DNA from: Calditrichota bacterium
GTDB taxonomy: Bacteria > Calditrichota > Calditrichia > RBG-13-44-9 > J042
Reading direction: 5' to 3'
Length of the DNA: 45,494 nucleotides
Assembly (NCBI GenBank): GCA_003696445.1
Contig: RFHE01000177.1
Span: 1 to 45,494 of the forward strand
Shown here: positions 1 to 45,494 of the stretch, piece after piece
Position numbering within the stretch: the stretch's first letter is position 1
Layout: the number at the start of each line of letters is the position of its first letter
The notes under the pieces: generated by a model
What the model saw: only the letters and a program-made list of their open reading frames with translations
Told to the model about the DNA's origin: nothing
Databases searched by the model: none
Made by a program: the position numbers and the translations under genes

Positions 1-872
1 ACGGCCTGGCGATAGACGGGATCCTGGACATCCCCGGCAGCAAATACCCCCTCCACCGAGGTTCGGGTGGACTTGGGTTCGGTAATGATGTAACCCCGTT
101 CGTCCAGTTCGAGCTGATCCTGGAAAATTTCGGTGTTGGGTTTGTGGCCGATGGCCAGAAACACGCCCTGACAGGCAAATTCACTTTCTTCGCCGGTTTT
201 GGTGTCCCTGAGACGAACGGCACGAACCCCTTCCTCAGGAGTGCCTAGAATATCCACCACTACCTTATTCCACAGAAAGTCGATTTTGGGATTCTGAAAG
301 GCCCGATCCTGCATGATTTTAGAGGCCCTCAGCTGATCCCGGCGGTGAATGACGGTGACCCGGGAAGCATATTTGGTTAAGAAGATGGCTTCCTCCATGG
401 CGGTGTCCCCACCACCGACCACCACTACATGTTTATCTTTAAAGAAAAACCCGTCGCAGGTGGCACAAGCCGAAACGCCGTGCCCCATCAATCGCGCTTC
501 GGATTCCAGCCCCAGCAGCTTGGCCGATGCACCGGAGGCAATAATTACACTGTCGGCAGTTAAAGTTTTGCCATCGGCCTCCAGAACGAACGGGCGCCGG
601 GAGAAATTCACCCGGGTAACGGTGGCATACAGAAAATGCGTGCCGAAGCGCGCCGCCTGCTTGTGCATCCGATCCATTAATTCCGGCCCCAGGATTCCTT
701 CCGGAAAACCAGGAAAGTTTTCCACCTCGGTGGTAATAGTCAGCTGACCGCCGGGCTGCACGCCCTGAATGACCAGCGGCTCCAGATCGGCCCGGGCGGC
801 GTAAATGGCTGCGGTTAATCCGGCCGCCCCTGAACCAATAATGACCACCTTGTAATGGGATTTGATGTCCAT
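1..872 (-). CDS. trxB: Thioredoxin-disulfide reductase, 3' end truncated by window edge
   Basis: Minus-strand reading from ATG at 872 gives [22 protein letters not shown] (FAD-binding GxGxxG). Downstream translation includes the [26 protein letters not shown] region typical of TrxB. Confidence 0.93.
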
Positions 873-1204
873 ATCTGCAACCCCTTTCAACGTTTGCGTT
901 TCATTTGGCTTCCCGATGCAAGTTTTTTAGATGGCTTAAACATACCCAGGATACACTCCGGCGCAAATTAATCAGCAAGGCACAGAAAAATTACCGCTCT
1001 CTTTAAGAAGCGAATCCCCACTCACCGCCCTGCCGGCGACGATTTAGGACCAATTTAGTCACCAAAATAAGCAATCTCCATTCACAAACAAAATTCGGGT
1101 GGTGGATTTTGGCATTGCTAGGCCTTGGTTTACCCCCTAACTTGGTTTTTCAGGTCCATCAGGGCGGGAGGCCTGTTTAACACGGACTGGACGGAGGAAC
1201 CAAA

Positions 1205-2119
1205 ATGACCAAACCCAGCACCGGAAACAGCACCCAGTATTTGCTGCCCGAAGTGGTATCCCGACTTAAAAATCTGGAATTGGTGGCCCGCATGATTGTG
1301 GAGGGCTTCCTGGTCGGGCTGCACAAGAGCCCCTTTCACGGTTTCAGTGTGGAGTTCAGCGAACACCGCCAGTACATGCCCGGCGACGATATCCGTGACA
1401 TCGACTGGAAAGTTTACGGGCGCACCGACCGGTTTTACATCAAACAGTACGAAGAGGAAACCAACCTGAAGGCCTACCTTCTGCTGGATGTATCCGGTTC
1501 CATGGGCTACAGCAGTCATTCCATCAGCAAACTGGACTACGCCCGCTACCTGGCCGCTGCGCTGGCCTATCTGCTGCTCAAGCAGCGGGATGCGGTGGGG
1601 TTGACCCTGTTTTCGGATCGCATCCACAAAATGTTGCCGGCCAAATCCACCAGTAATTACCTCAAGTTTCTGCTGAAGGCCCTGCACGAGGCCGAGCCGC
1701 AGCCAAGCACTACCGCGGTGGCCGACACCCTTCACCGCATGGCCGAAAAACTGAAGCGGCGGGGCATGGTCATTCTGCTTTCTGAATTTCTCTACGAACC
1801 AGCCGAGCAAATTGTGCAGGGGTTGCGCCACTTTCGCTACTACGGCCATGAGGTGCTGGTGTTCAACATCCTCGATCCGAAAGACCGCTATTTTGATTTT
1901 AGCGACGAAGCCACCTTCGTGGATCTGGAAACTGGAGAAAAGCTGAAAACCCAGCCCTACTTCATTCAGTGGGACTATGTGCAACTGATTGAACAATTTT
2001 ACGGAAGGCTCAAAAACCAGTGCTACGGCATGCAGATCGACTTTGAGAATGTACTGACCAGCGAAAGCTTCGAAAAGCCCCTGCTCCGGTTTTTACTCAA
2101 GCGCCAGAAGATGCTGTGA
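1205..2119 (+). CDS. DUF58 domain-containing protein (vWA-like)
   Basis: 304 aa; FSEHRQYMPGDDIRDIDWKVYGRTDRFYIKQYEEETNL and LLLDVSGSMGY motifs are typical of the DUF58/MoxR-associated family. Confidence 0.9.
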   Translation: MTKPSTGNSTQYLLPEVVSRLKNLELVARMIVEGFLVGLHKSPFHGFSVEFSEHRQYMPGDDIRDIDWKVYGRTDRFYIKQYEEETNLKAYLLLDVSGSMGYSSHSISKLDYARYLAAALAYLLLKQRDAVGLTLFSDRIHKMLPAKSTSNYLKFLLKALHEAEPQPSTTAVADTLHRMAEKLKRRGMVILLSEFLYEPAEQIVQGLRHFRYYGHEVLVFNILDPKDRYFDFSDEATFVDLETGEKLKTQPYFIQWDYVQLIEQFYGRLKNQCYGMQIDFENVLTSESFEKPLLRFLLKRQKML

Positions 2120-2126
2120 GCGGGTT

Positions 2127-3770
2127 TTACAGGTTCGCGCTCAGGGCAACCTGCCAGCGATCCAGTTGGATCAGATCGCTGCCCAGAAATGCATCCAGCC
2201 GAAACCGCTTCCAGCGAAAGCCCAGGCCGGCCATGGCCTCGCGGTCAATCGCCCGGGTACTGGAGCGATTTTCGATCTCACGCCTGGAGGGCAAATCGCC
2301 CAGCCTTCTGGAATGCTGGTCAGTATCCCGCCAGTGCCATACCACTCCCAGGCGGGCCTGAATGGGACCCACTTCGCCCTCCAGCGCAACCGGCAAATTC
2401 AAAGCGGTCTCGCGCGTACGATCCAGGGCAGGAATTTCATCCATTACATCCAGTTGGTCGGTCACCGAATCCCTGACCGTAACCTGGTGATCTTCGAAAG
2501 CCAGTGGCGCGCTGATTTTGGTTCGCACATAGCTCAGCTGCAGCCCAGCCAGAATACGGGCCCGCCGATGAACGGGAATTACCTGCCCCACGCCGCCCCG
2601 GAAAGCCACAAGGGTATTGCTCCCGTTTGCGGATTGCTGGCTTGTTTCTTCCATGCGGAAATTAAAACTTCCCGAGCCGGTTTGCTTCCTCACATCCTGG
2701 AGGGCATCATCCTGCATTTCTCTACTCTTGAAGCGGGCGATACGGGCAAACAAATGGAGGCGGGTCAAACCGCGCCAGCCCTCCACCCCACCTTCCCAGG
2801 CATACAACCGGTACACACCGGGTCCGAGCGTCCGATGGTCAAATTGGCTGGTATTGGTGAATGGATTGGGAGGATTGGAATACACATTACGCTCGAACAT
2901 GGAGACTTCGTTATTGATCCAAAAGCGGCTTCGATAGTATTTCCAGCGCAATTGCGGCAAAATATCCCATTTGCCTGCAGAAATGCGGGCACCAAGCGCC
3001 AGCTCGTGCCCCCGCCATGGCTGCCCGCTACCGGAACTGCTGAAATTTTTTACCTCCCGATCCAGGCCCGATCCGCTGGAGCTGAATGTCTCACGAAGCT
3101 GAAACTCATTCTGGCTTTTTCGCTGCAAATAATAAAACCGGTAACTGAAGGCCACCTGTACATTCGACCGGTTGAGCACGCCCAGCCAAAGCTGTGCGCT
3201 GAACTCATCGCTTACCGCCAGTTTCTGGCTCGTGCTTTCCCGGTTGTTCTGCCCTCCCGAATTGGAAAAGGCTAGATTATCGCTGAGCGAACTGCTCTGC
3301 TTGTCGGTGATTCCTCGAAAAAAAACCCCGGCCGAAAGGCCTTTGCCAAAGAGGCGACTACTCCAGTAACCCAGCGACAGTACCGGCCCCCGGGTGAGCG
3401 TTCCTCCGGCTGCAGCCGGGGCAACCAGCTCACCCCCGGATTCATCGCTACCAGTCCCGGTAATTCTTTGAAATGGTAAAATTTCAGGTTCCGGGCGGGG
3501 CGCATAATCCACCACCACCCTGTCCCCAGAAATCTGAAACAGTGCCGCGGGGTGGACAAACAGATCGGTCAGGGTATCCTGCACCAGACCGGCAAAGCCG
3601 GCCCCCAGCGCCCGCATCCGCACTGACAAATAGGGAATCTCGCTTACTGGGAAAACAATGCTACTTCCGCTAATTAAAGCATTTACTCGATGCTCGAAAT
3701 GCTGAGCCAGTACAGGCGTGTACAAAGCACTGCAGAGGACCACAAACACGATTGGCCGGTGGGCTTTCAT
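2127..3770 (-). CDS. Outer membrane beta-barrel protein, PorV/FadL-like N-terminal motif
   Basis: Start taken at MKAHRPIVFVVLCSALYTPVLAQ (signal peptide). ALGAGFAGLVQDTLTDLFVHPAALF resembles 'ALG.G.A..D...L..NPA' motifs. Alternating beta-strand-like sequence. Confidence 0.7.
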   Translation of the reverse strand: MKAHRPIVFVVLCSALYTPVLAQHFEHRVNALISGSSIVFPVSEIPYLSVRMRALGAGFAGLVQDTLTDLFVHPAALFQISGDRVVVDYAPRPEPEILPFQRITGTGSDESGGELVAPAAAGGTLTRGPVLSLGYWSSRLFGKGLSAGVFFRGITDKQSSSLSDNLAFSNSGGQNNRESTSQKLAVSDEFSAQLWLGVLNRSNVQVAFSYRFYYLQRKSQNEFQLRETFSSSGSGLDREVKNFSSSGSGQPWRGHELALGARISAGKWDILPQLRWKYYRSRFWINNEVSMFERNVYSNPPNPFTNTSQFDHRTLGPGVYRLYAWEGGVEGWRGLTRLHLFARIARFKSREMQDDALQDVRKQTGSGSFNFRMEETSQQSANGSNTLVAFRGGVGQVIPVHRRARILAGLQLSYVRTKISAPLAFEDHQVTVRDSVTDQLDVMDEIPALDRTRETALNLPVALEGEVGPIQARLGVVWHWRDTDQHSRRLGDLPSRREIENRSSTRAIDREAMAGLGFRWKRFRLDAFLGSDLIQLDRWQVALSANL

Positions 3771-4043
3771 GACCAACCCTCCTCTCCAACCAGAACCAAA
3801 CCACCTTTTCAGGGTAGTAAAAAGTAATTGTACAACATTTGCTAAACAAGAGGTGCCCAAATTTTCTCCAATTCTTTTAAAAATAGCCCTTTTTTCTCCC
3901 TGATATCAAAAGCGCCACTCCACAAAAGTATCCTTTTTTATTTTTTTCGAGAGAACCAAGCGGCCTATGCCTGGCACAGTTGTTATCCGTGGTGTTAGGT
4001 TCAATTAAGGCTGCGGCAGGGGCGAGCCTGCGGGTCAGGGCCT

Positions 4044-5198
4044 TTAAGAAGCGGAGAGGGGCTGGTAAGGCCGGAGCTGGAATGGTTCTGCGGAGAGCAG
4101 GCCGGTACCCAGTAAGGTCAGAAAAGCCACTGGAGCGAGGCTTTGAGAGCTCTGGGCTCTAAGGCGGGGCACCGGTAAAAGGGCTGGCTTGCCGATCAGG
4201 CGGGCCACTGCTTCCACTACGGGCAAGCGGGTCGCCTCCGGGCCGCACACCACCAGCAAAGCGCTACTCAATACAGAATCGGGTAAGCGGTAAAGGAGGG
4301 TTTGAAGCGTCCCCAGAAAACTACGCCAACTATCAGGCATATCTTCCGGCAACCCTTTCTCGAACCGGCTCGCTGCGCGAGTGCGCTGGTTTCCTTCATC
4401 GTGCGGGTATTCTGTGCCTCCCAAGCGCTCCAGCACCGCCTGCACTTGAATTTGCCCCTCCTCGGGCATGGGACAGGCCAATTGCCGGAATAGGTGCATT
4501 GTGCCCTCAACTTGCAGGCATAGGCCAATCGCTCCCGGATGCAAAAGGACGCAAAGCACCGGTAAAGGTGTTGGAACAACCATCCCAAGGGCCTGAGAGA
4601 GACCGGCACTGAAATGGAAATATTCCACCTGGCGCCAGGTCCAGTGGTTCAGCAGTGCTTCCCACGGCTTGATCAGGCGGGATGGAAACACTTGCACCAG
4701 CACCTGGCTGGTCTGTCCTGGGCCAGCCAGATGGGTTCGTAACAGTTCCCATCGCCAGTAATCTCCTGGCTTAAATTCTGGAATTTCTTTTTTCAGCAGA
4801 TAAAGCACAGGCTTTTCCAGAAAGTGCGGGTCCAGGGTTCGGGGAATTTTCAGGATAGACTGATAAAGTCCCGGCAAGCCGAGGCCGATACGCAGCTCAA
4901 TAGGTCCCTTGCTTTTCCGATGGACATGGTTCAGTAAGTCCTGCAGTTCCTTCAGGTCAAGCAGGGATTGACGGGCAATACACACTTCCCCATACTGGAG
5001 GGTTTGGAAACGGCCCTGAAACTGATCTCCAACCAGATAATAAACCATGCCGGGATGAATTTCCAGGCATAGGACTCGGGTTGCCCGCAGGCGCTGCCAA
5101 GGCTTGAGTTTGACGCCGACGGGGATTTCGCGTATCTTTATCCATGTGGAGGGCGAACTTGATGTGGGTGGTGGTTTCCCAGCTCCACGGCTTTGCAC
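4044..5198 (-). CDS. PilM/GspL-like actin-fold protein, divergent
   Basis: 384 aa, GTG start with GGGAGG upstream. N-terminal RVLCLEIHPGMVYYLVGD aligns to the PilM IGIDIGSSSVKAVEL region; C-terminal LLVVCGPEATRLPVVEAVARLIGKPALLPVP resembles the adenosine-motif end of PilM. Located next to prepilin peptidase and GspE-like genes. Confidence 0.55.
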   Translation of the reverse strand: MQSRGAGKPPPTSSSPSTWIKIREIPVGVKLKPWQRLRATRVLCLEIHPGMVYYLVGDQFQGRFQTLQYGEVCIARQSLLDLKELQDLLNHVHRKSKGPIELRIGLGLPGLYQSILKIPRTLDPHFLEKPVLYLLKKEIPEFKPGDYWRWELLRTHLAGPGQTSQVLVQVFPSRLIKPWEALLNHWTWRQVEYFHFSAGLSQALGMVVPTPLPVLCVLLHPGAIGLCLQVEGTMHLFRQLACPMPEEGQIQVQAVLERLGGTEYPHDEGNQRTRAASRFEKGLPEDMPDSWRSFLGTLQTLLYRLPDSVLSSALLVVCGPEATRLPVVEAVARLIGKPALLPVPRLRAQSSQSLAPVAFLTLLGTGLLSAEPFQLRPYQPLSAS

Positions 5199-5222
5199 AG
5201 TTGCACACCTCCCAGCAATCTA

Positions 5223-5999
5223 TCAGGGTACACTGGCAACCAATTCTGCAACCCCCGGCCAGCCGGAGGGATAAGCGCCCCACAACAGAAGTACAATCAT
5301 GCCAATGGCCAGGAAGGGCACAAAAGGAATGCTTGCCTGTACTCGGGGATTTCGCAAAAAAGCAGGCAACAAGCCAGCCACCCCGGCAAGTAAAAAGCCG
5401 ATTAAAATAGCGAACAGTATGGCAGTGGGTCCTAAAAAAATCCCGGCGGCGGCAGCCAACTGGATATCACCGAAACCAACCAGTGATTCTCTTCCCAGAA
5501 GTTTACTGAGAAGGACCACCAGGGCCAGAACGGACCCCCCCATTGCAGCCCCAAGGCATACCATGGACCACGGCTGAACCTGCAGCAGCAAATTGGCAGC
5601 CAGCCCGGAAACAAGCATCAGCACAATCAGGCGGTTTGGGATCAACTGCAATTCAGCATCAATCAAACTGATTGTGATTAAAAAACAACAAAAGAGGCCG
5701 TAAAAGAAAAACGGCCCGGTAAATCCGAACCGCCCATAGAGGGCCAGACCGGACAAGGCGGTGCTTAATTCGATAATCGGGTAGCGCACCGAAATGGGAA
5801 AATGACAGTAAAAGCAACGGCCTTTTAGAAACATATAGGAAATCAGTGGAATTTTAAAGTAGGGGGCCAGGTACATATGGCAGCTTGGACAGAAAGATCC
5901 AGTTCGAAACAGTGCAATGTGCCGGGGCAGTCGATAAGCACATTTTCCAAGAAATTCCCCAATCAGGAGCCCGAGAAAAAAAACCACCGTCCAGTTCAT
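5223..5999 (-). CDS. Prepilin peptidase / type IV leader peptidase (A24 family)
   Basis: CPSC...CFYC pairs, ISLIDAELQLIPNRL (first catalytic Asp) and VGFGDIQL (GxGD), multiple TM segments. ORF can extend to an alternative GTG start at 6005. Confidence 0.92.
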   Translation of the reverse strand: MNWTVVFFLGLLIGEFLGKCAYRLPRHIALFRTGSFCPSCHMYLAPYFKIPLISYMFLKGRCFYCHFPISVRYPIIELSTALSGLALYGRFGFTGPFFFYGLFCCFLITISLIDAELQLIPNRLIVLMLVSGLAANLLLQVQPWSMVCLGAAMGGSVLALVVLLSKLLGRESLVGFGDIQLAAAAGIFLGPTAILFAILIGFLLAGVAGLLPAFLRNPRVQASIPFVPFLAIGMIVLLLWGAYPSGWPGVAELVASVP

Positions 6000-6086
6000 C
6001 GCCACGGTTCCGTAAATTTTGTACTCGCTTATTGCCGTTCCGTTTTTTTTTATCGGCTTAAATTGGCCTCGAGGTCAGGAGAAAAA

Positions 6087-7805
6087 TTATTTCACACTAC
6101 CGGCAAGCACCTGTGCTGTTCGAGCCGGAGAAAGGGATGTGGGGCTTACATCGGACGGGGAGATGCCCAGTTGGCCAAAGAGTTGTTGCACAGCCTGCCA
6201 GTCGGTAACTCCGCGCCGGATCAATGCCCAGGCATTCTCCTGAAACGAAATCCGGTGAGCGCTGCCATTCACAATGTCCTCCACCGAGGCTTGCTGGTGC
6301 AATGCTTTTCTCAATTCCGGCGATGCCGGTAAAAATTCCTGAATAAGCACCCATCCAGCATACCCGGTAAAACCACAGGCTGGACACCCCACGGCGCCCC
6401 CGGAGAGTTCTGCCCCGCCGGTTGGTACCAGCCCTGCCCTCGGTAAAGCCACCGGGCGGCAACGAGTACAGAGTGCAGGTAATTTGTGCACGGCTACTGC
6501 GGCACTGAATACTGCAGCCAGATCTTGCGGGGCCACCTTCTGTTGCAGGTGCTCCAGGGCAGAAAAAACAGTGGGTTTTTCCAGAACCAGCACAACCAGG
6601 CGTCGCCGGGCTTCCTGAACAGCGAGGGCAATAGCCGCTTTCTCCCCCGCCGGTTCCAAAACAACGACCTCCGGCTCCAGGCTTAGAAAACTGCGCAATA
6701 AAGCCCCTGGACCAGGCTCATGTCCTGTTTGCCAGCGCAATTTGACCACGCCCGGAATCCAGGGGGAAACTTGCCGTTCGATGATTAGCAGCCTCTTCCC
6801 CTCCATTTTCAGCATTTCCAGTTCAAGGTTGAGCCGACCTCGCACCGGGGACTCCAGCCTACCGGAGAGGAGAACAAGTCCGTTATTCTTCCGTAAAAGT
6901 TCGGGAATGTATTTGAAATTGGGATGCTCAGCCGGGCGTGGCGTTTCTTTCCCCTCTTGCAGGTGTTCCACCCACTGGAGGCTTAACTCAAACCGATGTG
7001 CATTTTTTTTCCACCGAAGCCGTGCACCAAACTCTGCCTGGTGGGCTGGTAAAACCAGTGTGGCATTGTTCTTTTCTTCCACCATTTCCCACCGGCACCC
7101 ACCCAATTTGAATAGCTGCCTGAGCAGCGACGGCCAAAGAATGGAGGGAACGGCGAAATGTTCTTTTTCCCAATGCTCGGTTTCCAACTCCAACCTAACC
7201 GCATTGCCTGGCAGGTAAAAAGCATGGAGGAGCCCCCTTCGCTCGGCAACCCGGGCCAGAAGCAAGCGAACAAAGCTATCTACCAGATTGCTCCCCTCGG
7301 ATGGCAACGCTCCTTGGGCATTCAGGTAATCCCGAAGCCATCCCAGAGCCTGGGAGAGCCTGCGCCAGGTGTGTGCGACCTCCCGCTGGACTCCAAACAT
7401 CCAGCGAACTTCCATACCGCACCGCCATTCCAGCCAGCGCTCCTGCTCGCCAGTCAGGGGTAAAGCAGCTACGACATTCAGAGGCGGTGTCTGCCCTATT
7501 AGCGTCAAAATTTGCCAGGCCTGCAGCCGGTTTGCCCCCAGGGCAAAAATCTGCTCAATATCGGGTTGACAAACGCTGGGATTTCTCCCACAAATTCCCA
7601 ACCGGCGCCACACCAGGCGGTAAAGTTGTTCTGCGGTCAATATGCCCCGGGCCAATAACAGGTTTTGGAGAAACACAGGCTCTTGCTCAAGTGGTGCAAG
7701 CAATTGTTTCAGTTGACGGGAGGAGAGGATCTCGTTTTTTAGCAAGAGGGGAATCAGCCAACCATCGGCCACCCGCGGTGCAGTGTTGCGATCTTCCTTG
7801 TTCAT
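6087..7805 (-). CDS. GspE/PilB-family protein with degenerate nucleotide-binding motifs (predicted pseudo-ATPase)
   Basis: Start taken at MNKEDR (SD GGAAGGGG; downstream of the predicted sigma54 TSS). MshEN/T2SSE_N-like N-terminus (LLLARGILTAEQLYRLVWRRLGI). NNGLVLLSGRLESPVR occupies the Walker A position. Zn-site CTRC...CPACGFTGYAGW retained. Confidence 0.8.
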   Translation of the reverse strand: MNKEDRNTAPRVADGWLIPLLLKNEILSSRQLKQLLAPLEQEPVFLQNLLLARGILTAEQLYRLVWRRLGICGRNPSVCQPDIEQIFALGANRLQAWQILTLIGQTPPLNVVAALPLTGEQERWLEWRCGMEVRWMFGVQREVAHTWRRLSQALGWLRDYLNAQGALPSEGSNLVDSFVRLLLARVAERRGLLHAFYLPGNAVRLELETEHWEKEHFAVPSILWPSLLRQLFKLGGCRWEMVEEKNNATLVLPAHQAEFGARLRWKKNAHRFELSLQWVEHLQEGKETPRPAEHPNFKYIPELLRKNNGLVLLSGRLESPVRGRLNLELEMLKMEGKRLLIIERQVSPWIPGVVKLRWQTGHEPGPGALLRSFLSLEPEVVVLEPAGEKAAIALAVQEARRRLVVLVLEKPTVFSALEHLQQKVAPQDLAAVFSAAVAVHKLPALCTRCRPVALPRAGLVPTGGAELSGGAVGCPACGFTGYAGWVLIQEFLPASPELRKALHQQASVEDIVNGSAHRISFQENAWALIRRGVTDWQAVQQLFGQLGISPSDVSPTSLSPARTAQVLAGSVK

Positions 7806-7856
7806 CTTGAAAGCCCCTTCCCTGGAATTTCCGTTTTTTTGAATCAATTATTCTTG

Positions 7857-7872
7857 TGCAGTTATTGTGCCA
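7857..7872 (-). promoter_or_regulatory. Predicted sigma54 (-24/-12) promoter TGGCACAATAACTGCA
   Basis: Minus strand TGGCAC-N5-CTGCA against consensus TGGCACG-N4-TTGCW, with exact GG/GC spacing. Expected TSS near 7846, about 40 nt upstream of the GspE-like start. Confidence 0.7.
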
Positions 7873-7954
7873 GAAAAGCGCGCTCCATAGCAACGAGGCC
7901 CTGCACCAGATTGGAAGGGTAAAACAGCCAGGAATGACAGAAGGAAACTCAGGC

Positions 7955-7975
7955 AGTGTCGCTTTTTTCGACACT
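7955..7975. promoter_or_regulatory. Perfect inverted repeat AGTGTCG-N7-CGACACT, candidate bEBP upstream activating site
   Basis: 7-bp perfect arms about 90-110 bp upstream of the -24 element; no U-tract, so a poor terminator candidate. Confidence 0.5.
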
Positions 7976-7994
7976 CAGGCGGGCGAAGATGTGT

Positions 7995-9407
7995 TTAGCG
8001 AGCCTTTTTATACAACCGGACGGCAAAGGAGCCATCCATCTTATGGCGATGGGGAAAAGTGCGAACAAAGCATTTGCTCCACAGGTACTGAGCCGGCAGT
8101 TCCCCGCTAAGCTCCTCGGAAACAAATTCGGGATGGGTTTCCAGAAACTGCTGAACCACCTGTTCGTTTTCTTGAGGGTCGATGGTACAGGTGCTGTAAA
8201 CCAGCCGTCCGCCTGGTTTCAGGAGTTGGGCAGCGCAATCCAGCAGGCGCAGTTGGAGCTGACTCATGTTTTCAATGTCCTGCTGGCTCCGTTTCCACTT
8301 TAAATCCACTCGTTTTTGCAGCACGCCCAGTCCACTGCAGGGGGCATCCAGAAGGATGCGGTCGAAACGAAGGGTGGTTGGGCAAGCCAACGCATCGGCG
8401 CATACGGTAGTGGCACAGTCCACCCCAAAACGGCGCAAATTGTCGGCCAGCATTTTCGCCCGATGCAGGTGCCTTTCCAAAGTAACCAGCCGTCCTTTAT
8501 TGTTCATTAATTCGGCAATGTAGTTGGATTTCCCGCCGGGAGCCGCACACATATCCAGAATAGTCTCCCCCGGCCTTGGCTGTAGGAGTCGAACCGGAAT
8601 TCCGGTGCTGACATCCTGAATGGAAATCCACCCCTTACGCATTAAATCCAATTTGCGAAACTCGCTAAAATTGTCGATGGCCAGGAATTCGGGGAAATCT
8701 GGATGGATCTGATATTGAATGCTGTTTTCTTCCAGAATTTTAAAAACAACTTCCCGGTTAGCCTGAAGGGAATTGATACGGCCGTAAATACGGGGCCGCT
8801 GATTGTTGGCTTCGCACAGTTTCATCGCCTCATCAATGCCCCAAAACTCCACCCAGCGTTGCAACAACCAGAAAGGATGGGAATAGCGGACCGCTACCCG
8901 TTCCAGGTAAGGTAATTCGATTTCGGCCAGTTCCAGCCGCCGGGCCTGCCGCAAGTAATTGCGTAAAATGGCATTAACCAGGTTGGCTGTTTTTTGATTA
9001 AACCGCTTCTTGGCAATTTCCACCGCCTCGTTTAAAACCGCGTAGGGGGGGATGCGATCCAGGTACATTAACTGGTAAAGCGAGGCGCGAAGATTGTTTT
9101 TTACCTCGGGAATGAGATCTTCGTAACTGCCCACATAAAGCTGCTGAAGGTACCAGTCCAACCGATAGCGCCAGCGGAGGGTGCCATTGACCACTTCGGT
9201 AATCAGGGCACGATCCACCTCGTTAAACTCCTCCACCTCTCTCTCCAGTAAACGATCGGTATAGGCCTGTTGCGTATCCACACGGGTCAGAATTTCCACA
9301 ATTTTTGCCCGAGCATTAATCTGGGATTCCGGCTGGCTGCTTTTAGCCCGCCCTCCATTACCCGAGCCACTGGGTACAGCGGAGGCTTGTTCTTCCCGAT
9401 AGTCCAT
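7995..9407 (-). CDS. rsmB: 16S rRNA (cytosine-C5)-methyltransferase, NusB + RsmB/Sun domains
   Basis: N-terminal NusB-like region, DMCAAPGGKSNYIAELM, DAPCSGLGVLQKRVDLKW, YSTCTIDPQENEQVV. Confidence 0.93.
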   Translation of the reverse strand: MDYREEQASAVPSGSGNGGRAKSSQPESQINARAKIVEILTRVDTQQAYTDRLLEREVEEFNEVDRALITEVVNGTLRWRYRLDWYLQQLYVGSYEDLIPEVKNNLRASLYQLMYLDRIPPYAVLNEAVEIAKKRFNQKTANLVNAILRNYLRQARRLELAEIELPYLERVAVRYSHPFWLLQRWVEFWGIDEAMKLCEANNQRPRIYGRINSLQANREVVFKILEENSIQYQIHPDFPEFLAIDNFSEFRKLDLMRKGWISIQDVSTGIPVRLLQPRPGETILDMCAAPGGKSNYIAELMNNKGRLVTLERHLHRAKMLADNLRRFGVDCATTVCADALACPTTLRFDRILLDAPCSGLGVLQKRVDLKWKRSQQDIENMSQLQLRLLDCAAQLLKPGGRLVYSTCTIDPQENEQVVQQFLETHPEFVSEELSGELPAQYLWSKCFVRTFPHRHKMDGSFAVRLYKKAR

Positions 9408-9605
9408 ATTTTATTTGCACAATCCAGGTTTAGGGAACATTTGCCGTTTAATCCAGCTGACCGGTCCATTTCGGCTGTTTAACCAGCCTTTGTTCTACCG
9501 GCTTTTTCCATTAAACTCCCCTATTGAGGAAAGGTTTTACGGACCCCATCTTCACAAATTGAACCTTCCCTTTTGGGTCAGCGGAAAGCCTACTCGGCCC
9601 CTGCT

Positions 9606-10439
9606 CTACTCGTGACTGGTTTTGTGTGCAGGCTGGTAAGGCACCGGGATGTACTGAACGCCGCCTGCCCGCCGTACGGGTTGAGGGAACAGGCTCATGA
9701 AATCGTAAATTTCTTCCGGCATTTCCGTGGATACCGGCAAGCCAATTCGTTTAGCTTCCTCAGGCATAATCGGGTAATCGTGAGTCCAGTGTCCCATGGC
9801 CAGTAGATCGGCAATCTGTTCGGCCTTTTCCTTATCCATTTTTCCATCCAGGATTTCCTGAACGGTGGCTTTTAATTGCCGGATAGCCTTTTCCCCCACA
9901 TCGCCCATGATCAGGGTCTGATCATCTACTTTGTCCGGCTTTTTCTTTTCGATAGCGGCAAGGATGGAGGCGGCCGGAAACTGCCCCAGTTGCGGATCGA
10001 CCGGACCCAGCACCGCATTGTGGTCCATAACGATCTCGTCCGCCGCCAGCGCGATAAGTGTTCCCCCTGACATGGCATAGTGGGGAACGAATACGGTGAC
10101 TTTTCCCGGATGGCGCTTCAAGCCCATGGCAATTTGTTTAGCAGCCAGGGCCAAACCGCCGGGCGTGTGAACGATTAGGTCGATGGGCATGTTGGGATCG
10201 GTAAGTTTAATAGCCCGCAAAATCTCTTCCGAGTCCTCAATGTTAATAAAACGCATCACCGGAAAACCGAGCACGCTCATGGTTTCCTGGCGATGAACCA
10301 TCGCAATTAACCGGCTGCCTCGGTTCTGCTCAATCTTGCGCATCAACCGTACCCGGGCGGATTCCAGCATACGCTGGCGAATGATCGGCTGAATGGCGGT
10401 AATAATGAAAAACAGCCAGAACAAATCCATAATACTCAT
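9606..10439 (-). CDS. SDH_sah/ClpP-fold membrane-anchored serine proteinase
   Basis: From MSIMDLFWLFF (TM), IDLIVHTPGGLALAAKQIA, FVPHYAMSGGTLIALAADEIVMDHNAVLGPVDPQ. Confidence 0.88.
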   Translation of the reverse strand: MSIMDLFWLFFIITAIQPIIRQRMLESARVRLMRKIEQNRGSRLIAMVHRQETMSVLGFPVMRFINIEDSEEILRAIKLTDPNMPIDLIVHTPGGLALAAKQIAMGLKRHPGKVTVFVPHYAMSGGTLIALAADEIVMDHNAVLGPVDPQLGQFPAASILAAIEKKKPDKVDDQTLIMGDVGEKAIRQLKATVQEILDGKMDKEKAEQIADLLAMGHWTHDYPIMPEEAKRIGLPVSTEMPEEIYDFMSLFPQPVRRAGGVQYIPVPYQPAHKTSHE

Positions 10440-10470
10440 ATCGCAAGCCCCCTCAACTTTAGCATTTTCC

Positions 10471-11181
10471 TTACCAGGGACGAAACTGATCCCGATGAAC
10501 TTTAACCAATTGTTTTCTTCGTCGAAACACAAATTGCAACAGTGCACCAGCCACAAACCCACCAAAATGGGCCCACCAGGCTACCCCACCTGCATTTGAA
10601 GCGACGCCCAACGACAGGGTTCCTTCAATGAGTTGCATAAAAACCCAAAAACCCAGAAAGAAAAGAGCCGGTATTTCGATAATATCCACAAAGAAAAACA
10701 GGAAAATAGCCGTAATGACCCGCGAATAGGGAAACATGAGAAAATAAGCCCCCATCACTCCGGCAATGGCGCCGCTGGCACCAATGGTTGGCACATGGGA
10801 ATTCGGGTTCATGTAAAGATGGGTAAACCCGGCGGCCAGCCCGCACAGAATGTAAAAGGCAAAATAGCGCCCATGCCCCATCCGGTCCTCCACGTTGTCG
10901 CCAAAAATCCACAGGTACCACATGTTGCCAATCAGATGAAACCATCCGCCATGAAGAAACATGGAGGTAAAAATCGGATAGTAGCGCGCCCAAACATTGC
11001 CCGGTTCATTGGCGGCCAGCCAGAAAAACTTGGCCGGAATCACTCCAAAATGACGTAAAAACGGCTCCAATTGAGGCCCCAGGGACACCTCGTAAAGAAA
11101 GATCAAGGCGTTGATGACAATCAGGCTGACATTAACCACCGGGAACGTGTACGATGGAATGGTATCTTTTAGCGGGAACAC
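10471..11181 (-). CDS. Rhomboid family intramembrane serine protease
   Basis: FLHGGWFHLIGNMWYLWIFGDNVED, GASGAIAGVMGAY (catalytic Ser), AWWAHFGGFVAG (catalytic His). Confidence 0.95.
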   Translation of the reverse strand: MFPLKDTIPSYTFPVVNVSLIVINALIFLYEVSLGPQLEPFLRHFGVIPAKFFWLAANEPGNVWARYYPIFTSMFLHGGWFHLIGNMWYLWIFGDNVEDRMGHGRYFAFYILCGLAAGFTHLYMNPNSHVPTIGASGAIAGVMGAYFLMFPYSRVITAIFLFFFVDIIEIPALFFLGFWVFMQLIEGTLSLGVASNAGGVAWWAHFGGFVAGALLQFVFRRRKQLVKVHRDQFRPW

Positions 11182-11258
11182 AGAAAGACCTTATCGTTTT
11201 TTGTATTTTCCTCGCTAACAAAATTAGACAAAACAGCTTTTATCTGAAAGCAACGAAA

Positions 11259-12173
11259 TTAGAAATTTGATTCGAACCGTTTCACCGTTAGAACCGGACA
11301 GGCCGCCCAGCGGACCACTTTTTCTGTAGTACTTCCCAATAGAAAATAATCCAATCCACTTAATCCATGTGTGGAAATCACGATCAAATCCATGTGATTT
11401 GCGGCGGCAAAATCGACAATTTGTTTGTGGGCTTTGCCCTCCAGCACCACGTACTCCTCGACCCTGCTTTCCGTCCCCCAATCGGAAACAAACGCCTGCA
11501 TGTTGTCGATAATTTGTTTTTTCAGAGCCGGGTCCACTTCGAATACCGAGTGCACATCCCCTGCATACACCGATGGGTGAACATCCTGTTCCACGACATG
11601 CAGAATGGTTATGCGCGCCTCAAACTTTTCGCACAGACAAAAGGCATGTTCCAGAGCACGCTGGCAGTAAACGGAAAAATCGATGGGAACCAAAATGCGT
11701 TGCAATTGAAACGATTTTACCGAACGGTGAACGGTCAGTACCGGCACAGGGGCCAGGCGCACTATCTTTTCGGCAACACTTCCTTGAAGCAGATGGGACA
11801 GGCCGGTGCGTCCGTGGCTGCCCATTACCACCAAATCGACAGGATGCGATTCAACGTAATCCAGAATGGCGTTGCCGGCGGAAACCCCGCGCACCACTTC
11901 GGTTTGAATCCGGGCGCCCCGGCTGATGCCCAACATTTTTCGGGCACTCATCTGCCCGAAGATCTTTTTCTCCTGCTCGGCAACCCACTGAGTATAGGCC
12001 TGCAGGCGTTGTTGGTCGGAGGCGTCTTCCTGGAACAGAACCGCTGCATGAAGCAAACGCACCTGAGCATCGAAAGCCTGTGCCAGATGTAGGGCATAAT
12101 CCACCGCCAGGTCGGAAAACGGGGAAAAATCCACCGGTACCAGAATGGTTTTAAGGTCAGCCTCTAAATTCAT
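11259..12173 (-). CDS. Universal stress protein, tandem UspA domains
   Basis: Two copies of the USP fold with GSHGRTGLSHLLQGSVAEK and STHGLSGLDYFLLGSTTEK ATP-binding motifs. Confidence 0.93.
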   Translation of the reverse strand: MNLEADLKTILVPVDFSPFSDLAVDYALHLAQAFDAQVRLLHAAVLFQEDASDQQRLQAYTQWVAEQEKKIFGQMSARKMLGISRGARIQTEVVRGVSAGNAILDYVESHPVDLVVMGSHGRTGLSHLLQGSVAEKIVRLAPVPVLTVHRSVKSFQLQRILVPIDFSVYCQRALEHAFCLCEKFEARITILHVVEQDVHPSVYAGDVHSVFEVDPALKKQIIDNMQAFVSDWGTESRVEEYVVLEGKAHKQIVDFAAANHMDLIVISTHGLSGLDYFLLGSTTEKVVRWAACPVLTVKRFESNF

Positions 12174-12249
12174 GGTCAAACTCGTTAAATAGGTGATTGC
12201 CCCGGGCGAAGTGTATCCCCCTTCCCGAGGCAATGTAAGCACAGATGCG

Positions 12250-14211
12250 CTAATTTGTTCTGGATTTCTTGAGGGGAATGGCTACCAGCAGATAAAGCAA
12301 GCCAACAAAGACCAGCAGTCCAAGCCACACACTGGGATGTTGTGCTCCCCAGTCGGCCAACCGAAAGTTGCTGCCCTTGAGGCTGGCCCCCAACACCACA
12401 AAGGCCAGGATCACCGCCATCAGTGCTTCGCCGGCAATCAAGCCGGAAGAAAGCAACACGCCCACGTTTTCGGCCTTTACTTTTTCCTCGACTCCGGCAC
12501 CGCGGCGGCGAAGCATAAACTCCAGAACCCATTTAATAATGCCGCCAACAAAAATTGCCGCCGTGGAATGAAAGGGCAAGTACATCCCCACCGCCACCAG
12601 CATAGGGGAAGGGGCATTAACCAAAATTAATCCCACAGCAAAAAACATCCCTGCAACCACCAGTGGCCAGGCCATTTCGCCACCCACAATGCCCTTAGCC
12701 ATCAGAGCCATTAAGCCGGCCTGGGGTGCGGGGAGCTCCTCGCTGCCAATGTGGTACACGGAATCCATAGCCACCATGGGCCAGACCAGCACCAGGGAAG
12801 CAGCAATTACACCGATGATTTCCCCCATTTCCATCTTCCAAGGGGTTCCCCCCAGAATATGACCCACCTTCAGGTCCTGCATCATGTCCCCAGCAATGCC
12901 GGCGGCACAGCACACCACTCCGGCGACGCCCAACACACCCATCACCCCGTGGGTTCCGGTTACACCCAGCCCTACCATGAGCAAGGCGGAAATGAGCAAA
13001 GCGGACAGGGTTAGCCCGGAAATTGGATTGTTGGAACTACCCACCAGGCCAACCAGGTATCCGGCCACGGCAGCAAAAAGGAATCCAAGCACAATGAGCA
13101 CCAGGGTTAACACCAGGGCACCGCCTACCGAATCGGCAAAATAGCGGTAGAGGAAAAAGATGGGTACGGAAAGAATAACAATTGTGGTAATGACCTTCTT
13201 AAAATCCAGATCAAGCTCCAGGCGATTAACTTTCTCGGCGCCGGTTTTAGCCAGAGAAAGGTCGCGCAAGGCTTTGGTAATGCCGGAAATCAGTGCAGAT
13301 CGCAGGTTGTAGAGGGTGTAAAAGGCGGCCACAATCATGGTGCCGACTGCCAGCGGACGAATCTGGCGGAACCAGACTTCCATGGCCACCTCCGTCCAGC
13401 TATGGCCGGCATTCACCAGTTCGCTAAGCCCGGGATTCAGGAAAATGCCCATGGGAACCAAAAAGAGCCATCCCATCAGGGCGCCGGCGAACAACACAGC
13501 AGACACCCTAAGCCCGACAATGAAGCCGACGCCTACCAGGGCCGGCGAAGCCGCCGGGGTTTCCAGAATAAAACCCCCCCCATAGCTGATTTTTTGGCCC
13601 AGCATGGAGATTTTGGAACTGGCCATGGGAAAGAAATCGCGGGAATGGTCCTTAATAAACTGAATACCGTTGGAGTTTTTGAATAGCTCCCACAGCGCGG
13701 CAAGGCCCATGCTGCCGAAAACGTAGGCGGCGCCGGTCTGCCCTCCCTGGCCGGCTTTCACGATTTCCGCTGCCGCCACACTTTCCGGAAAGGGCAGATC
13801 GGCCTCTTCGATTAAAGAACGGCGCAGCACGATGACAAATAATACCCCCAGGACACCACCGCTGAGCATAATCAGGGTGCTTTCCCAATAATGGAGGGTG
13901 TCCCACACCCCACTGATTACGAAGGCGGGGATGGTAAAAATAGCTCCGGCAATCAGTGCTTCGCCCACCGAGGCGGTTGTTCTGGCGATGTTTTCCTCCA
14001 GCACCGTCCCGCCGAACACCCTAAGGGCAGCCATGGCTACCACTGCCGCCGGAAAGGTAGCCGCCACAGTGAGCCCGGCCTTCATGCCCAGGTAGGCATT
14101 GGCGGCACCAAGAATGATCGCCATAATGACACCCAGCACCAGGGCACGTAGCGTCATTTCCTTTAAATCGGTATCCGCAGGAACAAATGGCGTAAAACGG
14201 CTGGCTTCCAT
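12250..14211 (-). CDS. OPT family oligopeptide transporter
   Basis: 653 aa polytopic protein; TLRALVLGVIMAIILGAANAYLGMKAGLTVAATFPAAVVAMA is characteristic of OPT. AGGAGG-type SD before ATG. Confidence 0.92.
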   Translation of the reverse strand: MEASRFTPFVPADTDLKEMTLRALVLGVIMAIILGAANAYLGMKAGLTVAATFPAAVVAMAALRVFGGTVLEENIARTTASVGEALIAGAIFTIPAFVISGVWDTLHYWESTLIMLSGGVLGVLFVIVLRRSLIEEADLPFPESVAAAEIVKAGQGGQTGAAYVFGSMGLAALWELFKNSNGIQFIKDHSRDFFPMASSKISMLGQKISYGGGFILETPAASPALVGVGFIVGLRVSAVLFAGALMGWLFLVPMGIFLNPGLSELVNAGHSWTEVAMEVWFRQIRPLAVGTMIVAAFYTLYNLRSALISGITKALRDLSLAKTGAEKVNRLELDLDFKKVITTIVILSVPIFFLYRYFADSVGGALVLTLVLIVLGFLFAAVAGYLVGLVGSSNNPISGLTLSALLISALLMVGLGVTGTHGVMGVLGVAGVVCCAAGIAGDMMQDLKVGHILGGTPWKMEMGEIIGVIAASLVLVWPMVAMDSVYHIGSEELPAPQAGLMALMAKGIVGGEMAWPLVVAGMFFAVGLILVNAPSPMLVAVGMYLPFHSTAAIFVGGIIKWVLEFMLRRRGAGVEEKVKAENVGVLLSSGLIAGEALMAVILAFVVLGASLKGSNFRLADWGAQHPSVWLGLLVFVGLLYLLVAIPLKKSRTN

Positions 14212-14403
14212 ACGACCTCCTCGCGTTTAAGATTGGGCTCTTCTCATTCCCCGGCCACGGTACCGCCTTCTCGGCCGTGGGGACGTCCCCCCGAGACCAG
14301 GCAAAAATACCACCCGCCGGCGTAAACTTTCAAGATGGGGAAACATTTTGCTGTTCTGCCAGGAAAACAAGCCCAACCCGTGCGGCTGGAGGTACAACAA
14401 AAA

Positions 14404-14434
14404 GGCCCTGCCATGGCAATCTGCAGGCAGGGCC
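14404..14434 (-). terminator. Intrinsic terminator downstream of citrate synthase
   Basis: GGCCCTGCC/GGCAGGGCC 9-bp stem followed on the minus strand by TTTTTGTT. Confidence 0.85.
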
Positions 14435-14460
14435 GGAAAAAGACAAAAGGACGTCGCCAA

Positions 14461-15807
14461 TCAGCCACGCTGATCCAACGGCACATAGTGACGCACCTCG
14501 GCCACACTTTTGTAGGAGGGCCGAATGATGCGACCGCCAGAGATCAACTCTTCCATTCGATGGGCAGACCAGCCCACAATACGGGCCATCGCGAACAAGG
14601 GCGTGTAAATTTCCTTGGGAAAGCCCAGCATGTCGTACACAAAGCCGGAATAAAAATCCACATTAGCGGAAATGACTTTGTTGGATTTTTTAACCCGCCG
14701 GAAAATTTCGGGAGTCAGTGTTTCCACCGCACGATAGAGATTGAATTCGTCCAGGCGACCTTTCTCGGCAGCCAGCTCGCGAGCCTTTTCCCGGAGAATC
14801 AGCGCCCGGGGATCGGATTTAGTGTACACCGCGTGCCCCATGCCGTAAACCAAGCCGGTGCGATTGTGCGCTTCTTTACGCAGGATTTTTTCGATGTAGC
14901 TGGCCACCTCTTCCTGATCATTCCAGTCCTTTACATTTTCTTTAATGTTCTGCATCATATCCATCACGTTGGCATTGGCTGCCCCGTGCAGGGGTCCCTT
15001 CAGCGAGCTGATAGCCGCAGCAACAGCGGCGTAGGTATCGGTCCAGGAGGAGGTGACCACATGCATGGTAAACGTGGAATTGTTGCCTCCACCGTGCTCG
15101 GCATGGAGAATCAGTGCCAAGTCCAGAATTTCGGCCTCCAGGGGCGTGAACTTGCCATCCGGACGCAGCATGTAGAGAAAATTTTCCGCAAGGTCCAGTT
15201 CCGGATCAGGTAAATGAATAAACAAGGACTGGCCATGAAACCAGTGATTGCGAGCATGCAAGGCATAGGCGATGATGGTGGGGAATTTGGCAACAATTTC
15301 CAGGCTCTGGCGCAACACATTGGCAATCGAAACATCATCGGCGTTTTTATCCAGTACGTAAAGGGCTAAAACCGTACGCTGCAGTTGATTCATAACATTG
15401 TTGCTGGGCAAATGAAGAATCTGGGAGGTCAACACTTCCTCATCCAAGGTTCGGCGGGAGCGCAAATACTGGTCAAACTCTTCCAGCTCCTGCTTGTTGG
15501 GCAAACGCCCCAGCAGCAGCAGGTACGCTACCTCGGCAAAGCCATGACGCCGCTCTTTTTGAATGCCCTCCACAATTTCGTTAATGTTTATGCCCCGGTA
15601 ATAAAGCCGACCGTCCACCGGTTCAATGCCAGCCTCGGTCTTCTTAAATCCCACCACACTGGAAATTTTGGTCAGCCCAGCCAAAACACCGGAACCATCT
15701 GCGTTTCGCAATCCCCGCTTAACATCAAATTTGGCATACAACTCGGGATCGATGTGATAAGCTTCCTCAATTTGATGAAGCGCCCGTTCAAGAAATTGGC
15801 TCTGCAT
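14461..15807 (-). CDS. gltA: Citrate synthase
   Basis: DGRLYYRGININEI, LILHAEHGGGNNSTFT, LKGPLHGAANANVMDMM, GMGHAVYTKSDPRA. Confidence 0.93.
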   Translation of the reverse strand: MQSQFLERALHQIEEAYHIDPELYAKFDVKRGLRNADGSGVLAGLTKISSVVGFKKTEAGIEPVDGRLYYRGININEIVEGIQKERRHGFAEVAYLLLLGRLPNKQELEEFDQYLRSRRTLDEEVLTSQILHLPSNNVMNQLQRTVLALYVLDKNADDVSIANVLRQSLEIVAKFPTIIAYALHARNHWFHGQSLFIHLPDPELDLAENFLYMLRPDGKFTPLEAEILDLALILHAEHGGGNNSTFTMHVVTSSWTDTYAAVAAAISSLKGPLHGAANANVMDMMQNIKENVKDWNDQEEVASYIEKILRKEAHNRTGLVYGMGHAVYTKSDPRALILREKARELAAEKGRLDEFNLYRAVETLTPEIFRRVKKSNKVISANVDFYSGFVYDMLGFPKEIYTPLFAMARIVGWSAHRMEELISGGRIIRPSYKSVAEVRHYVPLDQRG

Positions 15808-16063
15808 AGGTATGTCTCCTCTTTTGTCTATTGCACACTAAATTCGACAGAGTGATTCATTTAGTTAAATAACCCAAAAATGGTAAAGTTGCAACGCAAA
15901 TTTACTTTGTACGGCCTGCAAACTACCGACAACCTTTGTTATTCTCTTTTAAAGAACAAATGTGAATTACGCTTGAAAAATTGAGCACAGCGCTCGAATT
16001 TACCGCCTGGGGGACAGCGGCGAACCGCAATGCCTGATCCAGGCTCAAGGGAAGGATGCACTT

Positions 16064-16312
16064 ATGATTAAAATAATAAAAGTGAAATACCTGGAACCCC
16101 GGGAGGCGTTGGCCAGCATTCAAAAGGCCGGCATTATACCCTACCTGATCAACTGGGGCTGCGATGTGGACGAACAGAACCGGCGATTGATTTTTAATTT
16201 GCGCCATGGCAGCGGCAGTGGCGGGAGTTTTGATGAGGAATTGCGGCGGGTGGGAAACGAGATTGAACAGTTTTTGAAATCGATCGATCGACCCCGAGAA
16301 GACAGGGATTGA
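16064..16312 (+). CDS. Small hypothetical protein, 82 aa
   Basis: ATG with GGGAAGGA upstream; compact charged sequence immediately upstream of ftcD on the same strand; family not recognised. Confidence 0.55.
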   Translation: MIKIIKVKYLEPREALASIQKAGIIPYLINWGCDVDEQNRRLIFNLRHGSGSGGSFDEELRRVGNEIEQFLKSIDRPREDRD

Positions 16313-16363
16313 AACTTGGGAAGACGGCACTGTGCCGAAAGAATAAAATTTTGAGAATGGCTT

Positions 16364-18202
16364 ATGGCAAAGAAACTGGTTGAATGTGTTCCTAATTTTT
16401 CAGAAGGGCGGAATAAAGAGGTTATCGATCAAATTACTGCGGCCATTCGCTCGGTGCCGGAGGTAGAATTGCTTTCGGTGGAAATGGGCGCCGATGTTAA
16501 CCGGACAGTGATTACCTTTATCGGCCCTCCGGAGCCGGTAGCCGAGGCGGCTTTTCGTGCTATTGCCAAGGCCACCGAATTGATTGACATGCGCCAGCAC
16601 AAAGGGGCCCATCCGCGCATGGGAGCCACTGACGTGTGCCCTTTTGTTCCCGTGAGTGGGGTCACCATGGAAGAGGTGGTGGAACTCTCCCGTCGGGTGG
16701 CGCGCCGGGTCGGCGAGGAATTGGGTATTCCGGTTTACTTGTACGAATATTCGGCCACACGGCCGGAACGGCGCAGCCTGGCCAACATTCGGGCTGGAGA
16801 GTACGAGGGCCTACCAGAAAAATTAAAGGATCCAGCCTGGAAACCGGACTTCGGGCCTGCTGAGTTCAATCCCAAAACGGGTGCCACCGTCATCGGGGCC
16901 CGGGAATTTTTAATTGCTTACAACATTACGCTCAACACCCGGGACAAGCAGCTGGCCATGGACATTGCCTTCGAATTACGCGAAAAAGGCCGCAGCGTAC
17001 GCACGGGTAATATTCATCCGGTGTACATGCGAGGCGAGCTTGTGAAATACCAGGAAAATCATTTCCCCTGCGGCAGTTGCTCCTTTGTTGGCAAGACCAT
17101 TGAGGAGACCGCGGTCCATTGCCAGCAAGCGCATGGCTACGACCTGGTGGCATTACTCAAGCAACACGGGATCGACCCCTCCAACCCCGTGGGACGTTCG
17201 GTCAAGAAACCGGGCAAATTTAAACATTGCCGGGCCATCGGCTGGTATGTAAAGGAGTACGGCCGTGCTCAGATTTCCTGCAACCTGACCAATTACAAAG
17301 TGACCCCACCACATCTGGTGCTGGAAGAGGCCCGCCGACTGGCTGCTGAACGAGGGCTAGTGGTTACTGGTAGCGAAATTGTAGGGCTGGTGCCCTTCGA
17401 CGCGATTTATCAGGCCGGGTTGTTTTACTTGAGCCGCCAGGGCTACACCACCGGGCTACCGGTCAAGGATGTGCTTGAGGCCGCCATCCATTCAATGGGG
17501 CTGAACGATGTGGCCCCCTTTGTGCCTGAGGAAAAGATTTTGGGATTGCCTCGGATGCCGCGCAACGCCCTGATGGCCATGCGCGCCGATGAACTGGTTC
17601 ATGAAGTCAGCAGGGAAACCCCGGCACCCGGCGGTGGTTCCATTGCCGCCCTGGCCGGCGCGCTGGGGAGCGCACTGGCTGCCATGGTCAGCAACCTCAC
17701 TGTGGGCAAAAAAGGCTACCAACAGGTTTGGCCGGAGCTGGACCAATTGGCTCGCCAAGCCCAAAAGGTGAAGGACCAGTTGATTGAAGCGGTGGATGCG
17801 GACACCCAGGCCTTCAACGACTATCTGGAAGCCCTGCGCCTGCCCCAAAACAACGAAGAGGAAATAAAACAACGCCAGCAAGCCATTCAGGAAGGTTTAA
17901 AAAAAGCCGTACAAGTGCCTTTGCAAACCGCCCGTTTAAGCCTGGAGGCCCTTCAACTTTGCCGGCAGGCGGCGGAAAAAGGCAATGTCAATTCCATGAC
18001 CGATGCCGGGGTTGGAGCACAGATGGCCTATGCCGGGGTTGTTGGCGGGGTGTTCAACGTGCTCACCAACTTGGGCGATATTGCAGATATCCGCTACGTT
18101 GAGGAAATGAAAGCCACCTGCCAGAAATTGCGCCAGGAAGCCGAAGAGATTTTGCAGCATACGCTGGACCGGGTGGAAAATTACTTGGCGGACAAAACCT
18201 GA
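16364..18202 (+). CDS. ftcD: Bifunctional glutamate formimidoyltransferase / formimidotetrahydrofolate cyclodeaminase
   Basis: ECVPNFSEGRNKEVIDQI, HKGAHPRMGATDVCPFVPV, and C-terminal ETPAPGGGSIAALAGALGSALAAMVSNLT cyclodeaminase motif. Confidence 0.95.
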   Translation: MAKKLVECVPNFSEGRNKEVIDQITAAIRSVPEVELLSVEMGADVNRTVITFIGPPEPVAEAAFRAIAKATELIDMRQHKGAHPRMGATDVCPFVPVSGVTMEEVVELSRRVARRVGEELGIPVYLYEYSATRPERRSLANIRAGEYEGLPEKLKDPAWKPDFGPAEFNPKTGATVIGAREFLIAYNITLNTRDKQLAMDIAFELREKGRSVRTGNIHPVYMRGELVKYQENHFPCGSCSFVGKTIEETAVHCQQAHGYDLVALLKQHGIDPSNPVGRSVKKPGKFKHCRAIGWYVKEYGRAQISCNLTNYKVTPPHLVLEEARRLAAERGLVVTGSEIVGLVPFDAIYQAGLFYLSRQGYTTGLPVKDVLEAAIHSMGLNDVAPFVPEEKILGLPRMPRNALMAMRADELVHEVSRETPAPGGGSIAALAGALGSALAAMVSNLTVGKKGYQQVWPELDQLARQAQKVKDQLIEAVDADTQAFNDYLEALRLPQNNEEEIKQRQQAIQEGLKKAVQVPLQTARLSLEALQLCRQAAEKGNVNSMTDAGVGAQMAYAGVVGGVFNVLTNLGDIADIRYVEEMKATCQKLRQEAEEILQHTLDRVENYLADKT

Positions 18203-18227
18203 TTTAGCAGCCGGGTTTTCATATTAA

Positions 18228-18258
18228 AAGCCCCGAACAGGGAACCTATTCGGGGCTT
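18228..18258. terminator. Convergent (likely bidirectional) terminator between ftcD and hybrid kinase
   Basis: AAGCCCCGAA/TTCGGGGCTT perfect 10-bp stem; minus strand continues TTTTAAT. Confidence 0.75.
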
Positions 18259-18343
18259 CGAGTTAGAGGGGAATGTTCCCGTTGCAGCAACTTCCCTGTC
18301 ACCAGCAATTCACATCCCTGTGTCCGGCCATTCCCTTCCAGAA

Positions 18344-20698
18344 TTAACTTGCTTGCAAAGTTCGTTCAATAATATCGACCAGATCTTTGATCTGGTAAGG
18401 CTTCTTGAGAAAATTTTTAGCGCCCCTGCGCCGCAACTCTTCGAATTTGGCCGGTGGTGCATAACCACTGGAAAAAACGATGGGAAAATCGGGCGCCTCT
18501 TCCCAGATCCGCGTGGCGGCTTCCAGGCCATCCATCACCGGCATTTGGATATCCATTAAAATCACATCGATTTCATGGCGATGCTTTTGAAATAATTGCA
18601 CTGCTTCCTGGCCATTACTGGCTTCAAAAATTCGATATTTGAGGGTGCTGAGCATGGACTTTAGACTGCTGCGCAGCATCTCCTCATCGTCCACCACCAG
18701 AATGCGCCACTTGCCGGGTTGAGCCTGTAGAGCATGGCCATTGCTGTTTTGAATTTTTCGAGAAGTGGCCGGCAGGTAAATTGTGAACCGGCTCCCGTGC
18801 CCGGGCTGGGAGCTTACATCGATGTACCCGCGATAACTGCGGACAATGCCGTAAACCATGCTTAATCCCAGACCAGTGCCTTTTTCCTTTTTCTTGGCGG
18901 TGAAAAAGGGATCGAAAATTCGATCTAAAATCTCTTTGCTCATGCCGATGCCGGTATCCACCACTTCCAGTTTCACGTATCGTCCCGGCTTTAACTGCGG
19001 TATCATGCTTTCAGCATCGACCAACTCCAGATTTTCGGTTCGATACAGCAGCGTCCCCCCATTCGGCATGGCATCCACAGCATTCATGGAAAGATTCATT
19101 AAGATTTGTTCGATCTGGGTTCGATCCGCCTCCACGTTCCAAAGATTTTCATCCAGTTGGGCGCGGATATCGATGTTTTTATTTACCACCCGCCCAATCA
19201 TGGTCTGGAATTCCCGAATCAGATCATTGAGGTTAAACACCTCCATTTTCCCGCCTTTGCTACCCCGGGCAAAGGAGAGAATCTGGCTGGTAAGATCGGC
19301 TGCTTTGGAGGTGGCTTTCTCGATGGTTTCCACCATAGGCACCAGTTCAGCATCGGACGCCAATCTCATTTTCAGCATCTGGGCAGTGGGTAAAATGATG
19401 GCCAGAATGTTGTTGAAGTCGTGGGCAATGCCGCCAGCCAGTTTCCCCATGCTCTCCAGACGTTGGGTTCGGTTCAGTTGCCGCTCCAATTCGGTTTCCC
19501 GGGTCACATCCTTGATGATAAAAATCATACCCACTGCCTGGCTGTTTTCCCCAAGCAGGGGTTGCGTGCGTACCTCCAGCAGTCGGGTGGAAACACTGGA
19601 TAGCTTAAATTCGATACGAAATGTGCTTTCGATCTTCGCCCGGGTCACTTCTCGTAGTTTCCCCTGAAACTTGCCATCAAGGAAAACCTTTTCGGCAAGC
19701 AGATTAGCATTTTTCAACCGAGAACGGTCCTTGATTTTTAACACTTCAACCAGTTCGTCATTGAACCATCGGATTTCCCCACCCTCGGTCACCACCAGCA
19801 GTCCAATCGGAATTTGGTGGAAGATTTGTAGCACTTCTTCCTGTATCTGACGCAATTGCCGCGTGGCCAATCTGACTTTTTCTTCCAGGTGTTCGGAGTA
19901 TTCATGTAACTGAGCAGTCAGTTCTTCCTGCCGCGTCTGGTAACTTTTCAATCGAGCAATCATTTCGTTAAACTTGCTGGCCAGAAATCCCAGCTCATCC
20001 TCCCGTTCAACCTTCAGGCGAAAGTCGAAATTGCCCTTACTTACCTGCTCGGTTCCGGCAACCAACTGCTGTACCGGGGCCAGAACACTCTCGGACACTT
20101 TCTGTACCCCCCAAATAACCAGCAAAATTAGCAAAATGCCCACGGTAAGCGAAAGCCAGCGCACCTGCCTCGCCACCTGCTCGATGTGCTGGTAATTCAG
20201 TCCCAGCAACACTGTACCCCAATAAGTCCCATTGGTGCGAATAGGCTGGTAAACCTCCAGCAGGGCCCGGGTAGGGAAGTATTCAAACAGGTAATCCGCT
20301 TGCCGGACCTGCCTTAACAGGGTAGGGTTTAAATTGACCAGGTTCAGGAGCGTGTCGTAGGGCTGTGGAGCCGACCAGGCAAACACTTTGTCGTCCCCAT
20401 TTAACACACTGACAAAAACGATGTCGCTCTGATCGGTTACCCGTGCCAGATTTTGATAAAGGGAGATTTCATCCGAGTGCAGCAGGGCCGGCAGGGCCAC
20501 ATTGGCCAGATTTTCTGCAATCTGGCGTGCTCGTAACTCCATCTGAGTTTGTATTAAATGGGTGTAAAAGGTCTGTACGGTCACCAGAATAACGCTGAAA
20601 AGGACGAGCAGAACAATCCCGATCAGTACAGTCAGTTGAGAGGCGATAGGTAATCGGCGAACGCGGTTTATCAGTCGTTTCATTTTTTCTCTGGTCAC
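18344..20698 (-). CDS. Hybrid sensor histidine kinase/response regulator (TM sensor, HAMP, PAS, HisKA, HATPase, REC)
   Basis: KLAGGIAHDFNNILAII H-box, DTGIGMSKEILDRIFDPFFTAKKKEKGTGLGLSMVYGIV, C-terminal WRILVVDDEEMLRSSL REC domain. Confidence 0.95.
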   Translation of the reverse strand: MTREKMKRLINRVRRLPIASQLTVLIGIVLLVLFSVILVTVQTFYTHLIQTQMELRARQIAENLANVALPALLHSDEISLYQNLARVTDQSDIVFVSVLNGDDKVFAWSAPQPYDTLLNLVNLNPTLLRQVRQADYLFEYFPTRALLEVYQPIRTNGTYWGTVLLGLNYQHIEQVARQVRWLSLTVGILLILLVIWGVQKVSESVLAPVQQLVAGTEQVSKGNFDFRLKVEREDELGFLASKFNEMIARLKSYQTRQEELTAQLHEYSEHLEEKVRLATRQLRQIQEEVLQIFHQIPIGLLVVTEGGEIRWFNDELVEVLKIKDRSRLKNANLLAEKVFLDGKFQGKLREVTRAKIESTFRIEFKLSSVSTRLLEVRTQPLLGENSQAVGMIFIIKDVTRETELERQLNRTQRLESMGKLAGGIAHDFNNILAIILPTAQMLKMRLASDAELVPMVETIEKATSKAADLTSQILSFARGSKGGKMEVFNLNDLIREFQTMIGRVVNKNIDIRAQLDENLWNVEADRTQIEQILMNLSMNAVDAMPNGGTLLYRTENLELVDAESMIPQLKPGRYVKLEVVDTGIGMSKEILDRIFDPFFTAKKKEKGTGLGLSMVYGIVRSYRGYIDVSSQPGHGSRFTIYLPATSRKIQNSNGHALQAQPGKWRILVVDDEEMLRSSLKSMLSTLKYRIFEASNGQEAVQLFQKHRHEIDVILMDIQMPVMDGLEAATRIWEEAPDFPIVFSSGYAPPAKFEELRRRGAKNFLKKPYQIKDLVDIIERTLQAS

Positions 20699-20863
20699 TC
20701 TGGCATCAAGCTCTATATCGTCAGTTTGAGCAAAATTTTTAAGCCTTTTTGTTTAAACCTTTCCAGGCAGCAAAGCCCAGTAGATGAAGAGAGAGCCTGG
20801 TTATTCTCCCTGTACCCAACAGAGATCGGCTCGGGGTTGTCCAAAAAGGTTTGATTGCTGTAA

Positions 20864-21098
20864 TTTTATGCAAACAACTATTTCACTTGCACAGGACTTA
20901 AGTCAACTCTCCCCCCAACCCACTCTTTTGCAAGAGAGGGGGCGAAGGGGGTGAGTTCACTACCAATAAAGGGATACAAGGTTGTTGGTTTTGCCAAAGT
21001 TGTCGTATTTCGTTGAAAAACTGCAAGTGTAATCACTCCACTAATAAAAACGACTATATGCAACTATTCGCAACCATATTCAATTTGCTTTGCTTTTT
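20864..21098. repeat. Dispersed AT-rich noncoding repeat, copy 1
   Basis: Colinear similarity to 33146-33375. Right-end 40 nt TGCAACTATTCGCAACCATATTCAATTTGCTTTGCTTTTT matches copy 2 at 34/40 positions. Left end TTTTATGCAAACAACTATTTCACTTGCAC is also shared. Confidence 0.75.
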
Positions 21099-22543
21099 GG
21101 ATAACCCCGGCCCGTGTAGTAATCAATCACCCGGGTGATGGCTTCCTGACACACTGGGTCGAAGTCCTGCAAGCCTTTACTGAACATAATGCAATTCAGC
21201 GCAGGCCGATAGATGCCGCTGGAGACATACCCCCCTCCCTCAAAAGCACCGACTTTACCCGCGTAGGGTTGGCTGGCGAAGAATTGTTTCAGCCAATGCT
21301 GATAGGTTAGTTCGGCCTGCCGAATTTGCTCCTCGGAGGCCCCCTTGGCGCGCAACCGGCTTACCTGCCGGCGGAATTCCCCGGTTTTTGCCTCGTAGGT
21401 AGCCTTGTCCCAGGGGGTCGGAATGGGGGTTCCCGGCTCCACAAGATGCTTCCATTTCAACTGAGCTGGATCGGCCAGGGCGGTTAAATTGGGCTCCCAC
21501 GGTTCAGTACCTTCCGGATAAAAATCCTGATAAGCCACTGTGCTGCTAAAGTACTCATCCCCTAAACCGGCAAAGCTGTGGCCGAATTCGTGCACCATCA
21601 CGTACGTACTCCAGGGATTATCCACCGTGGTGCAAGCATACAAGTTGTAGATCCCCCCACCCCCGTAGCGATTGGTGTTTACCAGAATCACAATGGCATC
21701 GAAAGGCGCTTTTTCAGCAATGTTCTGAAGGCTCCGATTATCATCAGTCATTAAATAGCGGGGCAACCCGAATGTACCGAAGGAAGCATTCAGCGGGGTA
21801 GTGCGGTACTGCTTTTTACCGGGCTCATCCACTCCGGAATCCGGAGAAGCAACAAAAACGGCGTAGCAATTGAACCGGTTTTGCACTTTGAGGAACGGGT
21901 CCACCGAAAACAGTGCCTTCATCATCCGCCGGGCATCGGTTAAAAACTTGGATCGTTGATTTGCGGTGTAACCCTCGGCCACAAACACGACGTCCACGCG
22001 CTCCTGCGGATTACCGGTCTTTTGAAGGATGGTCATTTCTGCTTGCGGCAGGGCAGGTTCCGGATGAATGACCAGGCTATCTGGGTGAAAAACCTGTTGG
22101 AAAACCACGCGTGTAAACCGATTATTGGCATCCCGGCGAAGGATGCTCAGCCGGAAGGAACGTCTAGGCAAGGGAAGGCGAAGGGTTTCGCCGAAAGTGC
22201 GGTGCGCCCCTCTACCAGCCTCGGCCGTGGTTTGCCATTCATTGAACAGGGTAGAAAAACCGCGAGCGTAAATCAATTGCTGGCTCTCAAGATCCTCTAC
22301 TCTGGCCTGATACAGGCCCAGGGGTGGTGGATCGGCCAGGCCGGTGCTCGGACCATTCCATCCTTCCCGAACCCACAGGCGATCCACCGTGTACTGCTCG
22401 TTTTTCTTCCCGCCGGTATGAAACAGATCGATCCGCAGGGTGCGGTTGAAAAACCAGCGAGCAAACGAATCCTGAGCCCGGGCGGCGTTTGTCTGCAACA
22501 CAAGCAACGCTCCTACGATCATCCAACAGCAATGGACCCGCAT
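21080..22543 (-). CDS. Secreted M64 (IgA-protease-like) metallopeptidase
   Basis: Start at MRVHCCWMIVGALLVLQTNAARAQ after TCAGGAGGT SD. DVVFVAEGYT and MVHEFGHSFAGLGDEYF (HExxH-type zinc motif) are M64 signatures. Confidence 0.88.
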   Translation of the reverse strand: MRVHCCWMIVGALLVLQTNAARAQDSFARWFFNRTLRIDLFHTGGKKNEQYTVDRLWVREGWNGPSTGLADPPPLGLYQARVEDLESQQLIYARGFSTLFNEWQTTAEAGRGAHRTFGETLRLPLPRRSFRLSILRRDANNRFTRVVFQQVFHPDSLVIHPEPALPQAEMTILQKTGNPQERVDVVFVAEGYTANQRSKFLTDARRMMKALFSVDPFLKVQNRFNCYAVFVASPDSGVDEPGKKQYRTTPLNASFGTFGLPRYLMTDDNRSLQNIAEKAPFDAIVILVNTNRYGGGGIYNLYACTTVDNPWSTYVMVHEFGHSFAGLGDEYFSSTVAYQDFYPEGTEPWEPNLTALADPAQLKWKHLVEPGTPIPTPWDKATYEAKTGEFRRQVSRLRAKGASEEQIRQAELTYQHWLKQFFASQPYAGKVGAFEGGGYVSSGIYRPALNCIMFSKGLQDFDPVCQEAITRVIDYYTGRGYPKSKAN

Positions 22544-22645
22544 ATTCGGTACCTCCTGAGTTTCCTGCAACAGAACCTTTCTGGCTGAAGCTACAGGGCG
22601 GTAGCCAAAGCAGGGGAAAGGAAGGTTCACATGACCCCGCAATGC

Positions 22646-22671
22646 GGTGCCGCCGGAGAGGTAGCGGCACC
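22646..22671. terminator. Hairpin downstream of acyl-CoA dehydrogenase, possible terminator without U-tract
   Basis: GGTGCCGC/GCGGCACC 8-bp perfect stem 19 nt after the stop codon. Confidence 0.4.
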
Positions 22672-22689
22672 TTCATGGGAACATCTTTT

Positions 22690-23847
22690 TTACTTTTTAA
22701 ACAGCAGATACTTGGCGATGGTCTGCAACTGCATGTTGGAGGTACCTTCGTAGATTTGTCCGATCTTGGCATCCCGATAGAACTTTTCCACAGGGTATTC
22801 CTTAGTGTAGCCATAGCCCCCGAAAATTTCGATCATGCGGGAGGTGACCCTTTCGGCATAGACCGAGGAAAACAACTTGGCCATGGCCGCTTCCTTCAAA
22901 AAGGATTGACCGGCGTCTTTCAGCCGGGCGGCATTGTACACCAGGTTGCGCGAAGCCTCCAGAAAGGTTGCCGCCTCGGCAATCTGGAATTGAACGGCCT
23001 GAAATTTAGCAATGATCTGGCCAAATTGCTCGCGCTCCAGCGCATACTTCATCCCTGCTTCCAGGGCGCCTTCCATGATGCCGACCATCTGAGCCCCGAT
23101 GCCAATCCGGCCTTCATTCAGCGTTTCGATGGCCACCTTGTAGCCTTTACCCACCTCGCCAATAATGTTTTCTTTGGGCACGATGCAATCTTCCAAGATC
23201 AGCTCGCAGGTGCTGGAAGCTCGGATGCCCAGTTTGTCTTCTTTTTTTCCCACCGCAAATCCAGGAAAGTCGCGTTCCACAAGGAAAGCCGTGATGCCTT
23301 TGTAGCCCAGATCGGGATTGACATTGGCATAGACGATAAAAATGTCGGCTTCGGCAGCACTGGTGATCCACATTTTCCTTCCGTTAAGCACATAATGGTC
23401 ACCCTTTTCCACCGCCCGGGTTTGCAGGCCGAAGGCGTCGCTGCCGGAGTTGGGTTCAGAGAGAGCATAGGCACCCACCGCTTCGCTGCACAGCCGGGGC
23501 AAATAGCGCTTTTTCAGATCCTCGTTCGCCCAGCGCAGCAAACAGTTGTTCACCAGTGTATTCTGAACATCCACGTAAATGGCGGCCGAAGCATCCACCC
23601 GAGCCAATTCCTCGACGGCCAGAATGGCCATAAAGAAGGAGGCACCCGTACCGCCATATTCCTCCGGTACCTCAACCCCCATTAAGCCCAATTCAAAAAA
23701 CTTCTGGAGCAATTCGGGTTTAAAAGTAGCCTTTTCGTCCATTTCCCGCACGTGCGGTGCAATTTCGGTTTCGGCAAATTCGCGTACCATATCTCGAAAC
23801 ATCGCTTCTTCTTCACTAAGTACTGTCAGGGGACCTGAAACATCCAT
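22690..23847 (-). CDS. Acyl-CoA dehydrogenase
   Basis: YALSEPNSGSDAFGLQT, MWITSAAEADIFIVYA, EIFGGYGYTKEYPVEKFYRDAKIGQIYEGTSNMQ. Confidence 0.95.
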   Translation of the reverse strand: MDVSGPLTVLSEEEAMFRDMVREFAETEIAPHVREMDEKATFKPELLQKFFELGLMGVEVPEEYGGTGASFFMAILAVEELARVDASAAIYVDVQNTLVNNCLLRWANEDLKKRYLPRLCSEAVGAYALSEPNSGSDAFGLQTRAVEKGDHYVLNGRKMWITSAAEADIFIVYANVNPDLGYKGITAFLVERDFPGFAVGKKEDKLGIRASSTCELILEDCIVPKENIIGEVGKGYKVAIETLNEGRIGIGAQMVGIMEGALEAGMKYALEREQFGQIIAKFQAVQFQIAEAATFLEASRNLVYNAARLKDAGQSFLKEAAMAKLFSSVYAERVTSRMIEIFGGYGYTKEYPVEKFYRDAKIGQIYEGTSNMQLQTIAKYLLFKK

Positions 23848-24037
23848 GAGAAGCTTCCTCCTGGGTTTTATTTTCTGGTTAATTGGTGATTTTGGAAACT
23901 TTTTGTTCTCCGGATAAAACGGTGTATATTTTCAACGGGTGTAGTGGTCAAAGTTCTTCAAGGGCCCGCAATCCGCTTTATCCGGGTCGTTCAAGCTTCC
24001 TAAAAAACGACGAATTTAACGCCAGTTCAAGGAAATT

Positions 24038-24952
24038 ATGAATTCAGAAGAGCAGCAGGTTTTAAAACGCTTGAAAGCGGCTCGCAATGCTTACTTGAAA
24101 CGAAACTACGCGCGGGCCATTGAACATTATCGGTGGATTGAGCAGGCAATCCAGGACGATGAAAAAAATCTGCCCATTATCTGGATTGAACTGGGATGGA
24201 GCTATTACTACAACCACCAGTATGCCGAAGCTATTGAATATTTAAGCAAAGCGCTGGGCAGCTCCCACCTGAATGCCGAACAACGATTCGACTGCAATCG
24301 GATAATCGGTTTTGCCTACCAACAGCTCAACGAATGGGATCGGGCGATTGAATATTTGCAGGAAGCGCTTCGGCAGCCGGTTCAAGAAAGTACCAAACGC
24401 TACGCTTATTTTGAGCTGGGCAAAATTTACTTTATCCAGCGAGAGCTGGACGCCGCCGAATCGCACCTGCTGAAGGCGGACAAGCTATTCCGAATGGAGG
24501 AAAGCGACTACAAGTTCACCATCCACTACTATCTGGGTTTCATTGAATTTTTCCGAAAGCATTATGAACAAGCCCGCCGGCATTTTCAGTACATCATTCA
24601 GAATTCGGCCAGCAGCTCAACCCGGGCAACCGGATTTTTTGGATTGGCTCACCTTTTCTACGAAGAAAACGACTACCCGGCCCTTCTGGATGTGGTGGAA
24701 AAAATCGTTCAACTGGATCCCAACTTCTACGACAAAGAAACGCTGGGGTTCTTTGCCTGCCTGGCCTGCATGTATCTGTACAAGTGGGAAGAAATGGAAG
24801 ACTTTTTTCAGGAATTGAAAAAACGCTACCCTGCCGGACGATATGCCTCCTATTACCCCTTTTTTGAGGAAGCTTTACGGGAAAGAAAACTGCCCGACCC
24901 ATTTCAAAAACGCCGCGTGAAACCCGGAGGACTGCTGGACAACAAAAACTAA
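24038..24952 (+). CDS. Tetratricopeptide repeat protein
   Basis: Multiple TPR-like motifs (YYYNHQYAEAIEYLSKALGS; QLNEWDRAIEYLQEALRQP); SD AAGGAAA before ATG. Confidence 0.85.
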   Translation: MNSEEQQVLKRLKAARNAYLKRNYARAIEHYRWIEQAIQDDEKNLPIIWIELGWSYYYNHQYAEAIEYLSKALGSSHLNAEQRFDCNRIIGFAYQQLNEWDRAIEYLQEALRQPVQESTKRYAYFELGKIYFIQRELDAAESHLLKADKLFRMEESDYKFTIHYYLGFIEFFRKHYEQARRHFQYIIQNSASSSTRATGFFGLAHLFYEENDYPALLDVVEKIVQLDPNFYDKETLGFFACLACMYLYKWEEMEDFFQELKKRYPAGRYASYYPFFEEALRERKLPDPFQKRRVKPGGLLDNKN

Positions 24953-25076
24953 TTCGCCTTCGCCATGGAGGCCCCGTGTCCGAACAACTTTCCCGGTCAA
25001 GTCAACTCGCCCTTTCGCCGATGATTTACCCTTCAGCCGTTGATTGGAAGATTTTTGCCCAAAGTTCGATCAAAGG

Positions 25077-26633
25077 ATGGAAGAACCAAAACACTGTCCA
25101 ACCCGTAGTGCTCAGGCAGCCTCTGCCCATGCCCAAGAGCAACAGAACGGACCGGTTCGAATTCTCATTGTGGATGACGAGGTTCAGCTGTACGAAAGCC
25201 TGGTTCAATTTTTAAACTTGCAGGGCTTTCAGGCCACCGGCACCCACTCCATCGAAGAAGCTCAGAGTCTTCTGGACCGGGAGCGGTTCGATCTGGTCAT
25301 CTCCGATGTTCATTTCCCCAACCACACTGCGCGGGATTTGTTTGATTACGCCAGAAAACATCATCCGGAAGTGGCCTTCATGTTTATGACCGGTAATCCG
25401 GACCTGGACTTTGCCATCGATCTGCTCCGACAGGGCGGCTACGACTATATCATCAAGCCGTTTGGCCTGACCGACCTGCTGAACAAAGTCCGTACCGTGC
25501 TGGAGAAGGTGGAACAGCGCCGGCGACAGCGACACCTGGTGGACGACCTGCGGCTGATGCTGGATAGGCGTCTGAATGAACTGCGCATTTATCAGGATAT
25601 TTTCGAGTGTGCAGAGGAGGGCCTGCTGATCCTGGATACCGAAGGCAATATCGTGAAAGCCAATCAGGGATTCGAACGCCTCAGCGGGCTGGAAGAACAG
25701 GCCCTCTTCCAGCGCTCTCTGGAAGAACTGTGCCCGCACATTTTCCCCGACCTACCCCTCGATCAGGTGCGGGAAACACTGCAAAAAACCGGACGCTGGT
25801 CCGGCGAGCAGACGGCCATGCGGAGCGACGGTCAGCCCTGGGTTTCCAATGTGTCTATTTTCCCGATTCGTGATGACAAGGGCAAACTTTTCGCCTACGG
25901 GGCTTTTGTTAAAGACGTCACTTCCCAGCGATCGGTGGAAAAAGCGTTGATTCAGAGCCTGGAACGTACCACCCTGGCCCAGGAGGCCATCATCTTTGGG
26001 TTGGCACGGCTGGCCGAGTATCGCGATAAGGATACCGGCCTCCACCTGGAGCGCATTCGTAACTATTGCAAAATTCTGGCCGAAGCCCTGGCAGACCACC
26101 CCCGGTTTCAGAAAAAGGTCAACACTCAATTCATTAAAACCCTTTACAGCACCGCTCCCCTCCATGATATCGGGAAAGTGGGTATCCCCGACTACATCCT
26201 CCTGAAACCGGGTAAACTGACCAAACTGGAATTCGAAATCATGAAAACACACACCATCATCGGTTACCAGACTCTTTCCTCGATTAAGAAGCAATACGGT
26301 GAGATGGATTTTCTAAACATGGGCATCGAAATTACTTACTACCATCACGAAAAATACGATGGCACCGGTTACCCTGTAGGCCTTAGGGGGGAATCCATTC
26401 CCCTGTCCGCACAGATCCTTGCTGTAGCCGACGTTTACGATGCCCTCACCTCCAAACGGGTGTACAAAGAGGCCTTTACTCATCAGGTAACCCTGGACAT
26501 CATGCGCAGCGAGCGGGGCAAGCATTTTGCCCCTGAATTGCTGGATGTATTTCTGAGCGTTGCCGACCAGTTCCAGCTCATTTCCCGGCAATTCAGCGAA
26601 GCCCCAGAGGAGGAGGACCAACTCAATCCATAG
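25077..26633 (+). CDS. Response regulator with REC, PAS and HD-GYP domains (predicted c-di-GMP phosphodiesterase)
   Basis: RILIVDDE..LVISDVHFPN..YIIKPF (REC); LHDIGKVGIPDYILLKPGKLT, MKTHTIIGYQ, YYHHEKYDGTGYPVGLRGESIPLSAQILAVADVYDALTS (HD-GYP intact). The ORF opens at TTG 25044; ATG 25077 preferred. Confidence 0.92.
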   Translation: MEEPKHCPTRSAQAASAHAQEQQNGPVRILIVDDEVQLYESLVQFLNLQGFQATGTHSIEEAQSLLDRERFDLVISDVHFPNHTARDLFDYARKHHPEVAFMFMTGNPDLDFAIDLLRQGGYDYIIKPFGLTDLLNKVRTVLEKVEQRRRQRHLVDDLRLMLDRRLNELRIYQDIFECAEEGLLILDTEGNIVKANQGFERLSGLEEQALFQRSLEELCPHIFPDLPLDQVRETLQKTGRWSGEQTAMRSDGQPWVSNVSIFPIRDDKGKLFAYGAFVKDVTSQRSVEKALIQSLERTTLAQEAIIFGLARLAEYRDKDTGLHLERIRNYCKILAEALADHPRFQKKVNTQFIKTLYSTAPLHDIGKVGIPDYILLKPGKLTKLEFEIMKTHTIIGYQTLSSIKKQYGEMDFLNMGIEITYYHHEKYDGTGYPVGLRGESIPLSAQILAVADVYDALTSKRVYKEAFTHQVTLDIMRSERGKHFAPELLDVFLSVADQFQLISRQFSEAPEEEDQLNP

Positions 26634-26739
26634 CCGCGAACGGGGCGTGGCATTTGCTTAGCATTCCCTATCTCACAGGTGCTCCGGGCGGAAAACGTGG
26701 CTAAGCTGTTGCTGGAACTTTGCGGAGATGTTTCGGGAT

Positions 26740-28167
26740 TTATTCCCCGGTGTACTTCATAGCCATCCCGGTCAGGGTGCGCTTCAGTTTTTGGTATTCC
26801 CCACCCAAATTCCCATTGGTCATGATTACCACCACGTGTTGGTCATCCAGGAACGGTTCCAGAGCGGGCAACAATTCGGAGGGTGAATTGAGGAGAAGGC
26901 ACCGTTTGTTCAAACGGCTCAGGTGCTGTGCAATGCGTTCCCGGGAGAGGCGCCTTTGCGGGGGGATTTTTTCGGCCCGGTGAATGGGAAGCAATACAGC
27001 GACATCGGCCACGGCCAGGGCTCTGGCCAGAGGTTCTTGCAAAATGTTCTGCACCATGGTGTTGGTTCTGGGCTCGAAGACGGCTACCAGCTTTCGGTTC
27101 GGGTGCATCCGGCGGACAGCTTGGAGTGTTTTCTCCACAGCGGTTGGATGGTGGGCAAAATCCTCGTAAACCTGGGCCCCCGGAGGTCCCGGCCAAGGTT
27201 CCAGCCGCCGCTGCACGCCCTGAAAGCGGGACACCGCCCCGGCAATTACCTTCCAGGGAATGCCGCATTCCCGTGCAACAATGGCCGCGGCCAAGGCGTT
27301 TTCCACCTGAAAGGCACCGGGAAGCGGCAGGGTTAAGTCGGCCTCCGGCCGCCCCCGAAAGTAAATTCGGGCCCGCTGCGGCAGGCCATTCCCCTCCAGC
27401 AACTGATAATGCCACTCGGCCTCGCCGCTGGCGCCAAACCAGGTGAGTCGTGAATACACGGGGTCCAGCACCTCCTTCAGGGCAGCCGATCCCTGATTGG
27501 CCACCACCAGCCCGCGCGAGGGCACAATGCGCATCAGCTTGCGGAACCCGTCCTGGATGTCAGCCAGAGACCGGTAAATGTCGGCATGGTCAAATTCCAG
27601 ATTGTTGGCAATCAGAATTTCGGGAAAGTAGTGGAGAAACTTGGGCCGTTTATCGAAAAAGGCGCAATCGTATTCATCTCCCTCAATAATAAAAAACTCG
27701 CCCTCGCCCAAGGCCACAGAGGACTGGAAGTTGCGGGCAATGCCACCGATTAAAAAGGTTGGCGACAGGCCTGCCTCATGGAAAATCCAGCTGATCAGTG
27801 CAGTGGTGGTGGTCTTCCCATGGGTACCGGTCACCACAATGGTTCTTTTCTGCTCCACAAATTCCTGGCGTATCACTTCCGGGAGGGAACGAAAGGGCAA
27901 TCGCCTATTTAAGATGGCCTCCACCTCTTGGTTGCCTCTGGACAGGGCATTACCGATCACGGCCACGTCGAAAGGCTTGTCCAAATGACTAACCCGATAG
28001 CCCTGCCAGAGGGGAATGTCGTGGGCAGCCAGAAAATCACTCATGGGCGGATAAAATTGGGCATCGGTTCCCCACACTTGATGGCCTTTTAACTTCAGCA
28101 GAACTGCCAGCGATGCCATGGCCGTCCCACAAATGCCCAAAAAGTAATAGCGCCTGGGTTTCACCAC
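26740..28167 (-). CDS. mpl: UDP-N-acetylmuramate:L-alanyl-gamma-D-glutamyl-meso-diaminopimelate ligase
   Basis: YYFLGICGTAMASLAVLLKLKGHQVWGTD, VVTGTHGKTTTTALISWIFHEAG, FIIEGDEYDCAFFDKRPKFLHY, YEDFAHHPTAVEKTL. Confidence 0.93.
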   Translation of the reverse strand: MVKPRRYYFLGICGTAMASLAVLLKLKGHQVWGTDAQFYPPMSDFLAAHDIPLWQGYRVSHLDKPFDVAVIGNALSRGNQEVEAILNRRLPFRSLPEVIRQEFVEQKRTIVVTGTHGKTTTTALISWIFHEAGLSPTFLIGGIARNFQSSVALGEGEFFIIEGDEYDCAFFDKRPKFLHYFPEILIANNLEFDHADIYRSLADIQDGFRKLMRIVPSRGLVVANQGSAALKEVLDPVYSRLTWFGASGEAEWHYQLLEGNGLPQRARIYFRGRPEADLTLPLPGAFQVENALAAAIVARECGIPWKVIAGAVSRFQGVQRRLEPWPGPPGAQVYEDFAHHPTAVEKTLQAVRRMHPNRKLVAVFEPRTNTMVQNILQEPLARALAVADVAVLLPIHRAEKIPPQRRLSRERIAQHLSRLNKRCLLLNSPSELLPALEPFLDDQHVVVIMTNGNLGGEYQKLKRTLTGMAMKYTGE

Positions 28168-28178
28168 GTGCCCCCCCT

Positions 28179-28949
28179 TTAACTGCGGCTACCAGTGTCC
28201 ATGGATTGATCCGGCGGGCAATTGCGGGCGATGTATTCATCGAAGGCTTGCAAAATTTTGTGCATCAGGCGCACATCGCGTACCTCAGGCATGGCCCGCC
28301 CGAAAAAACGTTGAAAACGCATCAAAAAATTGTCCCAGTTGTCCATTGGCTCAAACCCTACCTGCTCCAAGCTCTGCCGGAGATGTTTTTTCAGTGCTTC
28401 CAGCTCCTGATGGCTGGCCAGTCGATAGCGATAGCGGGCTGGGGTTTCACTGACAAAATTGTACAGTTCGTAAGCGTACACCATTACCGCCTGAGAGAGA
28501 TTTAATGAAGGATGCGACGTGGCAGCCGGAATGGTGGAGATAGCATGGCAATGGGCTAATTCCTCGTTGGTGAGCCCAGTAGCTTCCCGCCCGAAAACGA
28601 TGGCAACCTGATGAGATTTGGCCATGGGAATCAACCGTTCCGCCAACTGCTTGGGAGTAAAATAGGGCAGATGAAACTCCCGGGTACGCTGAGTGGTGCC
28701 CACCACAAAATGCTTGTCGGAAACAGCCTCGGCCAGCGTGGAAACCACCTTGATCTGGTCAAACAGATCTTCGGAAGCATGGGCCATCCAACGGGCTTCG
28801 GGCACATCGAACGGAGCAGGATTGACCAGCACCAGGCGATCGAAACCCATGGTTTTCAGCGCCCGAACCGAGGCTCCAATGTTTCCGGGATGCTGGGGTT
28901 CCACCAGCACAAAATGAATATTGTCCCAATGAGCGCGTTTTGGAGGCAT
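28179..28949 (-). CDS. SpoU-family RNA methyltransferase, TrmJ-like
   Basis: HFVLVEPQHPGNIGASVRALKTMGFDRLVLVNP, IVFGREATGLTNEELAHCHAISTIPA, SLNLSQAVMVYAYEL. Confidence 0.92.
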   Translation of the reverse strand: MPPKRAHWDNIHFVLVEPQHPGNIGASVRALKTMGFDRLVLVNPAPFDVPEARWMAHASEDLFDQIKVVSTLAEAVSDKHFVVGTTQRTREFHLPYFTPKQLAERLIPMAKSHQVAIVFGREATGLTNEELAHCHAISTIPAATSHPSLNLSQAVMVYAYELYNFVSETPARYRYRLASHQELEALKKHLRQSLEQVGFEPMDNWDNFLMRFQRFFGRAMPEVRDVRLMHKILQAFDEYIARNCPPDQSMDTGSRS

Positions 28950-29185
28950 GGAATCCTTACTCGATCTCCTTCAATTTCCTTTGCTTAGCCCCGGCGTTAA
29001 CCAGCTCACTCTCTACGGCAGGCAGCAATTTGAGCAGGGAAGTGTTGTTTTGCAAAAGAAATTCCGAACGCCTGCCTATGGAAGGTACTGAGAGATTGGG
29101 TTGCATTTCCGAGTCGAAATGCGTATAATAACTCAGCTTCCGGGGGTAAACATTCGCCCAAACCTGTTCATCTGGAAATTGAGCC

Positions 29186-29374
29186 ATGAAATTTAAAATA
29201 CGGATTGAGCGAATTCGCGAGGGTCTTTTCATCGCCACGTGTCTGAACCTACCTTACTGCATGGTGGATGGAGAAGACGAACGGGAAGCCAGGCAACGAC
29301 TGCAGGCCGCTATCCAGGCCTACGTGCAAAGCTACCGAGATCGGCATGAAGAAATCCCTTATCGAAACAGTTAA
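29186..29374 (+). CDS. HicB-like small protein, 62 aa
   Basis: FKIRIERIREGLFIATCLNLPYCMVDGEDEREARQRLQAAIQAYVQSY matches the HicB-antitoxin-like beta-beta-beta-alpha pattern (F.v.v....g.fiA.cp.lp....G.t.eeA...l..ai..y). Confidence 0.65.
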   Translation: MKFKIRIERIREGLFIATCLNLPYCMVDGEDEREARQRLQAAIQAYVQSYRDRHEEIPYRNS

Positions 29375-29663
29375 CGGATCGATTCAGACGGGTCAATCGG
29401 ACCCCAATCTTCGCGTGCCGTTAAAATTGCTGATACAAAAGCTGAGGGAACACCGTTTTGCACGGGACTTCGAATCCCAGCTGGTGGTATTGTTTCGAAA
29501 GCAGGATTTCCCTTTTCACAGAATTGTACTTCCCAATCGGGAATGGATCTCCCGCGAGTTACTGGAACGGTACGTAAACGCTTTAGACCTTCCGGAAAGT
29601 TTGCTGCAACTCCCCGCAGCCGCCCCATCAGGGGAAAGCAAAGAGACCGAAAATAGGGATTAG
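29346..29663 (+). CDS. Hypothetical protein, 105 aa, overlaps the HicB-like gene
   Basis: Starts at MKKSLIETVNGSIQ; 29-nt overlap with upstream CDS in the +1 frame; stop overlaps the stop of the convergent kinase gene. Confidence 0.5.
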   Translation: MKKSLIETVNGSIQTGQSDPNLRVPLKLLIQKLREHRFARDFESQLVVLFRKQDFPFHRIVLPNREWISRELLERYVNALDLPESLLQLPAAAPSGESKETENRD

Positions 29664-31906
29664 TTCAAGGCCTGTTTGACCCGCTGCAGGATATCCTTTA
29701 CCTGAAATGGTTTGCTCAAAAAGGCCAGCGCCCCGGCAGAGAGCACATCCTGCAAGTCTTCCTTATGGGCGTAGCCGCTGATGATGATGATCTTTTGAGC
29801 AGGTTTGATGCGCCTGATTTCGGCAAAAGTCCGCCGCCCGTCCATCACCGGCATGATCATATCCAGGATCACCAGGCCGATTTCCTCAGCATGCTTTTTG
29901 AAAATTTGCAAAGCCTCCTGGCCATTGGCCGCCGTGTAAACCCGAAGGCCGTTCATCTCCAAAACTTCGGAAATAACCGAGCGAATGTTGTATTCATCGT
30001 CCACCACCAGCACCGCTTTTTGTTTGCCATTCTGCGTTTTTGTTTCCGCCGTTGTTTTCTGGCGTGCTAAAGCGGAGGCTCCACGAATGGGAAAATAGCA
30101 AAAGACGCGGGTGCCCTGTCCCTCATCGCTGCGCAGCACAATGCTTCCTCCCATCTGCTTCAGCAGATTGTAGGCAAAGAATAGCCCTAATCCGTAACCC
30201 TGATTTTCTACTTTGGTCGTGTAAAACGGCTTAAAGATGTTCTGAACATGGCGGGCATCGATGCCAGGACCATTGTCCTCGAACACCATTTCGATGTAAC
30301 GACCTTTTTCCAGAAAAACGCCCGAGCCCACCCGCAAGCCATCTTCCTTTTGCTGGACACTGCGGGTGCTGATGTGAATATAGCCTTTGCGATCCCCCAG
30401 CGCTTCCAGGGCATTCCGGGTCAGGATGCCCAGCAAGCGTTTTACCGCTTCGGGATGCGCTTCCAGAGGCGGCAAACCGGGTTCCAATGCGTGGAGCACT
30501 TCAACACGCTCTCCATAACGGGCATTGAGTTTTTCCACAAAGGCTTTAATCTCCCGGTTAATGTCCACTTTCTGTGGAGCGGCCGGCTCGGGAAGGTTAA
30601 AACTCAAGAATCGCTTCACCACCTGCTCGGCCTGAGCCAGATATTTTTCCATCGCCGAAATCCGATTGATCAATTGCGGATTGTCCTGTAATTGATTTTT
30701 CAGATAACTGAGGTTTGGCACCAGATGTTGGACCAATTCGTTCAGAAACCCGTAGGCCTGCCGGGAAAAATGGGTAATTTCGTCCAGCAATTCAGTTTGC
30801 CTGGCTTGGGAGTCGGCAGCCACTTGATCGGTGACATCGACACCAAACACTAGGATAAGCGAAAAGCGGTTTTTCAGCTCCACTTTGGTTAAATAGAGGT
30901 CCAGAATCAACGTCTCTCCACTGGCGCGCTGAAAGCGAGAGCGAAATCGCCGGCGCTGGTTTTCCTCTAGTGTGCGATAAGTTTGCACGAAAGATTCTCG
31001 TTGTTCAGGCGGCAGCAAATGTACAAATTTTTCGCCCAGAAGGTAATCCTCATCCACACCCAGGCTTTTCAGGGCGGTTGCATTGGCGTGGAGGATTACC
31101 CCGCGGGGATCGACGGCAAAAATGAGAACCGGCCCCCCATCAAAATATTCCGCGTACTTGACGTCCGCCAGCAAACGTTTGGTTTTGAACTGCTTGAACA
31201 AACGCCCCTTCAGCTTTTCCAGATAAAACTGCTGGTAAAGGCTGAGGGCGATAGGCGGAGAAAGTAGGTTGAGTACAGATTGTTCCTGGGGCATGAACGG
31301 TTTTTCTTTGCGGACCAGCGCCCCGAAACCAATCAAGTTGCCGCGAACAATCAGCGGGAACAACATCAGCGAATGGGCTTCGAACACCTCCCAGGGTACC
31401 TGGGTAATCTGGAACTGTCTTACATTATTCAGGGCAACCGCCATGTCCCGGTTGCGAAAATATTCCAGAATGCTCATCAGTTCGGCTTCGCCCAATTTCT
31501 CGCGGTAGTATGGCTCTTTTTCCGGCGTCTCCGGCAGGTAAGTGAATTCGGGATCCAGATTGGAAAGACGAATGCAGATCAACCCGTCGTCGTGGGGAAT
31601 TTGCCTTTCCAGAAACTCCCGGATCAGGTTCCAGGCCTGCTCACGGGATTTTGTCCGCGCCAGGGTGCGGTAAAAATCAATGATTTCCGAGAGGACATCC
31701 AGCTGAACCAGGAAGGCATCGAATTGATTATCCAGGGTAGCAAAGGAGGTGCGAATCAACGCTTCCAGCTGGCTCATTTCCTGGGAAATGTTGGACAGCT
31801 CGGTGAATAGTTCGGCGCTTTCCTCAACCGTTTTCAGCCTGCGGACCAGTTCCTGGAAGTACTGAAAAAAGTTGCTGCGCGATTTCATTGAACCGTTGCG
31901 TTCCAT
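29660..31906 (-). CDS. Hybrid sensor kinase (GAF-like, PAS, HATPase, REC) with non-canonical H-box
   Basis: PAS-like region RGVILHANATALKSLGVDEDYLLGEKF; NALEAL, DNGPGI, NQGYGLGLFFAYN (HATPase); VLVVDDEYNIRS...VILDMIMPVMDG...SKPF (REC). H region is ELVQHLVPNLSYLKNQL. Confidence 0.88.
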   Translation of the reverse strand: MERNGSMKSRSNFFQYFQELVRRLKTVEESAELFTELSNISQEMSQLEALIRTSFATLDNQFDAFLVQLDVLSEIIDFYRTLARTKSREQAWNLIREFLERQIPHDDGLICIRLSNLDPEFTYLPETPEKEPYYREKLGEAELMSILEYFRNRDMAVALNNVRQFQITQVPWEVFEAHSLMLFPLIVRGNLIGFGALVRKEKPFMPQEQSVLNLLSPPIALSLYQQFYLEKLKGRLFKQFKTKRLLADVKYAEYFDGGPVLIFAVDPRGVILHANATALKSLGVDEDYLLGEKFVHLLPPEQRESFVQTYRTLEENQRRRFRSRFQRASGETLILDLYLTKVELKNRFSLILVFGVDVTDQVAADSQARQTELLDEITHFSRQAYGFLNELVQHLVPNLSYLKNQLQDNPQLINRISAMEKYLAQAEQVVKRFLSFNLPEPAAPQKVDINREIKAFVEKLNARYGERVEVLHALEPGLPPLEAHPEAVKRLLGILTRNALEALGDRKGYIHISTRSVQQKEDGLRVGSGVFLEKGRYIEMVFEDNGPGIDARHVQNIFKPFYTTKVENQGYGLGLFFAYNLLKQMGGSIVLRSDEGQGTRVFCYFPIRGASALARQKTTAETKTQNGKQKAVLVVDDEYNIRSVISEVLEMNGLRVYTAANGQEALQIFKKHAEEIGLVILDMIMPVMDGRRTFAEIRRIKPAQKIIIISGYAHKEDLQDVLSAGALAFLSKPFQVKDILQRVKQALN

Positions 31907-32791
31907 TCAACTACCGATAATATCGAAAAATGCCTGATTCTGCGCAATCAATTCCTGGGCGTAATCGACTAAGCCCAGAAACTCTTCTTCGGAGAAAGAA
32001 AAATATCGGGTAAAATCGGGGTCGTAGGCCACAACCGCCTCCATGCCGGGCTGTTCCCCTTCCAGGTAGTGGGAGACGACATTAGCCAGATAGACCTGGC
32101 GAACCAGACCAGCAACAGCTGGATCGCCTTCAAACTCTTCAGGATAGTGATGATAACGGGTACTTTGGTGGAGTTTTTCCGGCAAGTTCCAGCGCTCCAG
32201 AAGGGCAGCCCCAACATCCCCATGATGAAATCCCAGCAGGCGGCGTTCCACCACGTCCAGGCGCAGCCCCTCCTGACGGCTTTTCTCCACCAACATTGGG
32301 AATTCTTCCGGCAACAGGCGCAGCTCGACCAATTTGCCCAGGTCGTGTAACAGTCCGGCAATGTAAAGCACCTCTTTGGCAGCCGGATCCAGCTTCTCCG
32401 CAATGGCCCGGCCGGTAAATGCTGTGGTGATCGAATGTCGCCACTGCGCTCCTAAATCGACACCGCTCTGGGCGGAAAAGCCTTTGTACAGGCTGTAAAT
32501 AGCAATGCTTACCGCAATATCGCGGAGTAAATTAAAACCCAGTATTACAATGGCGCGTTCCAAAGTCGTAATTTTTCTGGGGTAGTTAAAATAGCTCGAA
32601 TTAGCAATCCGCAGCACCTGGGAGGTCAAACTCTGATCCACAGAAATCACCTTGACCAGCTGGGAAATGGAAGTATCTGAATCCGAACAAAGCTGGATAA
32701 CTTGGAAAGCCACCGCATTGATGGTGGGTAGCTTCTTAATTTGTCCTATCAGCTTGTCCAGTTGATATGTCATCGCGGTCTCTGCTTTCAC
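31907..32791 (-). CDS. HDOD domain protein
   Basis: LPTINAVAFQVIQLCSDSDTSISQLVKVISVDQSLTSQVLRIANSSYF; LLHDLGKLVEL. TGA directly abuts the ATG of the downstream kinase. Confidence 0.9.
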   Translation of the reverse strand: MKAETAMTYQLDKLIGQIKKLPTINAVAFQVIQLCSDSDTSISQLVKVISVDQSLTSQVLRIANSSYFNYPRKITTLERAIVILGFNLLRDIAVSIAIYSLYKGFSAQSGVDLGAQWRHSITTAFTGRAIAEKLDPAAKEVLYIAGLLHDLGKLVELRLLPEEFPMLVEKSRQEGLRLDVVERRLLGFHHGDVGAALLERWNLPEKLHQSTRYHHYPEEFEGDPAVAGLVRQVYLANVVSHYLEGEQPGMEAVVAYDPDFTRYFSFSEEEFLGLVDYAQELIAQNQAFFDIIGS

Positions 32792-33145
32792 TTTGCCTCC
32801 AGGCGCGTGTTATTAGTATCGTGTTCCCTTTGCTTAACTTTATGAACTCTTTGGATTTACTACAAACTGGGTTTAACGGCTCTCCATAGGGCTGGGAGAG
32901 TTACCCAGGCGCAACAATCAATGGGTCGGGGAGTAAAGCAAAACAAGAGAAGCTCTCTAGGGAAAACCAGCTATTTTCTGCAAGCAAAACTGGAACGCAT
33001 TGAACCGGCCCATAAAGGCAGAAAGGCGTGCGGTACTGTGCGATTCACTGTTTTTTCTGGCGCCGGGGTAAAACCCCACCCGTATTGAGACTAGGTTGGT
33101 TTTACCGGATTACCTGGGCCGTTCTCAATGCCTCCATTACCGTAC

Positions 33146-33375
33146 TTTTATGCAAAAACCTTTTTTTCACTTGCAGCGAACTTAAACCAACCCCCTCCTC
33201 TCTGGCCAAAAAAAGGTGCCAAGGGAATAAATTTACTACAAATCAAAGCCATACAAAGTTGATTGTTTTGATTAAATCGCTGTAATCAGTTAAAAACCTC
33301 CCGGTACAAACTCTGCTTTAATACAGACCACTCGTTGCAACTATTGGCAAGTTTATTCACCTTGCTTTGCTTTTT
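33146..33375. repeat. Dispersed AT-rich noncoding repeat, copy 2
   Basis: Colinear with 20864-21098 in the same orientation: shared left end TTTTATGCAAA..TTTCACTTGCA, middle ACTAC.AAT.AA...ATACAA.GTTG.TTGTTTTG-like block, and right end TTGCTTTGCTTTTT. Confidence 0.75.
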
Positions 33376-33713
33376 AAACAGTCCCTAAATGCAATATTCA
33401 CCACTTTTAGGGCCCTCTGGAAAGCCGTGTTTGCGCTGAGCATGAAAACGTACTTGCCCGGCAAGCACACTGATTTGTTTTTCGCGTTTGAATCCGTTTT
33501 GATCCCCCGGGAGCCGTGGAGAACAAGCCTGGGATAGGTAAAGCTAAACGGCGAGGAACGGAAAAACCGTTTCCCTGTCACGTGGGCTTCCCATATGGAA
33601 AACAGCCTGCTGGGAAAAAGACAACCAGAGAGGCTACACCAAGGGAACGATTCCCAGAATCCGTGACCGGAGTAGGGGGCTTAGCCCTTTACACACGCGC
33701 TCTCCCCCGACTC

Positions 33714-34364
33714 TCAGAAGCCGAATCCGTGGACAATGCCGATACTGAAAGAGAGGCCATCCAGATTGGTTCGGCCAACCACGGCGGAGGGGTAACGTAA
33801 AACGATGTAGCGCAAGTCTGCGGAAATGGCCCAGTCTCGTGCCCACAGGTAATCCACTCCTGCGCCAGCAAACGCAGTGCCCCCGGCCAGAAAATGACTG
33901 TTGGAAAAATTTAAATTCACCTGGCGGTTCGGGCCGTAATCTAAGGCAAAGCTTGGTCCAAAGCCACCAATTAAGTAAGGCACAACATGAGCACTCGGGC
34001 TATTGGTCAACCGGATTTTCAAGGAAAGCCAGAGGGGAAACAACAGGGCGTGGGTCTGAACATCGGTAAATCCATTTGCCCCCCGGGTAGTCCGGCTGAG
34101 CGGTGCAACACCAGCAATCACACCGAAGGCACGCTGGGAAAATGGTTCCCGAAAATAGGAAAACAAAGCCGTGGCAAAATCGGGGTGAACAGCCATTTGC
34201 ATGGTCCCATGTTGCTGGTAAAACAGATCCAAGCGGGAGGCTTTTTCCAATACACGGGCTGTAGGCGCACCGGGATGTTTCGGGTGCAGGGAGGCAGGCA
34301 CCTGTTGAGCCCCACCAGCAACGGCAAAGGCCACCAACAGCCAAAGCGAAATAATGGATTTCAT
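33714..34364 (-). CDS. Small outer membrane beta-barrel (OmpA/porin-like)
   Basis: Signal peptide MKSIISLWLLVAFAVAGGAQ; terminal aromatic ...IGIVHGFGF; alternating strand pattern. Confidence 0.7.
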   Translation of the reverse strand: MKSIISLWLLVAFAVAGGAQQVPASLHPKHPGAPTARVLEKASRLDLFYQQHGTMQMAVHPDFATALFSYFREPFSQRAFGVIAGVAPLSRTTRGANGFTDVQTHALLFPLWLSLKIRLTNSPSAHVVPYLIGGFGPSFALDYGPNRQVNLNFSNSHFLAGGTAFAGAGVDYLWARDWAISADLRYIVLRYPSAVVGRTNLDGLSFSIGIVHGFGF

Positions 34365-34373
34365 GAGCTCACC

Positions 34374-35768
34374 TCACATGTTGTATTTGCGCAATTTGTT
34401 GCGCAGGGTTCGAATGGTAAAGCCAAGGCGTTTGGCGGCCTGCGTTTTATTCCCTCCGGTTTCGATCAATGCCTGACGAATGATTTCCCGCTCGCAGGCT
34501 TCCAATTTTTCCCGGTAGCTTAATGCATCGGCATTGTGAAGAATGTCCATAAGCGAAGTTCGAGCCTGCCGTGGGGTCTGCAAATAGGCCGGCAAATCCC
34601 CTGGTTCAATAAATTCACCTTCACACATAATAATGGCATTTTCAATGGCATTCTCCAGTTCGCGCACATTCCCCGGCCAGTCGTAGGCCAGGAGCACCTT
34701 CCGTGCCGCCTCACTGATCCCACGCACCCGTGGGTTGTTTTTCTTGGCATACTTTTGAATAAAATGATCGGTGAGCGGACCGATGTCCTCCAACCGGTCT
34801 CGCAGAGGGGGAATAAAGATGGGGACGACATTCAACCGGTAATACAAATCTTCCCGGAAGCGACCTTCTTGCATCAATGCCTCCAGATCGGCATTGGTAG
34901 CAGCGATCAGGCGTACGTCCACCTCGATGCTGGTCACGCCCCCCACGCGAGAGAATCGCTGCTCCTGCAACACCCGCAGCAACTTGGCCTGAAGTGCCAT
35001 GGACAACTCGCCAATCTCGTCCAAAAACAGGGTGCCCTCATGGGCCAGTTCGAATTTGCCCTTTTTCATCCGGTAGGCACCGGTAAAAGAGCCTTTTTCG
35101 TGACCGAAAAGCTCGCTTTCCAACAAATTTTCGGGAATAGAGGCACAATTAATCTCCACCAGGGGTTTGTCCCGCCGGGAACTTTGATAGTGAATGGCCC
35201 GCGCGATCAACTCCTTGCCCGTACCGCTTTCGCCCCGCAAAAGCACCGTCGCATCGGTATTAGCCACTTTTACGATTTTTTGAAACACTTCCTGCATTTT
35301 GCCGCTGAAACCAATGATGTTCTCGAAGCGATAGGTTTCAGCGATTTTAGATTTCAGATCGATGTTTTCGGAAATTAACCGTTGTTCGTCCAGAGCGCGC
35401 CGAATGATGATTAACAATTCGTCCAGATTGATCGGCTTGGTCAGATAATCGTAAATGCCCAACTTCATGGCATGGACCGCATTTTTCACCGAGCCGAAGG
35501 CGGTCATCATGATAATTTTCACATTGGCCTGCTCTTCCAGCAAAATCCTGGCCAGTTCCAGACCGTCCTGATCAGGCAGTAAATAGTCCAGCAAAACCAC
35601 GTTAAAGGGACTGCCTCTCAGCTCCTGAAGGGCTTCTTTGGCCGAGCGGGCTTTGACCACTTCGTAAGTTTCGTCTTCCAGAATTTCAGCCAGACCGTTG
35701 AGGGTGTTAATGTCGTCCTCAACAATTAGAATGCGATCCTTCATGATCACGTCTTCACTTACCTGCAC
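34374..35768 (-). CDS. Sigma54-dependent response regulator, NtrC family (REC-AAA+-Fis HTH)
   Basis: RILIVEDDINT, LRGESGTGKELIARAIH, GHEKGSFTGAYRMKKGKFELA, GTLFLDEIGEL, GNKTQAAKRLGFTIRTLRNKLRKY. Confidence 0.96.
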   Translation of the reverse strand: MQVSEDVIMKDRILIVEDDINTLNGLAEILEDETYEVVKARSAKEALQELRGSPFNVVLLDYLLPDQDGLELARILLEEQANVKIIMMTAFGSVKNAVHAMKLGIYDYLTKPINLDELLIIIRRALDEQRLISENIDLKSKIAETYRFENIIGFSGKMQEVFQKIVKVANTDATVLLRGESGTGKELIARAIHYQSSRRDKPLVEINCASIPENLLESELFGHEKGSFTGAYRMKKGKFELAHEGTLFLDEIGELSMALQAKLLRVLQEQRFSRVGGVTSIEVDVRLIAATNADLEALMQEGRFREDLYYRLNVVPIFIPPLRDRLEDIGPLTDHFIQKYAKKNNPRVRGISEAARKVLLAYDWPGNVRELENAIENAIIMCEGEFIEPGDLPAYLQTPRQARTSLMDILHNADALSYREKLEACEREIIRQALIETGGNKTQAAKRLGFTIRTLRNKLRKYNM

Positions 35769-35794
35769 ATAAACTCCTCTATTTTTCTTGCAAA

Positions 35795-37630
35795 TTATTG
35801 CTTCAGGCTTGCCGAGTCAATGGGCAGTTCGATGAAAACGCGAGTACCTATCCCTTCTTCACTTTCCAGGTAAATGCGGCCCCGATGGCCTTCTACAATC
35901 TGGCGTGCAATAGCTAGTCCCAGGCCAGTTCCAGTGGGTTTGGTGGTGTAGTAAAATTCGAATACGTTTTCTAACTCGTCCGGAGGGATACCTCTGCCGG
36001 AATCCTCGAAAGTAATGCGTACCATGGGGATGGCTTTTTCGCTTTCCCTATCCAGAGCACTGATCCGGCTGGTCCGAATGACTAATTTACCCCCCTTCTC
36101 CATAGCCTGGAAAGCGTTGACCACAATGTTGTGAAACACCTGCTTCAACTGGTTGGTGTCGAACATGCCAACCAGCGGGGTCGAATAAAATTGGCGGCAG
36201 ATCTGAATGTTTTCTTTTTTGGCTTTGCCTTCGTGAAGAAGAATGACCTCCTCCAGGGTTTGATGGATATCGCTTTTCACCAAGTTTAATTCCGGCGGCC
36301 GGGAGATGGCCATGAAGTTGGAAACCAGCTCATTCATTCGGGAGATTTCCGAAGCAATCACATTCAAGTACTTGAGTTTTCGGGATTCGGACACATCGCT
36401 GCGAAACATGATGCGCTTGAGGATTTGCATGTTGATGTTCATGGCGTTAAGCGGGTTGCGGATTTCGTGGCTGACCAGGGAAGCGAACCGGCTGAGGGCG
36501 GCCAGACGTTCCATGCGCTGCAGTTCCCGCTGGATGCGCAGTAGCGAGCCGGCCATAGCATTAAACTCTCCGGCCAGTTCGGCCAGCTCGTCCCGCGAAT
36601 GGATGGAAATACGATGGGCCAGGTTACCGCGAGCAAATTCCCTTGCGCCGGCCACCAGCCGGGCAAGTGGGCGGGTAAAACGGCGCACGCCAAAGATACC
36701 CAGCACAATAGCAATCACAATGGTCAGGGCGACAAACAGGAGCACCCGGGCCTGCATCTGCCGGGCCAGGGTAAAGGCTTCCCGGCGCGTTTGCTGAATG
36801 ACAATTCCCCAGCCCAAACGGGGTACCGGCACGTAGGCGGCGATGAAATCCTCTCCATCCATCCGATACTGGGTAATTCCTTCCTCCCCATTCCTCAACG
36901 CCTGAACAAACTGGTAATTGGAGTAATTGGCCCTTTCGAACACTTTCTCCTTGTCCAGATGAGCAATGACCACCCCTTCTGCACTGAGCAGATAGGCATT
37001 GCCGGTCTTTCCGATTTTAATGTTATCCACCAACTCCCAAATGCTTTTCAGGTCCACTTCTGCGGCCAGAATGCCCACCACCTGATTGAATTTGAGAATG
37101 GGTTCCGCCACCAATAACACAGGGAAACGGGCATGGGTAAAATACACTTCGGAAACGTATTGCTCCCCTTCCATGGCTCGACGGAAGAAAGGGGTTTGTG
37201 CTAAATTGAGCATCTCCTCCCCAAAGCTGGTGGTCACCACCACAAAGCCGGCCTCGTCCAGAATAAAAATTTTGCGGAAGAAGGGATTCTCTTCTTTGAT
37301 CCGATTAACCAGGCTGCTTTGTGCAAAGCGTTCCATCTGCGAAATATCCCGGGTGAGGGCGGCGGTATGCAATACCGTCAGCGGCCCTTCCAGAAACAAG
37401 TAAATTTCGTTGGCAGCACGCCGGGCGGTCTCCAGATTGCGCTGGTGAATGTAGGTTTGCAGGGTGGCCTGGGTCAGGGAAATGAGGATAATGCTTACCA
37501 GAATGAGCGGCAGGGCGCCTAAGGCAACATAGGTGAGAACCATCTGGGTTGCAATACGGCGGACAAAGAAGCGATTAAAAAAACGCCGGAATGCCCGCCA
37601 CCGAGCCTTAAGACGCAATTGCATGGCCAA
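35795..37630 (-). CDS. Sensor histidine kinase (Cache-like sensor, HAMP, HisKA, HATPase)
   Basis: Extracytoplasmic FILDEAGFVVVTTSFGEE...IGKTGNAYLLSAEGVVIAH; FASLVSHEIRNPLNAMNINMQIL; NAFQAMEKGG; DSGRGIPPDELENVFEFYYTTKPTGTGLGLAIARQIV. Confidence 0.95.
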   Translation of the reverse strand: MAMQLRLKARWRAFRRFFNRFFVRRIATQMVLTYVALGALPLILVSIILISLTQATLQTYIHQRNLETARRAANEIYLFLEGPLTVLHTAALTRDISQMERFAQSSLVNRIKEENPFFRKIFILDEAGFVVVTTSFGEEMLNLAQTPFFRRAMEGEQYVSEVYFTHARFPVLLVAEPILKFNQVVGILAAEVDLKSIWELVDNIKIGKTGNAYLLSAEGVVIAHLDKEKVFERANYSNYQFVQALRNGEEGITQYRMDGEDFIAAYVPVPRLGWGIVIQQTRREAFTLARQMQARVLLFVALTIVIAIVLGIFGVRRFTRPLARLVAGAREFARGNLAHRISIHSRDELAELAGEFNAMAGSLLRIQRELQRMERLAALSRFASLVSHEIRNPLNAMNINMQILKRIMFRSDVSESRKLKYLNVIASEISRMNELVSNFMAISRPPELNLVKSDIHQTLEEVILLHEGKAKKENIQICRQFYSTPLVGMFDTNQLKQVFHNIVVNAFQAMEKGGKLVIRTSRISALDRESEKAIPMVRITFEDSGRGIPPDELENVFEFYYTTKPTGTGLGLAIARQIVEGHRGRIYLESEEGIGTRVFIELPIDSASLKQ

Positions 37631-37650
37631 TACCGCTTTTTTGCTTAAAA

Positions 37651-39294
37651 CTAAAAATTGTATTTTTGCAGTTCCTTGGGCACATACCAGTTTTCAATAG
37701 GATTCAATCGATAAAAGAAGTGACCATCCTGCTTGAAGACTGAACGCACGTTGTGAAATCGGCTACTCAGTACCACAATGATTCGCTGGTCGAAGAAGAG
37801 AAAAATTGCCGGTCGATCTCGTTTAATGTAAAACTGAAAGCGATGGAAGAGCTCTTCCCGCAGCTCGGGCCGCTGGTACACAGCATTAAACAGCCTGTCC
37901 AGACGAGAATTGGTGTAATTGGGGTTACTTAAATCCCCTTTCAGCACATCAAAGTAAAACTGTTCCGCCGCTTCCAGAGGGTAATTGGGGTCGTAACTGT
38001 AAGTCAAAATCATGGCCTGAAAGTCGTTGTTTTGCACATGATCCAGTTTTTCGCCCTCTGGGATAGGTACCGGCTGCACGTTTATGTTCAACTCGCCCAG
38101 ATATATTTTAACCAGGCGGGCAATGCTTTCCTCCAGGGTGGAGAACTGAGAAAAATAGAGCTTAAAGGAAAACGGGCGGCCGTTTTTCACCAGGACCCCT
38201 TTCTGGGAATCTATGTGCCAGCCAGCCTGGGTTAACAAATCCAGTGCACGGGAAGGGTTGTAACTACCCCGAAACAAAGGTCGATAGTACACCGGATCTC
38301 CCTCAGCAAACAAGGTGTTGGCCAGCTTCTGGCCGGTGCCTTTGAACCGCTCCACCAACCCCTCGCGGTTAATGGCCAACTGGATGGCTTCCCTTACCCC
38401 CCTCTGCTGAAAAGGGAAACCACGAAGGTTGAGCAGGATAAAGAACAATTTCTTCTCCGGGCGGGGAATGGTAAAGACCAGAATCTTTTTCCCCATCAAC
38501 TGATGTAATTGTTCGGCCAGTCGGCGGTCCTGCAACTCCAGGTAATCCAGTTCTCCATTGACCAACGCATCCACCATGGCTTGTTCACTGTCGTAGAGCC
38601 GAACCTGGATGTTGTTGATGAACGGGCGGCCAGCAAAATAATGACGGTGAAATTTCAACTGGATGCGTTCCGGGCTAATGGATTCTACGGCAAAAGGACC
38701 CAGACCCATAGGAGTTTTCTCTTCGAACACCTCCATGCCCCGGGTCATGGCTTCCCGGTAATAACGGGAGGAGAGGATAGCCACATCGTTAAATTCTTCA
38801 AAAAAACGTGGATTGGGCCGGTCGAGGACAAACCGAACCTCCAAGTCCCCATCCAGATCGATCTGCTGAATGGATTGAAAATTTAAACGCCGGTTGAGCA
38901 CATAGCCGCCGAAACGCTTCAAAAATTCGAAAGTGAATTTGACGTCCTGGTTGCGCAGATCCGTACCATCCTGAAAGATCACATTCCGCCGCAACACAAT
39001 CCGCCATACACGGTCCGATTGCCCCGCATCCCGAACGTAGCGATCGATCAGAGGGGGTGGACTGGCCATCTTACCCGGCTTCTGCAACAATCCGGTGCCA
39101 AATACAAAGTGAATGAGTTGTTTTTGGTCGGTCGAGTACACCTGGTACGGCACCAGTTTCAGAGGACGGTTGCGCACCATCCCCATAATTAACTGATCGC
39201 CATAGGACTCCGTTACCGAGGGCGGCCATTGAGGGTAAAGCAGAGAGACCAGAGCGAAGCCAACGGCCGCAATCAGCAAATTTATGTTACGCAA
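37651..39294 (-). CDS. Extracellular solute-binding protein family 5 (peptide/nickel type)
   Basis: WRIVLRRNVIFQDGTDLRNQDVKFTFEFLKR, TPMGLGPFAVESISPERIQLKFHRHYFAGRPFINNIQVRLYDSEQAMVDALVNGELDYLEL. Confidence 0.9.
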   Translation of the reverse strand: MRNINLLIAAVGFALVSLLYPQWPPSVTESYGDQLIMGMVRNRPLKLVPYQVYSTDQKQLIHFVFGTGLLQKPGKMASPPPLIDRYVRDAGQSDRVWRIVLRRNVIFQDGTDLRNQDVKFTFEFLKRFGGYVLNRRLNFQSIQQIDLDGDLEVRFVLDRPNPRFFEEFNDVAILSSRYYREAMTRGMEVFEEKTPMGLGPFAVESISPERIQLKFHRHYFAGRPFINNIQVRLYDSEQAMVDALVNGELDYLELQDRRLAEQLHQLMGKKILVFTIPRPEKKLFFILLNLRGFPFQQRGVREAIQLAINREGLVERFKGTGQKLANTLFAEGDPVYYRPLFRGSYNPSRALDLLTQAGWHIDSQKGVLVKNGRPFSFKLYFSQFSTLEESIARLVKIYLGELNINVQPVPIPEGEKLDHVQNNDFQAMILTYSYDPNYPLEAAEQFYFDVLKGDLSNPNYTNSRLDRLFNAVYQRPELREELFHRFQFYIKRDRPAIFLFFDQRIIVVLSSRFHNVRSVFKQDGHFFYRLNPIENWYVPKELQKYNF

Positions 39295-39498
39295 ACGCCA
39301 GTCCTCGTTTCACCCTTGGTACATCATCCCAAAAGCCCCCATCAGCATGCGAGGCACCATAAAGTTTAAGCAAAAGTTGACCATCTTACCAACGGCCACC
39401 AAATATTTTTGTCGGGCGCCGTTCCAGCAGCGTGCCAACCGCCAGGTGACAAACTAGTACAAATGCAGAATTTTTAAGACAGTTCGGTGAGAGTTGCA

Positions 39499-39530
39499 TT
39501 TGCAAAATTGAAGATTTTCTATTAACTTTG
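39499..39530 (+). promoter_or_regulatory. Possible Bacteroidota-like promoter TTTG-N20-TAACTTTG
   Basis: Matches the TTTG / TAnnTTTG pattern 35 bp upstream of the SpoIID-like CDS. Confidence 0.35.
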
Positions 39531-39565
39531 TTGGCTGTGCACCAATAAACGGAAAGCGAGGTAAC

Positions 39566-41173
39566 ATGGAAGAGAAGACTCAGCAACTGCACTTAAAACA
39601 GATCGATGGCGAGCCGGTTTTCCGCATCCACCTCTTCGAAAATCAGGAGATGGTGGATTTTAAATTGGGCGAGCAATTTACCGTGGAAGATGCCGACGGA
39701 AATCCGCTGATTAAAAACATTAAATCCAACCTGCGCTGGCGGGTGAAAATTAAATCCGCCAATCCTGGCAAGGTCCATTATTACCTGGTTCTCTACGAAA
39801 CCTTCGATGCCAAGCGGGCCGAAGAACGCCTGGCCGTTGCCCGGAAAATTGCTCCGGAAGCCAGAATCCTGACCCTGGGCGGAGAGATCTTTCTGAACAA
39901 TAAAAAAATTAATAGCAACACCAAATACACCATTGTGGTGGGCGAGTATTCCAGCGAACTGGCGGCCAAGCGACATATCAAGCGTTTCCGGCCCGAATTT
40001 TCCCCCCGGGTCGAAAAGGCCATTGCCCAACCAGGCACCGGCGAAATTGAAATTTTTGATGCCGAATACGAAAATTCGGCCGAAACCGCCAACGCTGTGC
40101 GCATCGTGCCCAAAGATTTCAATGCCAAAATCAAGCTGTACAACATTCGGGGTGTGGATGAAATTCTGCAAAAGGAATACTACAAAGATCATGTGTACAA
40201 CGGCACCATCGAGTTTCGCATCGATCCCCAGGGACGCCTGATGGCCATTAGCGAACTGCCATTGGAATCCTATCTGAAGCGGGTTGTGTATTCAGAAATC
40301 GGTACCGAATTGCCGTTGGAATTCAGCAAGAGCCTGGCCATTGTGTGCCGGAGCGAGGTAATGGCGCGCATCGGCCACAAGCACCTTGGCGCACCCTACG
40401 ACATGTGCAATTGGGGCCATTGCCTGCGCTACTACGGCGACGATTTTGAAGACAAAAACATTGAAGCAGCCATCGAACAGACCCGGGGCCAGGTGATTGT
40501 GGCCCGTGGCCTGATTGTGGATACCTATTTTAATCTGATTTGCGGAGGCCACACCGAGGACGCCTCCGGGGTGTGGGAAATTGACGAGGCGCCCTTTTTC
40601 CACGGAAAATACGACTGGACGGAAACACCCAAGGAGTTTGCCAATCTTCAGGACGAGGACACAGTGCGGCGTTGGATTCATGCCCGGCCGGAGGCCTGGT
40701 GCAATTTAAAGGGCCGTCAGGTTCCAGACTCCCTGGAGAAAGCCAAACAGTATTTCCGCTGGGAAGTCAACTACAGCCGCCGCGAGCTGGAAGAAATCAT
40801 CCGCAAAAAAACCGGAGAGGACCTGGGCGACCTGTTCGATGTGGTGCCCATCCAGCGGGGGGCTTCCGGTCGATTGAAAGAGGTGGAGTTAATGGGTAGC
40901 CTGAAAAACTACCGGCTGCGCGGCGAACTCTCCATCCGCGAGGCACTGGCCTACGACTACCTGCCCAGCTCTTGCTTTTACGTGGAAAAAGAGATGGACG
41001 AAACCGGCACCCCCTACCTGTTTACCTTTGTCGGTGCCGGTCAGGGGCACGGCGTGGGCATGTGCAAAACCGGTGGTGCGGTGATGGCCATGGAGGGGCA
41101 CACTTGCGAACAGATCCTAAACCATTATTTTGAGGACTGTAATTTGGAATCGATTTACAAAATGGGACAGTAA
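39566..41173 (+). CDS. SpoIID/LytB domain-containing protein
   Basis: GTIEFRIDPQGRLMAISELPLESYLKRVVYSEIGTELPLEFSKSLAIVCRSEVMARIG; C-terminal FVGAGQGHGVGMCKTGGAVMAMEGHTCEQILNHYF. Confidence 0.92.
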   Translation: MEEKTQQLHLKQIDGEPVFRIHLFENQEMVDFKLGEQFTVEDADGNPLIKNIKSNLRWRVKIKSANPGKVHYYLVLYETFDAKRAEERLAVARKIAPEARILTLGGEIFLNNKKINSNTKYTIVVGEYSSELAAKRHIKRFRPEFSPRVEKAIAQPGTGEIEIFDAEYENSAETANAVRIVPKDFNAKIKLYNIRGVDEILQKEYYKDHVYNGTIEFRIDPQGRLMAISELPLESYLKRVVYSEIGTELPLEFSKSLAIVCRSEVMARIGHKHLGAPYDMCNWGHCLRYYGDDFEDKNIEAAIEQTRGQVIVARGLIVDTYFNLICGGHTEDASGVWEIDEAPFFHGKYDWTETPKEFANLQDEDTVRRWIHARPEAWCNLKGRQVPDSLEKAKQYFRWEVNYSRRELEEIIRKKTGEDLGDLFDVVPIQRGASGRLKEVELMGSLKNYRLRGELSIREALAYDYLPSSCFYVEKEMDETGTPYLFTFVGAGQGHGVGMCKTGGAVMAMEGHTCEQILNHYFEDCNLESIYKMGQ

Positions 41174-41238
41174 AAAAATTCACTTCAGCCCCAGCACGCT
41201 TTGGCCGATGGCTGAATAAAGGAGCGGAGAAACACGCG

Positions 41239-42364
41239 ATGGTAGAAGAGATTACCAAAAACCTGGATCAAACCGAGCAAATACTGGAAAACTTACGGGG
41301 GTTTCTTTGAAATCCCCCGCCTAGAATCCGAAATTGCCGAGCTGGAGAAAAAATCCGCCGATCCAACCCTCTGGGAGAATCCCGAACAGGCCCAGCGAAT
41401 CCTTAAATCGTTGAATGACAAAAAAGAAAAGTTGCAAAGCTGGCGGGAGGCCTGGCAGCAGGTCCAGGATGCCAGACTGATGCTGGAACTGGCCCAAGAA
41501 GCGGAAGACGCCGAAGAGCTCAAAAACCTGCTTTCGGAAAGCCAGCGGTTGCTCAATCGGGCCAGGGAACTGGAATTGCAGGGGTTGCTTTCCCGCCCGG
41601 AGGACCGTAAAAATGCCATTCTGACCATTCATCCCGGTGCGGGTGGAACCGAAAGCCAGGACTGGGCGCAGATGCTAATGCGCATGTATTTGCGCTGGGC
41701 GGAACGAAAAGGATACAAAGCAGAAATCATGGACCTGCTTCCCGGGGAGGAAGCCGGGATTAAAAGCGTCACCATCGAAATCTCCGGTCCCTACGCCTAC
41801 GGATTTCTGAAAGCGGAAACCGGTGTTCATCGGCTGGTGCGCATCTCTCCTTTCGACGCCAGTGGAAGGCGCCATACCTCATTTGCCTCGGTCTTCGTGC
41901 TGCCCGAAATCGATGAGGAGATTGAAATTGAAATCAATCCAAACGATCTGCGCATCGACACGTTTCGGGCCAGCGGTGCCGGTGGACAGCACGTGAACCG
42001 AACCGATTCGGCGGTAAGAATCACCCATATCCCAACAGGAATCGTGGTCACCTGCCAGAGCGAACGCTCCCAGCACAAAAACAAAGCCAATGCCATGAAA
42101 ATCCTGAAGGCGCGCCTCTATCAGCGCAGGCTGGAAGAAAAACAAAAGGAGCGCCAAAAGATCGAGGAAAGTAAAAGCGAGATTGCCTGGGGTAATCAGA
42201 TTCGCTCCTACGTGTTTCATCCTTACAACCTGGTGAAAGATCACCGCACCGGTCACGAAACCGGGGATATTCAGAGGGTGATGGACGGAGAAATTGACGA
42301 TTTTATTTATGCTTACTTGTTGAATCCACCCGAGCAGGTGCGCCGGGAAGAAGAAAAAACTTAA
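41239..42364 (+). CDS. prfB: Peptide chain release factor 2 with +1 programmed frameshift: join(41239..41307,41309..42364)
   Basis: First segment MVEEITKNLDQTEQILENLRGFL then in-frame TGA at 41308 in CGGGGGTTTCTTTGAA; +1 frame continues EIPRLESEIAELEK...; RASGAGGQHVNRTDSAVRI and SPFDASGRRHTSF. Confidence 0.96.
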
Positions 42365-42383
42365 TTCAGAGAAGGTGCTATTC

Positions 42384-42842
42384 ATGACCCAGTTTTTGAA
42401 TTCGAGAGCCGTTTATGCTTTGCGAGCCATGATTTTCATCGCCTGGAAGTGTGAGGAACGAGACTTCATTCCGGTTCGCGAAATAGCCAAAGCTCTTGAT
42501 CTTTCTTTTTCTTTTTTGGCCAAAATCATCGGCCAACTGGTAGAACAGGGTCTGCTGGTCTCGCACCGCGGGCCGGCCGGCGGCGTGGGGCTGGCTCGCC
42601 CGGCCGATCAAATTAACCTGGCCGAAATTCTGTGGGCTGTGGAAGGCGAAGACTATCTGGAAGGTTGCCTTCTTCAACTCCCGGGATGTGAAGAAGCAAC
42701 CCCCTGCCCCATTCACGACCAGTGGAGTAAAATCCGAGAGCAGATTAAGCAGGTGTTTGTAAATACCAGCCTTAAGGAGCTGGCTACCAAGGTCCAAAAA
42801 GAAGGCCTTCGCTTAGCCGATCTTCCCTTCGAAAAGTATTGA
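42384..42842 (+). CDS. Rrf2 family transcriptional regulator
   Basis: NSRAVYALRAMIFIAW...IPVREIAKALDLSFSFLAKIIGQLVEQGLLVSHRGPAGGVGLARPADQINLAEILWAVEG, with downstream Cys triad. Confidence 0.92.
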   Translation: MTQFLNSRAVYALRAMIFIAWKCEERDFIPVREIAKALDLSFSFLAKIIGQLVEQGLLVSHRGPAGGVGLARPADQINLAEILWAVEGEDYLEGCLLQLPGCEEATPCPIHDQWSKIREQIKQVFVNTSLKELATKVQKEGLRLADLPFEKY

Positions 42843-43132
42843 ATGTCTTTCCTGCCAGCAGAAGTCTGCCAGGCAGAGGGGTAGCAGCGTTGTTCTGGCC
42901 GTTGTTTTCTGCCGGTCCTGCATAGTTTCCCGGCAGATGCCATTCCGTCGGGTAAAACCACCCTGTTTTCCTTGAACGACCAGAGGCTGTTTTTTCGAGA
43001 AGGAAACGCTTCAATTCAGTCGCATGCCTTTCCCGGCCCAGAGAAACAATGTAATTTACCTTATAGAAAATCACTGCTCGCTCAGTAATTTTAAATTTGT
43101 TTTGCGCTGAAGAAATTAACTGGGAGACCCTG

Positions 43133-44458
43133 ATGCGACAGACGGTAGCGACTTTCCTGTTCATCCTGTGTTTTCTTGGGGTGAGGCAATCCCGGGCCGG
43201 GGAAACCACCCTTGCGGACAGCATCCAGTTTCTCATTCAGCAGGCACAGTTCAGTGAGGCCACCCGCCTTGCGGAACAGGCGCTTAAAGAGCATCCCGAG
43301 GAAGCCCGGTTGTTTTACCTGGCCGGGACGGCCTGGCAGGGGCTGTTCAATCCGCTGAAAGCGCTCACATATTTTCAGGGGGCGGAACGCCTGGCGCCTT
43401 ACAACCCAACTTATCTGTTTGCCCTGGCTCGGATTTACTACCAGCTTTCTCGTTATCAGGACGCCGAACGGCTGTTCAAAAGAATTCTGGCCAATCAGCC
43501 GGATCACCAAGCGGCCCGCCTGTGGCTAGCGGACTGCCAGTTCAGTCAACAGCAGTACGGGGCCGCTTTACAAATTTACAGGGCCATCGTCCAGCGGGAC
43601 AGTTTAAACCTGTTTGTCCTGCAACGAACGGCCACCTGTCTTCAAAGACTTGGAAACGCATCCGAGGCACTGGCTTTTTGGCAAAAGCTGATTGAGTTGG
43701 ACCCGGGAAACATCCCCTCAGCCCAGGCTCTGGCCAAATTTTACCTGAGCAAAAATCAGCTAGACAGTGCCCGGGCCATTCTGACTACCGCCCTTTCCTA
43801 CAATCCCCATTCCAGTTCCCTTCTCAAACTACGGGCCAGGGTCGCCTACCGTGCTGGGAATTACCGCCAGGCAGCCAGTGTGTACCGGCAATTGCTTGCT
43901 CAGGGGGATAGTTCCAGTTTTGTGCTTCGCCGTCTGGGAAGTTGCCTGCTTTATGTGGATTCCCTACAAGCAGCCGAAACGTTTCTGATGAAAGCGACAG
44001 CGCGGGACAGTACCGACGCGTTAAGCTGGTTTTACTTGGGGTTGTTGTACAACGAACAGGAATCGTATGCGAAAAGTGCTCGTGCTCTGGAAAGAGCCAT
44101 CCAGTTAAGCCGGCCCGATTTTTTGGCCGATGCCTTCGCACAACTGGCCACCGCCTACCAGGCTCTGGGCAAACACAGCCAGGCCATACAAGCCTTTAAA
44201 CAGGCCCTGAAACTGGATTCAACCCAGACTGCCCTGTGGTTTTATTTGGCCTCGACTTACGATGCCTATTATGCGGACCGGCGCGTCCCGCTGTTCTACT
44301 ACCGAAAATTTCTGGAAGTAGCCGGCAATAGTGCCGATCCCGCACTCAACGAGTATGCACGCTTCCGAATTGAAAAGCTGGTGGAGGAAATCCACTTTCA
44401 CCAACACGGCCAGACCAGCACCGTTAATCGGCAAAACCAAATCGACCAGGGCGGTTAA
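43133..44458 (+). CDS. Secreted tetratricopeptide repeat protein
   Basis: Signal peptide MRQTVATFLFILCFLGVRQSRAG then repeated TPR motifs (LKALTYFQGAERLAPYNPTYLFALARIYYQLSRYQDAERLFKRIL etc.). Confidence 0.88.
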   Translation: MRQTVATFLFILCFLGVRQSRAGETTLADSIQFLIQQAQFSEATRLAEQALKEHPEEARLFYLAGTAWQGLFNPLKALTYFQGAERLAPYNPTYLFALARIYYQLSRYQDAERLFKRILANQPDHQAARLWLADCQFSQQQYGAALQIYRAIVQRDSLNLFVLQRTATCLQRLGNASEALAFWQKLIELDPGNIPSAQALAKFYLSKNQLDSARAILTTALSYNPHSSSLLKLRARVAYRAGNYRQAASVYRQLLAQGDSSSFVLRRLGSCLLYVDSLQAAETFLMKATARDSTDALSWFYLGLLYNEQESYAKSARALERAIQLSRPDFLADAFAQLATAYQALGKHSQAIQAFKQALKLDSTQTALWFYLASTYDAYYADRRVPLFYYRKFLEVAGNSADPALNEYARFRIEKLVEEIHFHQHGQTSTVNRQNQIDQGG

Positions 44459-44522
44459 TCTCGGCGACTGCCGGGCGGGGAAATCGGTTCAGCGCCCTAC
44501 GTGTCCAGCGGCGCACTCCCGA

Positions 44523-45494
44523 TCAGTCCACCAGCATCGGAATCTTAATGCCGTGCTTGCGGGCAAAGGCAATGGCTTCCTCGTAACCGGCGTCTGCATG
44601 GCGGGCAATACCGATGCCCGGATCGTTGGTCAGCACCCGCTCGATGCGCACCGCCGTTTCCGGAGAACCGTCGGCGACCATCACCTGACCGGAATGCTGG
44701 GAATAGCCGATGCCCACCCCACCTCCATGGTGCATGGAAACCCAGGAAGCACCGGAAGCCACGTTGAGCATCCCGTTCAGCAGCGGCCAGTCCGCAATGG
44801 CGTCGCTGCCGTCCTTCATGGCCTCGGTTTCCCGATTGGGCGAGGCAACCGAACCGGTGTCCAGATGATCGCGCCCGATCACAATGGGGGCCTTAATTTC
44901 GCCCTTCGCCACCAGATCGTTGATGGCCAACCCAAAGCGGGCCCGCTCCCCGTAGCCCAACCAGCAAATCCTGGCTGGCAGCCCTTGAAACTTGACCCGC
45001 TTCTGCGCCATATCGATCCAGCGCACCAGGGGCTTGTTTTCCGGAAACAACTCTTTTACCAGTTCATCGGTGCGGTAAATGTCCTCGGGATCCCCAGAAA
45101 GGGCCACCCAGCGAAAGGGCCCGCGACCTTCGCAAAACAGCGGCCGGATGTAAGCGGGCACAAATCCCGGATACGCAAACGCCTCTTTGAACCCGGCCTT
45201 TTCCGCCTGCCCGCGCAGGTTATTGCCATAATCGAAGGCCACCGCCCCGCGTTTTTTCATCTCTACAATGGCCTCGCAATGACGTCTCATGGACTGAAAG
45301 GCCAGTGCAATGTAGCGTTCCGGATCGGACTTGCGCAGGGCCAGGGCTTCCTGATAGGGCAGTCCGGCCGGCACGTAGCCGTTCAATTCGTCATGGGCGG
45401 AGGTCTGATCGGTTACCACATCCGGGATGATGCCCCGGCGAACAAATTCAGGAAACACATCGGCTGCATTGCCCAGAAGCCCGATGGAGAGGGG
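44523..45494 (-). CDS. hutU: Urocanate hydratase, C-terminal part (5' end beyond window)
   Basis: [27 protein letters not shown]-like [84 protein letters not shown]. Confidence 0.95.

What the first reader, a model, noticed from the sequence alone, without database searches (positions are those of the whole stretch)
6087..7805. GspE/PilB-family protein that has lost all nucleotide-handling motifs but stays intact (candidate pseudo-ATPase)
Seen: the position of the canonical GLILVTGPTGSGKTTT Walker A reads GLVLLSGRLESPVRGR (6840-6863), with no GxGK[ST]. The Asp-box (normally IITIEDPVE) reads LLIIERQVS. The Walker B stretch (normally DPDIIMVGEIRD) reads EPEVVVLEPAGEK (about 6639-6677). The His-box (normally GHLVLSTLHTN) reads RRLVVLVLEKP. 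The Zn-binding tail CTRC...CPACGFTGYAG (6375-6470) and MshEN-like N-terminus are recognisable, and the ORF is uninterrupted over more than 570 codons. Established: secretion ATPases of this family need Walker A/B, Asp and His boxes. Inference: a scaffold or regulatory protein derived from PilB/GspE, possibly replacing or modulating an active ATPase. I do not know of this being described for such a locus.
Basis: partly seen in the sequence, partly recalled or inferred. Interest (0 to 1): 0.78.

Follow-up and report, generated by a model that had tools for sequence, protein, structure and literature searches.

The report
Motif-less PilB in collapsed pilus operon
A bacterium of the phylum Calditrichota has lost most of one of its pilus machines but still keeps an intact gene for the machine's motor protein in which every ATP-handling motif has gone, which suggests a dead motor kept for its shape rather than its power.

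Summary
It is the ortholog of the Calditrichota pilus motor "PilB-REC": same rsmB>pilB>pilD order as a same-order relative, end-to-end alignment, and a 100/100 tree fork with that PilB group. Same-family relatives have canonical PilB and the complete operon. Here the locus has shrunk to pilB*-pilD-pilM*; its PilC, pilins and PilT were not found in the 89%-complete assembly. It is the only degenerate PilB among 40 genomes of the phylum. Neutral decay is unlikely: simulations to the same divergence leave 0/60 open frames, and fold-level similarity exceeds an "open frame only" null. Best reading: a pseudo-ATPase kept for its fold, probably docking with PilM* as a nucleotide-independent scaffold or signalling remnant. 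That function is inferred; the structure model was too poor to help.

The parts
6087..7805 (-). pilB*: PilB-derived pseudo-ATPase, 572 aa
   Evidence: T2SSE 36.4 bits; hhalign 99.1% to canonical PilB; tree 100/100 with T4P-1 PilB
7371..7805 (-). N-terminal (N1-like) domain of pilB*, residues 1-145
   Evidence: Best matches are PilB of same-family relatives, E 2e-8
6936..7280 (-). N2 domain of pilB*, residues 176-290; conserved ASDIHIEP stretch lost
   Evidence: 4 of 49 invariant columns kept
6834..6863 (-). Walker A position: GRLESPVRGR in place of GPTGSGKTTT
   Evidence: Alignment
6762..6791 (-). Asp box position: LLIIERQVSP in place of ILTIEDPIEY
   Evidence: Alignment
6639..6680 (-). Walker B position: LEPEVVVLEPAGEK in place of QDPDVILVGEIRDR
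   Evidence: Alignment
6573..6605 (-). His box position: RRLVVLVLEKP in place of GHLVLSTLHTN
   Evidence: Alignment
6354..6470 (-). Zn tetracysteine module CTRC...CPAC plus TGYAG, kept
   Evidence: All 8 key positions kept; open-frame simulations keep 1.7 on average, 4 at most
5223..6005 (-). pilD: prepilin peptidase (A24), both catalytic Asp kept; only A24 hit in the genome
4044..5198 (-). pilM*: PilM-like, lacks the membrane and PilN part of the relatives' PilM-N fusion; phosphate-2 Asp lost
   Evidence: hhalign 96.6% to relatives' PilM part; alignment; no Pfam PilM hit
7995..9407 (-). rsmB: upstream gene that anchors synteny with G007
   Evidence: 62.5% identity to the gene upstream of canonical pilB in G007

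Best explanation
The gene is the ortholog of the type IV pilus extension motor PilB of this Calditrichota lineage. In this genome its operon has collapsed from the full set (B-D-C-pilins-MN-O-P-Q, with T in the family) to three genes: pilB*, pilD, pilM*. PilB* has lost the residues for ATP binding and hydrolysis but is held under some selection for its fold, above all its Zn module and hydrophobic core. Shown: orthology, motif loss, operon collapse, and constraint on the reading frame and fold. Inferred: because PilB normally docks in the PilM socket (GspE on GspL in type II secretion), and because both surviving cytoplasmic proteins lost nucleotide-site residues and their receiver or membrane extensions, PilB* and PilM* most likely form a soluble, nucleotide-independent docking complex. 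It would act as scaffold or signal, as apo-PilB is proposed to do in Myxococcus EPS control, and would not drive a filament.
For: Synteny and homology. Motif loss. Loss of the rest of the machine: one PilC, one secretin, both of system 2; no N_methyl pilin; no PilT. Uniqueness in the phylum. Intact frame against neutral simulation. Similarity at changed sites -0.56 vs -0.83 +/- 0.07, polarity class kept 66% vs 58 +/- 2%, 4 of 4 Cys vs mean 1.0, against an open-frame-only null with re-alignment. PilM* keeps the PilM body without the PilN part. PilB docks in PilM (PMC11656802); a Walker A mutant of PilB signals without pili (PMC5544727).
Against: No close ortholog, so no dN/dS; a single genome. 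Codon preference of pilB* (0.034) and pilM* (0.065) is below other window genes (0.15 +/- 0.035), as expected of relaxed constraint or low expression. Structure model unusable (pLDDT 40). PilB*-PilM* contact and any signalling role are untested. MAG 89% complete, so absent genes could lie in the gaps, although the locus itself is contiguous.
Confidence: 0.6

Rival explanations
1. Relic in decay: after the pilus was lost, pilB* and pilM* drift, with only stop codons selected against because open frames protect expression of pilD in the middle of the operon.
For: Operon collapse; extreme branch length of 10 against a median of 0.41; weak codon preference; most invariant sites lost.
Against: An open-frame-only null does not reach the observed similarity and polarity pattern, and reaches 4 of 4 Cys at best rarely. 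pilM* lies downstream of pilD, so polarity would not protect it.
Confidence: 0.22
2. Regulator of the second pilus system: PilB* binds PilB2 or PilMN2 (C271, C256) and inhibits or tunes it, and PilD processes its pilin-like proteins.
For: System 2 is present with a canonical PilB2; the only A24 peptidase of the genome is in this operon.
Against: System 2 occurs in other Calditrichota without any A24 peptidase or degenerate PilB. PilB* is closer to T4P-1 PilB than to PilB2 (66).
Confidence: 0.12
3. Sequencing or assembly error hiding a normal PilB.
For: The genome is a MAG in 404 contigs.
Against: Each lost motif is replaced in frame with flanking homology on both sides. No P-loop is readable at that position in another frame. 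Divergence is spread over the whole protein; synteny is clean.
Confidence: 0.02

Closest known systems
PilB, type IVa pilus assembly ATPase (TIGR02538 / PF00437 T2SSE); solved: Geobacter PilB 5ZFR/5TSH, Thermus PilF 5OIU
   Same: Order of domains, end-to-end homology, Zn tetracysteine module, gene position before pilD
   Different: No Walker A, Walker B, Asp or His box; N2 nucleotide-contact stretch lost; no C-terminal receiver domain (present in relatives); 45.5 bits against an equivalog cut-off of 675.65
Myxococcus xanthus PilB Walker A mutant (K327A) as nucleotide-free signal for EPS (PMC5544727)
   Same: PilB without usable Walker A; proposed to act by conformation, independently of filament assembly
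   Different: A laboratory point mutant in a complete pilus system, not an evolved protein without the machine
GspE-GspL (4PHT) and PilB-PilM cytoplasmic pairs
   Same: Homologous partner pair encoded in the same remnant operon
   Different: Contact not tested here; both partners divergent; PilM* lacks the PilN and membrane part

Membership tests
PF00437 T2SSE (secretion ATPase superfamily, by descent) | Profile score above the curated cut-off | tested here: met
   36.4 bits, cut-off 24.9
PilB (TIGR02538) active motor | Equivalog score | tested here: not met
   45.5 bits against 675.65
PilB (TIGR02538) active motor | Walker A, Walker B, Asp and His boxes | tested here: not met
   All four replaced
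PilB (TIGR02538) active motor | Zn tetracysteine module | tested here: met
   C446, C449, C474, C477 and TGYxG kept
PilB (TIGR02538) active motor | Partner PilC and pilins of the same system | tested here: not met
   Only the system-2 PilC; no N_methyl hit in the 89%-complete genome
MshEN / GSPII-B c-di-GMP binding domain | Model score above cut-off | tested here: not met
   14.5 bits, cut-off 38
Pseudo-ATPase (fold kept, catalysis lost) | Catalytic motifs absent in a homologous protein | tested here: met
Pseudo-ATPase (fold kept, catalysis lost) | Selection on the protein | tested here: met
   Simulations; no dN/dS available
Pseudo-ATPase (fold kept, catalysis lost) | Fold kept in three dimensions | tested here: inconclusive
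   AlphaFold2 pLDDT 40; Foldseek hits GspE/PilB with TM about 0.2
Pseudo-ATPase (fold kept, catalysis lost) | No ATP binding or hydrolysis | not testable with these tools
   Needs purified protein
PilM (pilM* gene) | Homology to PilM and its nucleotide motifs | tested here: inconclusive
   hhalign 96.6% to the PilM part of relatives, but no Pfam hit and phosphate-2 Asp lost

The most novel reading that the evidence does not exclude
A type IV pilus base reduced to three proteins (dead motor PilB*, soluble PilM*, peptidase PilD) has been repurposed as a filament-free signalling or scaffolding device: a natural, evolved counterpart of the apo-PilB signalling state proposed from Myxococcus mutants.
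Probability: 0.35. Interest if true: 0.75.

Novelty: new variant of a known kind. Interest (0 to 1): 0.52.

Why it matters
PilB/GspE motors are treated as defined by ATP hydrolysis. A natural ortholog that lost every nucleotide motif yet stays under selection would show that the motor body has a separable function, and it gives a natural case in which to test the proposal that nucleotide-free PilB acts as a signal. It also warns that family searches will annotate such a protein as a secretion ATPase.

Tried and rejected
Frameshift or assembly error: rejected, motifs are replaced in frame; a P-loop-like string in another frame (GCAGSGKT, starting at 6597) lies elsewhere and no Walker B was found with it. 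Close orthologs for dN/dS: none found in the 84,980-genome collection or among the 40 phylum genomes. Membership of the downstream barrel-like gene (2127-3770): not linked, found in only one other genome. PilD kept to serve the second pilus system: not obviously needed there, since G005, G008, G014 and G015 have that system and no A24 hit. AlphaFold2 with 3-4 rows: too poor to use. Literature: searches found no report of a natural PilB/GspE lacking all nucleotide motifs; subscription journals are not covered. Promoter and terminator scans gave no more than chance.

Full report
Check of the observation. The ORF at 6087-7805 on the minus strand reads 572 codons without a stop, from an ATG at 7805 preceded by AGGGAAGGGG. 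Pfam finds T2SSE over residues 297-539 at 36.4 bits (cut-off 24.9), and the PilB equivalog model gives 45.5 bits against a cut-off of 675.65. Aligned to canonical relatives, the four catalytic boxes are replaced in frame: GPTGSGKTTT by GRLESPVRGR, ILTIEDPIEY by LLIIERQVSP, DPDVILVGEIRD by EPEVVVLEPAGE, GHLVLSTLHTN by RRLVVLVLEKP. The N2-domain stretch ASDIHIEP is lost too. The tetracysteine module and TGYxG are kept.

What it is. The genome is a MAG of 3.3 Mb in 404 contigs, 89% complete. In same-order genome G007 the order is rsmB > pilB (770 aa, canonical, with receiver domain) > pilD at the end of a contig; a second contig of G007 begins with the rest of a pilD gene and goes on with pilC, pilins, a pilM-N fusion, pilO, pilP and pilQ. 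In same-family G002 and G003 the operon is complete on one contig (pilB, pilD, pilC, pilins, pilM-N, pilO, pilP, pilQ, pilT); in G001 it lies on two. In the window the order is rsmB (62.5% identical to that of G007) > pilB* > pilD > pilM* and then an unrelated gene. PilB* aligns with the canonical protein end to end (hhalign probability 99.1%). Its N-terminal 150 residues match significantly only PilBs of this operon, best those of the same family (E 2e-8), and a tree puts it with that group at 100/100, on an end branch of 10 changes per site against a median of 0.41 (its exact place inside the group is unsure because of the long branch). It is therefore the ortholog of the lineage's T4P-1 motor. 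The gene names in relatives other than pilB, pilD, pilM and the pilins were given from position, length and sequence, not from a separate profile scan.

The machine around it has shrunk. The genome has one other long T2SSE protein, canonical, on C271 beside its own PilC; another contig, C256, carries a PilM-N-like fusion, a PilO-like protein and a secretin. These look like a second, distinct system split over two contigs. No second PilC, no N_methyl pilin (three or four hits in each of the three family relatives) and no PilT was found. The assembly is incomplete, but the T4P-1 locus itself is contiguous and lacks these genes. PilM* matches only the PilM half of the relatives' fusion, without the membrane and PilN part, and has lost the conserved Asp of the second phosphate motif. 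PilD keeps both catalytic aspartates but shows GEFLGK in place of GSFLNV. System 2 occurs without any A24 peptidase hit in G005, G008, G014 and G015, so serving system 2 does not obviously explain why pilD is kept.

How unusual. In the 40 held genomes of the phylum every other substantial T2SSE match scores above 90 bits; the rest are short fragments at 25 bits or less. This one, at 37.6 bits over 238 profile positions, is the single outlier. No close homolog was found in the 84,980-genome collection.

Is it just decaying? Identity to relatives is 16-20%, where pairs among the nine relatives share 47-86%. Evolving a relative's gene neutrally to 20% identity leaves a mean of 21 stops and 0 of 60 frames intact. 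A stricter null, in which only stops are forbidden, was simulated and re-aligned. Observed similarity at changed sites (-0.56 vs -0.83 +/- 0.07, max -0.65) and polarity class kept (66% vs 58 +/- 2%, max 63%) lie beyond all 60 simulations; conserved Cys kept (4 of 4 vs mean 1.0) equals the maximum. So there is selection on the protein. It looks weak or partial: codon preference is low in pilB* and pilM* and most invariant sites are gone. The simulations use simple substitution models without indels.

Mechanism. Shown: orthology, loss of the motor residues, collapse of the operon, residual constraint. Established elsewhere: PilB docks in a socket formed by PilM (PMC11656802); in Myxococcus a Walker A mutant of PilB that binds ATP poorly still signals EPS production without pili, and the apo form is proposed as the signalling state (PMC5544727); GspE binds GspL (4PHT, listed). 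Inferred: PilB* and PilM*, the two surviving cytoplasmic partners, form a nucleotide-independent complex used as scaffold or signal. I give about 0.9 to 'orthologous PilB-derived protein without motor function', about 0.75 to 'kept by selection on the protein' and about 0.4 to the PilB*-PilM* docking mechanism; the overall confidence of 0.6 reflects the mix. The AlphaFold models are too poor to weigh (pLDDT 40 and 45); Foldseek on the first returns GspE/PilB chains but with TM about 0.2.

Novelty. Searches of the open literature found no natural PilB/GspE lacking all nucleotide motifs, with the limit that subscription journals are not held. It is a new variant of a known kind: a pseudo-ATPase within the PilB family.

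Noticed in passing
G000:C271:9225-15004 (L073) and G000:C256:6-3903 (L082): A second type IV pilus-like system (PilC2, canonical PilB2, short proteins with hydrophobic N-termini; PilM-N-like fusion, PilO-like protein, secretin). Other Calditrichota with its PilB2 (G005, G008, G014, G015) have no A24 prepilin peptidase hit, so it may work without one.
   Followed up: partly
L067:11131-13299, L068:11113-13278, L069:1846-4017, L070:6282-8594: The canonical T4P-1 PilB of relatives carries a C-terminal response-regulator receiver domain, an unusual fusion that pilB* has lost.
   Followed up: partly
L067:4898-6700, L068:4899-6701, L071:4239-6041: PilM and PilN are fused into one 600-aa protein in these relatives.
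   Followed up: partly
window 5223-6005 (-): PilD reads GEFLGK where relatives read GSFLNV in the N-terminal domain, while both catalytic aspartates are kept.
   Followed up: no
window 2127-3770 (-): A 547-aa protein with a signal-like N-terminus and no family hit above cut-off, homologous to only one protein among 40 genomes of the phylum (G015, 24% identity).
   Followed up: partly
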